Made by a program: the position numbers and the translations under genes. Source: Gaiella occulta (GTDB taxonomy: Bacteria > Actinomycetota > Thermoleophilia > Gaiellales > Gaiellaceae). From it: DNA of 64,000 nucleotides. Shown piece after piece: positions 1-64,000 of the stretch. The stretch's first letter is position 1. Each line of letters begins with the position of its first letter. The stretch lies in NCBI RefSeq assembly GCF_003351045.1, contig NZ_QQZY01000003.1, forward strand, positions 1-64,000, in the 5' to 3' direction. The notes under the pieces are model-generated. The model ran no database searches. It was not told the DNA's origin and saw nothing but the letters and a program-made list of their open reading frames with translations.

Positions 1-1
1 G

Positions 2-403
2 CTCGCACGTGATCTCCGGCCGGTGTACAGCGCGCCGACCGAAGCCGCGGCCAAGACGGCGCTCGACGAGCTCGCCGGCAAGTGGGGCGAGCGCTACCCG
101 GCGATCATCCGGCTCTGGCAGAACGCCTGGGCCGAGTTCGCGCCCTTCCTCTCCTACAGCCCTGAGATCCGCAAGGTGATCTACTCGACGAACGCGATCG
201 AGAGCATGCACGCACGCTTCCGCCGCGCCGTCCGTGTCCGCGGCCACTTCCCCAACGAGCAGGCCGCGATGAAATGCTTGTACCTGACGATCAGGAGCCT
301 CGACCCGACAGGTCGCGGCCGAGCACGCTGGAGCAACCGCTGGAAGCCCGCCCTCAACGCGTTCGCAGTGACATTCGAAGGACGAATCGAGATCAACGAT
401 TAA
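2..403 (+). CDS. IS256-family transposase, C-terminal part (5' end outside window)
   Basis: The frame is open to the left edge of the window, so the N-terminus lies outside. The visible 133 residues match the C-terminal third of IS256/MuDR-type DDE transposases: a KWGERYP helix, then IRKVIYSTNAIES, the RGHFPNEQAA block, and a tryptophan-rich RWSNRWKPALNAF end. These proteins cut and join element ends by a DDE mechanism; the last acidic catalytic residue usually sits just before or in the retained region. The stop is followed after 14 bp by a terminal inverted repeat, so the right end looks complete. Whether the element is active cannot be judged from this part. Confidence 0.9.
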   Translation, partial: LARDLRPVYSAPTEAAAKTALDELAGKWGERYPAIIRLWQNAWAEFAPFLSYSPEIRKVIYSTNAIESMHARFRRAVRVRGHFPNEQAAMKCLYLTIRSLDPTGRGRARWSNRWKPALNAFAVTFEGRIEIND

Positions 404-417
404 CAAAATAGACAACA

Positions 418-445
418 GGACTTACACCGAAAATCTGACAGACCC
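418..445. repeat. right terminal inverted repeat of the IS256-type element
   Basis: Read on the minus strand this begins GGGTCTGTCAGATTTTC and continues GGTGTAAGTCC, the form typical of IS256-family ends in actinobacteria. It lies 14 bp after the transposase stop. The left end and target duplication are outside the window, so the exact boundary is an inference. Confidence 0.7.
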
Positions 446-569
446 CCGCGTTCAAGTTGAGCATCACGTGTCTCTCGGAGGGCACGACCTGAAGCACGCT
501 ATCTGCACCGCCGGGTGACATTCCAGAGCGCTGGCCCAGGAAAGTCGGCTTCTCGACTCGCCGTCGAAG

Positions 570-575
570 TAATGT
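570..575 (+). promoter_or_regulatory. -10 hexamer TAATGT, leaderless start
   Basis: TAATGT ends 6 nt before the ATG at 582, so transcription would start on the start codon itself. Confidence 0.5.
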
Positions 576-581
576 AGGGAC

Positions 582-1070
582 ATGGCGAAGCTCGCTCTTG
601 GGGTCGTCCTGGCAGGGGCCGTGTTCGCTTCAGCAGCGACGCAGCAGGTCGCGGCTCGCCAGGCAACCGGTGCGGAACGATGCCGCGTGTCCAACACGTC
701 GTCTCATCCGGCGGCCAAGCGTCCGTCGTTCAACTTCGGCAACGCGCGTATTGCAGTCGACTTGCCTGAAGGTGCGAGATTCGCGGCGGTTCCGGACGGC
801 AGCGCCCGTGGCGGTTGGGCCGTTATTCAGAAGGATGGGTTGATCCGCACGAAGCTGGGTTGGTTCACGATCCGCGGCACTCCGCGCGTCACCGGGCGCC
901 GAGTCGATGGCACCGGGCGCCAACTCCGGTCTGACGTCGGCCCGCTCAGTTACTCGTCCAGTGGGCCCTTCTACCCGAGCCTCCTCTACTTCCCGTCGTT
1001 CGGCTGCTGGCGCGTCACGGCAGCCGCCGGAGGCGCCCACCTCAGCGCCATCGTCAACGTGACGCGCTGA
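582..1070 (+). CDS. secreted hypothetical protein, 162 aa
   Basis: Residues 1-26 form a plausible Sec signal peptide: MAKLALGVVLAGAVF followed by a small-residue region. The mature part is rich in Ser, Gly and aromatic residues and ends with an FGCWRVTA segment and a short beta-rich tail. Two cysteines (in ERCRVS and FGCWRV) could form one disulfide outside the cell. I do not recognise a functional family; similar short secreted proteins are common in actinobacterial genomes. It stands alone between the IS end and a kinase-like gene in an accessory stretch. The ATG at 582 was chosen because of the signal peptide and the hexamer just upstream. Confidence 0.6.
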   Translation: MAKLALGVVLAGAVFASAATQQVAARQATGAERCRVSNTSSHPAAKRPSFNFGNARIAVDLPEGARFAAVPDGSARGGWAVIQKDGLIRTKLGWFTIRGTPRVTGRRVDGTGRQLRSDVGPLSYSSSGPFYPSLLYFPSFGCWRVTAAAGGAHLSAIVNVTR

Positions 1071-1168
1071 CGCCCGCGCTCAGGGTGCATTGCGGAACGC
1101 TGGCGCAGGCGAGCAGCACATTCACTGCCTGCGATGACGCCGTCCCTCCTCGCTCACTAACTGACTCG

Positions 1169-1174
1169 TATCAT
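1169..1174 (+). promoter_or_regulatory. -10 hexamer TATCAT, near-leaderless start
   Basis: TATCAT ends 7 nt before the ATG at 1182. Confidence 0.5.
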
Positions 1175-1181
1175 CGGCTCG

Positions 1182-1748
1182 ATGAACCCACCCGTGGTTG
1201 TCATCAGCGGCCCACCCGCAAGCGGCAAGACGACGGTTGCGGATTTCCTTGCAACCGAAGTGGGGCTGCCCCTGATTGCGCGAGACGAGATCAAAGAGCT
1301 AGTGCTGGATCTGCTCGGAGCGGGCGATGTCGCATGGTCGAAAAGGATCGGAGGCGTTTCCTACGAGTTGCTCTATCAAGCCGTCGAGCGCGAGCTTCGC
1401 GTGGGCAGGTCATTCATCGTTGAGTCGAACTTCCCGAGTGTCTACGGACGAACACGCTTGCTCGAACTCCGCGAGAGGTACAGCTACCAGCCACTTGAAA
1501 TCCATTGCACTGCGAGCAAGGAGACTCTTATCGGCAGGTATAGGGCGCGCGCATCGACGCGTCATCCGGGACACAACGACGTCGATCGAGTAGGCGAGGT
1601 TGAGGCGGCAGTAGACGGTGGTACACATCGGCAGCTGCAGCTCGGTGGGGGCGTTATCGTTCTCGACACGACTGATGGCGAAGCTATCGGCTTGGACGCC
1701 GTTCTCGCAGCCGTGCGTGACCACCTTGCGGACGACCGGCCGACGTAA
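1182..1748 (+). CDS. P-loop small-molecule kinase-like ATPase, 188 aa
   Basis: The N-terminus carries a perfect Walker A motif, GPPASGKTT, at residues 10-18. It is followed by a DEIKE lid-type segment and FIVESNF, where the Glu-Ser could act like the acidic residue of zeta-toxin or chloramphenicol-phosphotransferase kinases (AAA_33 group). Members phosphorylate small molecules such as sugars, antibiotics or nucleotide sugars; the substrate here is unknown. The protein has the usual single-domain length. No antitoxin gene is adjacent, which argues against a zeta-toxin pair. It lies in the accessory left end near an IS element, so recent gain is possible. Confidence 0.7.
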   Translation: MNPPVVVISGPPASGKTTVADFLATEVGLPLIARDEIKELVLDLLGAGDVAWSKRIGGVSYELLYQAVERELRVGRSFIVESNFPSVYGRTRLLELRERYSYQPLEIHCTASKETLIGRYRARASTRHPGHNDVDRVGEVEAAVDGGTHRQLQLGGGVIVLDTTDGEAIGLDAVLAAVRDHLADDRPT

Positions 1749-2037
1749 GAGCAGCTCAGGCGTCATTGCCGAACTCTGGCGCACGCGAGTCGCATGTCCT
1801 ACGAGGACTGACCTTGCCCCGCTTGGCCTGCCGGCGAGTCGAGAACCTCGATGACGTCGACGGCCCTCTGACGAATGAGGATTGCCGCCTCCTCCTCAGC
1901 CACGATGGTCTCCTCGCCAGGGCCGTGGCTTCTCCGCCTCGGACTGGCGGGCGTCGGGGTTCGAGATGACCACCGCGCGCCGGGCGGACGGCACGTATCG
2001 GGGCAGGCAACGCCCGGGCACAGCGCGAGCGGATCGG

Positions 2038-2805
2038 TCAGGCGGCGTGCATCGTCCGCCACGACTGCCAGGTGATCCGGAGGATGATCAACGTGATCAC
2101 GAGACCGATCAGCGGGTCTCCGAGATCGAAGCCGAGCGCCACGATGACCGCGCTGCCGACAACGCCGAGGGAGACAAAGCCGTCGGTGCGCGCGTGGTAG
2201 CCGTCGGCGATGAGCGCAGGGCTCTGCAGCCGCTTCCCGGCCCGAAGGCGGACGAGCGCAGCGATCTCGTTGCCGACGAACCCGACTGCGCCTGCCACAG
2301 CGAGGGCTGTGAGATGGGAGAGCGGCTGGGGATCGATCAGGCGCCCGATGGTCTGCCAGAGAGCGACGAGGGCGCTGAAGAAGATCGCTGCTACGACGAA
2401 ATAGCCAGCGGCCATTTCGCCACGGACGCTACGGAGGAAAAATGCGATCCCGAGTGGGAGCGCGGTCAGGGCGTCCCCGAAGTTGTGAATCAGGTCAGCC
2501 AGCAGCGCGACGCTGTTGGAGTAGACGAAGACGCCGATCTGGAACAGGGTGGTCAGGAGCAGAACGACGAGACTGATCGACACTGCCTTCACGCCCTCCT
2601 GCGAGCGGATGATCGATGGATCGACGAGCCCGTGCGAATGGCCGTGGCCGCCATGGGAATGACCATCCACGGCATCGCCGTGCGCATGGTCGTGCGCTTC
2701 CTCCCCGTCATGGGCGTGGCCGTGTTCTGCGGGGACATGTCTGCGCTCCGCGTTCGGCGGGTTGTTCTCCTCCATGCCCTCGCCCTTCGGTTCGAGCTCA
2801 CTCAC
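2038..2805 (-). CDS. CDF-family divalent cation (zinc-type) exporter, 255 aa
   Basis: A cation diffusion facilitator that exchanges protons for Zn2+ or a similar metal across the inner membrane. The N-terminal 50 residues hold a histidine-rich metal-binding stretch (HGHAHD, HDHAHG, HSHGGHGHSHG). Six membrane segments follow, with the metal-site motif in LLADLIHNFGDAL and the second site in HARTDGFVSL. The C-terminal cytoplasmic domain is very short, so this is a minimal CDF. The GTG at 2805 overlaps the stop of the upstream arsR-type gene as GTGA, a coupling used throughout this window; ATG 2775 is the alternative. Its position behind a metal-sensing repressor supports a role in metal resistance. 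Confidence 0.88.
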   Translation of the reverse strand: MSELEPKGEGMEENNPPNAERRHVPAEHGHAHDGEEAHDHAHGDAVDGHSHGGHGHSHGLVDPSIIRSQEGVKAVSISLVVLLLTTLFQIGVFVYSNSVALLADLIHNFGDALTALPLGIAFFLRSVRGEMAAGYFVVAAIFFSALVALWQTIGRLIDPQPLSHLTALAVAGAVGFVGNEIAALVRLRAGKRLQSPALIADGYHARTDGFVSLGVVGSAVIVALGFDLGDPLIGLVITLIILRITWQSWRTMHAA

Positions 2806-3182
2806 CGAGCGCCGCCACCCTTTGCGATCACACGCTCGGGGAAGCCCAGGCGGGTGTGCTCGACGTGGTAGACGGCCTCTTCGAGCAGGACGCCGACGTG
2901 GCTGTCGTGCAGCGCGTAGATCATCCGCCGCCCGGCCCGCTCGCCGATGACCAGGTCGAGATGGCGCAACAGCCGCAGCTGGTGCGACACCGAGGACTGC
3001 TCCATGCCGACCGCCTCCGCAAGCTCGCTGACCGAGCAGGGAGACTCCTTCAGGCGCGCGAGAATCCGCACGCGACTCGGCGTCGCGAGAGCCTGCATCG
3101 TCTCGGCGACCTGGCGTGCTGTTTCTCCGTCGATCGAGGCCCGACCGCTGCGCCCTTGAACTCCATGACCCACGTGCGACAT
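2802..3182 (-). CDS. ArsR/SmtB-family metal-responsive repressor, 126 aa
   Basis: A winged-helix dimer that would leave DNA when metal binds. The recognition helix region is CSVSELAEAVGMEQSSVSHQLRLL at residues 48-71, followed by the beta-wing GERAGRRMIYALHD. A histidine/acidic C-terminal helix (DSHVGVLLEEAVYHVEH) looks like the alpha-5 metal site of zinc sensors of the SmtB/CzrA kind. It is the first gene of a two-gene unit with the CDF exporter and overlaps it by 4 bp. A dyad just upstream of its start is the likely operator, so it probably represses itself and the exporter. Confidence 0.9.
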   Translation of the reverse strand: MSHVGHGVQGRSGRASIDGETARQVAETMQALATPSRVRILARLKESPCSVSELAEAVGMEQSSVSHQLRLLRHLDLVIGERAGRRMIYALHDSHVGVLLEEAVYHVEHTRLGFPERVIAKGGGAR

Positions 3183-3184
3183 CG

Positions 3185-3210
3185 TAACATGAGAGCATCT
3201 TCAGATGTTA
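3185..3210. promoter_or_regulatory. candidate ArsR-type operator, TAACAT-N14-ATGTTA
   Basis: A 6-bp inverted repeat spaced by 14 bp ends 2 bp before the repressor start codon. It also contains an inner imperfect palindrome, GCATCTTCAGATGT. The weak hexamer TCTCAT lies 6 nt before the ATG inside this site, so binding would block the promoter. Confidence 0.5.
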
Positions 3211-3323
3211 GTATGTTGATACGAACAGGTGCCAGGACATCCGGCTCGGGTGACATTCCCGCGCGCCGCCGCAGGCAAGGGCTCCACCCGCTCCACCCGT
3301 TGCGCCCGCCGGGCAAGCGCCGC

Positions 3324-3329
3324 TAGTCT
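3324..3329 (+). promoter_or_regulatory. -10 hexamer TAGTCT, leaderless start
   Basis: TAGTCT ends 6 nt before the ATG at 3336. Confidence 0.5.
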
Positions 3330-3335
3330 CTCGCG

Positions 3336-3758
3336 ATGAGATGGTGGCGTTTGTCGCTTGCAGGGCTTCTCGTCGCTCTCATGCTCGCCGCAGCCGATGC
3401 CCCGGCAGCGACGCGCCCGTCGGAGCGGGCATGTCTGATGGCCTGGAACGCGCCCGCCAATGCGGCCTTCCGTTCCCGCGTCGCCGCGAGCGGGCCATGG
3501 TCGAGTGCGACACTGCATCCGGGAACGATCTCTGCGGTGGTGTGGGAGCAAGGATCCAGCGCCAGGCAGACGACGGCGCAGGCGTGCCTGATGACGCTCG
3601 CAGGCCCGGCGCGGTCGCGGCTGGTGGTCGGGAACTGGCTCCGTGGGCGGGTGGCACGTTGGTCGTTCGCGGGCGCGGTCTCGGCCGACAAGGCGCCGGG
3701 CGGCTCGAACGTGAAGCTTCTCGCCGACGGGCGGGTGACGAAGATCTACCGTCGCTGA
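3336..3758 (+). CDS. secreted hypothetical protein, 140 aa
   Basis: It begins with a Sec signal peptide ([20 protein letters not shown], cleavage likely after APAA near residue 25). The mature domain has two cysteines, one in the segment ERACLMAWN and one in QACLMTL, that could pair after export. No family was recognised. The duplicated CLM context suggests a small disulfide-bonded fold. The gene stands alone, upstream of a decayed toxin-antitoxin locus on the other strand, and has its own leaderless-type promoter. Hypothetical secreted proteins of this size are common in high-GC Gram-positives. Confidence 0.55.
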
Positions 3759-3882
3759 GCGACCCCGTGTCGCGCGGCATCCGCGAGCACCCGGGCCGTC
3801 CCCGATCGCGGCCGCTACGCGCCCGGGCCGATCACGCCCCTCGCACAGACGACGTCGCGAAGGAGACGGATCCGCGTGCGGA

Positions 3883-4172
3883 TCACTCGGGCTCGAGCCG
3901 GTTCTCGATCCGCAGGTCCGGCGCGCGCTCGAAGCACGGCGTGCGCAGTGGTCACGAGCTCGCAGCCGCTCGACGAGACGGGGACGCTCGGCACGCGCTG
4001 CGCCGACCGGGATCTCCGCCAGCGCCAGCGCCGTCGTGCACCGCTCGGCGGCCGGAGCCCGTGCGAGACGGCGCCCGAGGTGCGTCGACGGAGCGCCTGC
4101 CGCCGCGTCCGACGGAGGGACGGGCGCGGCCACCGGCCGGCCCCGCCGCGTCACGACGACCCGCTCATCCGC
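3883..4172 (-). pseudogene. decayed VapBC/Phd-type toxin-antitoxin module
   Basis: This fills the 464-bp gap between a secreted-protein gene and rplM. On the minus strand the first codons read [17 protein letters not shown], the classic C-terminal end of a Phd/YefM-type antitoxin. The same frame then runs into [20 protein letters not shown], which resembles the middle helices of a VapC PIN-domain toxin. A different frame, ending at 3883, supplies [16 protein letters not shown], which resembles a PIN C-terminus. The antitoxin N-terminus, the toxin N-terminus with its first catalytic Asp, and a continuous frame are all missing. I read this as a deletion fusion plus a frameshift. The identification is by motif only. 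Confidence 0.5.
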
Positions 4173-4175
4173 TGC

Positions 4176-4181
4176 TACACT
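4176..4181 (+). promoter_or_regulatory. -10 hexamer TACACT of the rplM-rpsI unit
   Basis: TACACT would start transcription near 4188, giving a leader of about 35 nt before the rplM ATG at 4223. This is one of the few units here with a real 5' leader. Confidence 0.4.
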
Positions 4182-4222
4182 CCACCGTCGTGCGGTCGGC
4201 CGACCGCCTTCTTTCTGACGTG

Positions 4223-4654
4223 ATGAAGACCTACACCGCCAAGCCGGGAGAGATTCAGCGCGACTGGTACGTCGTCGACGCCGAGGGGAAGACCCTGGGC
4301 CGGCTCGCGACGCAGATCGCCGACACCTTGCGCGGCAAGAACAAGCCGCAGTACACGCCGCACGTCGACACGGGCGATTTCGTGATCGTCGTCAACGCGG
4401 AGAAGATCCACGTGACCGGCCAGAAGCTCGACCAGAAGATGGTCTACCGGCACTCCGGCTTCCCGGGCGGGCTGAAGACGCGGACGCTGCGCGAGCAGCT
4501 CGACCGCCGCCCCACCGAGGTGATCCGCAAGGCGGTGAAGGGCATGCTTCCGAAGAACAAGCTCGCCGCCGCGCAGCTGACGAAGCTCAAGGTCTACGCC
4601 GGCCCCGAGCACCCCCACACGGCGCAGGCGCCCAAGACACTGGAGCTCTCATGA
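4223..4654 (+). CDS. rplM: 50S ribosomal protein L13
   Basis: L13 binds 23S rRNA early in large-subunit assembly. The 143 residues match the family in length and order: [20 protein letters not shown] at the start, then [18 protein letters not shown], the [15 protein letters not shown] core, and the basic GMLPKNKL segment. The ATG at 4223 was chosen because the open frame extends far upstream without homology. The stop overlaps the rpsI start as ATGA, the near-universal L13-S9 operon pairing. In many bacteria the pair is co-regulated with growth rate. Confidence 0.98.
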
Positions 4655-5046
4655 CAGGCATCGCTCAGTACCTCGGCACCGGCAAGCGCAAGACGTCCGT
4701 CGCGCGCGTCATCCTCCGACCCGGCGACGGGAAGACGTGGATCAACGGACGCACGCTCGAGGAGTACTTCCCCCGCGCGTCGCATCGTGTCGCCGCCCTC
4801 TCGCCGCTCAAGACGGCGGGCGCGGACGGGACGTACGACCTGCGCGTGCGCGTGCACGGCGGCGGCGTCAGCGGCCAGGCCGGCGCCGTTCGCCACGGCA
4901 TCGCCCGCGCGCTCGTCGAGGCCGACCCGGAGCTGCGCGTGCCGCTGAAGCGCGAGGGCTACCTCACGCGCGACGCCCGCCAGGTGGAGCGCAAGAAGGC
5001 CGGTCTCCACAAGGCCCGCAAGGCTCCCCAGTTCTCCAAGCGATAG
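4651..5046 (+). CDS. rpsI: 30S ribosomal protein S9
   Basis: S9 sits in the head of the small subunit; its C-terminal tail reaches the P-site tRNA. The 131-aa product begins with [12 protein letters not shown] and ends with the conserved basic tail [17 protein letters not shown], whose final Lys-Arg contacts tRNA. The central [20 protein letters not shown] loop is intact. It starts inside the rplM stop (ATGA), so translation is coupled to L13. A hairpin follows before glmM. Confidence 0.98.
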
Positions 5047-5060
5047 CGGCACGCGCGCAG

Positions 5061-5082
5061 GGGCGAGGCGCACGCCTCGCCC
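5061..5082. terminator. hairpin between rpsI and glmM
   Basis: GGGCGAGG (5061-5068) pairs with CCTCGCCC (5075-5082) around a 6-nt loop. No T-run follows, so it may be a weak terminator or attenuator separating ribosomal genes from glmM. Confidence 0.4.
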
Positions 5083-5104
5083 GCGTGCTCCCGCGTCCTC
5101 TGCC

Positions 5105-6373
5105 ATGGCTCGTACACACTTCGGCACCGACGGCGTTCGCGGCATCGTCGGCGACACGCTCACGCTCGAGCTGGTGGAGCGCCTGGGCCGTGCGGCGACC
5201 CTGTGGTCGGGTCGCGGCCGCGTGTTCGTGGGGCGCGACACCCGCGGCTCGGGCCCCGCGCTCGAGCAGGCGCTCGTCGAGGGCATCGTCGACGCCGGCG
5301 GCGTCGCCGTGCTCGGCGGCGTCCTCCCGACCCCGGCGATCGCGCTGCTCGCCCAGGATCTCGGCGTCGTCCTGTCGGCGTCGCACAACCCGCCCGAGTA
5401 CAACGGCGTCAAGCTCTTCACGGCGGCGGGGCACAAGCTGGCGGACGCCGACGAGGAGGCGATCGAGGCGCTGCTCGACGCGCGCGGCTCCGGCCGCGGC
5501 AGCGTCGAGGTGGCCGAGAGCGCTGCCGACGGCTACGTCGAGCACGTCGTCGAGCACTTCGGCACCGACCTCACCGGCCTGCGCATCGCGGTCGACTGCG
5601 CGAACGGCGCCTTCTCGGGCATCGCGCCGGCCGTGTTCGAGCGCCTCGGCGCCGAGGTGACGGCGGTCGCGAACGCCCCCGACGGCGCGAACATCAACGT
5701 GGGCTGCGGCGCCACCGACCTGGCGCTGTTGCAGGACGTCGTGCGGGCGGGCGGCTACGACCTCGGCGTCGCCTTCGACGGCGACGGCGACCGCATGCTC
5801 GCCGTCGACGAGGCGGGCGACGCCGTCGACGGCGACCAGATCATCGCCGTGCTCGCGCTCGCGCTGGGCGTCGACCGGGTCGCGGTGACGACGATGACGA
5901 ACCTGGGCTTCCACCGGCTCATGGCCGAGCGCGGCATTCTCGTGACGACGACGGACGTCGGAGACCGCTACGTGCTCGAGGCGCTGCGCCGCGAGGGCGG
6001 CGTGCTCGGCGGTGAGCAGTCGGGCCACCTCATCTACCTGGAGGGCCACGTCAGCGGCGACGGGCTCGCCGCCGCGCTCCTGCTCTGCGGCGCGCTGGAC
6101 GGCCGCCCGCTGTCCGAGGCGGTGGGCGTGATGGAGCTGTTCGCGCAGGCGAAGGAGAATGTCCGGGTGCGGCGTCGCGAGGTGCCCGCGGCCGTCGCGG
6201 CGGAGGTCGAGCGGCTCAACGCGGCGCTCGCCGGCCGCGGCCGCGTGCTGGTGCGGCCGTCCGGCACCGAGCCGTTCGTGCGCGTCCTCGTGGAGGCCGA
6301 GCACGAGGAGGAGGCGCGGGACGTCTGTGGTAAAGTCGCCCATCTCGTCCGGTCGGAGCTCGGCGAGGCGTAG
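5105..6373 (+). CDS. glmM: phosphoglucosamine mutase
   Basis: Converts glucosamine-6-phosphate to glucosamine-1-phosphate in the route to UDP-GlcNAc for peptidoglycan. The 422 residues show all four family blocks: the phospho-serine loop LSASHNPPEYNGVK with catalytic Ser93, the metal loop DGDGDR at 225-230, the sugar loop GGEQSGHL near 303-309, and the phosphate-binding RPSGTEP near the end. Length is slightly under the usual 445. The next gene is glmS, which makes its substrate, so two consecutive pathway steps are encoded side by side. The ATG at 5105 directly begins the conserved FGTDGVRG segment. Confidence 0.96.
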   Translation: MARTHFGTDGVRGIVGDTLTLELVERLGRAATLWSGRGRVFVGRDTRGSGPALEQALVEGIVDAGGVAVLGGVLPTPAIALLAQDLGVVLSASHNPPEYNGVKLFTAAGHKLADADEEAIEALLDARGSGRGSVEVAESAADGYVEHVVEHFGTDLTGLRIAVDCANGAFSGIAPAVFERLGAEVTAVANAPDGANINVGCGATDLALLQDVVRAGGYDLGVAFDGDGDRMLAVDEAGDAVDGDQIIAVLALALGVDRVAVTTMTNLGFHRLMAERGILVTTTDVGDRYVLEALRREGGVLGGEQSGHLIYLEGHVSGDGLAAALLLCGALDGRPLSEAVGVMELFAQAKENVRVRRREVPAAVAAEVERLNAALAGRGRVLVRPSGTEPFVRVLVEAEHEEEARDVCGKVAHLVRSELGEA

Positions 6374-6440
6374 AGGCGCCTGGCTCGCACGATCTGCTCC
6401 GGCGTCCAGCACCACGTCGCGCGGCAGGCGGGGACGAACG

Positions 6441-6446
6441 AAGGAG
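6441..6446 (+). promoter_or_regulatory. ribosome binding site AAGGAG of glmS
   Basis: AAGGAG lies 7 nt before the ATG at 6454. It is one of the few strong Shine-Dalgarno sequences in the window and fixes the start. The 80-nt gap after glmM is too short for a glmS ribozyme, and no ribozyme core was seen. Confidence 0.7.
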
Positions 6447-6453
6447 CAGACAG

Positions 6454-8286
6454 ATGTGCGGGATCATCGGATACGTCGGGCCCCGGGAGTGCAAGGACCT
6501 GCTTCTGTTCGGGCTCGAGCGCCTCGAGTACCGCGGGTACGACTCTGCCGGGATCGCGCTGCTCGAGGATGACGGCCTCGTCTACACGCGCGCGGTCGGG
6601 AACCTCCAGAACCTGAAGCGGGCCGCGGGCGACGGCGGCTCCCGGGCGACGACCGGCCTCGGGCACACGCGCTGGGCGACCCACGGCGGCGTCACCGAGG
6701 CGAACGCGCACCCGCTCGCCGGCGACGACCCGGCCGAGATCGCGATCGTGCTCAACGGCATCGTCGAGAACTACCGCGAGCTTCGCGACCGCCTCCGCGA
6801 GGCGGGCCACGTGTTCGCGTCCGAGACCGACGCGGAGACGGTGACGCACCTGATCGAGGAACACTACGCAGGCGACCTCGTCGAGGCGACGCGAGCCGCG
6901 TTCGGGGAGCTCGAGGGCCACTTCGCCTTCGTCGTCATCCACCGCGACCATCCCGGCCTGCTCGTCGGCGCCCGCCACCAGTGCCCGCTCGTCGTCGGCG
7001 CCGGCCGCGGCGAGACGTTCCTCGCCTCCAACGCGTCGGCGTTCCTGAAGGAGAGCCGCGAGGTCTACTTCCCCGACGACGGCGACATCGTCGCCATCAC
7101 GGTCGAGGGCGTCCGCTTCCTGCGCCACGACGACGGCGGCGAGGTCGAGCGCGAGCTCGTCGAGCTCGACTGGGACGACGAGTGCGCCGAGAAGGCGGGC
7201 TTCGAGACCTTCATGCTGAAGGAGATCTTCGAGCAGCCGGAGGCCGTGGCCGAGACGATCGGCGACCGGGTGCGGCACGGGCGCCTCGTGCTCGACGGCA
7301 TCGGCGTCGATGACGCCGTCCTGCGCGACCTCCGCCGCATCGTCATCCTCTCTGCCGGAACCTCCTACCACGCCGCCGTCGCGGGCCGCTACGCGATCGA
7401 GGAGTGGGCGCGCGTGCCGGTCGAGCACGACATCGCGTCGGAGTGGATCTACCGCAACCCCGTGCTCGATGCCGCCACGCTCGTGGTCGGCATCTCGCAG
7501 TCGGGGGAGACGCGCGACACGATCGAGGCGATGAAGCTCGCCCGCGAGATGGGCGCGCACACGGTCGCGATCACGAACATGATGGGCTCGCAGATCACCC
7601 GCGAGGTCGACTCCGTGCTCTACACGCGCGCGGGCCTCGAGGTGAGCGTCGCGGCGTCGAAGACGTTCACCGCGCAGCTGTCGCTGCTGTTCCTCGTGGC
7701 GCTCAAGCTCGCGCAGGTGCGCGAGACGCTGCCGCAGGAGGAGCTCCGCTTCATCCTCGACGAGGTCTACCAGCTGCCGCACAAGCTGCAGACGTTCCTC
7801 GACGGCAACCATCCGATCGACGAGATCGCGCAGCGGCACTTCGAGAAGCCGTTCTTCCTCTACCTCGGGCGCAACATCGGCCTGCCGGTAGCGCTCGAGG
7901 GCGCCCTCAAGCTGAAGGAGATCTCGTACATCCCGACCGAGGCGTACTCGGCCGGCGAGATGAAGCACGGCCCGATCGCCCTGCTCGACGAGAACACGCC
8001 GGTCGTCGTCGTCGCCACCGACCACAAGCGCGTGTACGACAAGATCGTGTCGAACATCCAGGAGGTGCGCGCCCGCGGCGCCCACGTGATCGCGATCGCC
8101 ACCGACGGCAACGAGGACATCCAGCACCACGCCGACGACGTCATCTACATCCCGCGCTCCCCCGCCTTCCTGCAAGCCGTGCTCGCGGTCGTGCCCCTGC
8201 AGCTCCTCGCCTACCGCATCGCCCGCCTGCGCGGCCTCAACGTCGACCAGCCGCGCAACCTCGCGAAGACGGTCACCGTCGAGTAG
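6454..8286 (+). CDS. glmS: glutamine--fructose-6-phosphate aminotransferase (isomerizing)
   Basis: Makes glucosamine-6-phosphate from fructose-6-phosphate and glutamine, the first committed step of amino-sugar synthesis. The 610-aa protein begins MCGIIGYVG, so Cys2 becomes the N-terminal nucleophile of the glutaminase after Met removal. Two SIS isomerase domains follow: SAGTSYHAAV, then SQSGETRDT, and the second domain from about residue 440. The C-terminus ends NLAKTVTVE as in all functional GlmS. A strong AAGGAG site precedes the ATG. It follows glmM with an 80-bp gap, probably in one transcription unit. Confidence 0.97.
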   Translation: MCGIIGYVGPRECKDLLLFGLERLEYRGYDSAGIALLEDDGLVYTRAVGNLQNLKRAAGDGGSRATTGLGHTRWATHGGVTEANAHPLAGDDPAEIAIVLNGIVENYRELRDRLREAGHVFASETDAETVTHLIEEHYAGDLVEATRAAFGELEGHFAFVVIHRDHPGLLVGARHQCPLVVGAGRGETFLASNASAFLKESREVYFPDDGDIVAITVEGVRFLRHDDGGEVERELVELDWDDECAEKAGFETFMLKEIFEQPEAVAETIGDRVRHGRLVLDGIGVDDAVLRDLRRIVILSAGTSYHAAVAGRYAIEEWARVPVEHDIASEWIYRNPVLDAATLVVGISQSGETRDTIEAMKLAREMGAHTVAITNMMGSQITREVDSVLYTRAGLEVSVAASKTFTAQLSLLFLVALKLAQVRETLPQEELRFILDEVYQLPHKLQTFLDGNHPIDEIAQRHFEKPFFLYLGRNIGLPVALEGALKLKEISYIPTEAYSAGEMKHGPIALLDENTPVVVVATDHKRVYDKIVSNIQEVRARGAHVIAIATDGNEDIQHHADDVIYIPRSPAFLQAVLAVVPLQLLAYRIARLRGLNVDQPRNLAKTVTVE

Positions 8287-8482
8287 ACGGGCTTCGACCT
8301 GCTGACCTCTGGGAACGGGTCCAAGAACGAGGCAGGATCGCGCTGGAAGCGCTCGGCGAGCGTTCGCCGGCCAAACGGATGCGTGAGAGGGCCGGCTCGG
8401 CGAGCGCGCAGCGTACGAGGGCTGTCAGCGGCCGTTCGACGACACGCTGAAGCCCCACGGCTGCCGGGTCGATTCCATTCGG

Positions 8483-8518
8483 GCGGGCGCGAGCGGCCCC
8501 GCGGCCGCTCGCGCCCGC
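8483..8518. terminator. 16-bp perfect hairpin between convergent glmS and catalase genes
   Basis: The arms 8483-8498 and 8503-8518 are perfect complements around a CCGC loop. The hairpin lies in the 249-bp gap between two converging genes and can end transcription from both sides. It lacks a T-run, as is common in very GC-rich actinobacteria. Confidence 0.65.
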
Positions 8519-8535
8519 ATCCTCGCGGAGCCGGC

Positions 8536-9993
8536 TCAGCGCCGGACGGCCTGCTCGATCCGCGCTGCGATGCCCTGGTCGACGTTCGCCCAGTACTGCA
8601 GCGCCCGCGCCAGCACGGGCTCGCTGACCCCGTTCGAGAGGTGGCCGGCGACGTTGCCGACGAAGCGCTCCCGCGCTGCGTCGTCCATCACCTGGGTGAG
8701 CAGGGCGCGTGCCTGCGACCAGTCGTCGTCCTCCGCATGCAGGGAGTACGCCTCGCGCACCATCTCCCCGGCTGCATACCAGCCTGCGACGTCGCCGAAG
8801 CGGCCGGTGTCGGCGGCCGGGCCTCCATACGAGTTGGGTGCGTACATCGGCGTCCCGCCCGTGTGGTGGTAGCGCATCGCCCCGTCGAACGTGTAGCTGT
8901 TCGCCTCCGTCCCCTTCGGCCGGTTGACGGGGAGCTGCATGTAGTTCGCCCCGATCCGGTAGCGGTGCGTGTCCGGATACGAGAACATCCTGCCGAGCAG
9001 CATCTTGTCGGGGCTCGGGCCCGTGCCGGGCACCATGTTCGACGGCTCGAACGCCGACTGCTCGATCTCGGCGAAGAAGTTCTCCGGATTGCGGTCGAGC
9101 GTCAGCCGGCCGACCTCGATCAGCGGGTAGTCGGCATGCGGCCATACCTTCGTCAGGTCGAACGGGTTGAAGCGGTACGCCGGAGCGTCGTCGAACGGCA
9201 TCACCTGCACCTTCAACGTCCAGCTCGGATGCTCGCCGCGCGCGATCGCCTCGGAGAGGTCGCGCCGATGGTAGTCGGCATCCTCCCCTGCGAGGACATC
9301 GGCCTCGGCCTGCGTGAGGAAGGTGATGCCCTGATCGGTCTTGAAGTGGTACTTGATCCAGTACCGCTCGCCGCCGGCGTTGACCCACATGAACGTGTGC
9401 GAGCCGTACCCGTTCATGTTCCGGAACGTGCCCGGAATGCCGCGGTCGCCCATCAGGATCGTCACCTGGTGCGCGGACTCCGGAGACAGAGTCCAGAAGT
9501 CCCACTGGATGTCGTTGTCCCGCAAGCCGGTGTCGCCGCGGCGCTTCTGCGAGCGGATGAAGTGACCGAACTTGATCGGGTCGCGGACGAAGAACACCGG
9601 GGTGTTGTTGCCGACGATGTCGTAGTTGCCCTCGGTGGTGTAGAGCTTGACGGCGAAGCCGCGTGGATCGCGCCAGGTGTCCGGGCTTCCCTGCTCGCCG
9701 GCGACGGTGGAAAAGCGGACGAGCGCTTCCGTCACGGTTCCCGGCTGGAACACCGCAGCCTTGGTGAACTGGCTCACGTCGTTCGTGATCTCCAGGCGCC
9801 CGAACGCACCGGCGCCCTTTGCGTGCACGACCCGCTCCGGCACGCGTTCGCGGTTGAAGTGCGCCATCTGCTCGATCAGGACGTGGTCGTGGAGCAGCAG
9901 GGGCCCGTCGCGGCCGACGGACAGCGAGTCCTCGTCGGACGCGGTCGGGATGCCCGCGTCGGTGGTAGTGGCGGGTGGACGTGACGTGCTCAA
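8536..9993 (-). CDS. katA: monofunctional heme catalase (clade 3 type), 485 aa
   Basis: Splits hydrogen peroxide into water and oxygen. The distal histidine is in [13 protein letters not shown] (His57) and the distal asparagine in [11 protein letters not shown]. The heme-ligand tyrosine is in [12 protein letters not shown] near residue 340. The length fits small-subunit clade 3 catalases. The start is a TTG at 9993, just behind an AGGAGGG site, and it overlaps the stop of the upstream fur-type gene as TTGA. The open frame extends a further 70 codons upstream but is not homologous there. The arrangement, with a peroxide-type Fur protein first and catalase second, implies induction by peroxide or metal state. 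Confidence 0.95.
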
Positions 9994-10484
9994 TGGCCCT
10001 CCTTGGAGTCGTGGGGAACAGGGATGCCGCAGGCGGAAGCGGCGGCCGCCGTCTGCGAGCGCTGCGGCCGGCAGCGGGCACACAGGCCCCACCACGTCAC
10101 CTCGGCCTCGTCGACGTCGAAGCCATGCGTGTCCGACGGGCTGAGGCAGGGCGCCGATCCGGTCGCGCAGTCGACGTCGTCCACCGCGCCGCAGGAGCGG
10201 CACACGACGTGGTGGTGGTTGTCGCCGGTGCGCCGCTCGTAGCGGGCGGCCGACCCTGCCGGCTCGAAGCGGCGCAGCAGTCCGGCGCGTGTGAGCGCGC
10301 CCAGGACGTCGTAGACGGCCTGGGTGGACAGGGCGCCGAGCCGGGCTCGAGCCGCGGTCGCGACGAAGTCCGCGTCCGCGTGCGGTGCCTCGGCGAGCAC
10401 CTCGAGCACCGCCACGCGCGGCGCCGTGACGCGAAGGCCCGCCGCTCGCAGAAGTTCGACGTCATCGCGCGCTGCTTCCGGCAC
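9990..10484 (-). CDS. Fur-family (PerR/FurA-like) regulator, 164 aa
   Basis: A metal-dependent winged-helix repressor. The DNA-binding domain covers residues 5-85, with the helix around [19 protein letters not shown]. The dimerisation domain holds [10 protein letters not shown] and DVDC, and a second CxxC pair follows in LCARCRP, which together fit the structural zinc and regulatory metal sites of PerR/FurA. It is the first gene of a pair with catalase, exactly like furA-katG in mycobacteria. A TACGGT hexamer lies 6 nt before the GTG, so its mRNA is probably leaderless. It is divergent from fdhD. Confidence 0.92.
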
Positions 10485-10490
10485 GACCCC

Positions 10491-10496
10491 ACCGTA
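10491..10496 (-). promoter_or_regulatory. -10 hexamer TACGGT of the fur-catalase unit
   Basis: On the minus strand TACGGT ends 6 nt before the GTG at 10484. An AT-rich stretch (10501-10545, containing TTATCAATAAC) lies just upstream and is the best candidate for an autoregulatory Fur/PerR site shared with divergent fdhD. Confidence 0.5.
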
Positions 10497-10559
10497 GCAC
10501 GCATATCGTACTTTATCAATAACTTGAACAACACCATAAAACATGGGGGGTGGCTGCGG

Positions 10560-11381
10560 ATGGCGCAGTACTGTTCGTTCGTGGAGCCCGTTCAGCCCAT
10601 CCCCCCCGCGGATCTTCGCGGGAGCAGCCGCGTGTCGGTGCGCCGCCTGCCGGAAGGAGCGGACGAGCCCGACAGGGTCGCTGTCGAGGAGCCGCTCGAG
10701 ATCCGCATCGAGGGTCGGCCGGTCGCCGTCACCATGCGCACCCCCGGCCACGACGAGGAGCTTGCGCTCGGGTTCTGCCTCTCCGAGGGGCTGCGGCCCG
10801 CCCGCGCCCGCCTTCCCGGCGACCTCGCGGCGAACACCGTCGAGGTGGACGCCCCCGGCTTCGACCCGGAAGGGCTGCAGCGCTCCTTCTACACCTCGTC
10901 CTCGTGCGGTGTCTGCGGCAAGGGGGCGCTCGAGGCGATCGCCGTCGCCGCCGACCGGGTCGAGAGCGGCCTGCGCGTCCCCTTCGCCGTCGTCTCGGGC
11001 CTGCCCGAGCTCCTGCGCGCGGCGCAGCCCTCGTTCGACCGCACCGGCGGCATCCACGCCACCGGCCTGTTCACGCCGCAGGGCGGGCTCCTCTGCGCGC
11101 GCGAGGACGTCGGCCGGCACAACGCCATGGACAAGGTGATCGGGTGGGCGTTCCGCGAGGGGAGACTGCCGCTCGCCGACCTCGTGCTGTGCGTCAGCGG
11201 CCGGCTCTCCTTCGAGCTCGTGCAGAAGGCGGCGGTCGCGGGCTGCCCGGTGCTCGTCGCGGTCGGCGCGCCCTCCTCTCTGGCCGTCGAGCTGGCCGCC
11301 GACCGCGGGATCACGCTGTGCGGCTTCGTGCGCGACGGGCGTGCGAACGTCTACACGGAGCCGTGGCGCATCGTCCCCTGA
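10560..11381 (+). CDS. fdhD: formate dehydrogenase accessory sulfurtransferase FdhD
   Basis: FdhD passes sulfur from IscS to the molybdenum cofactor of formate dehydrogenase. The 273-aa product has the conserved cysteine motif SSSCGVCGKGALEAI near residues 117-131, plus REDVGRHNAMDKVIG and LCVSGRLSFELVQKA in the C-terminal half. The ATG at 10560 was chosen because homology begins close after it. It is followed, with a 19-bp overlap, by a mobA-type gene, so this is a Mo-cofactor and formate dehydrogenase maturation unit. No formate dehydrogenase is in the window. In many bacteria that enzyme is a selenoprotein, which is relevant to the TGA-containing gene further right. Confidence 0.95.
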   Translation: MAQYCSFVEPVQPIPPADLRGSSRVSVRRLPEGADEPDRVAVEEPLEIRIEGRPVAVTMRTPGHDEELALGFCLSEGLRPARARLPGDLAANTVEVDAPGFDPEGLQRSFYTSSSCGVCGKGALEAIAVAADRVESGLRVPFAVVSGLPELLRAAQPSFDRTGGIHATGLFTPQGGLLCAREDVGRHNAMDKVIGWAFREGRLPLADLVLCVSGRLSFELVQKAAVAGCPVLVAVGAPSSLAVELAADRGITLCGFVRDGRANVYTEPWRIVP

Positions 11382-11887
11382 CCGGCGTGCTGCTCGTCGG
11401 CGGCGCCTCGCGGCGGTTCGGATCGCCGAAGGCCCTCGTCGTGCTCGACGGGGAGACGCTCGCCGAGCGCGGCCTGCGCGTTCTCGGCGAGGCCTGCGAC
11501 GAGGTGATCGCGGTCGGCAAGGCCGCAGACGGCCTGCCGCTGGCGTGCCCGCTGCTGGACGACGCAAGCGCCCTGCGCGCTCCCGTGTTCGGGGTCATCG
11601 CGGGACTCCGCGCGGCGGCGCACGACACCTGCGTCGTGCTCCCCGTGGACTGTCCACGCGCGACCCCCGAGCTTCTGCGGGCGCTCGGGCGCGCGACCGC
11701 GATCCCGCAGACGGGGCCGCTTCCGGGCGCGTACACGCGCTCCATGCTGCCCCTGCTCGAGGAACGCGTGGCGCGCGGCGAGCTGTCGCTGCGCGACGTC
11801 AACCCGACCGTGATCCATGTGGACGAGCGGCTTCTCGCCGACGTCGACACCCCGGAGGATCTCGCCGCGCTAGAGGGGGAGATCTAG
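11363..11887 (+). CDS. mobA: molybdenum cofactor guanylyltransferase MobA-like
   Basis: Transfers GMP to molybdopterin to form the guanine dinucleotide cofactor needed by formate dehydrogenase-type enzymes. The N-terminal nucleotide loop reads GVLLVGGASRRFGSPKAL, and the acidic metal site is in VLPVDCPRA. The 174-aa length is near the family norm of 190-200. The GTG at 11363 lies inside fdhD (19-bp overlap) and adds six residues before the Rossmann strand. The 3' end overlaps the convergent birA by 18 bp. Alternative: a related nucleotidyltransferase of the same fold; the fdhD neighbour favours MobA. Confidence 0.9.
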   Translation: MAHRPLTGVLLVGGASRRFGSPKALVVLDGETLAERGLRVLGEACDEVIAVGKAADGLPLACPLLDDASALRAPVFGVIAGLRAAAHDTCVVLPVDCPRATPELLRALGRATAIPQTGPLPGAYTRSMLPLLEERVARGELSLRDVNPTVIHVDERLLADVDTPEDLAALEGEI

Positions 11888-12625
11888 CGGCTCGATCTCG
11901 CCGCTCTCGACCATGACCACGTGTCCGCCGTCGAGCGTGACCGACAGCCGGCCGTCCGGCGCCAGCGCGCCGGCCGTCCCGGACGCGGCACCCACGCTGA
12001 CACGCTGTCCGCGGAGCGCATTGCGTGCCTCGAGGCGCGCGGCGAGCCCGTCCAGCCCGCTTGCCCGCCAGCTTGCGTAGGCCGCGTCGAGCCGCTCGAG
12101 CAGCGCGGCGAGGAGTGCGCCCCGATCGTGCGTCGCCCCTGTCGCGACGCGCAGCGACGTCGCCGGCAGCCGCGTCCGCGCCGGCAGCTCGCCGGCGCTC
12201 TGGTTGACGTTGACGCCGATGCCCGCGACGACCGCGCCGTCGCCTGCTTCGAGCAGGATGCCCGCCACCTTGCCCCCGGCGATCAGCACGTCGTTCGGCC
12301 ATTTCACCCGAGCCTCGACGCCTGCGACGAGCTCGATCGCCTCCGCGGCCGCGAGCGCCACGACGAGCGACAGCTGCGGCAGCGCGCCGCCCGGCGGGCG
12401 CAGCAGCACCGAGCACAGCAGCGACCGTCCCGGCCGGTCGTCCCAGCGGCGCCCCGAGCGGCCGCGCCCGGCGACCTGGTGCTCCGCGGTCGCCACCGCG
12501 CCCTCCGGCAGATCCGTGCCGCGCAGCACGTCCTGGGTCGACGCCGTCTCCTGCGCGTACAGGTACGGCGAGCCGAGGCGGCTGCGTAGACGCGGCAGCA
12601 CCACGTCGGGCGCCAGGTCGTTCAC
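11870..12625 (-). CDS. birA: biotin--[acetyl-CoA-carboxylase] ligase, no HTH domain
   Basis: Activates biotin with ATP and attaches it to the carrier lysine of acetyl-CoA carboxylase. The 251 residues contain the biotin/AMP loop GRGRSGRRWDD, the catalytic KWPNDVLIAGGKVAGIL block and the small C-terminal SH3-like domain. The N-terminal DNA-binding domain of the E. coli protein is absent, so it is a pure ligase of the group I kind. The start is a GTG overlapping the arfB stop (GTGA). It is the last gene of a three-gene minus-strand unit. Confidence 0.95.
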   Translation of the reverse strand: MNDLAPDVVLPRLRSRLGSPYLYAQETASTQDVLRGTDLPEGAVATAEHQVAGRGRSGRRWDDRPGRSLLCSVLLRPPGGALPQLSLVVALAAAEAIELVAGVEARVKWPNDVLIAGGKVAGILLEAGDGAVVAGIGVNVNQSAGELPARTRLPATSLRVATGATHDRGALLAALLERLDAAYASWRASGLDGLAARLEARNALRGQRVSVGAASGTAGALAPDGRLSVTLDGGHVVMVESGEIEPLDLPL

Positions 12626-13047
12626 TCGTCGTCCCTCGACCGGCGCAGGCGCTTGACGGTCCCGCGCCGCCGCTTGGCGTCCAGTCGCTGCTCCTTCGCC
12701 GCCCGCGAGGGCCGCGTCGCCACACGGTGCCGCTCGACCCGCAGCGCCTCGGCGAGGCGTGCCACGAGGCGGGCGACCGCGAGCTCGCGGTTGCGCGCCT
12801 GGCTGCGCTCGTCCTGCGCGACGGCCCGCAGCACGGGGCCTGCGCGGGCGATCACGCGGCGCTTCTGCACGTCCGTCAGCGCCGTGGACGCCCCCACGTC
12901 GAGCACTGCCTCGACTCGCGTCTCGGACGTGTTCGCGTGCTGGCCGCCGGGGCCGCTCGATCGCGACACGCGCAGCTCGATCTCGGAGACGGGAAGGAGC
13001 ACGGAGCGCGTGACGCGGATGCGGCGAGGGCTCTCGTCGGCGCTCAT
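12622..13047 (-). CDS. arfB: ArfB/ICT1-type peptidyl-tRNA hydrolase (ribosome rescue)
   Basis: Releases peptide from ribosomes stalled without a stop codon. The protein is 141 aa, with the GGQ catalytic motif in RVSRSSGPGGQHANTSETRVE (Gly-Gly-Gln near residues 33-35). It ends in a very basic tail (RAAKEQRLDAKRRRGTVKRL) of the kind that enters the empty mRNA channel. The absence of a codon-recognition domain separates it from release factors RF1/RF2. The ATG at 13047 overlaps the stop of the upstream CDF gene (ATGA), and its own stop overlaps birA, so all three are coupled. Confidence 0.93.
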   Translation of the reverse strand: MSADESPRRIRVTRSVLLPVSEIELRVSRSSGPGGQHANTSETRVEAVLDVGASTALTDVQKRRVIARAGPVLRAVAQDERSQARNRELAVARLVARLAEALRVERHRVATRPSRAAKEQRLDAKRRRGTVKRLRRSRDDE

Positions 13048-13979
13048 TCGCGTCCCGTCCCGGGCGACCGTGAGATCGCGAGCAGCCCGTCCGCCTGTTC
13101 GTGGTCGACCTGGAGCGTCGTGTGGGTGACGCGGAAGCGCTCGCAGAGCATCTGCTCCAGCGTGCGGCGGATGGCGTGGCAGTCGTCGCCGGCGCGCACG
13201 CGCACGTGCGCCGAGAGGGTCGGGAAGCCGCTCGTGATCTGCCACACGTGCAGGTCGTGCACCTCGACGACGCCCGGCGTCGCCGCCATCGCGCGCCCGA
13301 TCGCGTCCGCGTCCATGCCGCGCGGCGCCGCCTCGAGCAGCACGAGCACCGAGTCGCGCAGCACGCCCCAGGAGCTTACGAGGATGAGCACCCCGAGCAG
13401 GAGGCTGAACGCCGGGTCCGCGTAGCGCCATCCGGTGGTGATGATCACGACACCGGCGACGAGCACGCCGAGCGAGCCGAGCGCGTCGCCCGCGAGATGG
13501 ACGAACGACGCGCGCAGGTTGAGGTCGTGTCCGCCGCGGCGGAACACGAGTGCGGCGCCGGCGGCGTTGATCGCGAGACCCAGCGCGGCCACCGCCACGA
13601 GCCACCCGCCCGGCACGTCCGGCGGCTGCGAGAAGCGGCGGCCCGCCTCGATGAAGATGAGCACGGCGATGACCACGAGCGAGACCGCGTTGACGAGCGC
13701 CGCGAGGATCTCCGCCCGCTTGAGGCCGAAGCTCCGGTTCGGCGTCGCCGGTCGCCCCGCGAGCACGACGGCGCCGGCCGCGATCCCGAGCGCCAGCACG
13801 TCGGAGAGGTTGTGGCCGGCGTCGGCGAGCAGCGACAGGCTGCCCGTCGCGATGCCCGCCGCCGCCTCGGCGGCCGTGTACGCGGCGTTCAGCCCGAGGG
13901 CGATCCCGAGCGACCGCAGCGTGCCGCCGGCGAAGCCGTGGACGTCGCCGTGACCGTGCGCATGGTCGTGTGCTGCCAC
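13044..13979 (-). CDS. CDF-family zinc/cation exporter with cytoplasmic domain, 311 aa
   Basis: A second cation diffusion facilitator, longer than the one at 2038. A short His-rich start (HDHAHGHGDVHG) precedes six membrane segments with metal sites in LLADAGHNLSDVLAL and HLAGDALGSLG. A full C-terminal ferredoxin-like domain (about 210-300) contains HDLHVWQITSG, typical of CzcD/ZitB. It likely exports Zn2+ by proton antiport in the inner membrane. A TAGCCT hexamer 6 nt before the GTG marks a leaderless start. It is the first gene of the unit with arfB and birA; no functional link is obvious. Confidence 0.93.
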   Translation of the reverse strand: MAAHDHAHGHGDVHGFAGGTLRSLGIALGLNAAYTAAEAAAGIATGSLSLLADAGHNLSDVLALGIAAGAVVLAGRPATPNRSFGLKRAEILAALVNAVSLVVIAVLIFIEAGRRFSQPPDVPGGWLVAVAALGLAINAAGAALVFRRGGHDLNLRASFVHLAGDALGSLGVLVAGVVIITTGWRYADPAFSLLLGVLILVSSWGVLRDSVLVLLEAAPRGMDADAIGRAMAATPGVVEVHDLHVWQITSGFPTLSAHVRVRAGDDCHAIRRTLEQMLCERFRVTHTTLQVDHEQADGLLAISRSPGTGRE

Positions 13980-13985
13980 CGCACG

Positions 13986-13991
13986 AGGCTA
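13986..13991 (-). promoter_or_regulatory. -10 hexamer TAGCCT of the CDF-arfB-birA unit
   Basis: It ends 6 nt before the GTG at 13979. Confidence 0.55.
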
Positions 13992-14028
13992 GCGCGTCGT
14001 GGATATTCCGTCGCCCGTGCGCGTCTGT

Positions 14029-14034
14029 GAGACT
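14029..14034 (+). promoter_or_regulatory. -10-like hexamer GAGACT before the HAD gene
   Basis: GAGACT ends 6 nt before the ATG at 14041. The first base departs from TANNNT, but the spacing is the one seen at its neighbours. Confidence 0.35.
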
Positions 14035-14040
14035 GTGCCG

Positions 14041-14817
14041 ATGGCCTGCATCCTCCTCGACGTCGACGGCGTCCTGCACGTGTCGGGAGAGCCGATCCCG
14101 GGCGCCGCCGCCGCAGTCGCCCGGCTGCGCCGCCAGGGGCACGCCCTGCGCTTCGTCACGAACAACTCGACGCGCCCGCGCGCGCAGCTCGCGCAGGAGC
14201 TGCGCGGCCTCGGATTCGAGCTCGAGGACGACGAGATCCAGACGACACCCCGCGCTGCGGCACGCGAGCTCAAGGGCAAGCGCGTGTTCGCGCTCGTGAT
14301 GGGCGCCATCGTGCCCGACCTCGAGGGCATCGAGCTCGTCGGCGAGCACGCCGACGCGGTGCTGCTCGGCGGCTGCGACGAGACGACCGAGCCGAACCAG
14401 GTGTTCTCGTGGATGAATCTCGGCCGTGCGTTCGCGGAGCTGCAGATGGGCGCCGACCTCTACTGCCTGCACAAGAACAAGTGGTGGCAGACGAGCCGCG
14501 GCCCGCTGCTCGACGCGGGCGCCTTCGTGGCGGGCCTCGAGTACGCCACCGGCGTCGACGCGATCGTGCTCGGCAAGCCGAGCCCCACCTACTTCGCCGC
14601 CGCGCTCGACGCGCTCGCAGCCGAGCCGGAGCTCACCTGGATGGTGACCGACGACATCGAGGCGGACGTGCGCGGCGCCCAGGCGTTCGGCATGCGCACC
14701 GCGCTCGTGCGCACCGGCAAGTTCCGCCCCGAGACGCTCGACGGCTCCGGGATCGTGCCCGAGATCGTGCTCAGCTCCGTCGCGCAGCTGCCGGAGTGGC
14801 TGGAGCGCTCGCTCTGA
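14041..14817 (+). CDS. HAD-superfamily subfamily IIA phosphatase (LHPP/HDHD2-like), 258 aa
   Basis: A soluble phosphatase with an Asp nucleophile in LLDVDGVLHVSG (Asp7, with Asp9 as general acid). Motif II is FVTNNSTRPR, motif III the lysine in LGKPSPTYF, and motif IV DDIEADVRGA. The IIA-type cap sits between motifs II and III. Mammalian LHPP and HDHD2 are the closest well-known relatives; bacterial members act on pyrophosphate or phosphohistidine-like or sugar phosphates, so the substrate is open. It leads a plus-strand run with acpS and the NAD(P)HX repair gene (3-bp gaps). The ATG at 14041 was preferred to one 42 bp upstream because homology starts there. Confidence 0.88.
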   Translation: MACILLDVDGVLHVSGEPIPGAAAAVARLRRQGHALRFVTNNSTRPRAQLAQELRGLGFELEDDEIQTTPRAAARELKGKRVFALVMGAIVPDLEGIELVGEHADAVLLGGCDETTEPNQVFSWMNLGRAFAELQMGADLYCLHKNKWWQTSRGPLLDAGAFVAGLEYATGVDAIVLGKPSPTYFAAALDALAAEPELTWMVTDDIEADVRGAQAFGMRTALVRTGKFRPETLDGSGIVPEIVLSSVAQLPEWLERSL

Positions 14818-14820
14818 ATC

Positions 14821-15186
14821 ATGGCCGTGCGCGTCGGCACCGATCTGATCGAGATCGACCGCATCGCTCGTGCGCTGGCACGGCCGGGCTTCCGCGACCG
14901 CTGCTTCACGAAGGCGGAGCAGGCCTACTGCGAGACGCGCTGCAACCCTGCCGAGAGCTACGCGGCGCGCTTCTGCGGCAAGGAGGCCGTCGGCAAGGCG
15001 CTCGGGTGCGGGGTGCGCTTCACGTGGAAAGAGATCGAGATCGTGGGCCCGCCGAAGCCGGGGGTCACCATCAGCGGCAAGACCGCGCGCTTCGCCGAGA
15101 AGGTCGGCATGCGCGACATCGACGTGTCGCTCACGCATTCGCACACGATGGCGGGCGCGGCCTGCGTCGTCGAGCTCGAGCCCTGA
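14821..15186 (+). CDS. acpS: holo-[acyl-carrier-protein] synthase
   Basis: Transfers 4'-phosphopantetheine from CoA to acyl carrier protein, switching on fatty acid synthesis. The 121-aa length is standard. The magnesium ligands are Asp8 in VGTDLIEIDR and Glu58 in RFCGKEAVGKALG, and the C-terminal DVSLTHSHTMAGAACV strand is conserved. It lies between a HAD gene and the NAD(P)HX repair gene, a pairing seen in many actinobacteria and Gram-positives. No Shine-Dalgarno sequence is evident; it starts 3 bp after the upstream stop, so coupling is likely. Confidence 0.96.
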   Translation: MAVRVGTDLIEIDRIARALARPGFRDRCFTKAEQAYCETRCNPAESYAARFCGKEAVGKALGCGVRFTWKEIEIVGPPKPGVTISGKTARFAEKVGMRDIDVSLTHSHTMAGAACVVELEP

Positions 15187-15189
15187 GCG

Positions 15190-16545
15190 ATGTTCGAGCA
15201 CCTCTACAGCGCCAACGAGATGCGCCTGGCCGAGGCCGCCTATCCGGGCTTCCCCGGGACGGCGTCGGAGCTGATGGAGCGCGCCGGCTCGGCGGTTGCG
15301 CGCGAGGCGATGCGGGCGTTCCCGCGGGCGCGGCGCTTCGCCGTCGTCTGCGGGGGAGGCGCGAACGGCGGCGACGGGCGTATCGCCGCGCGCGTGCTCC
15401 GGGAGGCAGGCCGGGAGGCGGTCGAGACCGACGACGTCGACGGCTTCGAGGTGATCGTCGACGCGCTCTTCGGCACCGGCTTCCACGGTGCGCCGCGCGC
15501 GCAGGCCGCCGCCGTGATCGAGCGCATCAACGCGAGCCCCGCCCCCGTCGTGGCCGTCGACATCCCCTCCGGCGTCGACGCGTCGACCGGGGAGGTCGAG
15601 GGGCCGGCGGTCGAGGCGGCGCTCACCGTCACCTTCCACGCGCGCAAGGTCGGGCTCGTCGTCGCGCCGGGGCGCTTCCATGCCGGTCGCGTCGTCGTCG
15701 CCGACATCGGACTCGCCGACGTCGAGACGGAGGCGCGCCGCGCCACCGAGGCGCTCTTGCGAGACGTGCCGCGACGGGCGCCCCACGACTCGAAGTTCAC
15801 CGCGGGCGTCGTGCTCGTCGTGGGCGGCGCGCCGGGCACGACCGGGGCGCCGGTGCTCGCCGCCACCGCCGCGCTGCGCGCCGACGCCGGCTACGTCACG
15901 CTCGCCGTTCCGCACGCGTGCCTGCCGGTCGTCGAGACGCTCGCGCTCGAGCCGGTCAAGCTCGGCTTCGAGTGGGCCGACGCGGCAGCGACAATCCGTG
16001 CCGCGGCGGCCCGGGCCGACGCCGTCGCGCTCGGGCCGGGGATCGGCCGCTCGGACGAGGCGCGCGCGCTCGTCCGCGAGCTGCTCGACACGATCGCCCT
16101 TCCGGCCGTCGTCGACGCCGACGCGCTCTACGGGCTCGAGCCGCTGCCGCGGGCGGCGGCGACGGTGCTGACCCCGCACGCCGGGGAGCTCGCGCGGCTG
16201 CTCGGCGTGGATGCGGCATGGGTGGCCGCCCATCGCCTCCGCGCCGCGCGCGACGCGGCGGAGCGCTACGGGGCGGTGGTGCTGCTGAAGGGCGCAGACA
16301 CGATCGTGCAGGGGGCGGGGGCGGGCCCGGTCGTCGCAGACATGGCTCCCCCGTCGCTTGCGACGGCGGGGAGCGGTGACGTGCTCACCGGCGTCATCGC
16401 CGCGTTCCTCGCCAAGGGCCTCGACCCGGTCATCGCGGCCGCCACGGGTGCGACGGCACACGGGATCGCCGCCGCGACGGTGCAGCACCAGGCGGGCCTC
16501 GTCGCGAGCGACGTCGTCGCGGCGCTGCCGGCCGCCCTCTCGTAG
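15190..16545 (+). CDS. nnr: bifunctional NAD(P)H-hydrate epimerase / ADP-dependent dehydratase
   Basis: Repairs hydrated, inactive NADH and NADPH. The N-terminal YjeF_N epimerase domain (about 1-205) carries CGGGANGGDGR and VDIPSGVDASTGEV. The C-terminal kinase-fold dehydratase domain (about 215-451) carries VLTPHAGELARLLG and the anion-hole segment TAGSGDVLTGVIAAFLAKG. The fused order and 451-aa length match bacterial Nnr. It overlaps no neighbour but follows acpS by 3 bp; alanine racemase follows after about 75 bp. Loss would allow toxic NADHX to build up, a general housekeeping role. Confidence 0.95.
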   Translation: MFEHLYSANEMRLAEAAYPGFPGTASELMERAGSAVAREAMRAFPRARRFAVVCGGGANGGDGRIAARVLREAGREAVETDDVDGFEVIVDALFGTGFHGAPRAQAAAVIERINASPAPVVAVDIPSGVDASTGEVEGPAVEAALTVTFHARKVGLVVAPGRFHAGRVVVADIGLADVETEARRATEALLRDVPRRAPHDSKFTAGVVLVVGGAPGTTGAPVLAATAALRADAGYVTLAVPHACLPVVETLALEPVKLGFEWADAAATIRAAAARADAVALGPGIGRSDEARALVRELLDTIALPAVVDADALYGLEPLPRAAATVLTPHAGELARLLGVDAAWVAAHRLRAARDAAERYGAVVLLKGADTIVQGAGAGPVVADMAPPSLATAGSGDVLTGVIAAFLAKGLDPVIAAATGATAHGIAAATVQHQAGLVASDVVAALPAALS

Positions 16546-16610
16546 GGCGCGCCCGTCGTGCTCGACTACGACGGCATGACCGTCGGCGTTCTCTGACACG
16601 CCTCGTGCGC

Positions 16611-16616
16611 GAGAAT
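16611..16616 (+). promoter_or_regulatory. -10-like hexamer GAGAAT before alr
   Basis: It ends 6 nt before the GTG at 16623 and decides between that GTG and the in-frame GTG at 16605. Confidence 0.35.
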
Positions 16617-16622
16617 GCAGTC

Positions 16623-17642
16623 GTGGCGCGCTCGCACTTCACTCTCTCCCTCGCCGCTGTCCGCCACAACGCCCGCACGCTGATCGGCGCCCTCGGCGGG
16701 GCGGAGCTGTGGGCTGTCGTCAAGGCCGACGGGTACGGGCACGGCGCCGCAGACGTCGCCCGGGCCGCGCTCGCCGAGGGGGCCACCGCTCTGTGCGTGG
16801 CGACGGCCGGCGAGGCGGCCGCGCTCCGGCCCGACTTCCCGCATGCGCGGGTAATCGTGCTCGGCCCGTCGGGCCCCGACGACGTGCGCGCCGCACGGGA
16901 GATCGGGCTCGAGATCGTCGTCTCCGACGGCCCGGTGCCCGACGGCGTCCCCGTCCATCTCAAGCTCGACACGGGCATGGGCCGCTGGGGTCTCTCCGAG
17001 GTGCCGGCGCCCGGGCGCGACGTCGTGGGGCTGATGAGCCACTTCGCGTCCGCCGACAGCGACCCCGCCTTCACGCGCCTGCAGACCGGCCGCTTCCTCG
17101 AGGCCACCGCGCCCTACTCCCACCTGACACGGCATCTGGCCAACAGCGCCGGCGCGCTGCGGTATCCGGAGGCGCGCCTCGACGCGGCCCGCTGCGGCAT
17201 CGCGCTCTACGGCATCTCCCCGTTCGGCGGCGACCCCGGGGACGACGGGCTGCGGCCCGCGCTGCGCTGGGAGTCGGAGATCGCCCTCGTGAAGACGCTG
17301 CGGCCCGGCGAGAGCACGGGCTACGGGCGGCGCTTCGTGGCCGGCGCCCCGACGTGCATCGGCATCGTCCCGGTCGGCTACGCCGACGGGTTCCGGCGCG
17401 CCATGAGCGGCACGGAGGTGCTCGTCGCCGGACGCCGCGCGACGGTGGTCGGCACCGTCTCGATGGACGCCCTCGCCGTCGCGCTGCCGGACGGCGGGTC
17501 GGTGGGCGACCCGGTCACCCTGGTCGGCGACGGTGTGCTCATCGAGCAGCACGCGTGCGTTTCCGGCACCATCGGCTACGAGATCGCCTGTGGTCTCGTG
17601 ACGCGCCCGCCGCGGGCGCAGAGGGAGGTCGTCGGTGCCTGA
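16623..17642 (+). CDS. alr: alanine racemase
   Basis: A PLP enzyme that makes D-alanine for peptidoglycan. The Schiff-base lysine is in AVVKADGYGHGAADVA (Lys34 from this start), and the PLP-phosphate and substrate residues include HLKLDTGMGRWG and GYADGFRR. The second catalytic tyrosine is expected in the C-terminal domain, and GTVSMD is present. At about 339 aa it is a little shorter than the usual 360-380. The GTG at 16623 fits the leaderless spacing rule; an in-frame GTG at 16605 is the alternative. The 3' end overlaps the methyltransferase gene by 8 bp. Confidence 0.94.
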   Translation: MARSHFTLSLAAVRHNARTLIGALGGAELWAVVKADGYGHGAADVARAALAEGATALCVATAGEAAALRPDFPHARVIVLGPSGPDDVRAAREIGLEIVVSDGPVPDGVPVHLKLDTGMGRWGLSEVPAPGRDVVGLMSHFASADSDPAFTRLQTGRFLEATAPYSHLTRHLANSAGALRYPEARLDAARCGIALYGISPFGGDPGDDGLRPALRWESEIALVKTLRPGESTGYGRRFVAGAPTCIGIVPVGYADGFRRAMSGTEVLVAGRRATVVGTVSMDALAVALPDGGSVGDPVTLVGDGVLIEQHACVSGTIGYEIACGLVTRPPRAQREVVGA

Positions 17643-18321
17643 CGTCGTCGCAGCCCGGCTCGCGCTCCAGGAGGAGCGCGCCGCAGAGCTCGCCGAGCGG
17701 GTCGTGCGCCTGCTGTCGCCGTTCCGCGGCGACGAGCGTGCGCTCGACAGCGGCTGCGGCAGCGGCGCGCTGGCGTTCGCCCTCGCGCCCTACGTGGGCT
17801 CGGTGGTCGGCGTCGACGCCTCGCCGGAGCTCGTGGCCGCGGGCAACGAGCGCGCCCCCGCGAACGCGGAGCTCGTCGTCGCCGACGCGACGGCCCTCCC
17901 CTTTCCGTACGGCTCGTTCGACCTCGCCGGCTCGCTGCGGGTGCTCCACCACGTTCGCCGGCCGGAGCTCGTCGTCGCCGAGCTCGCGCGCGTGACGCGC
18001 CCCGGCGGCCGCATCCTGCTCGCCGACCAGCTCGGCCCGGTCGACCCGCTCGCCGCGGCCGAGATCGATCGCTTCGAGCGCGCACGCGACCCGTCGCACC
18101 GGCGGCTGCTCTCCGACCAGGACGTGCGCAGCCTGCTCGAGGCGAACAATCTCGTCGTGAGCGCGAACGAGATCGTGCACGAGTCACGCGATGTCGAGCA
18201 CTACCTCGATCTCGTCGGGCTCGAGGGGCCGGAGCGGGAGCGTGTGCGGCGCATGGCCCCGGCGACGGCCTACGAGGTCGAGGTCGGCTGGTACGTCGCG
18301 CGCAAGGGGAGCAGCGCCTGA
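17635..18321 (+). CDS. class I SAM-dependent methyltransferase, 228 aa
   Basis: The SAM-binding glycine loop reads ALDSGCGSGALAF near residues 41-53. It is followed by the acidic ribose contact VVGVDASPEL and the VVADATALPFPYGSFD segment typical of the Methyltransf_11 group. The LHHVRRPEL motif resembles UbiE/menaquinone-type enzymes, but the substrate is not determined. It overlaps alr by 8 bp, which suggests co-translation without a clear metabolic link. The C-terminal 70 residues form a helical cap that would choose the substrate. Confidence 0.85.
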   Translation: MPDVVAARLALQEERAAELAERVVRLLSPFRGDERALDSGCGSGALAFALAPYVGSVVGVDASPELVAAGNERAPANAELVVADATALPFPYGSFDLAGSLRVLHHVRRPELVVAELARVTRPGGRILLADQLGPVDPLAAAEIDRFERARDPSHRRLLSDQDVRSLLEANNLVVSANEIVHESRDVEHYLDLVGLEGPERERVRRMAPATAYEVEVGWYVARKGSSA

Positions 18322-18352
18322 GGGCCGTCCGCGCGACGCGGTGAAGCGAGGC

Positions 18353-19129
18353 TCAGATGCTGCCCTTCCTGTAGCCGGACATGCCGACGAAGCGCGCGAC
18401 GATCCCGGGCACGAGGGCCTGCGCGATGCCGATGAGGCGGTACGGGAACCACGGCACCACGGTCTCGCCCCTGTTGCGCGCGACGGCGCGGACGATCGCG
18501 CGCGCGACGTCGTCGGGCTCGATCACGAAGGCGCGCAGCAGGCGGCTCGCGAGCACGTTCTTCTGCGGAAAGCCCTCCGTCTCGACGAAGCCGGGGAGCA
18601 CGGCATGGACGTTGATGCCGCTGCCGCGCAGGGCGGCCGCGAGTGAGCGCGAGAAGGCGAGCTGCGCGTGCTTCGAGGCGGCGTACGCGCCGGCCGGCGC
18701 GAACGACACGGTGCCGGCGACGGAGACGAGGTTGACGACGTGCGCGCCGCCCTGCCGCGCCGCGGCCTCGAGCCCGGGCATGAACGCCCGCGCGCACCAG
18801 ACGCCGCCGAGGTAGTTGACGTGCATCACGCGCTCGACGAGGTCGGGGTCCACCTGCAAGAACGTCCCCCGCGCCGGCATGCCGGCATTGTTGACGAGCA
18901 GGTGGATCGCCGGATGGCGCTCGAGCACGCGGGCCGCCGTCGCTTCGACGTCCGGCCGCTCGGCGACGTCGCACAGCTCGACCTCGCCGCCGATCTCGCC
19001 CGCGAGGGCGCGCAGGCGCTCCTCGCGGCGCGCGACGAGCACGCAGAGCCAGCCCTGTGCCGCGAGGGCGCGCGCCGTCGCCTCCCCGATCCCGGACGAT
19101 GCTCCCGTCACCACCGCTACGCGCTGCAC
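18353..19129 (-). CDS. short-chain dehydrogenase/reductase, 258 aa
   Basis: A classical SDR with the NADP-type loop VTGASSGIGEATARAL at 7-22 and NNAG at about 90. The catalytic Ser is in LVSVAGTVSF and the Tyr-x3-Lys in GAYAASKHAQ. The basic residues after the second strand (VARREERL) favour NADPH. A hydrophobic patch and a basic C-terminus (GMSGYRKGSI) suggest membrane association, as in some acyl or sterol-type reductases; the substrate is unknown. A TACGGT hexamer lies 6 nt before the GTG. It converges with the methyltransferase gene across a 31-bp gap. Confidence 0.88.
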   Translation of the reverse strand: MQRVAVVTGASSGIGEATARALAAQGWLCVLVARREERLRALAGEIGGEVELCDVAERPDVEATAARVLERHPAIHLLVNNAGMPARGTFLQVDPDLVERVMHVNYLGGVWCARAFMPGLEAAARQGGAHVVNLVSVAGTVSFAPAGAYAASKHAQLAFSRSLAAALRGSGINVHAVLPGFVETEGFPQKNVLASRLLRAFVIEPDDVARAIVRAVARNRGETVVPWFPYRLIGIAQALVPGIVARFVGMSGYRKGSI

Positions 19130-19135
19130 CTGCTC

Positions 19136-19141
19136 ACCGTA
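19136..19141 (-). promoter_or_regulatory. -10 hexamer TACGGT, leaderless start of the SDR gene
   Basis: It ends 6 nt before the GTG at 19129. Confidence 0.55.
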
Positions 19142-19192
19142 ACGCAGATGCCGACGCCTGCCGCTCGGAGCCTGCCGCGCACGCGTGAATCG

Positions 19193-20149
19193 TCACAGCG
19201 CGTCGCCCCAGCCGAGCTTGCGCGCGCGGCGGTAGGCGTCCTTCTCCCGGCGGCTGACGGTGCGGCGCTCGATCCCCCCCGGCGCGCAGACGGCGAGCAC
19301 GACGTGGCCCGGGTTGACGTGCGGGCGGCGGATGATCCGCCCCTGCGCCCGTGCCTGTGGCGCGCGCGACAGCGCGGCGTAGGAGAACTTCTCGTCCTCG
19401 AAGCCCCGCTCGGCCGCCTTGGCGGCACGGTGCGCGGAGCTGCGCGGCAGGCGCGTCGCGAAGTGGCACCAGTCGCCCGCGGAGAGTGGACAGGCCGTGT
19501 CGTGCGGGCACGGTGCGAGGGTGAAGCCTCCCTCGGCAAGGAGCGTCGTGCGGACGGCGAGCGCCCGCCGGTAGCCGCCCGTGGTGCCGGGTTCGACGAA
19601 CACGGCTGTGTCGGCGCACCGTCCCCAGACGTGCCGTGCGAACGACTCCACCCGTCCCTCCTCCAGCTCGCCGAGCAGGTAGGAGGAGACGACGAGGTCG
19701 GCGGCTGCCGCATCGGCGCAGGCATCCCCCTGGATCCAGGTCGCGCGGGCGAGCGCGGAGCCGGCCCGTCGCGCGAGCGTGCGGCCGACGGCGAGCATCT
19801 CCGGCTCTGCTTCGACGAGGGTGTAGCGCGCGATCCCCGGCCATACGGCCGCGGCAGCCCAGCAGGCGACCCCGGGCCCCGCGCCGAGGTCGAGCACGGA
19901 CGCCGGTTCCCAGTCGGGCCTCCTCTCGCGGATGCCGGCGAGGACGGCCGCCACGGCGGCGTACGTGGCGGGCGCGCGGGCTGCCGCATACGCGACCGCG
20001 TCGTCGCGCGTGCGCGCCGCGCGCGAGGCCGCGCGGCCTCCTGCCCGGTACGCTTCCGAGAGCGTACGGGCCGCGTGCTCGACCCGGCGGCGGTCGGCGC
20101 CGCCGACGAGATCGTCGATGCCGTCGCGCAGCGACTCGGGGAGCGTCAC
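19193..20149 (-). CDS. Rsm22/METTL17-like ribosomal small-subunit protein, 318 aa
   Basis: The fold is a class I methyltransferase with the loop VLDLGAGPGVACWAA. The C-terminal half holds the family cysteine cluster CPHDTACPLSAGDWCHF. In the mitochondrial relatives (Rsm22, METTL17) such cysteines bind an iron-sulfur cluster, and the protein aids small ribosomal subunit assembly. Residues near 80-95 and 145 line a nucleotide-like pocket, but the activity in bacteria is little known. It is divergent from fabI with only 14 bp between the start codons (GTG at 20149, ATG at 20164), so both promoters must overlap the neighbouring coding sequence. Confidence 0.85.
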   Translation of the reverse strand: MTLPESLRDGIDDLVGGADRRRVEHAARTLSEAYRAGGRAASRAARTRDDAVAYAAARAPATYAAVAAVLAGIRERRPDWEPASVLDLGAGPGVACWAAAAVWPGIARYTLVEAEPEMLAVGRTLARRAGSALARATWIQGDACADAAAADLVVSSYLLGELEEGRVESFARHVWGRCADTAVFVEPGTTGGYRRALAVRTTLLAEGGFTLAPCPHDTACPLSAGDWCHFATRLPRSSAHRAAKAAERGFEDEKFSYAALSRAPQARAQGRIIRRPHVNPGHVVLAVCAPGGIERRTVSRREKDAYRRARKLGWGDAL

Positions 20150-20151
20150 AG

Positions 20152-20157
20152 TAGGAT
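20152..20157 (+). promoter_or_regulatory. -10 hexamer TAGGAT, leaderless start of fabI
   Basis: It ends 6 nt before the ATG at 20164 and sits inside the 14-bp gap to the divergent gene. Any -35 element would lie within the Rsm22-like coding sequence. Confidence 0.6.
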
Positions 20158-20163
20158 CGTCGC

Positions 20164-20943
20164 ATGGCAGGAAGGTTCGAGGGCAAGCAGGCGCTGATCC
20201 TGGGGGTCGCCAACAAGCGCTCGATCGCGTGGGCGATCGCGAAGCGCCTCCACGACGAGGGCGCGGAGCTCGCGTTCACCTACCAGGGCGAGCGCATCGA
20301 GAAGGGCGTGCGCGAGCTCGCCGAGTCGGTCGGCGCGAAGCTCGTGACCGAGTGCGACGTGCGCTCCGACGAGGACGTCGCACGTGTCTTCGCCGAGACG
20401 GGCGAGGCGTTCGGCGGCGGGTTGGACGTGCTCGTGCACTCGGTCGCGTTCGCGGCCGCCGAGGACCTCGAGGGCCGCTTCGTCGACACGCCGCGCGACC
20501 GCTTCTGGATGGCCGTCGACATCTCCGCCTACTCGCTCGTCGCCTGCGCGAGAGCCGCGGAGCCGCTGATGCAGGCGCGCGGCGGCGGCTCGATCGTGAC
20601 GATGACCTACCTCGGCGGCGTCCGTGCCGTGCCGCACTACAACGTGATGGGCGTCGCCAAGGCGACGCTCGACGCGAGCATGCGCTACCTCGCCTGGGAC
20701 CTCGGGCAGAGCGGCATACGCGTCAACGCCGTCTCGGCCGGCCCGGTGCGCACCCTCGCCGCGCGCTCGATCGCGGGCTTCACGACGATGGAGGAGATGT
20801 TCGAGCAGCGGGCGCCGTTGCACCGCCACATCGCGGCCGACGACGTCGGCGGGGCGGCCGCGTACCTCCTCTCCGACGACGCGGCGAACGTGACCGGCAC
20901 CATGCTCTACGTCGATTCCGGATACCACGCGATGGGCATGTAG
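20164..20943 (+). CDS. fabI: enoyl-[acyl-carrier-protein] reductase (NADH)
   Basis: Catalyses the last reduction of each fatty acid elongation cycle. The 259 residues show the FabI-specific dinucleotide loop LGVANKRSIAWAIAK and HSVAFA. The active-site tyrosine and lysine are spaced YNVMGVAK (Tyr-x6-Lys), which separates FabI from ordinary SDRs. The C-terminal SGYHAMGM end is typical. This is the triclosan target family. The convergent gene ilvA ends 22 bp away. Confidence 0.96.
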   Translation: MAGRFEGKQALILGVANKRSIAWAIAKRLHDEGAELAFTYQGERIEKGVRELAESVGAKLVTECDVRSDEDVARVFAETGEAFGGGLDVLVHSVAFAAAEDLEGRFVDTPRDRFWMAVDISAYSLVACARAAEPLMQARGGGSIVTMTYLGGVRAVPHYNVMGVAKATLDASMRYLAWDLGQSGIRVNAVSAGPVRTLAARSIAGFTTMEEMFEQRAPLHRHIAADDVGGAAAYLLSDDAANVTGTMLYVDSGYHAMGM

Positions 20944-20965
20944 GCGCCGCCGGCGGCCGCGTCGC

Positions 20966-22486
20966 CTACGCCTGCAGGAACAGATCCGCGGCGGGGTTGC
21001 GGGTCTCCTCCCAGTACGGGTAGCCGAGCTGCTCGAGGAACGCCTTGAACGCACGCTTCTCGCCGGGCGGCACCTGGATGCCCGCGAGCACGCGACCGTA
21101 GTCGGCGCCGTGGTTTCGGTAGTGGAACAGGCTGATGTTCCACGTGTTGCCGATCGCGTCGAGGAAGCGCATCAGCGCACCCGGCCGCTCGGGGAACTCG
21201 AAGCGGTAGAGCACCTCGTGCTCGGCGTGCGAGCGGCCGCCGACGAGATGGCGGACGTGGAGCTTCGCCATCTCGTTCTCGGTCAGGTCGAGCGTGCGGA
21301 TGCCGCGCTTCGCGAGCGACGCCAGCAGCTTGTCCTTCTCGGCCACGTCCTGCACCTCGACGCCGACGAACACGTGCGCCTCGCTCGCGTCGTCGTAGCG
21401 GTAGTTGAACTCGGTGATGCTGCGCCGCCCGACCATGGAGCAGAACGCCTTGAAGCTGCCGGGGCGCTCGGGGATCGTGGCGGCGAAGACGGCCTCGCGC
21501 TGCTCGCCGAGCTCGGCGCGCTCGGCGACGAAACGCAGCCGGTCGAAGTTGACGTTGGCGCCGCAGAGGATCGTGGCGAGGTTGCGCCCGCCGATCTGCT
21601 CGCGCTCGACGTAGCGCTTCGCGCCCGCGACGCCGAGCGCCGCCGACGGCTCGACGATCGCCCGCGTGTCCTCGAACACGTCCTTCATGGCGGCGCAGAT
21701 CTCGTCGGTGTCGACGAGGATCACCTCGTCCACGTGCCGGCGCGCGATCCGGAAGGGCTCCTCCCCGACCCGGCGCACGGCGACCCCGTCCGCGAACAGC
21801 CCCACGTGCGCGAGCGTCACACGACGCCCGGCGCGCAGCGAGCGCTCCATGGCGTTCGCGTCGACGGGCTCGACGCCGACGATGCGCGTCTGCGGGCGCA
21901 GCCGCTTCACGTAGGCGGCGATGCCCGCGATGAGGCCGCCGCCGCCGACGGCGACGAAGACGGCGTCGAGCGGCTCGCGGAACTGGCGCAGCAGCTCCAT
22001 CGCGATCGTCCCCTGGCCGGCGATCACGTCGGGGTCGTCGTAGGGGTGCACGAAGGTGCGCCGTCCGCGTCGCACGAGGCGCATCGCGGCCTCGTAGGCG
22101 TCGTCGTAGGAGTCGCCCTCGAGCACGACCTCGGCGCCGAGGGCGCGCACGGCGCCGACCTTGATCTGCGGCGTCGTCACCGGCATCACGATCGTCGCCG
22201 CCGCGCCGAGCCGCTGCGCGGCGAGCGCCACGCCCTGCGCGTGGTTGCCGGCCGATGCGGCGACGACGCCTCGCCGGAGCTCTGCGGGCGGCAGCCGCGA
22301 CATCTTGTTGTAGGCGCCGCGGAGCTTGAACGAGAACACGGGCTGCAGGTCCTCGCGCTTCAGGAGCAGCCGGTTCCCGAGCCGCGCCGAGAGCAGGGGC
22401 GCCTCCTGCAGCGGCGACTCGATCGCGACGTCGTAGACGTTCGCGTTGAGGATCGCCTCGAGGTAGTCGATCTCGCGCGGGCTCAC
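20966..22486 (-). CDS. ilvA: threonine ammonia-lyase, biosynthetic, with two ACT-like domains
   Basis: Deaminates threonine to 2-oxobutyrate, the entry to isoleucine synthesis. The PLP lysine is in VFSFKLRGAYNKM (Lys54), with SAGNHAQGVA and the glycine-rich VAVGGGGLIAGIA phosphate loop. The C-terminal 180 residues form two ACT-like regulatory repeats (ERPGSFKAFCSMVG and ERPGALMRFLDAIG), so feedback inhibition by isoleucine is expected. The 506-aa length matches the E. coli type rather than the short catabolic type. A TACGGT hexamer lies 9 nt before the GTG. Confidence 0.96.
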   Translation of the reverse strand: MSPREIDYLEAILNANVYDVAIESPLQEAPLLSARLGNRLLLKREDLQPVFSFKLRGAYNKMSRLPPAELRRGVVAASAGNHAQGVALAAQRLGAAATIVMPVTTPQIKVGAVRALGAEVVLEGDSYDDAYEAAMRLVRRGRRTFVHPYDDPDVIAGQGTIAMELLRQFREPLDAVFVAVGGGGLIAGIAAYVKRLRPQTRIVGVEPVDANAMERSLRAGRRVTLAHVGLFADGVAVRRVGEEPFRIARRHVDEVILVDTDEICAAMKDVFEDTRAIVEPSAALGVAGAKRYVEREQIGGRNLATILCGANVNFDRLRFVAERAELGEQREAVFAATIPERPGSFKAFCSMVGRRSITEFNYRYDDASEAHVFVGVEVQDVAEKDKLLASLAKRGIRTLDLTENEMAKLHVRHLVGGRSHAEHEVLYRFEFPERPGALMRFLDAIGNTWNISLFHYRNHGADYGRVLAGIQVPPGEKRAFKAFLEQLGYPYWEETRNPAADLFLQA

Positions 22487-22495
22487 AGGAGGATG

Positions 22496-22501
22496 ACCGT
22501 A
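22496..22501 (-). promoter_or_regulatory. -10 hexamer TACGGT upstream of ilvA
   Basis: It ends 9 nt before the GTG at 22486, so the leader would be 0-3 nt. Confidence 0.45.
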
Positions 22502-22534
22502 TCGGAGACGCCGCCCGGGGGAGCCGCTTCAGGC

Positions 22535-24136
22535 TCAGCGACGGCGCCACAGCGAGATCGCTGCGCCGCCGGCGAGCCGCGTCCAGCCGTGCCGCCGCAG
22601 CGCGCGCTCGGCCGCGTCCGCGCATGCGGGAGCGAAGAAGCGGCTCTGCCGGTAGAGGCCGCGGTGCACGGCCACGTAGCGCACGCCGAGCTCCGCGGGC
22701 ACCGTGCCGCGGCCGCACGAGACACCGCGCAGGTCGCGTGCGAGCCGGTCGGCCGCGGGCGGCGCCGTGGTCGAGTAGCCGAACGGCCGCTCGCGCGGGG
22801 ATTGCCGGGCGTAGGCGAGGAAGACGGAGCCGAAGTGGATGTCGGGCCGGAAGACGGGGAGCTCGAGCAGCCGTCCGCCGCCGCGCATCGCGGCGTACGC
22901 GCTGCTCGCCCGGTCGGGCTCGACCGCTCCGAACACCGGCACCTTTAGATCGACCGCCAGCAGCGCCAGCACGGCAGCCGTCACCAGCGCGGCCGGCAGG
23001 CGCAGCTTGTGACACTGTGTCACGAAGTCCAGGGCGAGCGCCACGAGCGCGGCGAGCGCGAGGCAGGCGATCGGCAGCAGGCGCTCCGGGACGCGGGCGA
23101 AGCGCAGCGGGGGGAAGGCGCGCCAGAGCGGCTCGTAGAGAGGAAGGTTGGCGCCGAGCGCGAGCAGGGAGGGGACGGTCGCCGCGAGGCCGAGCAACCA
23201 CGCGAGCCCTCCTTGCCGCCGTGCCGCCCACAGGCCCGCGAGCGCCAGCAGCGGCGTCGCCCAGCCGACGAAGACGAGCTCCTCGATCCCCGCTCCGACG
23301 CCGCGCGTGACGAAGTCGGACAGCTCCGCCGAGTAGCGCTCGACCTGCGCGAACGAGCGCCCGCCGCCCGCGACCGAGCCCTTCACCACCGTCTGCTGCA
23401 CGAGCACGGCGGCGCCGGCGGCGGTGAGCGCCGCGGCAGCGGCCTTCCACCAGACGGCCCGGGGCAGGCGCGCCCATGCGTACCCGAGTGCCAGCACGTC
23501 CGCGCCCATCGCGAGGTGGAGCTGGCCCGAGAGCGGGATCGCCGCCAGTGCGAGCGCTGCCCAGGCGAAGCGCCGCCGCTCGAGCGCGAGCAGGGTCGCC
23601 GGCAGCAGAAACGCGATGAGCCCGAGCAGGTGCCCGCTCGACTGGCCGACGCGGTACGGCGCGAGCGCGAACACGAGCCCGCCGGCGAGCGCTGCCGCCC
23701 GTCCGACCCCGACGGCCCGCAGCCACCAGCAGGTGAGCCCGCCCGCGAGGAGGAACGAGAGCAGCACGATCAGGTCGTAGGCCCACACGTTGCCGACGAG
23801 GTGACGCAACGGCCAGAACGGGATCCCGAGCAGCCAGCCCTGGAGGTTCGGCGCCGCCGCCGCCTCGGGCCGGAACGAGTACGGGTCGGCCCACGGGGCG
23901 GCGCCCCGCTCGAGCTGGTGGCCGGGCAGCCAGAAGGCCCACGCGAGCTGCAGGTGGTCGCCGGCCGCAGCCTCGCCGAAGCCGGCCGAGGGTCGTGCCA
24001 GGTAGTGACCGTCGATCTGTCGGACCGCGGGCCAGGTCGCCCACACGGCGCAGGCGGCGTAGAGGGCTAGGGCGAGGGCGGCGAAGCGGCCGCGACGATC
24101 GCGTCCACGTCGGGCAGATCTGTTCCGAGCATCCAT
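22535..24136 (-). CDS. polytopic membrane protein, GT-C glycosyltransferase-like, 533 aa
   Basis: About 10-12 hydrophobic segments follow a basic N-terminus (MDARNRSARRGRDRRGR). A large loop after the first segment carries acidic and aromatic residues (GDHLQLAWAFWL, WADPYSF), the layout of GT-C or YfhO-like lipid-linked sugar transferases. The C-terminal soluble part (about 415-533) is probably periplasmic. No catalytic motif is certain, so the transferase role is an inference from topology. The ATG at 24136 lies 70 bp inside the 3' end of the peroxiredoxin gene; no later start keeps the first membrane segment, so this long overlap looks real. Confidence 0.65.
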   Translation of the reverse strand: MDARNRSARRGRDRRGRFAALALALYAACAVWATWPAVRQIDGHYLARPSAGFGEAAAGDHLQLAWAFWLPGHQLERGAAPWADPYSFRPEAAAAPNLQGWLLGIPFWPLRHLVGNVWAYDLIVLLSFLLAGGLTCWWLRAVGVGRAAALAGGLVFALAPYRVGQSSGHLLGLIAFLLPATLLALERRRFAWAALALAAIPLSGQLHLAMGADVLALGYAWARLPRAVWWKAAAAALTAAGAAVLVQQTVVKGSVAGGGRSFAQVERYSAELSDFVTRGVGAGIEELVFVGWATPLLALAGLWAARRQGGLAWLLGLAATVPSLLALGANLPLYEPLWRAFPPLRFARVPERLLPIACLALAALVALALDFVTQCHKLRLPAALVTAAVLALLAVDLKVPVFGAVEPDRASSAYAAMRGGGRLLELPVFRPDIHFGSVFLAYARQSPRERPFGYSTTAPPAADRLARDLRGVSCGRGTVPAELGVRYVAVHRGLYRQSRFFAPACADAAERALRRHGWTRLAGGAAISLWRRR

Positions 24137-24534
24137 GCGGCCCTGACCGTATCGCCCGCGATCAGGAAGGCGCTGCGGGCGGCCACGTCGGCGACCTCGA
24201 GCGGCGCGAACGCGACGTCGAAGCCGCGGGCCGCCTCGCCGTTGCCGTCCGACAGCAGCGGCACGTCCTCGACGCCGAGGGTCATCGCCCACGAGTGGTG
24301 CGACCACACGGAGTCGCGCGAGATCCCGTACGGGCGGATGCCCGCCGCCGCCAGGTCGGCGCCCCTGTCACGCAGGAGCAGCAGCTCGTTCGTTCAGGTC
24401 GGCGACCAGTCCCAGAGGTAGAAGCAGAGGAGCGCGTAGCCGTCCCCGGCGATCGCGTCGCGGAGCTGGATCGGCCCCTCGCGGGGCGCCGCCCACACGC
24501 GGGCGTCGGGGACGCGGTCGCCGGGTGCGAGCAC
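24067..24534 (-). CDS. peroxiredoxin with in-frame TGA at the catalytic position (predicted selenoprotein), 155 aa
   Basis: The frame from GTG 24534 to the stop at 24067 is interrupted only by TGA at 24394-24396 (codon 47). The context is DWSPT-TGA-TNELLLLRD. Thioredoxin-fold peroxiredoxins have (T/S)PxCTxEL here, so the TGA stands exactly for the peroxidatic cysteine. Downstream the frame continues 108 codons with a normal AhpC/TSA C-terminal half (GISRDSVWSHHSWA, GFDVAF, SAFLIAGDTVRAAW). A hairpin fitting the bacterial SECIS rules follows the TGA. The protein would reduce peroxides with selenocysteine. A simple TGC-to-TGA mutation is the alternative, but there is no other damage. It has its own leaderless promoter and lies behind an ECF sigma unit. 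Confidence 0.8.
24360..24380 (-). promoter_or_regulatory. candidate bacterial SECIS hairpin
   Basis: On the minus strand UGCUCCUG pairs with CAGGGGCG (8 bp, two G-U pairs) around a CGUGA loop. The loop begins 21 nt after the TGA and has G at its second position. Bacterial SECIS elements are described as stems with a small apical loop 16-37 nt after the UGA, with a G among the first two loop bases; this one fits. The hairpin also encodes peroxiredoxin residues, as bacterial SECIS elements do. Confidence 0.65.
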
Positions 24535-24540
24535 AGGGGA

Positions 24541-24546
24541 AGCTTA
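24541..24546 (-). promoter_or_regulatory. -10 hexamer TAAGCT of the selenoprotein gene, containing the upstream stop codon
   Basis: TAAGCT ends 6 nt before the GTG at 24534. Its first three bases are the TAA stop of the propeller gene. Confidence 0.45.
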
Positions 24547-25671
24547 CTTCGCGCAGCACCAGCCCTCGATGCGAGGGAACGAGCGCGTGCGAAACTGCGT
24601 CGAGACGTTCGCGACGGCGCGGATGCGGCGGTCGCCGCCGGTGCCTACGAGCACCCACTGGTCGGCGGTCGGCCACGCCACGAGCAGCCAGCGGCCGTCG
24701 GGGGCCACGGCAAGGTCTTCCAGCACACCCGTGCTGCGGAAGAGCAGGCGTCCGCCGCGGAGCATGAACACGTCGCTCTCGGCCCCGCGTACGCGGATCA
24801 CGGCAACCTGGCGCGTCCCCGGGACGAACGCGGCAGCGGAGTCGATCGTGCCGTCCGCCGGGTCATCCCGTGCCACGAGCCGGCCACGGGCGTCGTAGAC
24901 ACGCAGCGCGTGCGGCGCCAGCACGAGCAACCGGGCGCCGTCCGTCGACCACGAGATCGAGGTGACCCGCTCGGCGGGGCCGCGGCTCGCCCGCCACAGC
25001 ACCCGGCCGCTGTCCGCGTCCTGGACGCGCACCTCGCTCGCCGAGGCGTAGGCGAGCTGACGGAGAGGCCCCGGCCGCCAGGCGGCCGGGCCGGTCTCCG
25101 ACGGGGCGAGCAGGCGGTCGCCCGTCCCGTCCCCGGCGACGACGCGCAGGCCGGTGCGATCGACGTAGGCGATGCGCGTGTCGGATCTCGTGCCCGCCCA
25201 GCGCGGGAAGCGGACGCCCGGGCGGGCGAGCGACCAGCGCACGGCGCCGTCGGGCTCGAGCGCCGCGAGCTCGTTCGCCTTCGCGGCCACGACGTAGCGG
25301 CCGAACGGCGACCACGAGGCGGAGCGGTAGCCACCGAGTAGGCGCCGCGAGCCGTCCGGCTGGACGACCCAGGCGCCGGCGTCGGACACGACGAGCAGGC
25401 GCCCTGATGCCGGCAGCGCGAACAGGGCCGGCTGTGCGTGCTCGACGCCCACCGCCGCCCGCACCCGGTCGACGACGGCGCGCCCGGGCGGGCTCGCCAC
25501 GGCGGCGGCGAGCGCGCCTGCGATCACGAGAGCGAGCGCGAGCCGCACCGGGGCGCGTCGCCGCCGGCGCGCCGGCGCGCGGGCGGCGAACGCGGCCCGC
25601 GTGACGGCCCATGCTCGCCTCTCCGCCTCGCGCGCTTGCGGGATCTCGACGCGCTCGAGCTCGTCTCTCAT
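24544..25671 (-). CDS. membrane-anchored beta-propeller protein next to an ECF sigma factor (possible anti-sigma), 375 aa
   Basis: A short cytoplasmic N-terminus of about 45 residues is followed by one membrane segment (PVRLALALVIAGALAAAV). The rest is a large outer domain with repeated WD40/TolB-like blades (SASWSPFGRYVVAA, SISWSTDGARLLVL, DLAVAPDGRWLLVAW). The start ATG overlaps the sigma factor stop (ATGA), the usual place for an anti-sigma factor, but no zinc HxxxCxxC motif is present. It ends in GWCCAK; the vicinal cysteines could be redox-active. A signal-sensing partner of the sigma factor is inferred from position, not shown. Confidence 0.7.
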   Translation of the reverse strand: MRDELERVEIPQAREAERRAWAVTRAAFAARAPARRRRRAPVRLALALVIAGALAAAVASPPGRAVVDRVRAAVGVEHAQPALFALPASGRLLVVSDAGAWVVQPDGSRRLLGGYRSASWSPFGRYVVAAKANELAALEPDGAVRWSLARPGVRFPRWAGTRSDTRIAYVDRTGLRVVAGDGTGDRLLAPSETGPAAWRPGPLRQLAYASASEVRVQDADSGRVLWRASRGPAERVTSISWSTDGARLLVLAPHALRVYDARGRLVARDDPADGTIDSAAAFVPGTRQVAVIRVRGAESDVFMLRGGRLLFRSTGVLEDLAVAPDGRWLLVAWPTADQWVLVGTGGDRRIRAVANVSTQFRTRSFPRIEGWCCAK

Positions 25672-26186
25672 CGCGCGCGCTCCCCGAGCGCGTCGAGACC
25701 GCGCCGCAGGCGCGAGTTGACCGTGCCGCGCGGCAAGCCGAGCAGCTCGGCGATCTCGCCGGGCGTGTAGTCGAGCAGGTGCCGGAGCACGATCACGGCT
25801 CGGTGCTCCGGCGGCAAGGCCGCGATCGCGTCCACGGTCGAGCGGTCGAACCCGTCGGCGGCGTGCTCGGCGGCGGCGAGGGCGTCGTCGAGGCCGGTCT
25901 CGGCGCGCAGCGCGCGGGCTCGCGCGTAGTCGATCGCCCGGTTGACGACGATGCGGTGCAGCCACGGCGCGAACGGGCGGCGGCGGTCGAAGTGGTCGAG
26001 GTTGCGTATCGCGGCCAGGAGCGCCTCCTGCGCGATGTCTTCCGCCGCGGCGGCGTCGTGAACGACGAGGTAGGCGGCGCCGTACGCCCGGCGCCAGTGC
26101 AGGCGGAACAGCGCCTCGAGCGCGGCGACCGATCCCGCCTGCGCGCCGCGGACGAGGGCGCGCTCGTCTCGCCACCGATTCGCCAT
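25668..26186 (-). CDS. ECF-type RNA polymerase sigma factor, 172 aa
   Basis: Region 2 spans about residues 20-90, with the helix IAQEALLAAIRNLDHF and the RPFAPWLHRIVVNRAID -10 recognition part. Region 4 (about 115-170) has LPPEHRAVIVLRHLLD, then a helix-turn-helix in TPGEIAELLGLPRGTVNSRLRRG. The long region 3.1 and other sigma-70 parts are missing, as expected for ECF factors. It is coupled by ATGA to the propeller protein, and the selenoprotein follows, so the regulon may include peroxide defence. A TACAGT hexamer 6 nt before the ATG marks a leaderless start. Confidence 0.92.
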   Translation of the reverse strand: MANRWRDERALVRGAQAGSVAALEALFRLHWRRAYGAAYLVVHDAAAAEDIAQEALLAAIRNLDHFDRRRPFAPWLHRIVVNRAIDYARARALRAETGLDDALAAAEHAADGFDRSTVDAIAALPPEHRAVIVLRHLLDYTPGEIAELLGLPRGTVNSRLRRGLDALGERAR

Positions 26187-26192
26187 CTGCCG

Positions 26193-26198
26193 ACTGTA
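26193..26198 (-). promoter_or_regulatory. -10 hexamer TACAGT of the sigma factor unit
   Basis: It ends 6 nt before the ATG at 26186. Confidence 0.55.
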
Positions 26199-26375
26199 CG
26201 GCGAGATCCGTGCGCGAGGTCCACGCTGGACCTACGAACGGCGTGCCCCGTGAGGTCCCGTCGCAGGGGCATGACCTCGTGCGCCGGCCCGTCCGTATTC
26301 CGTGCGTGAACCGACGCGAGCCCGGCAGCACGTCTCGTTCGCGCGCGGCCGGGCGATCGCCCCGTCGCCCCGGGC

Positions 26376-26771
26376 TCACCCGTGTCCTGGTTGCGGGATC
26401 ACCGCCTCGGCCTCGATCTCGACCTTCCAGGACGGGTCGAGCAGCGCCGTCACGACGCACGTCGCGGCGGGACGGATGTCCCGGAAGACGTCGCCGTGCG
26501 CGCGCGAGACCTCGCCCCAGTGCTCGGCATCGGTGATGAACATGCGCGTGCGGACGACATCCTCGACGGATGCGCCCGCGCGCTCGAGCGCCTCGGCGAT
26601 GATCGCGAGGCGCAGGCGTGCCTGCTCGTACGCCCCCTCCGGCGTGGGCGAGCCGTCCGGCGGAATGGGCGCCGTCCCGGCGACGTGCACGGTTGAGCCG
26701 ACGAGGACGGCGCGCGAGAATCCCGCCACCGGCTCGAACGGCGAGTGACCCGAGATGAGACGGCGCTCCAT
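26376..26771 (-). CDS. RidA-family (YjgF/YER057c/UK114) protein, 131 aa
   Basis: RidA trimers hydrolyse reactive enamines or imines made by PLP enzymes such as threonine dehydratase. The protein has VHVAGTAP, the long helix EQARLRLAIIAEALERAGAS and the active-site arginine region DVVRTRMFITD. The C-terminal VEIEAEAVIPQ carries the conserved Glu. The first residues (RRLISGHSPFEPVAGFSRAV) match a subgroup that often acts outside the standard RidA1 role. ilvA, which makes 2-aminocrotonate, is in the same window, but this gene is not adjacent to it. Confidence 0.9.
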   Translation of the reverse strand: MERRLISGHSPFEPVAGFSRAVLVGSTVHVAGTAPIPPDGSPTPEGAYEQARLRLAIIAEALERAGASVEDVVRTRMFITDAEHWGEVSRAHGDVFRDIRPAATCVVTALLDPSWKVEIEAEAVIPQPGHG

Positions 26772-26780
26772 CGCCCGCGT

Positions 26781-26786
26781 AGTATC
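26781..26786 (-). promoter_or_regulatory. -10-like hexamer GATACT before the RidA gene
   Basis: It ends 9 nt before the ATG at 26771. Confidence 0.35.
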
Positions 26787-26788
26787 GC

Positions 26789-26815
26789 GCCGGCGACCCG
26801 GGCGCGGTCGCCGGC
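26789..26815. repeat. 10-bp inverted repeat in the 241-bp gap upstream of the RidA gene
   Basis: GCCGGCGACC (26789-26798) and GGTCGCCGGC (26806-26815) surround a 7-nt loop. It lies immediately behind the putative -10 of the RidA gene, so it could be an operator or a remnant terminator. The rest of the gap to 27012 shows nothing I can support. Confidence 0.4.
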
Positions 26816-27012
26816 TACGACACGCCCGCTGCCGCTAACGTCGGGCGTGCCGTGGCGAGCGGGCGAGCAAGGAACGGGCAGGCGGTTCGGCGCGGGGTGC
26901 CGGCCGTCCTCCTCGCGCGCCCCGCCGTCGACGGACGAGACCAGGGTGAGGGAGTCGGGCGCGCCCTCCCGCAGGGCGTCCGGGCCCGCGCCGAGCACGA
27001 GGCCGGCATCTG

Positions 27013-27825
27013 ATGGAGGCGCTGCGCCAGATCGACGACTGGGACGTCCCGTTCGCGGCGGCGGGTGTCACGCGCGCGGGTGCGACGGTCGCGACCCGCG
27101 GCGACACGCGCCGGACCGTGCCCCTCGCCTCGGTGTCGAAGCCCGTCACCGCGCTGGCGACGCTCGTCGCCGCCGAGGAGGGCGCCGTCGACCTCGACGA
27201 GCCCGCCGGCCCGCCCGGCTCGACCGTGCGGCACCTGCTCGCGCACGCGTCCGGGCTGCCGTTCGAGGGGGACGTCGCGATCGCCGCGCCGGGGCGGCGC
27301 CGGATCTACTCCAACGAGGGCTTCGCCGTCCTCGGCGCGCACCTGGCAGAGCGGGCGCAGATGGCGTTCGCCGGCTATTTGCGCGAGGCGGTCTGCGCGC
27401 CGCTTCGCATCGGCCTCGACCCCGAGGGCCATCCGGGCGCGGGCATGCACGCCTGCCTCGACGACGTGCTCGCGCTCGGCCGCGAGCTGCTCGCGCCCCG
27501 GCTCGTCGCCCCGGAGACGCACGCCGAGATGGTGGCCGTCCAGTTCCCCGGCCTCGACGGCGTGCTGCCCGGCTTCGGGCGCTTCGCGCCGCTCGACTGG
27601 GGCCTCGGCGTCGAGCTGAAGGGCGTCAAGGCGCCGCACTGGTCGGGCGCGCTCACCTCGCCGCGCACGTTCGGGCACTTCGGCGGCAGCGGCACGTTCC
27701 TCTGGGTCGACCCCGACGCCGGCGTCGCCTGCGCCTGCCTGACGACGCGCGCGTTCGGCGCGTGGTCGAAGGACGCGTGGCCGCGGCTGTCGGACGCCGT
27801 GCTGGAAGAGCTCGGCCGCCTCTGA
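27013..27825 (+). CDS. serine hydrolase of the beta-lactamase/class C (EstB-like) family, 270 aa
   Basis: The SxxK nucleophile motif is SVSK at residues 40-43. The second motif is YSN in RIYSNEGFAVLG, and the third is HFGGSGTFLWVD in place of KTG. These match penicillin-binding-like hydrolases that act as esterases or peptidases. At 270 aa it is short for the family (normally 350-400) and has no signal peptide, so it is probably cytoplasmic and unlikely to confer beta-lactam resistance. The ATG at 27013 gives an N-terminus starting shortly before the first strand. It converges with the cyclic-nucleotide-type gene. Confidence 0.85.
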   Translation: MEALRQIDDWDVPFAAAGVTRAGATVATRGDTRRTVPLASVSKPVTALATLVAAEEGAVDLDEPAGPPGSTVRHLLAHASGLPFEGDVAIAAPGRRRIYSNEGFAVLGAHLAERAQMAFAGYLREAVCAPLRIGLDPEGHPGAGMHACLDDVLALGRELLAPRLVAPETHAEMVAVQFPGLDGVLPGFGRFAPLDWGLGVELKGVKAPHWSGALTSPRTFGHFGGSGTFLWVDPDAGVACACLTTRAFGAWSKDAWPRLSDAVLEELGRL

Positions 27826-27854
27826 TCGACCCGGGCGCGGCGCCCCGGTCGCGC

Positions 27855-28232
27855 TCAGGCGTCGTCGGTGAACAGCGGGCGCAGCAGCTCGTCGAACGTG
27901 GCGCGGTCGCAGCTCGCGACGACGCACGCCGTCATCGCGGTCACGGTGGCGGTGCGCGGGATGCGAAGGGCGGGGGCGACCTCGCCGAAGCACTCGCCCG
28001 GGCGGATCACGCCGCGGGCGCCACTGCCGTCCTGCCACACCCCGGCGAGGCCCGACAGCAGCACGAGGAAGCGGTCGCTCGTCGCGCCCTCGCTCACGAT
28101 CGGCCCACCGGCGGGGATCTCGTGGCGCTCCATGCGCTGCGCGAGCGCGGTCAGCGTCTCGCCCGGCAGCGAGCCGAACAGGCCGATGCGCTGCAGCTCG
28201 GTCACCGACGCGGGGACGTGCCGGGGGCTCAC
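27855..28232 (-). CDS. cyclic nucleotide-binding domain protein (Crp-fold sensor only), 125 aa
   Basis: The whole protein is one cNMP-binding beta-barrel: an IGLFGSLPGETLTALAQ start, then EIPAGGPIVSEGATSDRFLVLLSG, and a phosphate-cassette-like CFGEVAPALRIPRTATVTA. There is no DNA-binding domain, so it is not a Crp regulator by itself. It may bind a nucleotide and work through a partner. It is divergent from the NUDIX gene, with 21 bp between start codons. A TACCGT hexamer 7 nt before the GTG overlaps the NUDIX promoter hexamer on the other strand. Confidence 0.85.
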   Translation of the reverse strand: MSPRHVPASVTELQRIGLFGSLPGETLTALAQRMERHEIPAGGPIVSEGATSDRFLVLLSGLAGVWQDGSGARGVIRPGECFGEVAPALRIPRTATVTAMTACVVASCDRATFDELLRPLFTDDA

Positions 28233-28238
28233 GGACGC

Positions 28239-28245
28239 TACGGTA
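28239..28245. promoter_or_regulatory. overlapping divergent -10 hexamers (TACGGT plus, TACCGT minus)
   Basis: TACGGT at 28239-28244 (plus) ends 9 nt before the NUDIX ATG. TACCGT read on the minus strand from 28245-28240 ends 7 nt before the cNMP-protein GTG. The two share five base pairs, so the promoters should exclude each other. Confidence 0.5.
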
Positions 28246-28253
28246 GCGGCGCG

Positions 28254-28769
28254 ATGGCGATCCTCCACGGCTGGCGCTTCTGCCCCCGCTGCGCGCACGC
28301 GCTCGAGCACGGCGAGGGCCGCGTGACCTGCGGCTCGTGCGGGTTCGTCGGCTACGCCAACTCTTCGCCGTGCGCCTGCGCGCTCGTCGAGGACGAGCAG
28401 GGGCGGCTCCTGCTCGCCCGTCGCGCGGTCGAGCCCTACCGTGGCCTGTGGGACGCGCCGGGCGGCTTCCTCGAGGAGCACGAGCATCCGCTGCACGGGC
28501 TGCGCCGCGAGCTGCGCGAGGAGACGGGCCTCGAGATCGAGCCCGTCGCGTTCCTCGGCGTGTGGATGGACTGGTACGGCGCCGGCCCCGACGCGAGCGC
28601 GACGCTGAACATGTTCTGGACGGCGCGTATCTCCGGCGGCGAGGCGCGGGCGGCCGACGACGTCGCGGAGCTCCGCTGGTTCGCGCCGGACGAGCTGCCG
28701 CCGCCCGAAGAGCTCGCGTTCACGCTGCTGCCGTCGGTGCTGGCGGCATGGAAGGGGGCGCGCCCGTGA
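28254..28769 (+). CDS. zinc-ribbon NUDIX hydrolase, 171 aa
   Basis: An N-terminal zinc ribbon (CPRC at residues 9-12 and CGSC near 27-30) precedes a NUDIX domain. The NUDIX box is GGFLEEHEHPLHGL followed by RRELREETGLEIE, with all catalytic glutamates. The layout matches NudC-like or ADP-ribose/nucleotide pyrophosphatases. It would clear nucleoside diphosphate derivatives such as NADH or dinucleotides; the substrate is not fixed. The start is the ATG at 28254, with a leaderless-type promoter. Confidence 0.9.
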   Translation: MAILHGWRFCPRCAHALEHGEGRVTCGSCGFVGYANSSPCACALVEDEQGRLLLARRAVEPYRGLWDAPGGFLEEHEHPLHGLRRELREETGLEIEPVAFLGVWMDWYGAGPDASATLNMFWTARISGGEARAADDVAELRWFAPDELPPPEELAFTLLPSVLAAWKGARP

Positions 28770-28951
28770 GCGCGGCCTTCCCGTTCGACGTCGGCGGCAC
28801 GCTCGACGACCCCGCCCGGCGCCTCCCGGCGGCGCCCTGAGCCGGGATCAGCCCGCGCGACGGCCCCGGGGATCGCCTCGAGTCCCTCCAGGTCGGGCGA
28901 CGTCTCCTGCCGGCCTGCGACGGCCCGGCGGCAACCGACCCCCCGGAAAGG

Positions 28952-28982
28952 CGACGAGCCGGCGGGGGACGCCGGCTCGTCG
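28952..28982 (-). terminator. 12-bp perfect hairpin downstream of trxA
   Basis: CGACGAGCCGGC (28952-28963) and its complement (28971-28982) enclose a 7-nt loop. On the minus strand it starts 23 nt after the trxA stop and is followed by CCTTTCC, so it can serve as the trxA terminator. Confidence 0.65.
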
Positions 28983-29005
28983 TGGGGGAGGGGAGGGGAA
29001 GCGTG

Positions 29006-29323
29006 CTAGGAGGCGAGCCCGAGCGAGCGCTCGATCGCGCCCTTCGGCTGCGCGCCGATGACGGCGGCCGCCGGCTCGCCGTCCCTGAACAGGATCATCG
29101 TCGGGATCGAGGCGATGCCGTACTTCTCCGCGAGCTCGCGCTCCTCGTCGATGTTCACCTTCACGAGCTTGATCTCGCCTGCGCGCTCCTCGGCGATCTT
29201 GTCGAGCACCGGCGCGACGGCGTGGCACGGGCCGCACCACTCCGCCCAGAAGTCGACGAGCACGGGGGTCTCGCTCTGGATCACTTCCTGGTCGAACGTC
29301 TCCGTCTTCACTGCGGTTGCCAT
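29006..29323 (-). CDS. trxA: thioredoxin
   Basis: A 105-aa disulfide reductase with the active site WAEWCGPCHAVAP (Cys-Gly-Pro-Cys), the cis-proline in IASIPTMILF and the usual DxxxE helix. It would reduce cytosolic disulfides and regenerate peroxiredoxins and reductases. The ATG at 29323 is preceded by AAAGGAT 4-5 nt away, one of the minority of Shine-Dalgarno-led starts here; an ATG 24 bp upstream is less likely. It is divergent from ileS. Thioredoxin is a plausible electron donor for the selenocysteine peroxiredoxin, though it is not adjacent. Confidence 0.96.
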   Translation of the reverse strand: MATAVKTETFDQEVIQSETPVLVDFWAEWCGPCHAVAPVLDKIAEERAGEIKLVKVNIDEERELAEKYGIASIPTMILFRDGEPAAAVIGAQPKGAIERSLGLAS

Positions 29324-29422
29324 ACGATCCTTTCGCTTGCACGCCACGTTGGTGTGGCCTGTCTATCGGGAAACGACGGCTGCGCCCCGGATGTTCCCGG
29401 CTTGAGCGCGAGGCGGCGCCCG

Positions 29423-29428
29423 TAGAAT
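29423..29428 (+). promoter_or_regulatory. -10 hexamer TAGAAT of ileS
   Basis: TAGAAT ends 7 nt before the ATG at 29436 and fixes that start over an in-frame GTG at 29430. A TTGAGC 15 bp upstream is a weak -35 candidate. Confidence 0.6.
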
Positions 29429-29435
29429 CGTGCAC

Positions 29436-32400
29436 ATGTTCGCACCGCTGCCGGACAAGCCCGACCACGACGGGCTCGAGCGCGCGATCCTCGACGTCTG
29501 GGAGCGGGAGCAGACGTTTGCCAGGCTGCGCGCGAAGAACGCGGACGGCCCCCGCTTCAGCTTCATCGACGGCCCCGTCACCGCCAACAAGGGGCTTGCC
29601 GTGCACACCGCCTGGGGGCGCACGCTGAAGGACGTGTTCCAGCGCTACAAGGCGCTGCGGGGCTGCCACCAGCGCTACCAGAACGGCTTCGACTGCCAGG
29701 GCCTGTGGATCGAGGTCGGTGTCGAGCGTGCGCTCGGCCTCAACTCGAAGCGCGAGATCGAGGAGTACGGGCTCGCCGAGTTCGCCCGCAAGTGCCGCGA
29801 CGTCGTCGTGTGGTCGGCGCAGGAGCTCACGAGGGGCTCGATCCGGCTCGGCCAGTGGATGGACTGGGGCAACGACTACTTCACGTTCTCCGACACCAAC
29901 ATCGAGTACATCTGGCGCTTCCTGCGCATCGTGCACGACAGAGGCTGGCTCGTGATGGGCCACCGCTCGACCGAGTGGTGTCCGCGCTGCGGCACCTCGA
30001 TCTCCGCGCACGAGCTGCACGGCAGCTACGTCGACCGCGTCGACCCGTCGCTGGACGTGCGCTTCCGCCTCCTCGAGCGGCCCGGCGAAGCGATCGTGAT
30101 CTGGACGACGACGCCGTGGACGCTGCCCGCCAACGTCGCCGCCGCCGTCGATCCCGACGCCGAGTACGGCCGGCTCGAGAGCGGCGACTGGGTCGCCGTC
30201 GCGCGCTCTCCGCACGAGACCTTCGTCGAGCGGCTACCCGGGTCGGCGCTCGTCGGCTGGCGCTACGAGGGCCCTTTCGACGCGCTCGGTCCCGGCGCCG
30301 GCGTCGAGCACCGCGTCATCCCGTGGACGGACGTGTCGATGGACGACGGCACGGGCATCGTCCACATCGCACCGGGGTGCGGCTCCGAGGACTTCGAGCT
30401 CTCGCGCGCCCTCGGCCTCGACGTCCTCACGCCCGTCGACGAGGCCGGCAGGTTCTACCCCGAGTACGGCTGGCTGCACGGCCTGTCGACCGTGGAGGCG
30501 GCCGACCAGATCATCGGCGATCTCGAGGAGCGCGGCCTGCTCGTCGAGGCGCGCACGCACGAGCACCGCTATCCGGAGTGCTGGCGCTGCCACACGCCGC
30601 TCATCTTCCGGCTCGCCGACGACTGGTTCATCACCGTCGACGAGATCCGGCAGCAGCTCCTCGACGCGAACGCCACCGTCGAGTGGACGCCCGCCTACAT
30701 GGGCAAGCGCATGGACGACTGGCTGCGCAACATGGGCGACTGGAACATCTCCCGGCGCCGCTACTACGGGCTGCCGCTGCCCATCTACCCGTGCTCCTGC
30801 GGGCACGTGAACGTGATCGGCTCGCGCGCCGAGCTCGAGGCGCGTGCGCTGTCGGGGCTCGAGCAGCTCGAGGAGCTGCGGCGCCCGTGGATCGACGAGG
30901 TGCCGATCGCGTGCGAGCGCTGCGGCGAGGAGGTGCGGCGCATCCCCGAGGTGGGCGACGTCTGGCTCGACGCGGGCATCGTCCCCTTCTCCACGCTCGG
31001 CTGGCAGAACGACACCTACGTGCCGGGCGGGTACGCGACGGGCGCCGCCAGGGGGTTGACGAACGCCGACCTGCCGGATCACGCGACCTGGGAGCAGTGG
31101 TTCCCTGCCGACTGGGTGTCGGAGATGCGCGAGCAGATCCGTCTCTGGTTCTACTCGCAGCTGTTCATGTCCGTGGCGCTGAGCGGGCAGGCGCCGTTCC
31201 GCCGCGTGCTCGGCTACGAGAAGATGCTCGACGAGCACGGCAAGGAGATGCACGGCTCGTGGGGCAACATGATCGACGCCTCCGACGCGTTCACGCGCAT
31301 GGGCGCCGACGTGATGCGCTGGCAGTACTGCGCGCAGCCGCCCGACCGCAACCTGCTGTTCGGCTTCGGCCCGGGCCAGGAGATCAAGCGCAAGCTGCTG
31401 ACGCTGTGGAACTCGGCCAGGTTCCTCGTCGACTACGGCAACGTCGAGTCGTTCACGCCGCTGCTCCGCGACCTCGAGCGCGGCCCCGAGGGTGACGTGC
31501 AACCGCTCGACCGCTGGCTCGTGGCGCGGACGCAGACGCTCGTGCAGGAGGCGACCGGCGGTTACGAGCGCTGGCTCACCGTCGATGTCGTGCGCGCGTT
31601 CGAGGCGTTCGTCGACGACGTCTCGAACTGGTACATCCGCCGTTCGCGCCGCCGCTTCTGGGAGGGAGACGCGATCGCCCTGCGCACGCTGTGGTACGCG
31701 CTCGTGCAGGGCCTGCGGGTGATCTCGCCGGTGATGCCGTTCCTGTCGGAGCACCTGTGGCGCACACTCGTCTCCGGCGCCTGCGCGGACGCACCGGCGT
31801 CGATCTTCCTCGCCGGCTGGCCGGAGCCGGTCGACCCCGACGCGGCCCTGCTGGCCGAGGTCGCCGAGCTCCGCCGTGTCGTCGCGCTCGGTCACCAGGC
31901 ACGACAGTCGTCGGGCCGCAAGGTGCGGCAGCCGCTGCGCCGGATCGTCGTCGAGGGTGCGCCGCTCGCGGCTGCGCACGCGGACGAGATCCGCGACGAG
32001 CTGCGTGTCAAGGCGGTGGAGTTCGGCGCCGTCGACGCGACCGAGCTGCGGGTGAAGCCGCACCTGCCGGCGCTCGGGCCGCGTCTCGGCAGGGAGCTCG
32101 GTGCCGTGCGGGCCGCGCTCCAGGCCGGCGACTTCGAGGAGCTCGGCGGCGGACGCTTCCGCGCCGCCGGGCACGAGCTCGGCCCGGACGAGGTGCTCGT
32201 CGAGCGCTCCGGCAAGGAGGGGTGGGCGGTCGCGGCCGAGGACGGCGTCACCGTCGCGCTCGAGATCGTGCTCGACGAGGAGCTCGAGCGCGAGGGGCGC
32301 GTCTACGACCTCATCCACCAGGTCAACTCGATGCGCAAGGACGCCGGCCTCGAGCTGACCGACCGCATCGAGCTGACGCTTCCGGCGACCGACGCCGACC

Positions 32401-32489
32401 TGCTCGAGCACGCCGAGTGGATCAGGGCCGAGACGCTTGCGGTTGCCGTCGAGGCGGACGGCGGCACCGTGGCGATCGCGAAGGCGTAG
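29436..32489 (+). CDS. ileS: isoleucyl-tRNA synthetase, variant signature motifs, 1017 aa
   Basis: A class I synthetase with the Ile-type CP1 editing domain (WTTTPWTLPANVA, then VHIAPGCGSEDFE) and a zinc-type WCPRCGTSIS. The ATP motif normally HIGH reads GLAVHTAWGRTL. The KMSKS-type loop reads DEHGKEMHGSWGNMI, so the catalytic second lysine of KMSKS is glycine. Homology over the full 1017 residues is otherwise good, including the C-terminal anticodon-binding region. It belongs to a distinct IleS subgroup I associate with actinobacteria. Since valS in the same window has canonical HLGHAL and RMSKS, the changes are specific. Charging activity is still expected but deserves a test. Confidence 0.9.
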   Translation: MFAPLPDKPDHDGLERAILDVWEREQTFARLRAKNADGPRFSFIDGPVTANKGLAVHTAWGRTLKDVFQRYKALRGCHQRYQNGFDCQGLWIEVGVERALGLNSKREIEEYGLAEFARKCRDVVVWSAQELTRGSIRLGQWMDWGNDYFTFSDTNIEYIWRFLRIVHDRGWLVMGHRSTEWCPRCGTSISAHELHGSYVDRVDPSLDVRFRLLERPGEAIVIWTTTPWTLPANVAAAVDPDAEYGRLESGDWVAVARSPHETFVERLPGSALVGWRYEGPFDALGPGAGVEHRVIPWTDVSMDDGTGIVHIAPGCGSEDFELSRALGLDVLTPVDEAGRFYPEYGWLHGLSTVEAADQIIGDLEERGLLVEARTHEHRYPECWRCHTPLIFRLADDWFITVDEIRQQLLDANATVEWTPAYMGKRMDDWLRNMGDWNISRRRYYGLPLPIYPCSCGHVNVIGSRAELEARALSGLEQLEELRRPWIDEVPIACERCGEEVRRIPEVGDVWLDAGIVPFSTLGWQNDTYVPGGYATGAARGLTNADLPDHATWEQWFPADWVSEMREQIRLWFYSQLFMSVALSGQAPFRRVLGYEKMLDEHGKEMHGSWGNMIDASDAFTRMGADVMRWQYCAQPPDRNLLFGFGPGQEIKRKLLTLWNSARFLVDYGNVESFTPLLRDLERGPEGDVQPLDRWLVARTQTLVQEATGGYERWLTVDVVRAFEAFVDDVSNWYIRRSRRRFWEGDAIALRTLWYALVQGLRVISPVMPFLSEHLWRTLVSGACADAPASIFLAGWPEPVDPDAALLAEVAELRRVVALGHQARQSSGRKVRQPLRRIVVEGAPLAAAHADEIRDELRVKAVEFGAVDATELRVKPHLPALGPRLGRELGAVRAALQAGDFEELGGGRFRAAGHELGPDEVLVERSGKEGWAVAAEDGVTVALEIVLDEELEREGRVYDLIHQVNSMRKDAGLELTDRIELTLPATDADLLEHAEWIRAETLAVAVEADGGTVAIAKA

Positions 32490-32549
32490 GGCATCCCCGG
32501 CGGAGCCGCCGCCGCGGCGACCGGGATCATTCGAGGCGACAGCCGGCGG

Positions 32550-33506
32550 TCAGCGCTGCCGCTCGGCCAGCGCGAGCTCGCGGCGCAGCTCGACGGGAAG
32601 CTTGAACGTGACGTCCTCCTCGACCATGCGGAACGGCTCGATGCGCTCGACGCCGCGCGCGCGGAACCAGTCGCACAGCCGCGCTACCAGCCGCTCCGGC
32701 GCCGACGCGCCGGACGAGATGCCGACGGTGCGCACGCCGTCGAGCCAGCGCTCGTCGATCTCGGTCTCGTCGTCGATGAGATGGCCGGCGACGCCGGCGG
32801 CACGGGCCACGTCCACGAGCCGGTTCGAGTTCGACGAGTTCTTCGAGCCGATCACGAGCAGCAGGTCGATCTCGGCGAGCATCTCCTTCACGGCCCACTG
32901 CCGGTTCGAGGTCGCGTAGCAGATGTCTTCCTTCCGCGGCGCGTAGATGCGGGGGAAGCGGCGGCGGAGGACGGCGATGATCTCCGCCGTCTCGTCGACC
33001 GAGAGCGTCGTCTGCGTGATGTACGCCACCCTGGCGTCCTCCGGCAGCTCGAGCGCCTCGGCCTCGGCGACGTCCTGCACGAGGACCGTCGCCGCGGGAG
33101 CCTCGCCCATCGTGCCGACGACCTCTTCGTGCCCGGCGTGGCCGATGAGGACGACCGTGTAGCCGGCGTCGGCGTACCGGCGCGCCTGCACGTGCACCTT
33201 CGTCACGAGCGGGCAGGTCGCGTCGATCACGTTGTGCGCGAGCGCGGCGGAGTTCGCGTGCACCGACGGCGCCACCCCGTGGGCCGAATAGACGACCGTC
33301 GCGCCCTCCGGCACCTCCGACTCCTCGTCGACGAAGACGGCGCCGCGCGCCTCGAGGTCGCGGACGACGTGGATGTTGTGCACGATCTGCTTGCGCACGT
33401 ACACGGGCGCGCCGTAGTGCTCGAGAGCCATCTCGACCGTCTCGACGGCGCGCTCGACGCCGGCGCAGTAGCCGCGCGGGGACGCGAGGAGGACGCGCTC
33501 GACCAT
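32550..33506 (-). CDS. ispH: 4-hydroxy-3-methylbut-2-enyl diphosphate reductase
   Basis: The last step of the MEP pathway, giving IPP and DMAPP. The three cysteines of the 4Fe-4S cluster are in RGYCAGVERAV, IDATCPLVTKVH and ICYATSNRQWA. The 318-aa length and the catalytic Glu in the VETVEMALE to TQTTLSVDE region are normal. A TAGCCT hexamer ends 6 nt before the ATG, and its TAG is also the stop codon of the upstream EamA gene. The gene converges with ileS. Confidence 0.97.
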   Translation of the reverse strand: MVERVLLASPRGYCAGVERAVETVEMALEHYGAPVYVRKQIVHNIHVVRDLEARGAVFVDEESEVPEGATVVYSAHGVAPSVHANSAALAHNVIDATCPLVTKVHVQARRYADAGYTVVLIGHAGHEEVVGTMGEAPAATVLVQDVAEAEALELPEDARVAYITQTTLSVDETAEIIAVLRRRFPRIYAPRKEDICYATSNRQWAVKEMLAEIDLLLVIGSKNSSNSNRLVDVARAAGVAGHLIDDETEIDERWLDGVRTVGISSGASAPERLVARLCDWFRARGVERIEPFRMVEEDVTFKLPVELRRELALAERQR

Positions 33507-33512
33507 GCCGAC

Positions 33513-33518
33513 AGGCTA
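33513..33518 (-). promoter_or_regulatory. -10 hexamer TAGCCT of ispH, containing the EamA stop codon
   Basis: It ends 6 nt before the ATG at 33506. The TAG at 33516-33518 is the stop of the upstream gene. Confidence 0.5.
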
Positions 33519-34463
33519 GCGGGAGGTCTCGGCGAGCAGGATCCCCACGAGCACGACGAGCCCGCCGACGATCTGCGCGGCAACGAGCGCCTCGCCGAGC
33601 CAGGACCACGCGACGACGGCCGCGGCGACCGGCTCGAACGTGGCGACGATCCCCACGGTCGTCGCCGGCAGGTGCCGCAGCGCGGCGATCGAGAGCACGA
33701 ACGGCGCGATCGTGCCGAGCACGATCGTCCAGGCGGCGAGCGCCCACACCGGGGCGGCGCCGATGCCGTGCGGAAGCACGGCCTCGACGGAGAGCGTGTC
33801 GAGCGGAAAGCTCCACCAGGGCATCACGAACGCCCACAGCAGCGAGGCGAAGCCGAGCCCGAGGCACACGACGGAGATCGGATCGCGGCGCACGACGAGG
33901 CGCTCGCCCATCAGGTAGTAGACCGCCAGCGCGATCGCCGCCAGCAGGCCGGCGCTGACGCCGAGTCCGTCGAGCGTGAGCCCGTGCCACACCTGCGCGA
34001 CGAGTGCGAGCCCGCCGATCACGAGGCCGAGCGCGGGCCAGACGCGGCGGCGCACCGGCTCGCGCCAGGCGAACCGCGCCCACAGCGCGATCAGCACCGG
34101 CGCCGTGAACTCGAACAGCAGCCCGATCCCGATCGGCAGGCGGTCGATGGCGACGAAGTAGAGCCACTGCACGAGCGCGAAGCCGACCGCGCCGTAGAAC
34201 GCGAGGCGCATGAGCTCGCGGCGTGTCCCGATGCGGAGCCGCCGCGGTGCGAGAACCGCCAGGCCGACGGCGAGGCCGACGAAGGCCCCCGTCGAGCGCA
34301 GCTCCGTCCAGCGCGGCGTCCCGATTCCGCTCGCGTTCAGCGCGAGCTTCGAGACGGCGCCGTTGACGGAGAACAGCGTCGCGGCGGCGAGCGTCATCGC
34401 GTAGCCGAGACGGGGGTGCCGCCTCGCCGCCAGGGCTCCGGGGGGGAGGGCGAGCTCGGTCAC
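33516..34463 (-). CDS. EamA/DMT-superfamily transporter, 315 aa
   Basis: Ten hydrophobic segments arranged as two five-helix EamA repeats, the first from about 20 and the second from about 165. The segment LLFEFTAPVLIALWARFAWREPV is the typical repeat boundary and recurs as VATFEPVAAAVVAWSWLGEALV. Such proteins export amino acids or other small metabolites (RhtA-like) in exchange for protons; the substrate is unknown. A TAGCCT hexamer 6 nt before the GTG makes it leaderless. It is divergent from lutA. Confidence 0.9.
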   Translation of the reverse strand: MTELALPPGALAARRHPRLGYAMTLAAATLFSVNGAVSKLALNASGIGTPRWTELRSTGAFVGLAVGLAVLAPRRLRIGTRRELMRLAFYGAVGFALVQWLYFVAIDRLPIGIGLLFEFTAPVLIALWARFAWREPVRRRVWPALGLVIGGLALVAQVWHGLTLDGLGVSAGLLAAIALAVYYLMGERLVVRRDPISVVCLGLGFASLLWAFVMPWWSFPLDTLSVEAVLPHGIGAAPVWALAAWTIVLGTIAPFVLSIAALRHLPATTVGIVATFEPVAAAVVAWSWLGEALVAAQIVGGLVVLVGILLAETSR

Positions 34464-34469
34464 CGTGCG

Positions 34470-34475
34470 AGGCTA
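34470..34475 (-). promoter_or_regulatory. -10 hexamer TAGCCT of the EamA gene
   Basis: It ends 6 nt before the GTG at 34463. Confidence 0.55.
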
Positions 34476-34501
34476 TCCCTTCCCTTCGTCGGCCCGCGCA
34501 G

Positions 34502-34507
34502 TAGGCT
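34502..34507 (+). promoter_or_regulatory. -10 hexamer TAGGCT of the lutABC unit
   Basis: It ends 8 nt before the ATG at 34516. No separate regulator gene or operator was found next to the operon. Confidence 0.5.
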
Positions 34508-34515
34508 GATCATCG

Positions 34516-35220
34516 ATGATCGATCGTGTCGCCCTGTTCGTGACCTGCCTCGCCGACACGTTGTTCCCGAACGTGGGGAAGGCGACCGTGACCGTGCTCG
34601 AGCGGCTCGGCATCGAGGTCGTGTTCCCCGCGGAGCAGACGTGCTGCGGGCAGATGCACTTCAACTCGGGCTACCCGGAGCACGCGCGCGCGCTCGCGCG
34701 GCGGTTCGTCGAGATCTTCGCGCCCTTCGACGCCGTCGTGACGCCCTCGGGGTCGTGCGCCGCGCTCGTGCGCCGCCACTACGCGGAGCTGCTCGAGGGG
34801 GACGACCGCGGCGTGCCGGCGCGCACCTGGGAGCTGTCGCAGCTCCTCACGGGAGCGCTCGGGATCGTGGACGTCGGCTCGCGCTTCCGCGGCACGGTCA
34901 CCTATCACCCGACCTGCCACTCGCTGCGGCTGCTCGAGGTCGGGGAGACGCCACTGCGCCTGCTGCGGGCGGTGCCGGGGCTCGAGCTGGTCGAGCTGCC
35001 CGACGCGGAGGTGTGCTGCGGCTTCGGCGGCACCTTCGCCGTCAAGAACGCCGGCGTGTCGGCGGCGATGCTGGAGGAGAAGCTCGGGAACGTCCTGGCG
35101 AGCGGAGCCGACGCGGTCTGCGCGTGCGACAGCTCGTGCCTGATGCACATCGGCGGCGGCCTGCACCGCCGTGGCGCCGCCGTGCGGCCGCTGCACCTGG
35201 CGGAGATCCTCGCGTCGTGA
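34516..35220 (+). CDS. lutA: L-lactate utilization protein LutA (Fe-S oxidoreductase subunit)
   Basis: Part of the LutABC complex that oxidises L-lactate to pyruvate. The 234-aa protein has the two CCG-domain cysteine sets: EQTCCGQMHFNSGY with PSGSCAA, and TYHPTCHS with EVCCGFGGTF and CDSSCLMH. These bind a non-cubane-type 4Fe-4S cluster as in heterodisulfide reductase subunit B. The stop overlaps the lutB start as GTGA, so the subunits are co-translated. Confidence 0.94.
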   Translation: MIDRVALFVTCLADTLFPNVGKATVTVLERLGIEVVFPAEQTCCGQMHFNSGYPEHARALARRFVEIFAPFDAVVTPSGSCAALVRRHYAELLEGDDRGVPARTWELSQLLTGALGIVDVGSRFRGTVTYHPTCHSLRLLEVGETPLRLLRAVPGLELVELPDAEVCCGFGGTFAVKNAGVSAAMLEEKLGNVLASGADAVCACDSSCLMHIGGGLHRRGAAVRPLHLAEILAS

Positions 35221-36638
35221 CCGGCGGCGCGCGCCACGCGCGGGCGGAGCCGTTCCCGCGGGCGGCCTCGGCGGCGCTTGCGAACGTGCAGCTGCGCCGC
35301 AACGTGCGCGCCGCGACCGCGTCGATCCGCGTCAAGCGCGCGGCGGTGGTCGCGGAGCTGCCCGACTGGGAGGAGCTGCGCGCGGCCGGCGCCGCGATCA
35401 AGGACGACGCGCTGGCACGCCTGGACGAGCTGCTGCTCGAGCTCGAGGGATCGGTGCGGCGCGCGGGGGGCGTGGTGCACTGGGCGCGTGACGCGGCCGA
35501 GGCGAACGGGATCGTGACGGCCCTCGTCCTCGCCGAGGGCGCGCGCGAGGTCGTGAAGGTGAAGTCGCTGACGACGGACGAGATCCGCCTCAACGACGCG
35601 CTCGAGGCCGCGGGCGTGCGTCCGATCGAGACCGATTTCGCGGAGCTGATCGTCCAGCTCGCCGGCGAGCGCCCCTCGCACCTGCTCGTGCCGGCGATCC
35701 ACAAGAACCGCCGCGAGATCCGCGATCTCTTCCGCGAGCGGCTCGGCTTGCCTGCGCTCTCCGACGACCCGGCGGAGCTCGCGGAGGCGGCGCGCCTGCA
35801 CCTGCGCGAGGCCTTCCTGCGCTCCCGCGTCGCGATCTCGGGCGCGAACTTCGCGTGCGCCGACACCGGCACCGTGTGCGTGGTCGAATCGGAGGGCAAC
35901 GGCCGCATGTGCACGACGCTGCCCGAGGTGCTGATCACGGTGATGGGGATCGAGAAGACGATCCCCCGCTTCCGCGACCTCGAGGTGTTCCTCCAGCTCC
36001 TGCCGCGCTCCTCGACCGGAGAGCGCATGAACCCCTACACGTCGCTGTGGAGCGGCGTGCGCGACGGTGACGGCCCGCGCGCGTTCCACCTCGTGCTGCT
36101 CGATGCCGGCCGCACGCGCGCGCTCGCCGACCCGGCCGGCAGGCCGGCGCTGCGCTGTATCCGCTGCTCGGCCTGCGTCAACGTGTGTCCCGTGTACCGC
36201 CAGACGGGCGGCCATGCCTACCATTCGCCGTACGCCGGCCCGATCGGCGCCATCCTCGCGCCGCAGCTCGACGGTGAGAGCGAGGCGGCGGGCTCGCTCC
36301 CGTTCGCGTCGTCGCTGTGCGGAGCGTGCTACGACGTCTGCCCGGTGAAGATCGACATCCCCTCGATCCTCGTGCACGAGCGCGCGCGCGTCGTCGCCCG
36401 CGGGCGGGCCGGCCTCGAAGGCCTGTCGATGCGGCGGCTGGGCCGGATCTTCGCGTCGCGCGCGTCGTACGAGCGCGCCCAGCGGCTCGCGCGCACGCTC
36501 CAGCGCCCGGTCGCGCGCGGCGGCTGGATCGGCCGCTTCCCGCCCGGCCCTCTTGCCGCCTGGGGGCGCGCGCGCGACCTGCCGTCCGTGCCCGCCCAGA
36601 CCTTCCGCGAGTGGTGGGAGTCCCGTGCCCGGTCGTGA
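35217..36638 (+). CDS. lutB: L-lactate utilization protein LutB (iron-sulfur subunit)
   Basis: The 473-aa product has an N-terminal LUD domain (about 60-290, with EANGIVTALVLAEGA and GANFACADTGTVC) and two 4Fe-4S motifs near 305-365, CIRCSACVNVCPVYRQ and CGACYDVCPVKIDI. These relay electrons from lactate oxidation. The GTG at 35217 lies in the lutA stop. The C-terminal segment ends near a TFREWWESR box usual in LutB. lutC starts 14 bp before the lutB stop. Confidence 0.94.
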   Translation: MTGGARHARAEPFPRAASAALANVQLRRNVRAATASIRVKRAAVVAELPDWEELRAAGAAIKDDALARLDELLLELEGSVRRAGGVVHWARDAAEANGIVTALVLAEGAREVVKVKSLTTDEIRLNDALEAAGVRPIETDFAELIVQLAGERPSHLLVPAIHKNRREIRDLFRERLGLPALSDDPAELAEAARLHLREAFLRSRVAISGANFACADTGTVCVVESEGNGRMCTTLPEVLITVMGIEKTIPRFRDLEVFLQLLPRSSTGERMNPYTSLWSGVRDGDGPRAFHLVLLDAGRTRALADPAGRPALRCIRCSACVNVCPVYRQTGGHAYHSPYAGPIGAILAPQLDGESEAAGSLPFASSLCGACYDVCPVKIDIPSILVHERARVVARGRAGLEGLSMRRLGRIFASRASYERAQRLARTLQRPVARGGWIGRFPPGPLAAWGRARDLPSVPAQTFREWWESRARS

Positions 36639-37290
36639 GACGGTGCTCGCGCGTGTGCGCGCGGCCCTCGCGGACGCACCGGGGCTCGTCTCCGTGCCGC
36701 GCGGCTACCGCTCGCGCGGCGAGGCGGGCGAGGCGGAGGTCGAGTCGCGCTTCGTCGCGTGCCTGCGCGGCTACGGGGCAACGGTCGTCGTCAGCGACGA
36801 CCCGGCGCGCGGGGCGGGCGAGGCTCTTCGCGCGCAGGGTGCGGCGCGCGTCGTCGTGGCCTCCGACCTGCCGTCCGCGCTTCGGCCCTCGGATGTCGAG
36901 CTGGTCGAGGACGACGGCCTCGGCGCCGCCGAGCTCGACGTGCTCGACGGGGCGCTGACGACGTGCGCGGCCGCCTGTGCGGACACCGGCACGATCGCGC
37001 TCGACGGCGGCCCGGGGCAGGGGCGGCGCGCCATCACCCTCGTTCCCGACCTCCACGTGTGCATCGTGCGGGCCGAGCAGATCGTCGAGACCGTGCCGGA
37101 GCTCGTCGCGCGCCTCGAGCCGGGCGCGCGTGAGGGCCGGCCGATCGTGCTCGTCTCCGGGCCGTCCGCGACGTCCGACATCGGGCTCGAGCGGGTCGAG
37201 GGCGTGCACGGCCCGCGCCGGCTCGTCGTGGTCGTCGCGACCCGAGCCGCCCCTACACTGTCACGAACGGGACGTGGCGCAGCCTGGTAG
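36625..37290 (+). CDS. lutC: L-lactate utilization protein LutC (LUD domain), 221 aa
   Basis: The third LutABC component, a single LUD domain: an ETVLARVRAALADAPG start, TGTIALDGG in the middle, and the conserved SGPSATSDIGLERVEGVHGPR end. The start GTG lies inside lutB. After the conserved GPRRLVVVVAT the frame has no stop until 37290, which is 23 bp into the tRNA-Pro gene. The last dozen residues are therefore translated from tRNA promoter and tRNA sequence and are probably not functional. Confidence 0.92.
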   Translation: MPGRETVLARVRAALADAPGLVSVPRGYRSRGEAGEAEVESRFVACLRGYGATVVVSDDPARGAGEALRAQGAARVVVASDLPSALRPSDVELVEDDGLGAAELDVLDGALTTCAAACADTGTIALDGGPGQGRRAITLVPDLHVCIVRAEQIVETVPELVARLEPGAREGRPIVLVSGPSATSDIGLERVEGVHGPRRLVVVVATRAAPTLSRTGRGAAW

Positions 37291-37341
37291 CGCGCTCGCT
37301 TTGGGGGCGAGAGGCCGCGAGTTCGAATCTCGCCGTCCCGA
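37268..37341 (+). tRNA. tRNA-Pro(TGG)
   Basis: The 74-nt cloverleaf has acceptor CGGGACG/CGTCCCG, a D-arm with GGTAGCGC, anticodon stem CTCGC/GCGAG around TTTGGGG (anticodon TGG) and T-loop TTCGAAT. CCA is not encoded. The 5' 23 nt overlap the lutC end. Confidence 0.95.
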
Positions 37342-37387
37342 TCCGTTGCAGGAGGCCGTCCTCGGCGTCAGGCCGCTGACTCGTCCC

Positions 37388-38347
37388 TCAGCGGCGGTGG
37401 ACGTCGGTGCTGAGGTAGCGGAGACCGGAGTCGCAGATGACCGTGACCACCGTGGCATCCGGCCCCAGGCGCTCGGCGACACGGAGAGCTGCGACGACGT
37501 TGGCGCCCGAGGACGTGCCCGCGAAGACGCCCTCGTCGGCGGCGAGCCGGCGAGCCATCGCGACGGCCTCCTCCGTCGCAACCTGTTCGATGGCGCTGAC
37601 CTCGTCGGGGTGCCACGGCGGTGGGATGAAGCCGATCCCGATCCCCTCGATCCGGTGCGCCCCGGTGGGCCCTCCCGACAGGACGGCGGACTCCGCGGGC
37701 TCGACGGCCACGACGTGCAGCGCCGGTGCGTGGCGGCGCAGACCGCGGGCGGCGCCATGGATCGAGTGGGCCGTGCCGACCGCGTGGACGAATGCGTCGA
37801 CGGCACCGCCGGACTGCTCCCAGATCTCGTCGCCCAGTGGCAGGTAGCCGCTTACGGCGTCGTGGTTCTGCAGCTGGTCGTACCACTAGTGGCCCGGCTC
37901 CGCGCTGATCTCGCCGGCGCGCGCGATCATCGCCTTGATCAGCGTCTCCGTGATCCTGCCCTGGTCGCTCGGTACGTCCTCGACGATCGCGCCGAATGCC
38001 TCCATCGTGTGGCGCTTCTCGTCGCTGAACGCGTCGGAGAACACGATGCGCAGCCGGTAGCCCTTCGCCGCGCAGACGAACGCGAGCGAGATCCCCGTCG
38101 TGCCGGCCGTGTACTCGACCACGGTTCCGCCGGGCCGCAGGTCGCCACGCGCCTCGGCTCCCGCGATCGCGGCGACGGCCATGCGGTCCTTCAGGCTGCC
38201 GGTCGGGTTCGCCCACTCGAGCTTGGCCAGTACCCGTGCCGACCCGGCCGGCACGACCTTCCGGAGCTCGACGAGCGGCGTTCCACCCACGCCCGCGAGC
38301 ACCCCCGCCGCAGTCGCGCTGTCAGTCGGCTCCGTGCCTCCTCTCAT
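37388..38347 (-). pseudogene. cysteine synthase family (CysK/CBS-like) gene with an in-frame amber codon
   Basis: A PLP fold-II enzyme. The PLP lysine is in NPTGSLKDRMAV, the phosphate loop is GTAHSIHGAAR, and the C-terminal GTSSGANVVAALRVAE serine is present. The frame from ATG 38347 (behind GGGAGGAAGG) to 37388 is intact except for TAG at 37886-37888 (codon 154). The context is EISAEPGH-TAG-WYDQLQNHD, where relatives read through with an aromatic or polar residue before WxDQ. One base change from TAC or CAG would explain it. A truncated 153-aa protein would lack half the active site. A sequencing error cannot be excluded. Confidence 0.75.
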
Positions 38348-38464
38348 GCTGCGCCTTCCTCCCATCTCGTGCGATATGCCACCCTCCCATACCGCGGGCG
38401 GCATGGCCACCGCCGCAAGCCCGCGGACGATGTCGCTGGGCGGACAGGAGAGAGGAGCCGCGAA

Positions 38465-38536
<72 letters not shown>

Positions 38537-38550
38537 CTCGCGCCGAAGCG

Positions 38551-38556
38551 TAGCGT
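38551..38556 (+). promoter_or_regulatory. -10 hexamer TAGCGT of the ctaG-type gene
   Basis: It ends 7 nt before the GTG at 38564. Confidence 0.5.
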
Positions 38557-38563
38557 TGCGGGC

Positions 38564-39328
38564 GTGAGCCCATCCGACTGGTCGTGGAGCCCGGAGGCGG
38601 TCGCCGGTCTCGTGGTCGCCGGCGCGTATGCCGCGACACGGCGGCGGTTCCCGGCTCCGGCCTGGCGCCGTGCCTGCTTCCTCGCCGGCTGCGTGCTGCT
38701 CGTGCTCGCGTGGGCGTCGCCGCTCGACACGCTCGCGCGCCACTACCTGCTCCTCGCCCACCTGGGCCAGAACGTCGTGCTCGCCGAGTGGGCGCCGCTC
38801 TTGCTCGTGCTCGGGCTCTCACCCGCGCTCGCGGCCGCCGTCGCCCGGCCGCGCACCATGCGCGTCCTCGTGCACCCGTTCGCCGCGCTTCCGCTTTGGC
38901 TCGGCAACTACGCGCTCTGGCACGTTCCCGCGCTCTACGACGAGGCTCTGCGCCGCCCGCACTCGCTGCTGCTGCTCGAGCACCTGCTCTACCTGCTCAC
39001 CGGGCTCCTCCTGTGGTGGCCCGTCTGGCAGGACGCGCCGCGCCGGATCTCGAGCCAGGGGCGCGCCGGCTACGTGTTCGCCGGGTTCGTGCTGTCGGCG
39101 CCGCTCGGCCTCGTGCTCGCGCTCGTGCCGAGCCCGATCTACGACTTCTACGCCGCTGCCCCGGAGCGGCTGTGGGGACTGACGCGCATTGCCGACCAGC
39201 AGTTCGGCGGTATCGTCATGGCATCCGAGCAGTCGATCGTCTTCTTCGCCGTCTTCGCGTACTGGCTCGTGCGCTTCCTCGCCGAGGAGGACAGGCTCGA
39301 CTACGTCGACGCGGTGAGTGGCCGTTGA
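38564..39328 (+). CDS. cytochrome c oxidase assembly factor, CtaG (caa3) type, 254 aa
   Basis: A membrane protein with seven hydrophobic segments and conserved histidines at their ends (HYLLLAHLGQN, LWHVPALYD, LLEHLLYLL). This is the pattern of the caa3_CtaG family needed for CuA/CuB-site assembly of terminal oxidases in Bacillus and actinobacteria. The DQQFGGIVMASEQSIVF segment is also characteristic. No oxidase genes are nearby. The GTG at 38564 gives a short outer N-terminus. An AI-2E-type transporter gene follows downstream with a separate promoter. Confidence 0.9.
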   Translation: MSPSDWSWSPEAVAGLVVAGAYAATRRRFPAPAWRRACFLAGCVLLVLAWASPLDTLARHYLLLAHLGQNVVLAEWAPLLLVLGLSPALAAAVARPRTMRVLVHPFAALPLWLGNYALWHVPALYDEALRRPHSLLLLEHLLYLLTGLLLWWPVWQDAPRRISSQGRAGYVFAGFVLSAPLGLVLALVPSPIYDFYAAAPERLWGLTRIADQQFGGIVMASEQSIVFFAVFAYWLVRFLAEEDRLDYVDAVSGR

Positions 39329-39436
39329 CCCGGTGGGCTCACGATTGCTGCGCCGCGCCGCCGTCCTCCTCGCGACCGGGCTCGCCGCCCGCCGCCGCAC
39401 GCCGGCGCGCCGACCGGGGACGTCCAGCGCCACCCG

Positions 39437-39442
39437 TATGCT
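39437..39442 (+). promoter_or_regulatory. -10 hexamer TATGCT of the AI-2E transporter gene
   Basis: It ends 7 nt before the ATG at 39450. This supports that start rather than the 44-codon longer reading. Confidence 0.55.
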
Positions 39443-39449
39443 CGGCCGC

Positions 39450-40529
39450 ATGAGCGAAGAGCGCCTCGTTCGCCTGCGGCCGCGCGCCGTCCTCGTCGTC
39501 CTCGGGGTGATCCTCGCGTCGGCGGTGGCGCTCGAGGTGCTGTGGGTGACCCGGTCGGTGCTGATATGGGTGCTGATCGCCGTCTTCCTCGCGATGGCGC
39601 TGAATCCCGCCGTCGACTGGCTCGCCGACCGCGGTGTGCGGCGAGGCGTCGCCGTGGGGATCGTGTTCGTCGGCACGATCCTCGCGATCGCGGGCATCGC
39701 GGCCACCTTCGTGCCGACGCTCGTGCGCGAGGTCAACGACCTCGTGAACGCGGTCCCGGGCTACCTCGACGACCTCACCAGGGGCCGTGGCAAGCTCGGC
39801 TTCCTCGAGCGCGACTACCAGATCGTCGAGAAGGTGCGGGCCGCGATCGAGAAGAGCGGCGCCGGCGGCGTGCTCGGCCTCTCCACCACCGCGCTGACGG
39901 TGACGAAGAGCGTCGTCAACGCGGTCGTCGCCGTCGTCACCATCGCCTTCCTCACGCTGTTCATGCTGCTCGAGGGACCGGCCTGGGTGGAGCGCTGCTA
40001 CGGGCTGCTGCCCGAGCCGTCGCAGCCGCGCTGGCGCAAGGTGGGCCGCGACATCTACCGCACGGTCGGCGGCTACGTGACCGGCAACCTCACCATCAGC
40101 CTGATCGCGGGCACCGTCTCGACGGTCGTGCTGCTCGTCCTCGGCGTGCCGTACGCGGTCGCGCTCGGGCTCGTCGTCGCCCTGCTCGACCTGATACCGC
40201 TCGCCGGCGCGACGATCGCCGCGGTGCTCGTCACCACCGTCGGCTTCCTCAACTCGACGACGGCCGGCTTCGTGCTGATCGTGTTCTTCGTCGTCTACCA
40301 GCAGCTCGAGAACCACGTGCTGCAGCCCCTCGTATACGGGCGCACGGTGCAGCTGTCGCCGCTGGTCGTGCTGGTGGCGGTGCTGATGGGAGCCGAGCTG
40401 GCGGGCGTGATCGGGGCGCTCGGGGCGATCCCGATCGCCGGAGCGATCCAGGTGCTCGTGCTGGACTGGCTGGAGGAACGCCGACGCCGGATCGCCGGCC
40501 CGCCGCCGGGCGTCGAGCTTCCCTCGTAG
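39450..40529 (+). CDS. AI-2E family transporter (TqsA/PerM-like), 359 aa
   Basis: Eight membrane segments with the family layout: paired N-terminal helices ending AMALNPAVDWLADRGVRRG, a soluble stretch (about 90-180), then GGYVTGNLTISLIAGTV and the conserved LDLIPLAGATIAAV. NHVLQPLVYGRTVQLSPL follows near the C-terminus. Relatives export autoinducer-2, act as Na+/H+ antiporters, or have unknown substrates, so the exact role is open. An MFS gene follows after 2 bp, probably in the same transcript. Confidence 0.9.
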   Translation: MSEERLVRLRPRAVLVVLGVILASAVALEVLWVTRSVLIWVLIAVFLAMALNPAVDWLADRGVRRGVAVGIVFVGTILAIAGIAATFVPTLVREVNDLVNAVPGYLDDLTRGRGKLGFLERDYQIVEKVRAAIEKSGAGGVLGLSTTALTVTKSVVNAVVAVVTIAFLTLFMLLEGPAWVERCYGLLPEPSQPRWRKVGRDIYRTVGGYVTGNLTISLIAGTVSTVVLLVLGVPYAVALGLVVALLDLIPLAGATIAAVLVTTVGFLNSTTAGFVLIVFFVVYQQLENHVLQPLVYGRTVQLSPLVVLVAVLMGAELAGVIGALGAIPIAGAIQVLVLDWLEERRRRIAGPPPGVELPS

Positions 40530-40531
40530 GC

Positions 40532-41746
40532 GTGCAGACCGGGCCCGAGGCGCGCGGGATCGCGCGCTACCGCATGCTCTTCGAGCACCCCCATGTGCCG
40601 GCGCTCCTCGGCTGGGGCATCGTCGCCCGGCTCCCGCTCGGAATGACCGCGCTGACGTTGATCCTGGTCGTCCGCGCCGGCGGAGCCGGGTACGGCGAGG
40701 CGGGCCTCGTCGCCGCCGCCTACTCCCTCGCGGTCGCCGTCGGGGCGCCGTACGCGGGCCGCCGGGTCGACCGCCGCGGCGCAGCCCCCGTGCTCCGCCT
40801 GCGTCTCGTCGCCTTCCCGGCCCTGCTCTGCCTCGTGGCGCTCGGCGGTGAGCTCGACGCCCCCGTCGTGCTCGTCTCGCTGGCGGCTGCCGCCGCGGGT
40901 CTCGCCCTGCCGCCCGTGTCTTCGGCGCTGCGCTCGATCTGGCCGCGCGTGCTCGGCGACGACGCCGTCCGCACAGCCTACGCTCTCGAGGCGGCCTTGC
41001 AGGAGGTGATCTTCGTCGGCGGCCCGCTGCTCGTCGCCGTCCTCGCCGTCGTCTCGCCGCTGCTCGCCGTCCTCGGCGCCGCAGCGGCGACCCTCGTGGG
41101 CACGCTCATGTTCGTCCGCCTGCCGCCGGTGCGCGCGGCGGGCCCGGCGGAGGAGCACCACGGCTCCCGGCTCGGAGCGCTCTCCTCGCCCGGTGTGCGG
41201 ACGATCGCCCTTCTCGCGCTCTTCCTCGGGCTGGCGTTCGGCTCGGTGGAGATCGCCGCCCCCGCGTTCGCCGAGCTCGAGGGCAACCGGGCCCTCGCCG
41301 GCCTCGCGCTCGCGGGCTTCGCAGCGGGCAGCCTCGCCGGCGGTCTCGCCGCCGGTCTGCGCCCGTCGAGCGACGACCGCCGCCGGCTTCTCGTCGGAGC
41401 GGCGGTGCTCGTCGCAGCGCTCGTCTTGCCGCTGCTGGCGGGCTCGCTCGCGACGCTCACCGCGCTCTTCTTCGTCGCCGGCGTTCCGATCGCCCCGATC
41501 GTCGGGTCGGCCTACGGGCTGATCGGCCGCGTCGCGGCGCCCGGGTCGGTCGCGGAAGCGTTCGCCTGGTTCGGCACGGCCGTCTCCACCGGCTTCGCCG
41601 GCGGCAGCGTCGCCGGCGGCTGGCTCGTCGACCAGCACGGCTGGCGCTCGTCGGTGCTGCTCGGCGTGGGCTTCGCCGGCGCGGGTGCGGCGTTCCTCGC
41701 CGCGCGCCGCGCGACGCTCGCGGGCACCGCGAGGCCTGTGCGCTGA
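40532..41746 (+). CDS. MFS transporter, 404 aa
   Basis: Twelve hydrophobic segments in two halves. The first cytoplasmic loop has YAGRRVDRRGAAPVLR, the usual MFS loop 2-3 signature, and PPVSSALRSIWPRVL and GSAYGLIGRVAAPGS are typical of drug or metabolite exporters of the YfmO/SetA-like kind. The substrate is unknown. The GTG at 40532 follows the AI-2E stop by 2 bp, so translation is probably coupled. The downstream gap to the tRNA-Arg (189 bp) holds nothing recognisable. Confidence 0.88.
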   Translation: MQTGPEARGIARYRMLFEHPHVPALLGWGIVARLPLGMTALTLILVVRAGGAGYGEAGLVAAAYSLAVAVGAPYAGRRVDRRGAAPVLRLRLVAFPALLCLVALGGELDAPVVLVSLAAAAAGLALPPVSSALRSIWPRVLGDDAVRTAYALEAALQEVIFVGGPLLVAVLAVVSPLLAVLGAAAATLVGTLMFVRLPPVRAAGPAEEHHGSRLGALSSPGVRTIALLALFLGLAFGSVEIAAPAFAELEGNRALAGLALAGFAAGSLAGGLAAGLRPSSDDRRRLLVGAAVLVAALVLPLLAGSLATLTALFFVAGVPIAPIVGSAYGLIGRVAAPGSVAEAFAWFGTAVSTGFAGGSVAGGWLVDQHGWRSSVLLGVGFAGAGAAFLAARRATLAGTARPVR

Positions 41747-41935
41747 CGCCCGCCGCGACGAGTGCCGGCACGTGAGCGGGTGCGACGAGGCTGCTGCGGG
41801 AACGTCGCCCGCCGATATGCCCGGCACGGGGCGTGGCGCGGGGTTCGGGCTCGACGGCGGGGAGGCCCGGTACGCCGGCCTCCGGTGCGGCTTCTCCGGC
41901 GAGCCGGTCGCCCGTCCCGGCCGCGGGAGCGGGAG

Positions 41936-42008
41936 TGCGCCCGGGAGGATTCGAACCTCCGACCCGCGGATTAGAAGTCCGCCGCTCTGTCCCCTGAGCT
42001 ACGGGCGC
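41936..42008 (-). tRNA. tRNA-Arg(TCT)
   Basis: The 73-nt minus-strand cloverleaf has acceptor GCGCCCG/CGGGCGC, anticodon stem GCGGA/TCCGC around CTTCTAA (anticodon TCT) and T-loop TTCGAAT. Confidence 0.94.
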
Positions 42009-42115
42009 GCGCACGAAGGGTAATCGGCGTGCGCGGCGGGCGTCGCGAGCCTCCAGGGCTCGTCCCGGCTGCCGCGGCGCGCTTGTGACAGTTTGTTACG
42101 AGGTGCTCGAGCGTC

Positions 42116-43501
42116 TCAGCGCGGCAGATGCAGGCCGAGGCGGCGGGGGAGCGACGCGACGAAGTCCGTGAGGGGATCGGGGCGCCGGCTATCGTCGTAG
42201 GCGGCGTCGCGCCGCACGAGCGCCGCGCGGATCGCGCTGCCGCCGGCCCAGCGCAGCGGCTCGGGCGGCATCAGCTTGCGGTCGGGCTCGACGAGCGCGA
42301 GCCCGGTGGTCGCATCGCGGCGGTCGAGCGCGAGGCGCGCGAGGATCTCGCCCCCGAGGTACGTCGGCCCGACCCCGTTGCCGGTGAAGCCGAAGCCGTG
42401 GTGCACGCGCCCGCGCGAGCCGAAGATCGGCAGGTGCGTGGGCGAGACATCGATCGGGCCGCCCCACGCGTGCGTGACGCGTCGGCCGCGCAGGGCCGGG
42501 AACATGCGCACGAGCCCCTCTCGCGCCGTCTCGACCGCCCGCCGGTCGAGGTCGAGGCGGTCGCTGTGGCGGCCGCCGACGCCCATGCGCCCACCGCCCC
42601 AGCCCAGCGCGATGCGGCCGTCGCGGGTCGTTCGCAGGTAGTGCAGCAGCGTGCGGCAGTCGGCGATCGACTCGCCGCCCGACCAGCCGAGCTCCTCGAT
42701 CACGTCGGGCACGGGCTCCGTGACCACCATGTGGCTCGATGCGACGCCGAGCGCGAGCCGGTAGCCCGCGAAGGACGCGGTCGCGGAGTTGACCGCGAGG
42801 ATCGCCGCGCCCGCCCGCACCGTCGCCCCGCCGCTCGTATGGACGACGGCGTCGCGTTCGACCCGGCGCACGCGCGTGCGCTCGTGCAGCCGCACGCCCG
42901 CGGCGACGACCTCGCGCCGCAGGCCGAGCGACAGGCGCGCCGGATGGACGTTCGCCGAGCTCGGCAGTAGCACGCCGCCGCCGCGGAAGAGCGGGGAGGC
43001 GCAGCGGGCACGCACCTCGTCCGCGCTCAGCGGCACCACCTCCTCCGGGGCGCCGACGTCGCGGCAGGCCGCGACGAGGTCGTCCCAGTCGCCCACCTGC
43101 GCGTCCGACGTGGCGACGAGCATCGTCCCCGACGGCGTGTACCAGGCGTCGACGCCGCGCTCGTCACACCACGCGCCGATGCTCCTGACGGCGCGTTGCG
43201 AAGCCCGGCATACCTCCACGGCGCGTGCGTCGCCGACGCGCTCGCGCAGGATCGGAAGGTCGTCCCACAGCGTCGAGACGAAGCCGCCGTTGCGGCCGCT
43301 CGGCCCGTGGCCGGCGAGCTCCGCCTCGAGCACGATCACGTCGACGGCGGGATCGAGCTGCTTCAGCTGCCATGCCGTCCACAGCCCGAGGTAGCCGCCG
43401 CCGACGACGGCGACGTCGGCGGTCGTGTCCGCCTCGAGCGGCGGGGCCGGCTCGACCGGCCCCGCGTCCTCGAGCCACCAGCCGTAGCGCGTGTGCCGCA
43501 T
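42116..43501 (-). CDS. FAD-dependent oxidoreductase (DAO/glycine oxidase type), 461 aa
   Basis: The FAD loop is VAVVGGGYLGLWTAWQL near residues 30-46. SGRNGGFVS follows, as in gamma-glutamylputrescine oxidase (PuuB/OrdL-like) enzymes. HAWGGPIDVSPTHLP and GFGFTGNGVGPTYLGG form the C-terminal FAD contacts. It would oxidise an amine or N-substituted amino acid, giving hydrogen peroxide; the substrate is not fixed. A TAGGAT hexamer lies 6 nt before the ATG. The repeat pair at 43522-43695 begins 21 bp upstream of the start. Confidence 0.9.
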   Translation of the reverse strand: MRHTRYGWWLEDAGPVEPAPPLEADTTADVAVVGGGYLGLWTAWQLKQLDPAVDVIVLEAELAGHGPSGRNGGFVSTLWDDLPILRERVGDARAVEVCRASQRAVRSIGAWCDERGVDAWYTPSGTMLVATSDAQVGDWDDLVAACRDVGAPEEVVPLSADEVRARCASPLFRGGGVLLPSSANVHPARLSLGLRREVVAAGVRLHERTRVRRVERDAVVHTSGGATVRAGAAILAVNSATASFAGYRLALGVASSHMVVTEPVPDVIEELGWSGGESIADCRTLLHYLRTTRDGRIALGWGGGRMGVGGRHSDRLDLDRRAVETAREGLVRMFPALRGRRVTHAWGGPIDVSPTHLPIFGSRGRVHHGFGFTGNGVGPTYLGGEILARLALDRRDATTGLALVEPDRKLMPPEPLRWAGGSAIRAALVRRDAAYDDSRRPDPLTDFVASLPRRLGLHLPR

Positions 43502-43507
43502 CGGCTG

Positions 43508-43513
43508 ATCCTA
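43508..43513 (-). promoter_or_regulatory. -10 hexamer TAGGAT of the FAD oxidoreductase gene
   Basis: It ends 6 nt before the ATG at 43501. The first repeat copy starts 9 bp further upstream, where a -35 or activator site would be. Confidence 0.55.
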
Positions 43514-43521
43514 CGACGCCA

Positions 43522-43596
43522 CTGCCCGGTCCTGTCTTGGAAGGGAGGTTCCCTGGGAACCGTAGGTTCCCGGTTTCAGGGATTCTCGCGATCGGG
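43522..43596. repeat. 75-bp direct repeat, copy 1
   Basis: 72 of 75 bases match copy 2. The core is GGTTCCC-T-GGGAACC-GTA-GGTTCCC, three alternating complementary heptamers that can form either of two exclusive hairpins. It starts just upstream of the FAD-gene promoter. Confidence 0.85.
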
Positions 43597-43620
43597 TCCG
43601 ATCTCGACCGGCGTTGACAA

Positions 43621-43695
43621 CTGCCCGATTCTGTCTTGGAAGGGAGGTTCCCTGGGAACCGTAGGTTCCCGGCTTCAGGGATTCTCGCGATCGGG
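43621..43695. repeat. 75-bp direct repeat, copy 2
   Basis: Offset by 99 bp from copy 1, with a 24-bp spacer. It is followed by GGGGATCCCC-GTTC-GGGGATCCCC (43693-43716), another nested palindrome, and then by the tRNA-His 3' end. No protein is plausible here. Confidence 0.85.
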
Positions 43696-43734
43696 GATCC
43701 CCGTTCGGGGATCCCCGATCTGCGGACCAATACA

Positions 43735-43807
43735 GGTGGCGGACGGGATTCGAACCCGCGACCACCGGGACCACAACCCGGGGCTCTACCAGCTGAGCTA
43801 CCGCCAC
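43735..43807 (-). tRNA. tRNA-His(GTG)
   Basis: The 73-nt minus-strand cloverleaf has acceptor GTGGCGG/CCGCCAC, anticodon stem CCGGG/CCCGG around TTGTGGT (anticodon GTG), T-loop TTCGAAT and discriminator C. The base before the 5' end is G (43808), which supplies the G-1 identity element. Confidence 0.95.
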
Positions 43808-43842
43808 CACGAGCCGTCACAGGATACCGTGCATGGATCCGC

Positions 43843-43914
43843 GGCCCCGTAGCTCAGCGGATAGAGCGGTGGACTTCGAATCCACGCGCGGAGGTTCGAT
43901 TCCTCCCGGGGCCA
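43843..43914 (+). tRNA. tRNA-Arg(TCG)
   Basis: The 72-nt cloverleaf has acceptor GGCCCCG/CGGGGCC, anticodon stem GTGGA/TCCAC around CTTCGAA (anticodon TCG), T-loop TTCGATT and discriminator A. It is divergent from tRNA-His, 35 bp away. Confidence 0.95.
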
Positions 43915-44054
43915 TAGCCCGGGCCGGCGAGGCTCTCGCCCGGCATGCGCCTGCGGGGGGACGTGGCCCGCCGCATGGGGTTGGGTCGAGCGCGCGAGGT
44001 CGCCGTCCGGCGGCGAGGTCGCGAAGCGCGGTCCGCTCCGTCCGGCGGCGGTCC

Positions 44055-44060
44055 TACCCT
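44055..44060 (+). promoter_or_regulatory. -10 hexamer TACCCT, leaderless start
   Basis: It ends 6 nt before the ATG at 44067. Confidence 0.5.
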
Positions 44061-44066
44061 GGCGGC

Positions 44067-44300
44067 ATGATGCTCGGAATCGTCCTCTTCGGTGCAGTGT
44101 TCCTCGTTGGGCTCGCTCTCGGCACGGTGACGCGCCGGCCGCTCGTGACCGCCTCGATCGTCGTCGCGGCGTTCGTGGCGCTCCTCGTCGCCCAGACGCA
44201 CGAGCCGTCTGCCGGGTTCGCCGCGTTCGCCCTGATCGCAGTCGCGGGCCTCGTCGTCGACTCGGTGCGGGAGACCGTCGGCATCCTGCTCGGCCGCTAG
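44067..44300 (+). CDS. small membrane protein, 77 aa, unknown function
   Basis: Three hydrophobic segments (MLGIVLFGAVFLVGLALG, LVTASIVVAAFVALLVA and FAAFALIAVAGLVV) are separated by short polar turns (TVTRRP, QTHEPS). The ends (DSVRETVGILLGR) are charged. No family was recognised. It lies alone between tRNA-Arg and tRNA-Leu with its own leaderless-type promoter, so it is likely a real gene despite its size. An ATG at 44070 is an equally possible start. Confidence 0.6.
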   Translation: MMLGIVLFGAVFLVGLALGTVTRRPLVTASIVVAAFVALLVAQTHEPSAGFAAFALIAVAGLVVDSVRETVGILLGR

Positions 44301-44328
44301 GTCGATCATCTACGCTCACGGCCACGCC

Positions 44329-44412
44329 GCGGGCGTGGCGGAACTGGTAGACGCGGCGGGTTTAGGTCCCGCTGGGCTTCGGCTCTTGGAGGTTCGAGTC
44401 CTCTCGCCCGCA
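44329..44412 (+). tRNA. tRNA-Leu(TAG)
   Basis: The 84-nt type II tRNA has acceptor GCGGGCG/CGCCCGC, anticodon stem GCGGG/CCCGC around TTTAGGT (anticodon TAG), a long variable arm (TGGGCTTCGGCTC) and T-loop TTCGAGT. The convergent kinase gene overlaps its 3' half on the other strand. Confidence 0.95.
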
Positions 44413-46836
44413 CCTCGGCCTCGAGTGGGACCCGTCCGGCTCCTCCGCCGCTGCGGCGTCGAGCAGCGCGCGCACGGCCGCCACGAGCTCGTCGGGAGGG
44501 AACGGCTTCTGGAGGAAGCGCGCGCCCTCGCCCGAGAGCGTCGTCAGGCGCGGGTGGTCGGTGTAGCCGGACATGAACAGCACCGGCAGCCCCGGCCGCT
44601 CCTTCCACAAGAGCTCGGCAAGCTCCGGGCCGGCAAGGCCGGGCATGACGACATCGGTCACGAGCACGTCGATCGGCCCGGCGTGTTCGGCGGCGGCGAG
44701 CGCCGCCTCTGCGCAGTACGCGTCGACGACCGTGTAGCCGGCACGCTCCAGCACCTTCCGTGCCAGCGTGCGCACGAGGGCGTCGTCCTCGACGAGGAGC
44801 ACTGTCTCCGTGCCGCCCACCGCCGCGCCCGCAGGCGGCCGGGTGGGGCTCTCCTTCTCCTCCGTGCCGCCGCCCGCGTGGGGGAACGCCACCCGGACGG
44901 TGGTGCCGCTTCCAAGCCGGGACTCGATCTCGACGTGGCCGCCGCTCTGCTCCGCGATGCCGTACACGGTCGAGAGCCCGAGCCCCGTTCCCTCGCCCGG
45001 GCCCCTTGTCGTGAAGAAGGGCTCGAATGCCCGCGCGCGAACGTCCTCGCTCATGCCGGTGCCGTTGTCGGTCACCGTCAGGTACGCGTAGTCCTCGTCC
45101 ACGGCACCGGGAGCGCTCGCGGCGACCGTCATGTTGTCCGTGCGGAGCCACAGGCGGCCGCCGTCGGGCATCGCGTCGCGCGCGTTCACGGCGAGATTCA
45201 TGATCACCTGCTCGACCTGCGTCCGGTCGGCGATGACGGGCCAGAGCGCCGCCTCCAGGACGGTCTCGACGACGACGTCGTCGCCGAGGGTGCGCCGCAG
45301 GAGGGGCTCCATCTCGCGCACGACCGCGTTCAGATCGAGCCGCGTTCGCTGCAGCACCTGCCGGCGGCTGAAGGCGAGGAGCCCACGGGTGAGGGCGGCT
45401 GCGCGGTCGGCGGCAAAGCGGATCGCCTCGACCTCGGTGAGCGCCGGGTGCCCGTCGAGCTGCCGCAGCGCGAGGTCGGCATGTCCTCCGATCACGGTGA
45501 CGACGTTGTTGAAGTCGTGGGCGATCCCGCCGGCGAGTCTGCCGAGCGCCTCCATCTTCTGCGCCTGGCGCAGCTGTGCCTCCAGGCGAAGCTGCTCGGT
45601 CACGTCGTAGGCCACCACCATCCGCGCGCGGCGGCCGTCGAACGGGATCTCGCTCGAGAAGATGTCGACGTCGATGAGCGTCCCGTCCTTGCGCAGGTGA
45701 CGCCACGTGTGGCGGCGCGTACGACCGTCGTCGAGATCGTCGACGAGCTTCCGCAACACCGGCACGTCCTCCGCCGGACGGATGTCGGCGATCGTCATCG
45801 ACGCGAACTCCTCCTGCGTGTACCCGTAGGTGGCAACGGCAGCCTCGTTGACGGTCAGGAACGCGAGCGTCTCCCTGTCGTAGACCCAGGTGGGGATGGG
45901 GCTGCCGGTGAAGATGGCGCGGCTGCGCTCCTCGGCCTGGCGCAGCTGTTGCTCCGCCTCGCGCGCAGCGGTGACGTCGACGGTGATGCCCCTCGTGCGC
46001 GTCGGACCGCCGTCGGGGTCGATCTCCACGTTGAGGATGTCCTCGAGCCACAGCACGCGTCCCCCGCGCGTGACGAGACGGTACGCGATGCGGTGGAAGC
46101 CGCCTTCGGCGAGCGCGCGGGCGCTCGCGGCAAGCGCCGCCTCCCTGTCGTCGGGATGGAGCGCCCGCTCCCACGTCCGTCCTGCGGCGAGCCACTCCTC
46201 CACCGAGTACCCGAAGACGTCCTCGACCCGGCGGCTGACGAACGTGACCCGCTCGTCCTCGGCTTCCCAGACGACCGCGTCGAGGTCGTCGACGAGGGCC
46301 CGGTAGCGCTGCGTGGCCTCGTGCACGACCGCCTCGGCGCGCCCTCGCTCGATCACGGCGCCGAGCGTGGACGCGATGCCTCGGAGCGTTCGCACCTCGG
46401 CATCCTCCCAGCGGCGCTCGCCGACGCAGTCGTCGAAGCCGATGTATCCCCACCATGTCTGCTCGAGCGGCACGGGTACGACGAGGATCGAGCGGATCCC
46501 GTCGCGCTGGAGCAGCTCGCGCTCGACGGATGGGAGCTCGGCGGTGACAGCCCGGATCTCGGAGCCTTGCGCGAACGCCGCGCTCCAGCTGTCGAAAGGG
46601 AGGAATCCCTGCAGGTGGTCGGCGTCGATGAGCGGCTCGATGCCCTCCGCCGTCCACTCGGCTCGCTGGTAGAGGAGCTCGCCCGCGCGCTCGAACACGT
46701 AGGCCCGGCTGCTGCCGGCGGCCTCGCCGACGAGAGCCAGCACCCCGTCGACCGACGCGCGCCAGTCGCGTCCTCTCACGAGCAGCTCGGCCGATTCGGC
46801 TGCTGCGAGCAGGAGGCGCGCGTGGCGAACGAGCAC
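44362..46836 (-). CDS. hybrid sensor histidine kinase: GAF-PAS-PAS-HisKA-HATPase-REC, 824 aa
   Basis: A soluble sensor without membrane segments. A GAF-like domain covers about 25-165 and two PAS domains about 175-300 and 305-425. The phosphoacceptor helix is GGIAHDFNNVVTVIGG (His near 440). The ATPase boxes are NLAVNARDAMPDGG, TDNGTGM and GEGTGLGLSTVYGI. A C-terminal receiver (about 690-800) has its Asp in VTDVVMPGLAG. No partner regulator is adjacent. GTG 46836 follows GAGGAGG, but a GTG at 46869 with CACAAT 6 nt upstream is possible. The last 15-20 residues (from REDSNLQEP on) come from antisense tRNA-Leu sequence. Confidence 0.9.
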   Translation of the reverse strand: MLVRHARLLLAAAESAELLVRGRDWRASVDGVLALVGEAAGSSRAYVFERAGELLYQRAEWTAEGIEPLIDADHLQGFLPFDSWSAAFAQGSEIRAVTAELPSVERELLQRDGIRSILVVPVPLEQTWWGYIGFDDCVGERRWEDAEVRTLRGIASTLGAVIERGRAEAVVHEATQRYRALVDDLDAVVWEAEDERVTFVSRRVEDVFGYSVEEWLAAGRTWERALHPDDREAALAASARALAEGGFHRIAYRLVTRGGRVLWLEDILNVEIDPDGGPTRTRGITVDVTAAREAEQQLRQAEERSRAIFTGSPIPTWVYDRETLAFLTVNEAAVATYGYTQEEFASMTIADIRPAEDVPVLRKLVDDLDDGRTRRHTWRHLRKDGTLIDVDIFSSEIPFDGRRARMVVAYDVTEQLRLEAQLRQAQKMEALGRLAGGIAHDFNNVVTVIGGHADLALRQLDGHPALTEVEAIRFAADRAAALTRGLLAFSRRQVLQRTRLDLNAVVREMEPLLRRTLGDDVVVETVLEAALWPVIADRTQVEQVIMNLAVNARDAMPDGGRLWLRTDNMTVAASAPGAVDEDYAYLTVTDNGTGMSEDVRARAFEPFFTTRGPGEGTGLGLSTVYGIAEQSGGHVEIESRLGSGTTVRVAFPHAGGGTEEKESPTRPPAGAAVGGTETVLLVEDDALVRTLARKVLERAGYTVVDAYCAEAALAAAEHAGPIDVLVTDVVMPGLAGPELAELLWKERPGLPVLFMSGYTDHPRLTTLSGEGARFLQKPFPPDELVAAVRALLDAAAAEEPDGSHSRPRCGREDSNLQEPKPSGT

Positions 46837-46945
46837 ACGGTCCTCCTCACGGTGGGCCCGCTCGTGCACGAGCCCATTGTGGGGGTAGGGTCGCGCGCGG
46901 GCAAGCGGCAGGCGGCAGCCCGGCGGGAGGGCGCACCCTGTCTGC

Positions 46946-46951
46946 TTGAAT
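46946..46951 (+). promoter_or_regulatory. -10-like hexamer TTGAAT of tig
   Basis: It ends 6 nt before the GTG at 46958 and argues for that start rather than the in-frame TTG at 46946. Confidence 0.4.
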
Positions 46952-46957
46952 GCCCCC

Positions 46958-48310
46958 GTGACCGCCCAGGTGGAGGAGCTCGGGGAGAATCGCGTCCGCC
47001 TGACGGTGAACGTGTCGCCGCACGAGCTCGAGCATGCCGTCGAGCACGCCAGCAACGACCTCGCCGAGAGCGTCAGGATCCCCGGCTTCCGCAAGGGCAA
47101 GGTGCCGATGCCCGTGCTGGTGGCGAAGATCGGCAAAGACCGCATCTGGGCCGAGGCGGTCGACTCGCACATCAGCGGCTGGTTCTGGAACGCGGCGGCC
47201 CGGACGCGCCTGCGCCCCGTGGCGCCGCCCGAGTTCGACTTCGAGCTGCCCGCCAGCGAGAGCGAGCCATGGTCGTTCAGCGCGACCGTGGAGGTGCAGC
47301 CGATCCCGGAGATCGTCGACTGGACGACCCTCGAGGTGCCGCGCGCCGAAGCGAAGGTGCCGCAGGAGCTCGTCGACCAGGAGCTCGAGGCCTTGCGCCA
47401 GACCGTCGCGGAGCTCGTGCCGGCGGACGATCGTCCCGCCCGTGAAGGCGACGCGCTCGTCGTCGACCTCGTGAGCCCGTCGGGAGAGGCCCAGTCGGAC
47501 ACGGTCGTCGAGCTCGGCTCGGGCCGGCTCGTCGAGGAGATCGAACGGGAGCTCGTGGGCGCGAGCGCCGGCGACAGCAAGGAGATCGCATACGAGCTGG
47601 CCGAGGGCTCGAGCGCCACCGTGACGGTGACGGTGAAGCACGTGAACGAGAAGGTGCTGCCCGAGATCGACGACGAGCTCGCCCGCGCCGCCAGCGAGTT
47701 CGACACGCTTGCCGAGTTGCGCGCCGACATCGAGGGCCGGATCCGCGTCGCGCTGGACGAGGAGATCGAGGCGGCCTACCGCGCCGCCGCGGTCGACACG
47801 CTCGTGCGCGCCTCGAAGGTGCAGGCGGCGGGCCCGCTCGTCGAGACGCGGGCGCGCGAGCTGCTCGACGGCTTCGTGCGCTCGCTCGGACGCCGTGGCA
47901 TCACGCCCGAGCAGTACTTCGAGGCGACGGGGCAGCAGCCCGAGGTGCTCGTTGCCCAGATGCGCGCCGAGGCCGCGCAGTCGGTGGCACGCGAGCTCGC
48001 GCTCGAGGCGGTCGCCGAGAAGGCCGCGATCGAGGTCAGCGACGACGACGTCAAGGCGCTGATCCGCGAGCAGGCGGAGGCGTCGGGCGACGACCCGGAC
48101 GAGGTGATCGCCGACATCTGGTCGCACGGGCACCACGAGACGCTGCGTGAGGATCTGCGCCTGAAGGCCGCGCTCGACCGCCTCGCCGCCGACGTGAAGC
48201 CGATCTCGGTGGAGCAGGCGGAGGCCCGCGAGAAGCTGTGGACGCCGGACAAGGAGAACAAGGAGACCGAGAAGAAGTTGTGGACCCCAGGCAGCAAGGA
48301 GCCCGAATGA
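46958..48310 (+). CDS. tig: trigger factor (ribosome-associated chaperone and PPIase)
   Basis: Binds L23 at the exit tunnel and shields new chains. The ribosome-binding signature GFRKGKVP is in the N-terminal domain (about 1-110). A FKBP-like PPIase domain follows (about 150-235), then the helical arms. The C-terminal tail ([21 protein letters not shown]) carries a duplicated KLWTP motif that looks lineage-specific. At 450 aa it is of usual size. The stop overlaps clpP as ATGA, giving the common tig-clpP-clpX order. Confidence 0.95.
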
Positions 48311-48891
48311 GCCCGTTGATCCCCATGGTGATCGAGCAGACCTCGCGCGGCGAGCGGTCGTTCGACATCTACTCCCGTCTGCTCAACGAGCGGATCATCT
48401 TTCTCGGCACACAGGTCGACGACCAGATCGCGAACCTGATCGTGGCGCAGTTGCTCCATCTCGAGTCGGAGGATCCGGACAAGGACATCTCCCTGTACAT
48501 CAACTCGCCGGGCGGCTCGGTCTACGCGGGCCTGGCGATCTACGACACGATGCAGTTCATCAAGCCGGACGTGTCGACGATCTGCGTCGGCATCGCCATG
48601 AGCATGGGCGCGCTCCTGCTCGCCGGCGGCGCGGCAGGGAAGCGGATGGCGCTGCCGAACTCGAAGATCCTGATCCACCAGGTCTGGGGCGGCTACCAGG
48701 GGCAGGCGTCCGACATCGAGATCCATGCCAAGGAGACGATCGCGCTGAAGCGGAAGCTCGAGGAGATCATGGCCCACCACACGGGCCAGGACATCGAGAA
48801 GGTACGCCAGGACATGGATCGCGACTACTTCATGACCTCCGAGGAGGCCAGGGAGTACGGCCTCATCGACCGTGTGATCGTGCACCGCTGA
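48307..48891 (+). CDS. clpP: ATP-dependent Clp protease proteolytic subunit
   Basis: Forms the tetradecameric peptidase barrel used with ClpX. The catalytic serine is in [13 protein letters not shown] (Ser99) and the histidine in [12 protein letters not shown] (His124); the Asp lies in the C-terminal third ([12 protein letters not shown]). At 194 aa it is mature-size with little or no propeptide ([17 protein letters not shown]). The ATG is inside the tig stop codon. clpX follows after a small ORF. Confidence 0.97.
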
Positions 48892-48937
48892 ACTCTGCCG
48901 TAGCCAGGCAGGCGATTTCGGAGTAAAAGGAGACGAA

Positions 48938-49059
48938 GTGGGCCACGACCTCACACAGCTGGGCCTCTCTCGTGCGCGGGGACGTGATCGGGCGGCGTCG
49001 CCGCATACGCCCGCGCAGGCGACCGGCAGCGCGGCGAGCGCCGGCAGGGTGACGGTCTA

Positions 49060-49060
<1 letters not shown>
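48938..49060 (+). CDS. possible 40-aa small protein between clpP and clpX
   Basis: A GTG at 48938 is preceded by AAAAGGAGACGAA, a strong Shine-Dalgarno sequence with 5-6 nt spacing. The frame is open for 40 codons, and its TAG stop shares one base with the clpX GTG (TAGTG). The product, beginning [17 protein letters not shown] and ending ASAGRVTV, is basic and low in complexity. It may be a real coupled leader peptide for clpX or a chance frame; no homologue is known to me. Confidence 0.4.
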
Positions 49061-50340
<1,280 letters not shown>

Positions 50341-50368
50341 CGGGAGGGGAGCGCGAGCCACGGAGCGC

Positions 50369-50390
50369 GGGCAGCGGCTTCGGGCTGCCC
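50369..50390 (+). terminator. hairpin after clpX
   Basis: GGGCAGC (50369-50375) pairs with GCTGCCC (50384-50390) around an 8-nt loop, 29 bp after the clpX stop. valS has its own promoter behind it. Confidence 0.5.
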
Positions 50391-50498
50391 TCGTCGTCGG
50401 CGCGACCGAGGCCGGCTGTGGACCCGGCACGCGTGACGCATGCTGGGCGTCGTCGCCGGCGTGCTCGACTTCGCCCGATCCGTGGCGTGGCGTCGCCG

Positions 50499-50504
50499 TA
50501 CACT
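50499..50504 (+). promoter_or_regulatory. -10 hexamer TACACT of valS
   Basis: It ends 8 nt before the ATG at 50513 and supports that start over one 9 bp upstream. Confidence 0.55.
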
Positions 50505-50512
50505 TGGCCGCC

Positions 50513-52963
50513 ATGGAGAAGCTGTACGAGCCCGCTGCCGCGGAGAGGCGCTGGCAGGAGACCTGGGAGCGGGAGGGATTGTTCCGGGCAGGCGCCGGCG
50601 CGCGGCGGGACGAGAGCTACGTCATCTGCGTGCCGCCGCCGAACGTCACGGGCGACCTCCACCTGGGGCACGCGCTCAACGGCTCGATCCAGGACGTGCT
50701 CGTGCGCTGGCACCGGATGCAGGGATACCGGACGCTCTGGCAGCCCGGCTACGACCACGCGGGCATCTCCACGCAGAACGTCGTCGAGAAGCAGCTCGCG
50801 AACGAGGGGCTCACCCGCCACGACCTCGGGCGCGAGGCGTTCGTCGCGCGCACGTGGCAGTGGCTCGAGCAGACCGGGCGCACGATCATGGACCAGTACC
50901 GGCGCCTCGGCGCCTCGCTCGACTACGAGCGCGAGCGCTTCACGCTCGACGAGGGGTACTCGCGGGCGGTCGTGGCGTTCTTCGTGCGGCTGTGGGAGCG
51001 GGGCTGGATCTACCGCGCGAACCGGATCGTCAACTGGTGTCCGTTCCATCAGACGGCCATCTCCGATCTGGAGGTGCAGCACGAGGAGATGGACGACACC
51101 CTCACCTTCGTCCGCTACCCCTTCGCGGACGGGGCCGGCTCCGGTGCCGACGGCGAGGGCATCGTCGTCGCGACGGTGCGTCCCGCCACCATCCTCGGCG
51201 ACGTCGCCGTCGCGGTGCACCCGGACGACGAGCGCTATCGCGACGCCGTCGGGCGCGACGTCGTCGTGCCCTACGTCGAGCGCCGCGTGCCCGTCATCGC
51301 CGACGCGCGCGTCGATCCCGCGTTCGGCTCCGGCGCGGTGAAGATCACGCCGGGGCACGATCCGATGGACTTCGACATCGGCCGCGACCACGGCCTCCCC
51401 GAGCCTGCCGTGATCGGCCCGGACGGGCGCATGAGCGACGCCGCCGGTGACCTCGCCGGGCTCACGCAGGCCGACGCGGACGCGGCGATCGTCGCGTGGA
51501 TCAAGGAGCGCGGCTGGCTCGTCAAGCGCGAGCATTACCGGCACGCGGTCGGCACGTGCGAGCGCTGCCGTTCGCGCATCGAGCCGCTGATCTCGCTGCA
51601 GTGGTGGTGCCGGATGGACGAGCCTGCGCGGCCCGCGATCGAGGCGCTCCGCGAGCGACGCGTCCGCTACCACCCCGAGTCGCAGCACCGGTTCGCGATC
51701 CAGTCGCTCGAGCAGGCACCCGACTGGTGCCTGTCGCGCCAGCTCTGGTGGGGGCACCAGCTGCCGGTGTGGTACCGGCCCGACGGCGAGCCCATCTGCG
51801 CGAGAACGGAAGAGGAGGCGCAGCAGCAGGCGGGCGAAGGAGTGCCGTTGACGCGCGACCCCGACGTGCTCGACACGTGGTTCTCGTCCGCGCTGTGGCC
51901 GTTCGCGACGCTCGGCTGGCCCGACGAGACGCCCGAGCTGGCCGCCTACTACCCGGGGAACGTGAGCTCGACCGCCCGCGAGATCATCCGGCTGTGGGAG
52001 AACCGCATGATCTGGACGGGTCTCGAGGTGATGGGCGACGTGCCGTTCACCGACGTGATCATCCACTCGACCGTGCTCGCTCCCGACGGGCGCCGCATGT
52101 CGAAGAGCCTCGGCACCGGCATCGACCCGATCGAGACGATCGACGCGCACGGTGCCGACGCCACCCGCTACGGCCTGCTCAAGATCTCGTCGACCCAGGA
52201 CGTGCGCTTCTCGATCGGCGCCATCGAGGAAGGGCGGAAGCTGGCGAACAAGCTGTGGAACGTCGCCCGGCTGATCTTGCAGAACGCCGACGGCGTGACG
52301 CCGGCGCTCCACGCACGGGCGCTCGAAGAGCGATGGATCCTGGCGCGCATCGACGCCGCCCGCGCCGAGGTCGAGGAGGCGTGGGGCCGGTTCGACTTCG
52401 CGACGGCGACCAACGTCCTCTACCACCTCACGTTCGACGACTTCTGCGACTGGTACGCCGAGGCGGTGAAGCCGCGCCTCTACGACCGCGACGTCGACGC
52501 GATCGCGACCGCGCAGGCCGCTCTCGAGCGGTTGCTCACACTGCTCCATCCCGTGCTCCCACACGTCACCGAGGAGATCTGGTCGCACCTGCCCGATCGC
52601 CGCGCGCGGCTGATCGTCTCGCCCTGGCTCGAGCCGGACGCGCGCTTCGCGGCCGACGCGGTCGCGCTCGAGCACGTTCAGGAGGCGGCCGTCATGTTCC
52701 GGCGCAGCGGCGTCCAGATCGAGCTCGGCTCCGACGACGAGCGGCGCATCTTCGCCGCCGTCGTGAAGCCGGAGCGGCAGAACGCGGCGGGCGACGCGAG
52801 CGCCGAGATCGAGCGCCTGCGCAAGGAGATCGCGCGCGCCTCCTCGATGCTCGCGAACGACCGCTTCGTCCGCAATGCCCCGGCCGACGTCGTTGCGGCC
52901 GAACAGGAGAAGCTCGCCCGCTACCGGCGTGAGCTCGGGGCCCTCGGCGGCGTGGAGAGCTGA
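50513..52963 (+). CDS. valS: valyl-tRNA synthetase, 816 aa
   Basis: A class I synthetase. The HIGH-type motif is DLHLGHALNGS near residues 49-59 and the KMSKS-type loop is GRRMSKSLGTGIDP. The CP1 editing domain (VVATVRPATILGDVAVAV) hydrolyses Thr-tRNA(Val). The C-terminal coiled coil (SAEIERLRKEIARASSMLAND) is present but short, as in other bacterial ValRS of 810-880 aa. It is followed by folC, a common order in Gram-positives. Confidence 0.96.
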   Translation: MEKLYEPAAAERRWQETWEREGLFRAGAGARRDESYVICVPPPNVTGDLHLGHALNGSIQDVLVRWHRMQGYRTLWQPGYDHAGISTQNVVEKQLANEGLTRHDLGREAFVARTWQWLEQTGRTIMDQYRRLGASLDYERERFTLDEGYSRAVVAFFVRLWERGWIYRANRIVNWCPFHQTAISDLEVQHEEMDDTLTFVRYPFADGAGSGADGEGIVVATVRPATILGDVAVAVHPDDERYRDAVGRDVVVPYVERRVPVIADARVDPAFGSGAVKITPGHDPMDFDIGRDHGLPEPAVIGPDGRMSDAAGDLAGLTQADADAAIVAWIKERGWLVKREHYRHAVGTCERCRSRIEPLISLQWWCRMDEPARPAIEALRERRVRYHPESQHRFAIQSLEQAPDWCLSRQLWWGHQLPVWYRPDGEPICARTEEEAQQQAGEGVPLTRDPDVLDTWFSSALWPFATLGWPDETPELAAYYPGNVSSTAREIIRLWENRMIWTGLEVMGDVPFTDVIIHSTVLAPDGRRMSKSLGTGIDPIETIDAHGADATRYGLLKISSTQDVRFSIGAIEEGRKLANKLWNVARLILQNADGVTPALHARALEERWILARIDAARAEVEEAWGRFDFATATNVLYHLTFDDFCDWYAEAVKPRLYDRDVDAIATAQAALERLLTLLHPVLPHVTEEIWSHLPDRRARLIVSPWLEPDARFAADAVALEHVQEAAVMFRRSGVQIELGSDDERRIFAAVVKPERQNAAGDASAEIERLRKEIARASSMLANDRFVRNAPADVVAAEQEKLARYRRELGALGGVES

Positions 52964-52969
52964 GCGGAT

Positions 52970-53083
52970 ATGACCCGCGCGACCCCGGCGCCGCTGTTCG
53001 ACGTGCCGCCGCACGACATCGCCGCCCGTCGGGAGGCGATCGCCGCCGCGGCGGCCGGCGGGTCGCTCGGGCTCGCGGGCTGA
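52970..53083 (+). CDS. possible 37-aa small protein between valS and folC
   Basis: ATG at 52970 opens 37 codons: an N-terminal TRATPAPLFDVPPHDIAAR, then an alanine-rich helix and a SLGLAG end. It fills most of the 138-bp gap, 6 bp after the valS stop, and has no clear ribosome site. It may be a genuine small gene, a remnant, or chance in GC-rich DNA. Confidence 0.25.
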   Translation: MTRATPAPLFDVPPHDIAARREAIAAAAAGGSLGLAG

Positions 53084-53101
53084 GGCGGGCGGAGGGTCGC
53101 G

Positions 53102-54154
53102 ATGGAGTCCGCGCTTTCCTGGCTCGCGTCGCTCAGCCCATGGCCGGCCGACGGCTTCGGGCTCGCGCGCATGCGCGCTCTGCTGGCCGACCTCGGCGAC
53201 CCGCAGCACGCCTTCGAGGCGGTGCACGTGGTCGGGACGAACGGCAAGTCGACGGCGACCGTGACGGTGGAGCAGCTGCTGCTCGCCGACGGGCTCGTCG
53301 TGGGGGCGACGATCTCGCCGCACGTCCGCTCGTGGAGCGAGCGGATCCGCATCGGCGGCCACGCGGCCGACCTCGAGGCCGCGCTCCGGCACGTGCGTCC
53401 CGCCGCCGAGCGCCACGAGGCCACGCAGTTCGAGACGATCACCGCGGCCGCGCTGGCGGCCTTCGCCGCCGCGCGCGTCGACGTGGCGGTCGTCGAGGCC
53501 GGGCTCGGAGGCCGCCACGACGCCACCAACGTACTGCGCTCGCGTGTCGTGCTGCTCACGAACGTCGGCCTCGACCATACGGACGTGCTGGGCGACACCG
53601 TGGAAGCCATCGCGCGGGAGAAGCTCGCCGTTGCTCATGATGACAACACGATAGTGGTGCTGCCGGACGACACGTTCGCCCCGCTCGTCCCCGCCGGCGT
53701 CACCGTCATCGGCGGCGCCCGCGAGGCGGCCGAGGCTTTCGCCGGACACCCGCTCGGCCCTGCGCCGGCGATCGTGCTGCCCGGCAGGCTGGAGCGGCGC
53801 GGGGCGGAGATCCGGGACGGCGCCCACAACCCCGACGGCGTCGCCTGGCTGCGCGCTCAGCTCGAGGGTGCCGAGCACGTGCTCGTCGCCTCGATCCTCC
53901 GCGACAAGGACGTCGACGCGATGCTCGAAGGGCTCGCGGCGCTGGGGAGGACGCTCGTGGCCACGGGATCGTCGAACGCCCGTGCGCTCACGGCCGCCGA
54001 GCTCGCGGCGCGAGCGCGAGGACGGTTCGACACGATCGAGGCGATCGACGACCCGGTTGCCGCCGTGGCGCGGGCGCACGCGCTCGGCGAGCCGGTGCTG
54101 GTGACCGGCTCGCTCTACCTGCTCGCCGACCTCGAGGCGGCCGAGCCCCGATGA
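53102..54154 (+). CDS. folC: folylpolyglutamate synthase family protein, short form (350 aa)
   Basis: A Mur-ligase-type enzyme that adds glutamate to folates. The P-loop is VVGTNGKSTATVTVEQ, with the family motifs TISPHVRSWSERIRI, VVEAGLGGRHDATNV and DGAHNPDGVAWL. At 350 aa it lacks about 70-90 residues compared with FolC (420-440), mainly in the central domain between the metal site and the DGAHNPDG motif, so activity could be altered. It lies downstream of valS, the usual place. Its stop overlaps a 40-aa membrane protein start (ATGA). Confidence 0.88.
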   Translation: MESALSWLASLSPWPADGFGLARMRALLADLGDPQHAFEAVHVVGTNGKSTATVTVEQLLLADGLVVGATISPHVRSWSERIRIGGHAADLEAALRHVRPAAERHEATQFETITAAALAAFAAARVDVAVVEAGLGGRHDATNVLRSRVVLLTNVGLDHTDVLGDTVEAIAREKLAVAHDDNTIVVLPDDTFAPLVPAGVTVIGGAREAAEAFAGHPLGPAPAIVLPGRLERRGAEIRDGAHNPDGVAWLRAQLEGAEHVLVASILRDKDVDAMLEGLAALGRTLVATGSSNARALTAAELAARARGRFDTIEAIDDPVAAVARAHALGEPVLVTGSLYLLADLEAAEPR

Positions 54155-54273
54155 GACGTCGGTCGCGCCTGCGCGAGCGCGTCACCGTCGTCACGTTCGC
54201 TCTCGTCGTCGTCGCCGGCGTCGTCGGGGTCGCCTTCGCCGCCGGGTATATCCTCGGCAAGCTCCTGCTCTAG
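54151..54273 (+). CDS. single-pass small membrane protein, 40 aa
   Basis: ATG at 54151 lies in the folC stop (ATGA). The product begins with a strongly basic [14 protein letters not shown] and continues with one membrane helix ([22 protein letters not shown]). The positive-inside pattern and coupled start support a real gene missed by length filters. No function is known to me. The zinc-ribbon gene begins 9 bp after its stop. Confidence 0.6.
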
Positions 54274-54282
54274 GGATCACCC

Positions 54283-54792
54283 GTGCCGATCGCCGCCACC
54301 GACAGCCTCGTCGACGCCAGCACGTGGGCGGTTGCCCGCAACCTCTCGCTCTTCCTCGTCGTCGTCTTCTGGCTCGCGACCGCCTACTGGGTGCTCGCCG
54401 ACGCCCGGCGCCGCGTCGATGACCCGTGGCTGGTCGCGACCGCCGGGCTGCTCGGCCTCGTGCCGCCGTTCGTCGGCCCGGTCGTCTACCTCTTCTTCCG
54501 CCCGCCGGAGACGATCGACGAGCGCCGCGAGCGCGAGCTCGAGATGCGCGCGATCGAGGCCCGGCTCGCGGAGAGCGACCTCTGCTGCCCCGTCTGCCGT
54601 GGTCGCGTCGATTCGTCTTACCTCGTCTGCCCCGTCTGCACCACGCGCCTCAAGCATGCGTGTGCCGAGTGCGGCGCGCCCCTGGAGCCGATCTGGCAGG
54701 CGTGCCCGTACTGTGCCACCCCCGTCCCGCCCGCCGCGATCACCGGCGGGGACGCGCTGCAGCCGTTGCGGCCGCGCCGGAGGAGCCGGTAG
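54283..54792 (+). CDS. membrane zinc-ribbon protein, 169 aa
   Basis: Two N-terminal hydrophobic segments (about 18-38 and 48-70) precede a charged linker ([20 protein letters not shown]). Two zinc-ribbon pairs follow: CCPVC...CPVC, then CAEC...CPYC. The fold is a double zinc ribbon as seen in many actinobacterial proteins of unknown role, often called zinc-ribbon domain-containing. It would sit at the inner face of the membrane. It is read with folC and the 40-aa protein as one run. Confidence 0.75.
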
Positions 54793-54981
54793 GCGGAGCC
54801 GCTTGGCCGGCCGTGGCATCTCGCCGGCGCTCCGAGCTCCGCTCCGCTCTCGCGGGTGGCCGCTTGCAGGCGTCCCGGGATCATGCGCGGGAGGCACGTC
54901 CGCGTCGCGCGAGCGCGCCTCCGCGCGCCACGCCGGGATGGCTCGCGCGCGGGTGCGCGCGGCACGGAGGCCGTTTGCGAC

Positions 54982-54987
54982 TACCCT
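54982..54987 (+). promoter_or_regulatory. -10 hexamer TACCCT upstream of ndk
   Basis: It ends 10 nt before the ATG at 54998, giving a leader of a few nucleotides at most. Confidence 0.4.
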
Positions 54988-54997
54988 TGCGCACGCC

Positions 54998-55414
54998 ATG
55001 GCTATCGAAACCACACTGGTCCTCGTCAAGCCGGACGGCGTCCGCCGCGCGCTCTGCGGCGAGATCGTCTCCCGCTTCGAGCGTCGCGGCTACGAGCTGC
55101 GCGGCGCCCGTCTGCTCAAGGTCTCCCGCGCGCTCGCGCAGCAGCACTACGCCGAGCACAAGGGCAAGCCGTTCTTCGGCGACCTCGTCTCGTTCATCAC
55201 CTCCGGCCCCGTGCTCGCCCTCGCCGTCCGCGGCGAGAACGCGATCGCCGGCGTCCGCACCATGATGGGCGCCACCAACCCGGCCGACTCCGCACCGGGC
55301 ACGATCCGGGGCGACCTTGCCACCGAGCTGTCGGAGAACATCGTGCACGGCTCCGACTCGAAGGCGAGCGCCAAGCGCGAGCTCGGCCTGTTCTTCCCCG
55401 ACGGCCTCGTCTGA
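54998..55414 (+). CDS. ndk: nucleoside diphosphate kinase
   Basis: Balances NTP pools by phospho-histidine transfer. The 138-aa protein has [17 protein letters not shown], and the active-site histidine is in [17 protein letters not shown] (His118). The [19 protein letters not shown] block is complete. The ATG at 54998 begins [14 protein letters not shown] directly. It is close behind the folC region, as in many Gram-positives. Confidence 0.96.
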
Positions 55415-55502
55415 CCGCGACGATCACGCCCTGGGGACGGCTCGGACGCCGGCTCCTGGGCGTGATCCACGGCTCCGGCGGCCATGGCCCGAGCGAGCCG
55501 TC

Positions 55503-55508
55503 TACGAT
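55503..55508 (+). promoter_or_regulatory. -10 hexamer TACGAT, retained before the methyltransferase remnant
   Basis: It ends 7 nt before the GTG at 55516. It may now drive maf. Confidence 0.45.
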
Positions 55509-55515
55509 CCTCGGC

Positions 55516-55655
55516 GTGACGGAGATCTCCGACGACGCGCGCCGTAACCGCGAAGCGTGGGCGCAGGCGACCACCCGTTCTCCGACTTCGTGACGGCCGA
55601 GTGGGCGCGCAGGTGGCCGAGCGAGGAGGTCTGGGTGGCAGAGAAGCGCCGATGA
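55516..55655 (+). pseudogene. methyltransferase remnant with a large internal deletion
   Basis: The first frame reads VTEISDDARRNREAWAQA, the usual N-terminus of a common actinobacterial class I SAM methyltransferase. After about 19 codons a second frame supplies DFVTAEWARRWPSEEVWVAEKRR, the usual C-terminus of the same family. The SAM-binding core, some 200 residues, is missing, and the two ends are out of frame. The remnant stop still overlaps the maf start (ATGA), so the old operon junction survives. Confidence 0.65.
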
Positions 55656-56221
55656 CCCTCGTTCTCGCCTCGACGTCGCCGCAGCGGCGCGCGATCCTGG
55701 AGCAGCTTCGCATCCCGTTCCGGGTCGTCGCTCCCGCCTACGAGGAGCACGACCCTCCCGACGCAGACCCGGTCGCGCTCGTCCGCGCGCACGCCGAGGG
55801 GAAGGCGCGGTCGATGCACGTCGACGGCGCCGTCACGCTCGGGGTGGATACGACCGTCCACCTCGACGGGCGCCTCTACGGCAAGCCCACGGACATCGCG
55901 GACGCCCGGGCGATGCTCACGGAGCTCGCAGGCCGTACGCACGCCGTCCTCTCCGGCCTCTGCCTCCTCGGCCCAGGCTTCGAGGTCGTCGAGCACGCGG
56001 TCACCGACGTCTCCTTCCGCCCACGTCTCGCGCTCGAGCTCGAGGCGTACCTGCGCTCGGGCGAGTGGGAAGGGCGGGCCGGCGCCTACGCGATCCAGGG
56101 CCTCGGCGGGAGGCTCGTCGAGCGTATCGCCGGCGACTACCTCAACGTCGTCGGGCTGCCGGGCGCCCTCCTCGTCGCGGAGCTCGAACGACACGCCCCG
56201 AACCTGCTGCAAAATCGGTAG
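55652..56221 (+). CDS. maf: Maf-family nucleoside triphosphate pyrophosphatase, 189 aa
   Basis: Hydrolyses dTTP/UTP or modified nucleotides and in some bacteria affects septation. The signature is LASTSPQRRAIL at residues 5-16; the catalytic region VTLGVDTTVHLDGRLYGKP and [25 protein letters not shown] are intact. The ATG at 55652 overlaps the methyltransferase remnant stop. mreB follows, the classic maf-mreB order of rod-shaped bacteria. Confidence 0.94.
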   Translation: MTLVLASTSPQRRAILEQLRIPFRVVAPAYEEHDPPDADPVALVRAHAEGKARSMHVDGAVTLGVDTTVHLDGRLYGKPTDIADARAMLTELAGRTHAVLSGLCLLGPGFEVVEHAVTDVSFRPRLALELEAYLRSGEWEGRAGAYAIQGLGGRLVERIAGDYLNVVGLPGALLVAELERHAPNLLQNR

Positions 56222-56222
56222 C

Positions 56223-56228
56223 TAGACT
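56223..56228 (+). promoter_or_regulatory. -10 hexamer TAGACT of mreB
   Basis: It ends 9 nt before the ATG at 56238. Confidence 0.5.
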
Positions 56229-56237
56229 CCGCTCTTC

Positions 56238-57290
<1,053 letters not shown>

Positions 57291-57299
57291 TGCGGTCAC

Positions 57300-57315
57300 G
57301 CGGCTGTTGAGCCGC
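57300..57315 (+). terminator. small hairpin between mreB and mreC
   Basis: GCGGCT and AGCCGC enclose a GTTG loop 10 bp after the mreB stop. mreC has its own promoter, so this may end or trim mreB transcripts. Confidence 0.4.
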
Positions 57316-57358
57316 CGCAGAGAACGGCTCGACGCGCTCGTCCGGCGGCGGCGGCCGG

Positions 57359-57364
57359 TACACT
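57359..57364 (+). promoter_or_regulatory. -10 hexamer TACACT of mreC
   Basis: It ends 9 nt before the GTG at 57374. Confidence 0.5.
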
Positions 57365-57373
57365 TCCGCCCCA

Positions 57374-58315
57374 GTGCCTCGTAACCGCACCGCACGAACG
57401 GCGGTGCTGGGCGTCAGCGTCCGGCGTCCCGCCACAGGCCAGACCCCCTCACGAACGTCCACCGCGCTGCGGCGGCGGCTTGTCGTGGGCGGGCTCGTCG
57501 TGCTCGCGCTCGTTCTCATCACCCTGTCGTTCCGGCAGTCGGGCGACGGCCCCGTCGCCTCCGCCCAGAGCGCGGCCGCCATCGTGCTGCGCCCCTTCAC
57601 CGTCGCCGGCGAGCGCGTCGCGCAGCCGTTCCGCGACGCCTACGGCTGGTTCGACTCCCTGCTCACGGCGCGCTCCGACGCCAGGAGGCTGCGCGCCGAG
57701 AACGAGGCCCTGCGCCAGCAGGTGATCCAGAACCAGTTCGCCGCCAACGAGAGCGCGAAGCTCAAGGCGCTGCTCGACTTCCGCGACGGGCCGCGCTTCC
57801 CCGCCGACTACCGGGGGCTTGCCGCGGCCGTCATCGCCCGTCCGAGCGGCGGCTTCACCCAGGACGTCGTCGTCGCGGTCGGCTCCAGCGACGGCGTCAC
57901 CCTCGACGCCCCGGTCGTCAGCGCCGACGGGTTCCTCGGGCGCGTCACCCGCGTCTACTCGCGCTCGTCGCGCGTCACGCTGCTCACCGACGAGCAGCTG
58001 GCCGTCTCGGCTCTCGACGTCAAGACCGGCGCCGCAGGCATCGTCCGACACGGTCGCGCCTCCGCGTCGGCGCTCGTCTTCGACCGCGTGCCGAAGAAGC
58101 TCGAAGTCGGCGTCGGGGACACGATCGTGACCGCCGGCTGGCGCTCCAGCAAGCTCGCTTCGCTCTATCCGAAGGGCATCCCGATCGGGCGCGTGACGAG
58201 CGTCGGGCAGGCGGACACGGACCTGTGGAAACAGGTGCAGGTGGAGCCGTTCGCCAACTTCGACGCCATCGACGCCGTGCTCGTGCTCGTGCGCAAGGAC
58301 GCCGCCGGGCCGTGA
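57374..58315 (+). CDS. mreC: rod shape-determining protein MreC
   Basis: A bitopic protein that links MreB to periplasmic PBP2. It has a basic cytoplasmic start, one membrane segment (LVVGGLVVLALVLITLSF near 36-54), a coiled coil (about 90-125, RLRAENEALRQQVIQNQF) and a C-terminal double beta-barrel (VARPSGGFTQDVVVAVGSSDGV, VTLLTDEQLAVSAL). At 313 aa it is usual. The GTG at 57374 fits the promoter spacing. mreD overlaps it by GTGA. Confidence 0.94.
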   Translation: MPRNRTARTAVLGVSVRRPATGQTPSRTSTALRRRLVVGGLVVLALVLITLSFRQSGDGPVASAQSAAAIVLRPFTVAGERVAQPFRDAYGWFDSLLTARSDARRLRAENEALRQQVIQNQFAANESAKLKALLDFRDGPRFPADYRGLAAAVIARPSGGFTQDVVVAVGSSDGVTLDAPVVSADGFLGRVTRVYSRSSRVTLLTDEQLAVSALDVKTGAAGIVRHGRASASALVFDRVPKKLEVGVGDTIVTAGWRSSKLASLYPKGIPIGRVTSVGQADTDLWKQVQVEPFANFDAIDAVLVLVRKDAAGP

Positions 58316-58833
58316 GCGTCGCCGCCACCAGGATCGCGCCCGTCGTGTTCGTCGTGGCGATGCTGCAGGTCTCGGCGTTCTCGGCGCTCCACGTGCTCGG
58401 CGGCACGCCCGACGCGCTGCTCGTCGTGCTCGTCTCGGTGGCGCTCCTGCGCGGGTCGATCGCCGGCGCCGCGGCAGGATTCGTCGCGGGCCTGCTCGTC
58501 GACGCGGCGACGCTCGGCACGCTCGGGGAGACGGCGCTCCTGCTCACGCTCGCCGGCTACTGGGCCGGCCGCTACGGCGAGACGACCGGCCGCGGCCGCC
58601 GCTACGCGCCACCCCTGGCGGTCGCGGCGATCACCGTGCTCGTGGGGGTCGGCGGCACGACGCTCCACTACATGCTCGGCGACGCGGCGGCGGCGGCGCA
58701 GACGCTGGCGCCCGTCCTGCCCGGTCTTGCCCTCAACCTGCTGCTCGCCTATCCGATCCACCGCCTCGTGCGGCGGCTCGTCGGCGAGAGACGGCGCGAC
58801 GACCGTGTGCGGGGGGTCGAGATCCTTGTCTAG
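58312..58833 (+). CDS. mreD: rod shape-determining protein MreD
   Basis: A 173-aa integral membrane protein with about five helices: a VVFVVAMLQVSAFSAL start, TPDALLVVLVSVALLRG, and a GAAAGFVAGLLVDA segment that is the most conserved MreD part. It completes the MreBCD complex. The GTG lies in the mreC stop codon. Sequence conservation of MreD is low, so position and topology carry the call. Confidence 0.88.
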   Translation: MSVAATRIAPVVFVVAMLQVSAFSALHVLGGTPDALLVVLVSVALLRGSIAGAAAGFVAGLLVDAATLGTLGETALLLTLAGYWAGRYGETTGRGRRYAPPLAVAAITVLVGVGGTTLHYMLGDAAAAAQTLAPVLPGLALNLLLAYPIHRLVRRLVGERRRDDRVRGVEILV

Positions 58834-58872
58834 CGCGGCCGTCGCCGAGGTCGATCCACACGGGCTGCCGCG

Positions 58873-60894
58873 GTGAGCTCCACCACGCCCTACGGTGAGC
58901 GGCGCAACGCGTCCCCGCGCTTCCTTCCCCCCGACCCGTCGGTGGCGGCGCCCTACCGGCTCACGCCCGGACTGGCGGTACGCGTCGGCGTGCTCGGCGC
59001 GGTGGCGATCGCGGTGTTCGCCGTCCTGTTCATCCGCCTGTGGTCGCTGCAGGTGCTCTCGGGCGACCGGTACCTGAACGCGGCGCAGAACAACCAGCTG
59101 CGCACGATCCGGGTGGAGGCGCCGCGCGGTCCCATCCTCGACGCGGGCGGCAAGGTGATCGTCGGCAACGTCCCCGGCACCGCCGTGAAGCTCTGGGTCG
59201 GCGACATGCCGAAGAAGGTCGGCCGCTACGCGATGATCAAGCGGCTCGCGTCCGTGCTCGACGTCCCCGTCGACCGCCTCGCCAGGGAAGTCGACGACCG
59301 CCGGGTCGACCCGCTCACGCCGATCACCGTCAAGACGGCGGTGCACGAGGACCAGGTCAACTACCTGTTCGAGCACCAGTCCGAGTTCCCGGGCGTGCAG
59401 GTCCAGCAGACGTATCTGCGCGACTACCCGTACCAGTCGCTCGGCGCGCAGGTGCTCGGCTACATCGGCGAGATCTCTCCCGACGAGCTCGAGCGCACGC
59501 GGCGGCAGAAGCTCGACTACCGGGGCGGCGACAAGATCGGCAAGGCGGGCATCGAGGCGACCTACGACGAGTACCTCCGCGGCAAGCCCGGCGCCGCGCA
59601 GATCCGCGTCGACTCGCTCGGGCGCCCGCAGAGCGCGCTCGAGCCGCGCACGGTCGCAAGCCCCGGCAATGCCGTGCGTCTGACGATCGACATCGGCCTG
59701 CAGCGCGCAGCCGAGCGCGCCCTGCGCTACGGCGTCGCGCTCGCGCGCCGGAACAAGTCCTACAACGCGAACGGCGGCGCCATCGTCGCCCTCGACGCCC
59801 GCGACGGAGCCGTGCGCGCGATGGCCTCCTATCCCACGTACAAGCCGTCCGTCTACGTCGGTCGCATCGACCCCCAGAAGATCGCCCCGCTCGTCGACGA
59901 CGCGGCCGCGAAGCGGGCGAACTTCCCGGGTCTCAACCGGGTCATCCAGGTCGCCTACCCGCCGGGCTCGACGTGGAAGCCGGTGACCGCGCTCGCCGCC
60001 ATGCAGGAACACCTCCTGTCCCCGTACGCATCGATCCAGTGCACGCCCACGGCGACCTACGGCAAGGACAAGTTCAAGTTCAAGAACTGGAACCCGAACG
60101 TGAACAAGCCGATGACGCTGGCGGAAGCGCTCGCCACGTCGTGCGACACGTACTTCTACACCGTCGGCAACCGCTTCTACGAGCAGGGAGGTGCGTTCCG
60201 CTCGCGCCTGCAGGAGTGGGCCACGAAGTTCGGCTTCGGACAGCCGACCGGGCTCGACATCGGCAACGAGACGCGCGACACGATCGTGCCGACGCCGGCC
60301 TGGCGCAGGCAGCACTTCAAGACGGCGTGGGACCGGGCCTGGAACCCCGGCGACTCGATCCAGCTCGCGGTCGGGCAGAAGGACGTCACCGTGACGCCGC
60401 TGCAGATGGCGCGCTTCTACGCGATGATCGCGAACGGCGGCAAGCTGGTCACCCCCTATCTCGTCTCGGGCGTGGAGCAACCCGGCGCGAACGGCCAGCC
60501 GCCCGTGACGCTGAAGCAGTTCACGCCCGATCCGCCGCGGGACGCGGGGGTCGATCCCGGCGCGCTGCAGGCCGTACGCGACGGACTCTACGCCGCCACG
60601 CACACGAAGGACGGCACGTCGTCCGGCGTCTTCGGCGCCTTCCCCGTCCCGATCGCGGGCAAGACGGGAACCGCCGAGAAGGTCGTCAACCTGCCGGGAT
60701 ACCCGCCCGGGCACATCGAGGACCAGTCATGGTGGTGCGGCTACGGCCCCGCCGACAACGCGCGGCTCGTCGTCTGCGCCGTGATCGAGAACGGCGGTTT
60801 CGGGTCGTCCGCCGCGGCGCCGGCCGCGCTGAAGGTGTTCGAGAAATACTTCAGGGTCAAGAGCGGCGCGCAGCTCCTGGTGAACGTCGATTGA
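58873..60894 (+). CDS. mrdA: penicillin-binding protein 2 (elongation transpeptidase)
   Basis: A class B PBP that crosslinks lateral-wall peptidoglycan with RodA. It has one N-terminal membrane segment (VGVLGAVAIAVFAVLFIRL near 36-54) and a dimerisation domain (about 65-260). The transpeptidase motifs are SxxK in YPPGSTWKPVTALAA, SxD in ATSCDTYFYTVG, and KTG in IAGKTGTAEKV. Length 673 is in range. The GTG start gives VSSTTPYGERRN before the anchor. The rodA start overlaps its stop as TTGA. Confidence 0.95.
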   Translation: MSSTTPYGERRNASPRFLPPDPSVAAPYRLTPGLAVRVGVLGAVAIAVFAVLFIRLWSLQVLSGDRYLNAAQNNQLRTIRVEAPRGPILDAGGKVIVGNVPGTAVKLWVGDMPKKVGRYAMIKRLASVLDVPVDRLAREVDDRRVDPLTPITVKTAVHEDQVNYLFEHQSEFPGVQVQQTYLRDYPYQSLGAQVLGYIGEISPDELERTRRQKLDYRGGDKIGKAGIEATYDEYLRGKPGAAQIRVDSLGRPQSALEPRTVASPGNAVRLTIDIGLQRAAERALRYGVALARRNKSYNANGGAIVALDARDGAVRAMASYPTYKPSVYVGRIDPQKIAPLVDDAAAKRANFPGLNRVIQVAYPPGSTWKPVTALAAMQEHLLSPYASIQCTPTATYGKDKFKFKNWNPNVNKPMTLAEALATSCDTYFYTVGNRFYEQGGAFRSRLQEWATKFGFGQPTGLDIGNETRDTIVPTPAWRRQHFKTAWDRAWNPGDSIQLAVGQKDVTVTPLQMARFYAMIANGGKLVTPYLVSGVEQPGANGQPPVTLKQFTPDPPRDAGVDPGALQAVRDGLYAATHTKDGTSSGVFGAFPVPIAGKTGTAEKVVNLPGYPPGHIEDQSWWCGYGPADNARLVVCAVIENGGFGSSAAAPAALKVFEKYFRVKSGAQLLVNVD

Positions 60895-62078
60895 TCGCCG
60901 ACGCGCGACGACGTCCCGTGACGCTGCGGCCGCGCACGGCCGATGCGTCCGATCTGGGTGCGGCGCTGCGCCGGCTCGACTGGCTGCTGCTGCTCGCCGT
61001 CTTCGTGCTGGTCGGCTACGGGCTGTGGGCGATCTCGGGGATCACGCGCTTCGACGTCGCGGGTGATCCCGGCTACTTCGTAAGGAGGCAGGCGATCGCG
61101 GCAGCGCTCGGTCTCGCGGGGATGGTCGCCGCCGTCGTCGTCCCCGTCGACCTCTACCGCCGGCACTGGCGCGCCGTCTACGGCGCCACGATCGGCGTGA
61201 TGGTGTTCGTGTTCGCCGTGGCCGAGGCCGTGCGCGGATCGAAACGCTGGATCGATCTGGGGCCGTTCCAGTTCCAGCCCTCCGAGTTCGGCAAGCTCTT
61301 CTTCGTGCTCGCGATCGCCGGCTTCCTCGTCGGGAGGGGAACGAGAATCGGGGGGCTTCGCACCGTGATGAGCGCGATCGGCCTGGGCGCCGGGCCGATG
61401 CTGCTCGTCTTCCTGCAGCCCGACCTCGGCACCGCGCTCGTCTACGGCGCCGCGCTCGGGGCCGTGCTGTTCGTCTCCGGCGTGCGCTGGGTCCATCTCA
61501 GCATGCTCGCCGTCTCGGGCGTCCTTCTCGTCGCGAGCGTGCTCTGGCTGCTGCCGGCGGCAGGGGTCGAGGTGCTGAAGCCGTATCAGACGGCGCGCCT
61601 GACCGGGTTCACGAACCCCGACAGCGACCCCGGTGGGCTCACCTACAACGTCACCCAGTCGATCACCTCGGTCGGGGCGGGCGGGCTCTCCGGTCGCGGC
61701 GTCGAGGGTGCGAGCCAGACCCGGCTCGACTATCTCCCCGAACATGCGACGGACTTCGTGTTCGCCTCGTTCGGCGAGCAGCGCGGCTTCCTGGGGACGT
61801 CGATCCTGCTGCTGCTCTACCTGCTCGTCGTCTGGCGCGGGCTGCGTGTGATCACGGTCGCGGGGGATCTCTACGGTGCCGTCGTCGCCGGCGGCATCGT
61901 GTTCGCGTTCCTGTTCCAGGTCTTCGTCAACGTCGGCATGACCATGGGCATCGCGCCCGTGACCGGCATCCCGCTGCCGTTCGTCACCGTGGGCGGGTCG
62001 TCGATGGTCGCGAACCTGCTCGCGGTCGGCGTGCTGCAGGCGATCCACGCCCGCGGCAGGCTCGCCGGTGCCCGCTGA
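60891..62078 (+). CDS. rodA: peptidoglycan glycosyltransferase RodA (SEDS family)
   Basis: Polymerises lipid II glycan chains as partner of PBP2. It has ten membrane segments; the catalytic Asp is expected in the loop FTNPDSDPGGLTYNVTQS or nearby. Conserved blocks include FQFQPSEFGKLFFVLA, FLQPDLGTALVYG, LPEHATDFVFASFGEQRG and GIPLPFVTVGGSSMVANL. At 395 aa it is normal. The TTG at 60891 lies in the mrdA stop; a GTG at 60918 is an alternative start. Confidence 0.95.
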   Translation: MIADARRRPVTLRPRTADASDLGAALRRLDWLLLLAVFVLVGYGLWAISGITRFDVAGDPGYFVRRQAIAAALGLAGMVAAVVVPVDLYRRHWRAVYGATIGVMVFVFAVAEAVRGSKRWIDLGPFQFQPSEFGKLFFVLAIAGFLVGRGTRIGGLRTVMSAIGLGAGPMLLVFLQPDLGTALVYGAALGAVLFVSGVRWVHLSMLAVSGVLLVASVLWLLPAAGVEVLKPYQTARLTGFTNPDSDPGGLTYNVTQSITSVGAGGLSGRGVEGASQTRLDYLPEHATDFVFASFGEQRGFLGTSILLLLYLLVVWRGLRVITVAGDLYGAVVAGGIVFAFLFQVFVNVGMTMGIAPVTGIPLPFVTVGGSSMVANLLAVGVLQAIHARGRLAGAR

Positions 62079-62860
62079 TGCCCTTCGGCGTCGGCATCGG
62101 GCAGGTCGTCGCTGTCGTCCGCGACGCCCGCGGTTTCGAGCGGCATGTGGCCCGGGTCGCGCTCGCGGGCCCTCGCGCACGGGAGCTGGCGGCCGCCCTC
62201 GCAGCCGGCGGCGACCCGGGCGCGGTTGCCGTCGAGGGAGATCCGGCGGCAGCGGCGGCCGCCGTGCGCATCGTCGACGGCGCGCCGACCGAGGCCGATG
62301 TGGCTTTCCTGCGCCGCGCCGCGCGCGCCGGCGTGCCGCTGCTCGTCGTGGTCGGCCGCGAGGGGAGGCCGAGGACGGGCTCCGCCTCCCGTATCCCGTA
62401 CGTCCTGCCCCAGGACACGATCGAGCTCGACGGTGACGGATCCCTGGCCGAGCGCGTCGCGCGCTCCCTCGCCCGCGCGGTCGGCGGCGGCGACGCCGCC
62501 GCCCTTGCACGGCGCCTGCCTGCCCTGCGCCCGCACGTCGAGCACCGCCTCGTGCGACGTGCGGCGCTTGCCGGCGCCGCGGTCGCCGCCGCGCCCTGGG
62601 TCGAGGAGGCCCATCTGCCGCTTCTGACGCTCGCCCAGGCGCGCATGCTGCTCGAGCTCGGCGTCGCGGCGGGCAGCACGCTGCCGCGCGACCCGCAGGC
62701 GCTCGCGACGGCAGCGGGCCCGGCCGTGGCGGCCTCGTTCGGCACGGGTCTCGCGCTGCGCTCGCTCTACCGGCGGCTCCCGGTGCGTGGGCCGCTCGCC
62801 GCCGCCGCTCTCGCCTACGCGGGCACGCGCGCGCTCGGCGAGCTCCGCACGCGCGTCTGA
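62078..62860 (+). CDS. hypothetical protein, 260 aa, C-terminal hydrophobic DUF697-like region
   Basis: The N-terminal 100 residues look like an alpha/beta domain rich in Ala and Val (VAVVRDARGFE, VPLLLVVVGREGRP). The C-terminal part (about 150-245) has amphipathic or membrane helices (ALAGAAVAAAPWVEEAHLPLL, QARMLLELGVAAG, GPLAAAALAYAGTRALGEL) that resemble DUF697/YcjF-type regions. The function is unknown. The ATG shares one base with the rodA stop (TGATG), so it belongs to the mre/rod transcript and may take part in envelope growth. Confidence 0.65.
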   Translation: MPFGVGIGQVVAVVRDARGFERHVARVALAGPRARELAAALAAGGDPGAVAVEGDPAAAAAAVRIVDGAPTEADVAFLRRAARAGVPLLVVVGREGRPRTGSASRIPYVLPQDTIELDGDGSLAERVARSLARAVGGGDAAALARRLPALRPHVEHRLVRRAALAGAAVAAAPWVEEAHLPLLTLAQARMLLELGVAAGSTLPRDPQALATAAGPAVAASFGTGLALRSLYRRLPVRGPLAAAALAYAGTRALGELRTRV

Positions 62861-62947
62861 GGCGGTCTTCCGGGGCCGCGTCAGGGCCTCCGTCCGCCCC
62901 GGGTCCTAGGATCGCAGCCGACCCGACAGGCGAGGGAGGACGCGCAC

Positions 62948-63142
62948 GTGGCCGACAAGGAGCTCGCGGAGGAGTTGCTGCAAATCGAGGAGGCAGACGC
63001 CTGGTTCGAATACCTGGAGGCGACGCGCGGCCAGACGGAGGCGCGCTACGCCGAAGTCGAGCCGTGGGCGTGGGCCCGCCTCAACCAGCGACTCCGAGCG
63101 GTGGGCGCCCGGCGCTCCCGCCTGCGTCCCGCCGCCGCATAG
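62948..63142 (+). CDS. small acidic-to-basic hypothetical protein, 64 aa
   Basis: It starts with GTG 62948 behind GAGGGAGGA, and a TAGGAT hexamer at 62907-62912 would give a 30-nt leader. The first half is acidic and helical (ADKELAEELLQIEEADAWFEYLE) and the end basic (RRSRLRPAAA). Tryptophans at 19, 42 and 44 suggest a compact helical fold or a protein-binding peptide. No family was recognised. Position before the RNase E/G gene, with good initiation signals, supports expression. Confidence 0.55.
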   Translation: MADKELAEELLQIEEADAWFEYLEATRGQTEARYAEVEPWAWARLNQRLRAVGARRSRLRPAAA

Positions 63143-63329
63143 GCCCGTGTCCGGGTGCCCGCCCCGGGGCCGCCGTGCGACCGTCGTCTCAACGGAGGGC
63201 GGCGGCGCTGATAGGCTGCATGCGAGGCCCAGTTGAGCATGGCCATGGTTTTCGACATCCGCAGCGCGAGGCCGGCTTCCCGGTGGGATGCCCAGCGCCC
63301 GCGCGCGCTACAGCGAGGAGAAGCATTCT

Positions 63330-64000
63330 TTGCCCTGGTTCCGCAGGAGAAAAGCGAAGGTCGAGCAGGAGGCGCCACGGAGCGCTGTCACGGAGGCCGC
63401 CGCTCCGGCTGAGCCGGAGGAGGCCGACGAGCCCGAGGAGGCGACCGCGCCTGTTGCAGAGGGCGAGGCGCCGAAGAAGAAGCGACGTCGCGGCAGCCGC
63501 GGCGGACGCGGACGGAAGAAGCCGGGAGCGACGGCCGCGTCGGAGGGCAGCGAAGGCGACGCCGTGACGGTGCAGACGGTCGCGGCAAGGCCCGCCCGTG
63601 AGAAGCCCGAGCAGCCCCGCGAGAAGACGGAGCAGCGCAGCCAGCGCGCAGAGCGCGCCGCAGACCGGCGCCGTCAGGGCAGCCAGGGGAGCCAGCGCCG
63701 GCGGCAGCCGCCGCGCCGCGCGCCGCTTCCGGTCGCAAAGCGCGAGCTGCTGATCTCCGTCGACGTGGGCGAGCAGCGTGTGGCGGTGATCGAGGACGAC
63801 AGGGTCGCCGAGGTCTATCTCGAGCGGCCCGAGCGTCGCTCCATCGCCGGCAACATCTACCTCGGCGTCGTCGACAACGTGCTGCCCGGCATGGAGGCTG
63901 CGTTCGTCGAGATCGGCCTCGAGAAGAACGGCTTCCTCTACGTCGACGAGATCGTCGTGCCCGAGCTCGAGGGCAAGCGTCACCACGGCAAGAAGATCCA
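63330..64000 (+). CDS. rng: ribonuclease E/G, N-terminal part (3' end outside window)
   Basis: The visible 223 codons begin with a basic, low-complexity extension of about 130 residues (KKKRRRGSRGGRGRKKP, then repeated Glu/Arg/Gln stretches) that may bind RNA. The conserved N-terminal RNase H/S1-type region of RNase E/G follows: KRELLISVDVGEQRVAVIED, then GNIYLGVVDNVLPGMEAAFVEIG and NGFLYVDEI. It would process rRNA and start mRNA decay. TTG 63330 stands 9 nt behind GAGGAG; the in-frame ATG 63288 is the alternative. Confidence 0.9.
   Translation, partial: MPWFRRRKAKVEQEAPRSAVTEAAAPAEPEEADEPEEATAPVAEGEAPKKKRRRGSRGGRGRKKPGATAASEGSEGDAVTVQTVAARPAREKPEQPREKTEQRSQRAERAADRRRQGSQGSQRRRQPPRRAPLPVAKRELLISVDVGEQRVAVIEDDRVAEVYLERPERRSIAGNIYLGVVDNVLPGMEAAFVEIGLEKNGFLYVDEIVVPELEGKRHHGKKI

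Follow-up and report, generated by a model that had tools for sequence, protein, structure and literature searches.

A predicted selenocysteine-containing peroxiredoxin with a variant active-site motif in Gaiella occulta

Reading frame and gene neighbourhood

The window analysed here comprises 64,000 nucleotides (C3:1-64000) of the draft genome of Gaiella occulta (3.03 Mb, 34 contigs, 97.9 % complete). It contains a gene for a predicted selenoperoxiredoxin, flanked by genes for a propeller-like protein, an ECF-type sigma factor and a polytopic membrane protein (Table 1). The selenoperoxiredoxin frame runs from a GTG start (24534..24532) through 46 codons, a TGA and 108 further codons to a TAG stop (24069..24067), with no further stop within. 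A first-pass annotation of this DNA had described a frame of 155 codons broken solely by this TGA, 108 intact codons behind it and a Leu in place of the resolving-type Cys; all three observations are borne out, and the strand, which had not been given, is the minus strand. The protein reading around the TGA is VLAPGDRVPDARVWAAPREGPIQLRDAIAGDGYALLCFYLWDWSPT-TGA-TNELLLLRDRG..., with the active-site context FYLWDWSPT-TGA-TNELLLL, i.e., Leu occupies position CP+5, where PrxQ-type enzymes carry their resolving Cys. An uninterrupted plus-strand frame over the same bases was dismissed as a GC-rich shadow frame without support.

The GTG start is located 9 nt past the stop of the propeller-like gene, which adjoins the selenoperoxiredoxin gene in about 11 relatives. 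The membrane-protein gene, for which no Pfam match was obtained, does so in more than 30 relatives. The apparent ATG start of its frame (24136) falls within the final 22 codons of the selenoperoxiredoxin gene (24070-24136, minus strand); this overlap aligns in several relatives and suggests coupled translation. No functional link between these neighbours and the predicted selenoperoxiredoxin is claimed.

Table 1 Features of the selenoperoxiredoxin locus (positions within the window)
Feature	Position	Strand	Remarks
Predicted selenoperoxiredoxin gene	24067..24534	-	155 residues including predicted Sec47; Pfam, AlphaFold and PDB matches
UGA codon for predicted Sec47, peroxidatic position	24394..24396	-	TGA in 62 of 70 homologues, TGC/TGT in 8
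Predicted bSECIS stem-loop	24361..24379	-	7-bp stem GCTCCTG/CAGGGGC with one U-G wobble; loop CGUGA
Arg120 codon, conserved active-site Arg of peroxiredoxins	24175..24177	-	invariant in 45 aligned homologues
Downstream polytopic membrane-protein gene	22535..24136	-	overlaps selenoperoxiredoxin 3' end
Upstream gene, C-terminal 365 residues	24544..25641	-	weak WD40 match, propeller-like
ECF-type sigma factor gene, further upstream	25668..26186	-	

In-frame TGA, SECIS element and selenocysteine machinery

A homologue search covering 151 related genomes yielded 70 extracted sequences. Most genomes of the same family, and some of those elsewhere in the order, encode a close homologue, which nearly always contains exactly one internal TGA. 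The peroxidatic codon is TGA in 62 of the 70 homologues and TGC or TGT in the other eight, with no other codon observed, so that the in-frame UGA aligns with the Cys of homologues and a chance occurrence of TGA is excluded. Among the TGA carriers are also VAWZ01000104.1 (Actinobacteria bacterium AC_19) and JAOUHF010000005.1 (a Thermoleophilia bacterium). Sequence constraint after the TGA is similar to that before it (dN and dS relative to L031 of 0.25 and 0.60 after the TGA and of 0.32 and 0.78 before it), and the 3' half of the frame is undamaged in close relatives.

The loop of a candidate bSECIS hairpin is located 21 nt from the UGA. Bacterial SECIS elements are described by a loop of 3-9 nt with a G within its first two positions, a stem of 4-16 bp, a UGA distance of 16-37 nt and an MFE of ≤ -7.5 (PMC13188914); the present hairpin lies within all these constraints (5-nt loop CGUGA, 7-bp stem, 21 nt, -9.9 kcal/mol for the core). 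It likewise resembles the bSECIS consensus (PMC13188914, Fig. 2) in its 5-nt loop, 7-bp stem, 21-nt spacing and second-position G followed by U. Folding energy was discarded as evidence, since that of the hairpin alone is not distinctive (z -0.74 for a 45-nt folding window and -1.74 for the 27-nt core); in the 45-nt folding window, the minimum-energy fold differs and the SECIS stem is the centroid. The case for a functional RNA element is therefore built on conservation and codon choice.

Across homologues, the hairpin reads GCUCCUG-CGUGA-CAGG(A/G)GC. The exact sequence CTCCTGCGTGACAGG is present in 56 of the 62 TGA forms and in none of the eight Cys forms, and none of the latter carries a SECIS. 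This identity is not explained by the encoded amino acids, since LLRDR is common to nearly all Sec and Cys forms alike. The two Arg codons of the Sec forms are CGT (59 of 62) and AGG (61 of 62), codons that neighbouring genes use for 6.2 % and 1.5 % of their Arg, respectively. In Cys forms, CGC and CGG stand at the same place, apart from one instance of AGG. Thus, the SECIS appears to freeze two rare Arg codons (CGT and AGG) in the Sec forms. Within the stem, five sequences have C-G instead of G-C as the outer pair, and six have a U-G wobble in place of a U-A pair. The Rfam model SECIS_1 (RF00031) matches neither in this genome nor in control genomes, so that its silence carries no information. 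A SECIS covariance model, which is specific to the selenoperoxiredoxin gene, detected no second convincing element in the genome (next best E 0.09).

The genes for selenocysteine synthesis and insertion, which the first-pass annotation had presumed to reside outside the window, are all encoded in the same genome: selA (C1:307019-308293, 516 bits), selB (C1:308379, 330 bits) and the gene for tRNA-Sec with anticodon UCA (selC; C1:311646, 64.6 bits; tRNA-SeC(tca) according to ARAGORN) are clustered within 5 kb, and a Cys form of SelD is encoded at C1:188930 (356 bits). Inside the window, sub-cut-off matches of the tRNA-Sec model at 38466-44411 probably reflect a cluster of ordinary tRNA genes. 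The gene for the alpha subunit of formate dehydrogenase (FdhA; C3:72533-74401), 8.5 kb beyond the right edge of the window, contains a single in-frame TGA at its active site (SCNRT-TGA-HAPSVVGL), followed by a hairpin whose GGUCUG loop differs from CGUGA at the selenoperoxiredoxin gene and which the covariance model does not list. Judged from its sequence, fdhA is a second selenoprotein gene of G. occulta. With the machinery present and an in-frame TGA in fdhA, the Sec trait appears to be in use in this genome.

Of the genomes that carry the TGA, 20 are at least 92 % complete, and each of these contains selA or selB. Matches to selA/selB are missing from 15 of the 59 TGA-bearing family genomes, and all 15 assemblies are at most 91 % complete. 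The sel genes are found in 44 of 59 family genomes with the TGA form versus 9 of 26 without a member (Fisher p 0.0007), with incompleteness affecting both counts. Weak selB matches (about E 1e-57) in genomes devoid of a strong match probably represent EF-Tu and were discounted, given that the second selB match of the G. occulta genome looks alike. Codon conservation, SECIS and sel genes together support the initial prediction of a selenoprotein with TGA at the codon of the peroxidatic Cys.

Fold and active site

With U entered as C, the predicted protein matches the Pfam family AhpC-TSA (PF00578) with E 8.8e-18 and 64.9 bits (cut-off 26). The top PDB matches of its AlphaFold model (pLDDT 96.9, pTM 0.91) are all peroxiredoxins: Mycobacterium tuberculosis BcpB (5epf; Z 21.3, 28 % identity), M. 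tuberculosis AhpE (1xxu; Z 20.0, 26 % identity) and Prx5-type proteins (about Z 20-22); further PrxQ/BCP/AhpE-like comparators are those of Burkholderia (5enu) and Aeropyrum (2cx3). Since VIA rows at most 1 Z apart count as tied, the modelled protein is assigned only to the short PrxQ/AhpE/Prx5-like monomers and to nothing narrower. It shares monomer length, active-site layout and fold (VIA Z 19-22) with PrxQ/BCP and AhpE-like enzymes. However, the latter possess Cys and Pro, and PrxQ often a resolving Cys at CP+5, whereas the window protein would have Sec, Leu and Leu at these positions.

The active-site residues Ser44, Sec47 (predicted) and Arg120 are retained, the last being the conserved active-site Arg of peroxiredoxins. 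The residue at CP-3 is T or S in all 62 Sec members. The motif PxxxT/SxxC is incomplete at CP-7, where Pro is replaced by Leu40; among the 62 Sec members, this position is Leu in 59, Ile in one and Pro in two. The Pro of PxxxTxxC has been called strictly conserved (PMC5719442), and PxxxTxxU highly conserved (PMC13188914). Given the Pfam match and the fold, membership in AhpC/TSA is not in doubt and the motif is a variant, but peroxidase activity is not guaranteed with this Pro missing.

No Cys other than the one replaced by Sec is present in 47 of the 62 Sec homologues, rendering an internal resolving thiol impossible in these. The single Cys of the window protein, Cys37, is located at CP-10 and shared by 5 of the 62. 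This lack of a conserved resolving Cys strengthens the 1-Sec mechanism proposed at the outset, and the enzyme is best read, from its sequence, as a 1-Sec peroxiredoxin.

Distribution, proposed function and rival readings

Phylogenetic analysis reveals at least four changes between Sec and Cys on well-supported branches, with the Cys outgroup counted. The Cys form of genome G030 is nested among Sec forms as sister to the Sec form of G017 (support 100/99), as are the Cys forms of one genus with three members (100/100). Genome G100 possesses an intact Sec copy and a Cys-type copy (L091 and L088); the latter, nested among Sec forms and with stop codons nearby, is possibly a decaying duplicate. For two further Cys genomes of the same genus (G001 and G002), the tree gives no Sec/Cys direction for either.

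More distant peroxiredoxins in the phylum sample mostly contain Cys. Thirteen distant members (L120-L132) from other actinobacterial orders and classes carry one TGA at the same peroxidatic codon, in motifs including FYVHDFSPVU, FYTHDFSPVU, FFYPLDWTPVU and FYVFDFGSVU. Their CP-7 residue is mostly V, T or L, with Pro in some; Pro is found in 13 of 13 sampled distant Cys forms. These predicted Sec sites indicate that Sec use in the peroxiredoxin superfamily is distributed far more widely than the lineage of the window. Two divergent peroxiredoxins of the same family (L133 and L134, from G010 and G039) have a TGA in an enlarged motif (FTGSxEGG-TGA-QxQL), the insertion altering the usual T/S-x-x-U spacing. 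Within the branch, Cys members either kept Leu or have Pro at CP-7. A tree-based comparison of Pro loss with Sec gain involves five independent pairs only, Pro differing in 0-2 of them, which is too few for significance. One may speculate that selenium relaxes the peroxiredoxin site, such that the nearly universal Pro and all other Cys were lost here and in several other actinobacterial Sec-peroxiredoxins, giving rise to a distinct catalytic subclass L/V/TxxxSxxU; this is a tentative idea, which we regard as possible though rather doubtful.

Selenoperoxiredoxins are an established kind, as exemplified by that of Eubacterium acidaminophilum (Sohling et al. 2001, as cited in PMC13188914). With the known bacterial Sec-peroxiredoxins (PF00578, TxxU) the present branch shares the AhpC/TSA fold, the peroxidatic UGA, T/S at position -3, a downstream bSECIS and Cys homologues. 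It differs from them in scoring far under the cut-off of the NCBI PrxU equivalog (NF040737; 30.8 bits versus 270), in Leu for Pro (59 of 62) and in usually lacking any other Cys. Searches of the open-licence literature found no account of Thermoleophilia using Sec. The branch is well-supported and apparently undescribed, and it is common within a single actinobacterial family, which a relative's record places in the class Thermoleophilia.

The gene almost certainly encodes a functional 1-Sec peroxiredoxin, as far as sequence evidence can tell. A ribosome translating it encounters the UGA at codon 47 and, 21 nt on, the CGUGA hairpin loop. SelB would bind the hairpin and bring Sec-tRNA(Sec) to the UGA, and insertion of Sec47 would yield the 155-residue protein. 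The Sec47 selenolate, presumably positioned at the N-terminus of helix 2 together with Ser44 and Arg120, may attack H2O2 or an organic peroxide, forming a selenenic acid. Reduction of the latter would require an external thiol, which might be that of a thioredoxin-type protein or of a small molecule, rather than an internal bond to a resolving Cys, since most members lack a further Cys or Sec.

The TGA could also be a damaging mutation of a TGC/TGT Cys codon, as in a pseudogene, or a sequencing error, for one substitution turns TGC into TGA and the genome is a draft of 34 contigs. Against this stand the same TGA in 62 homologues spread over many genomes that were assembled independently of each other, a sequence behind it that is as constrained as that in front, and a frozen SECIS present only where the TGA is; conservation already argues so strongly against damage or error that this reading is considered refuted, with hardly any probability left. 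Still less credible is a variant genetic code with UGA read as Trp or Cys, for which the analysis yielded no supporting evidence: among homologues the codon is replaced by Cys alone, a complete Sec machinery is present, and several members of this same peroxiredoxin family end at an ordinary TGA stop.

Sec insertion generally competes with termination, and the UGA might act mainly as a stop or regulated switch, releasing mostly a 46-residue peptide and allowing the full-length protein only when selenium is plentiful. Since such a peptide would be without the catalytic residue and the greater part of the fold, and constraint spans the whole frame, this is very improbable; moreover, it concerns the efficiency rather than the status of a selenoprotein. 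More weight, while still unlikely, is given to a selenoprotein of peroxiredoxin fold with a main task other than peroxide reduction, e.g., thiol oxidation, persulfide handling or redox sensing. The ‘strictly conserved’ Pro (PMC5719442) is Leu in 59 of the 62 Sec members, a resolving Cys is lacking and an ECF sigma factor gene is located upstream in the window, but the retained Ser44, predicted Sec47 and Arg120, T/S at -3 in 62 of 62 and the standard fold favour the 1-Sec peroxiredoxin.

Gene callers treating TGA as stop would truncate this gene in every carrier genome. That close relatives have either the Sec form with a frozen SECIS or the Cys form with the SECIS erased represents a natural experiment on selenocysteine gain and loss. 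The Pro-less active site, as predicted, is the departure from the textbook in this branch, raising the question of whether a residue strictly conserved in Cys-peroxiredoxins is dispensable with selenium. Aerobic bacteria rarely retain selenoproteins according to a 2026 review (PMC13188914), and the lifestyle of this lineage would bear on their rarity in aerobes.
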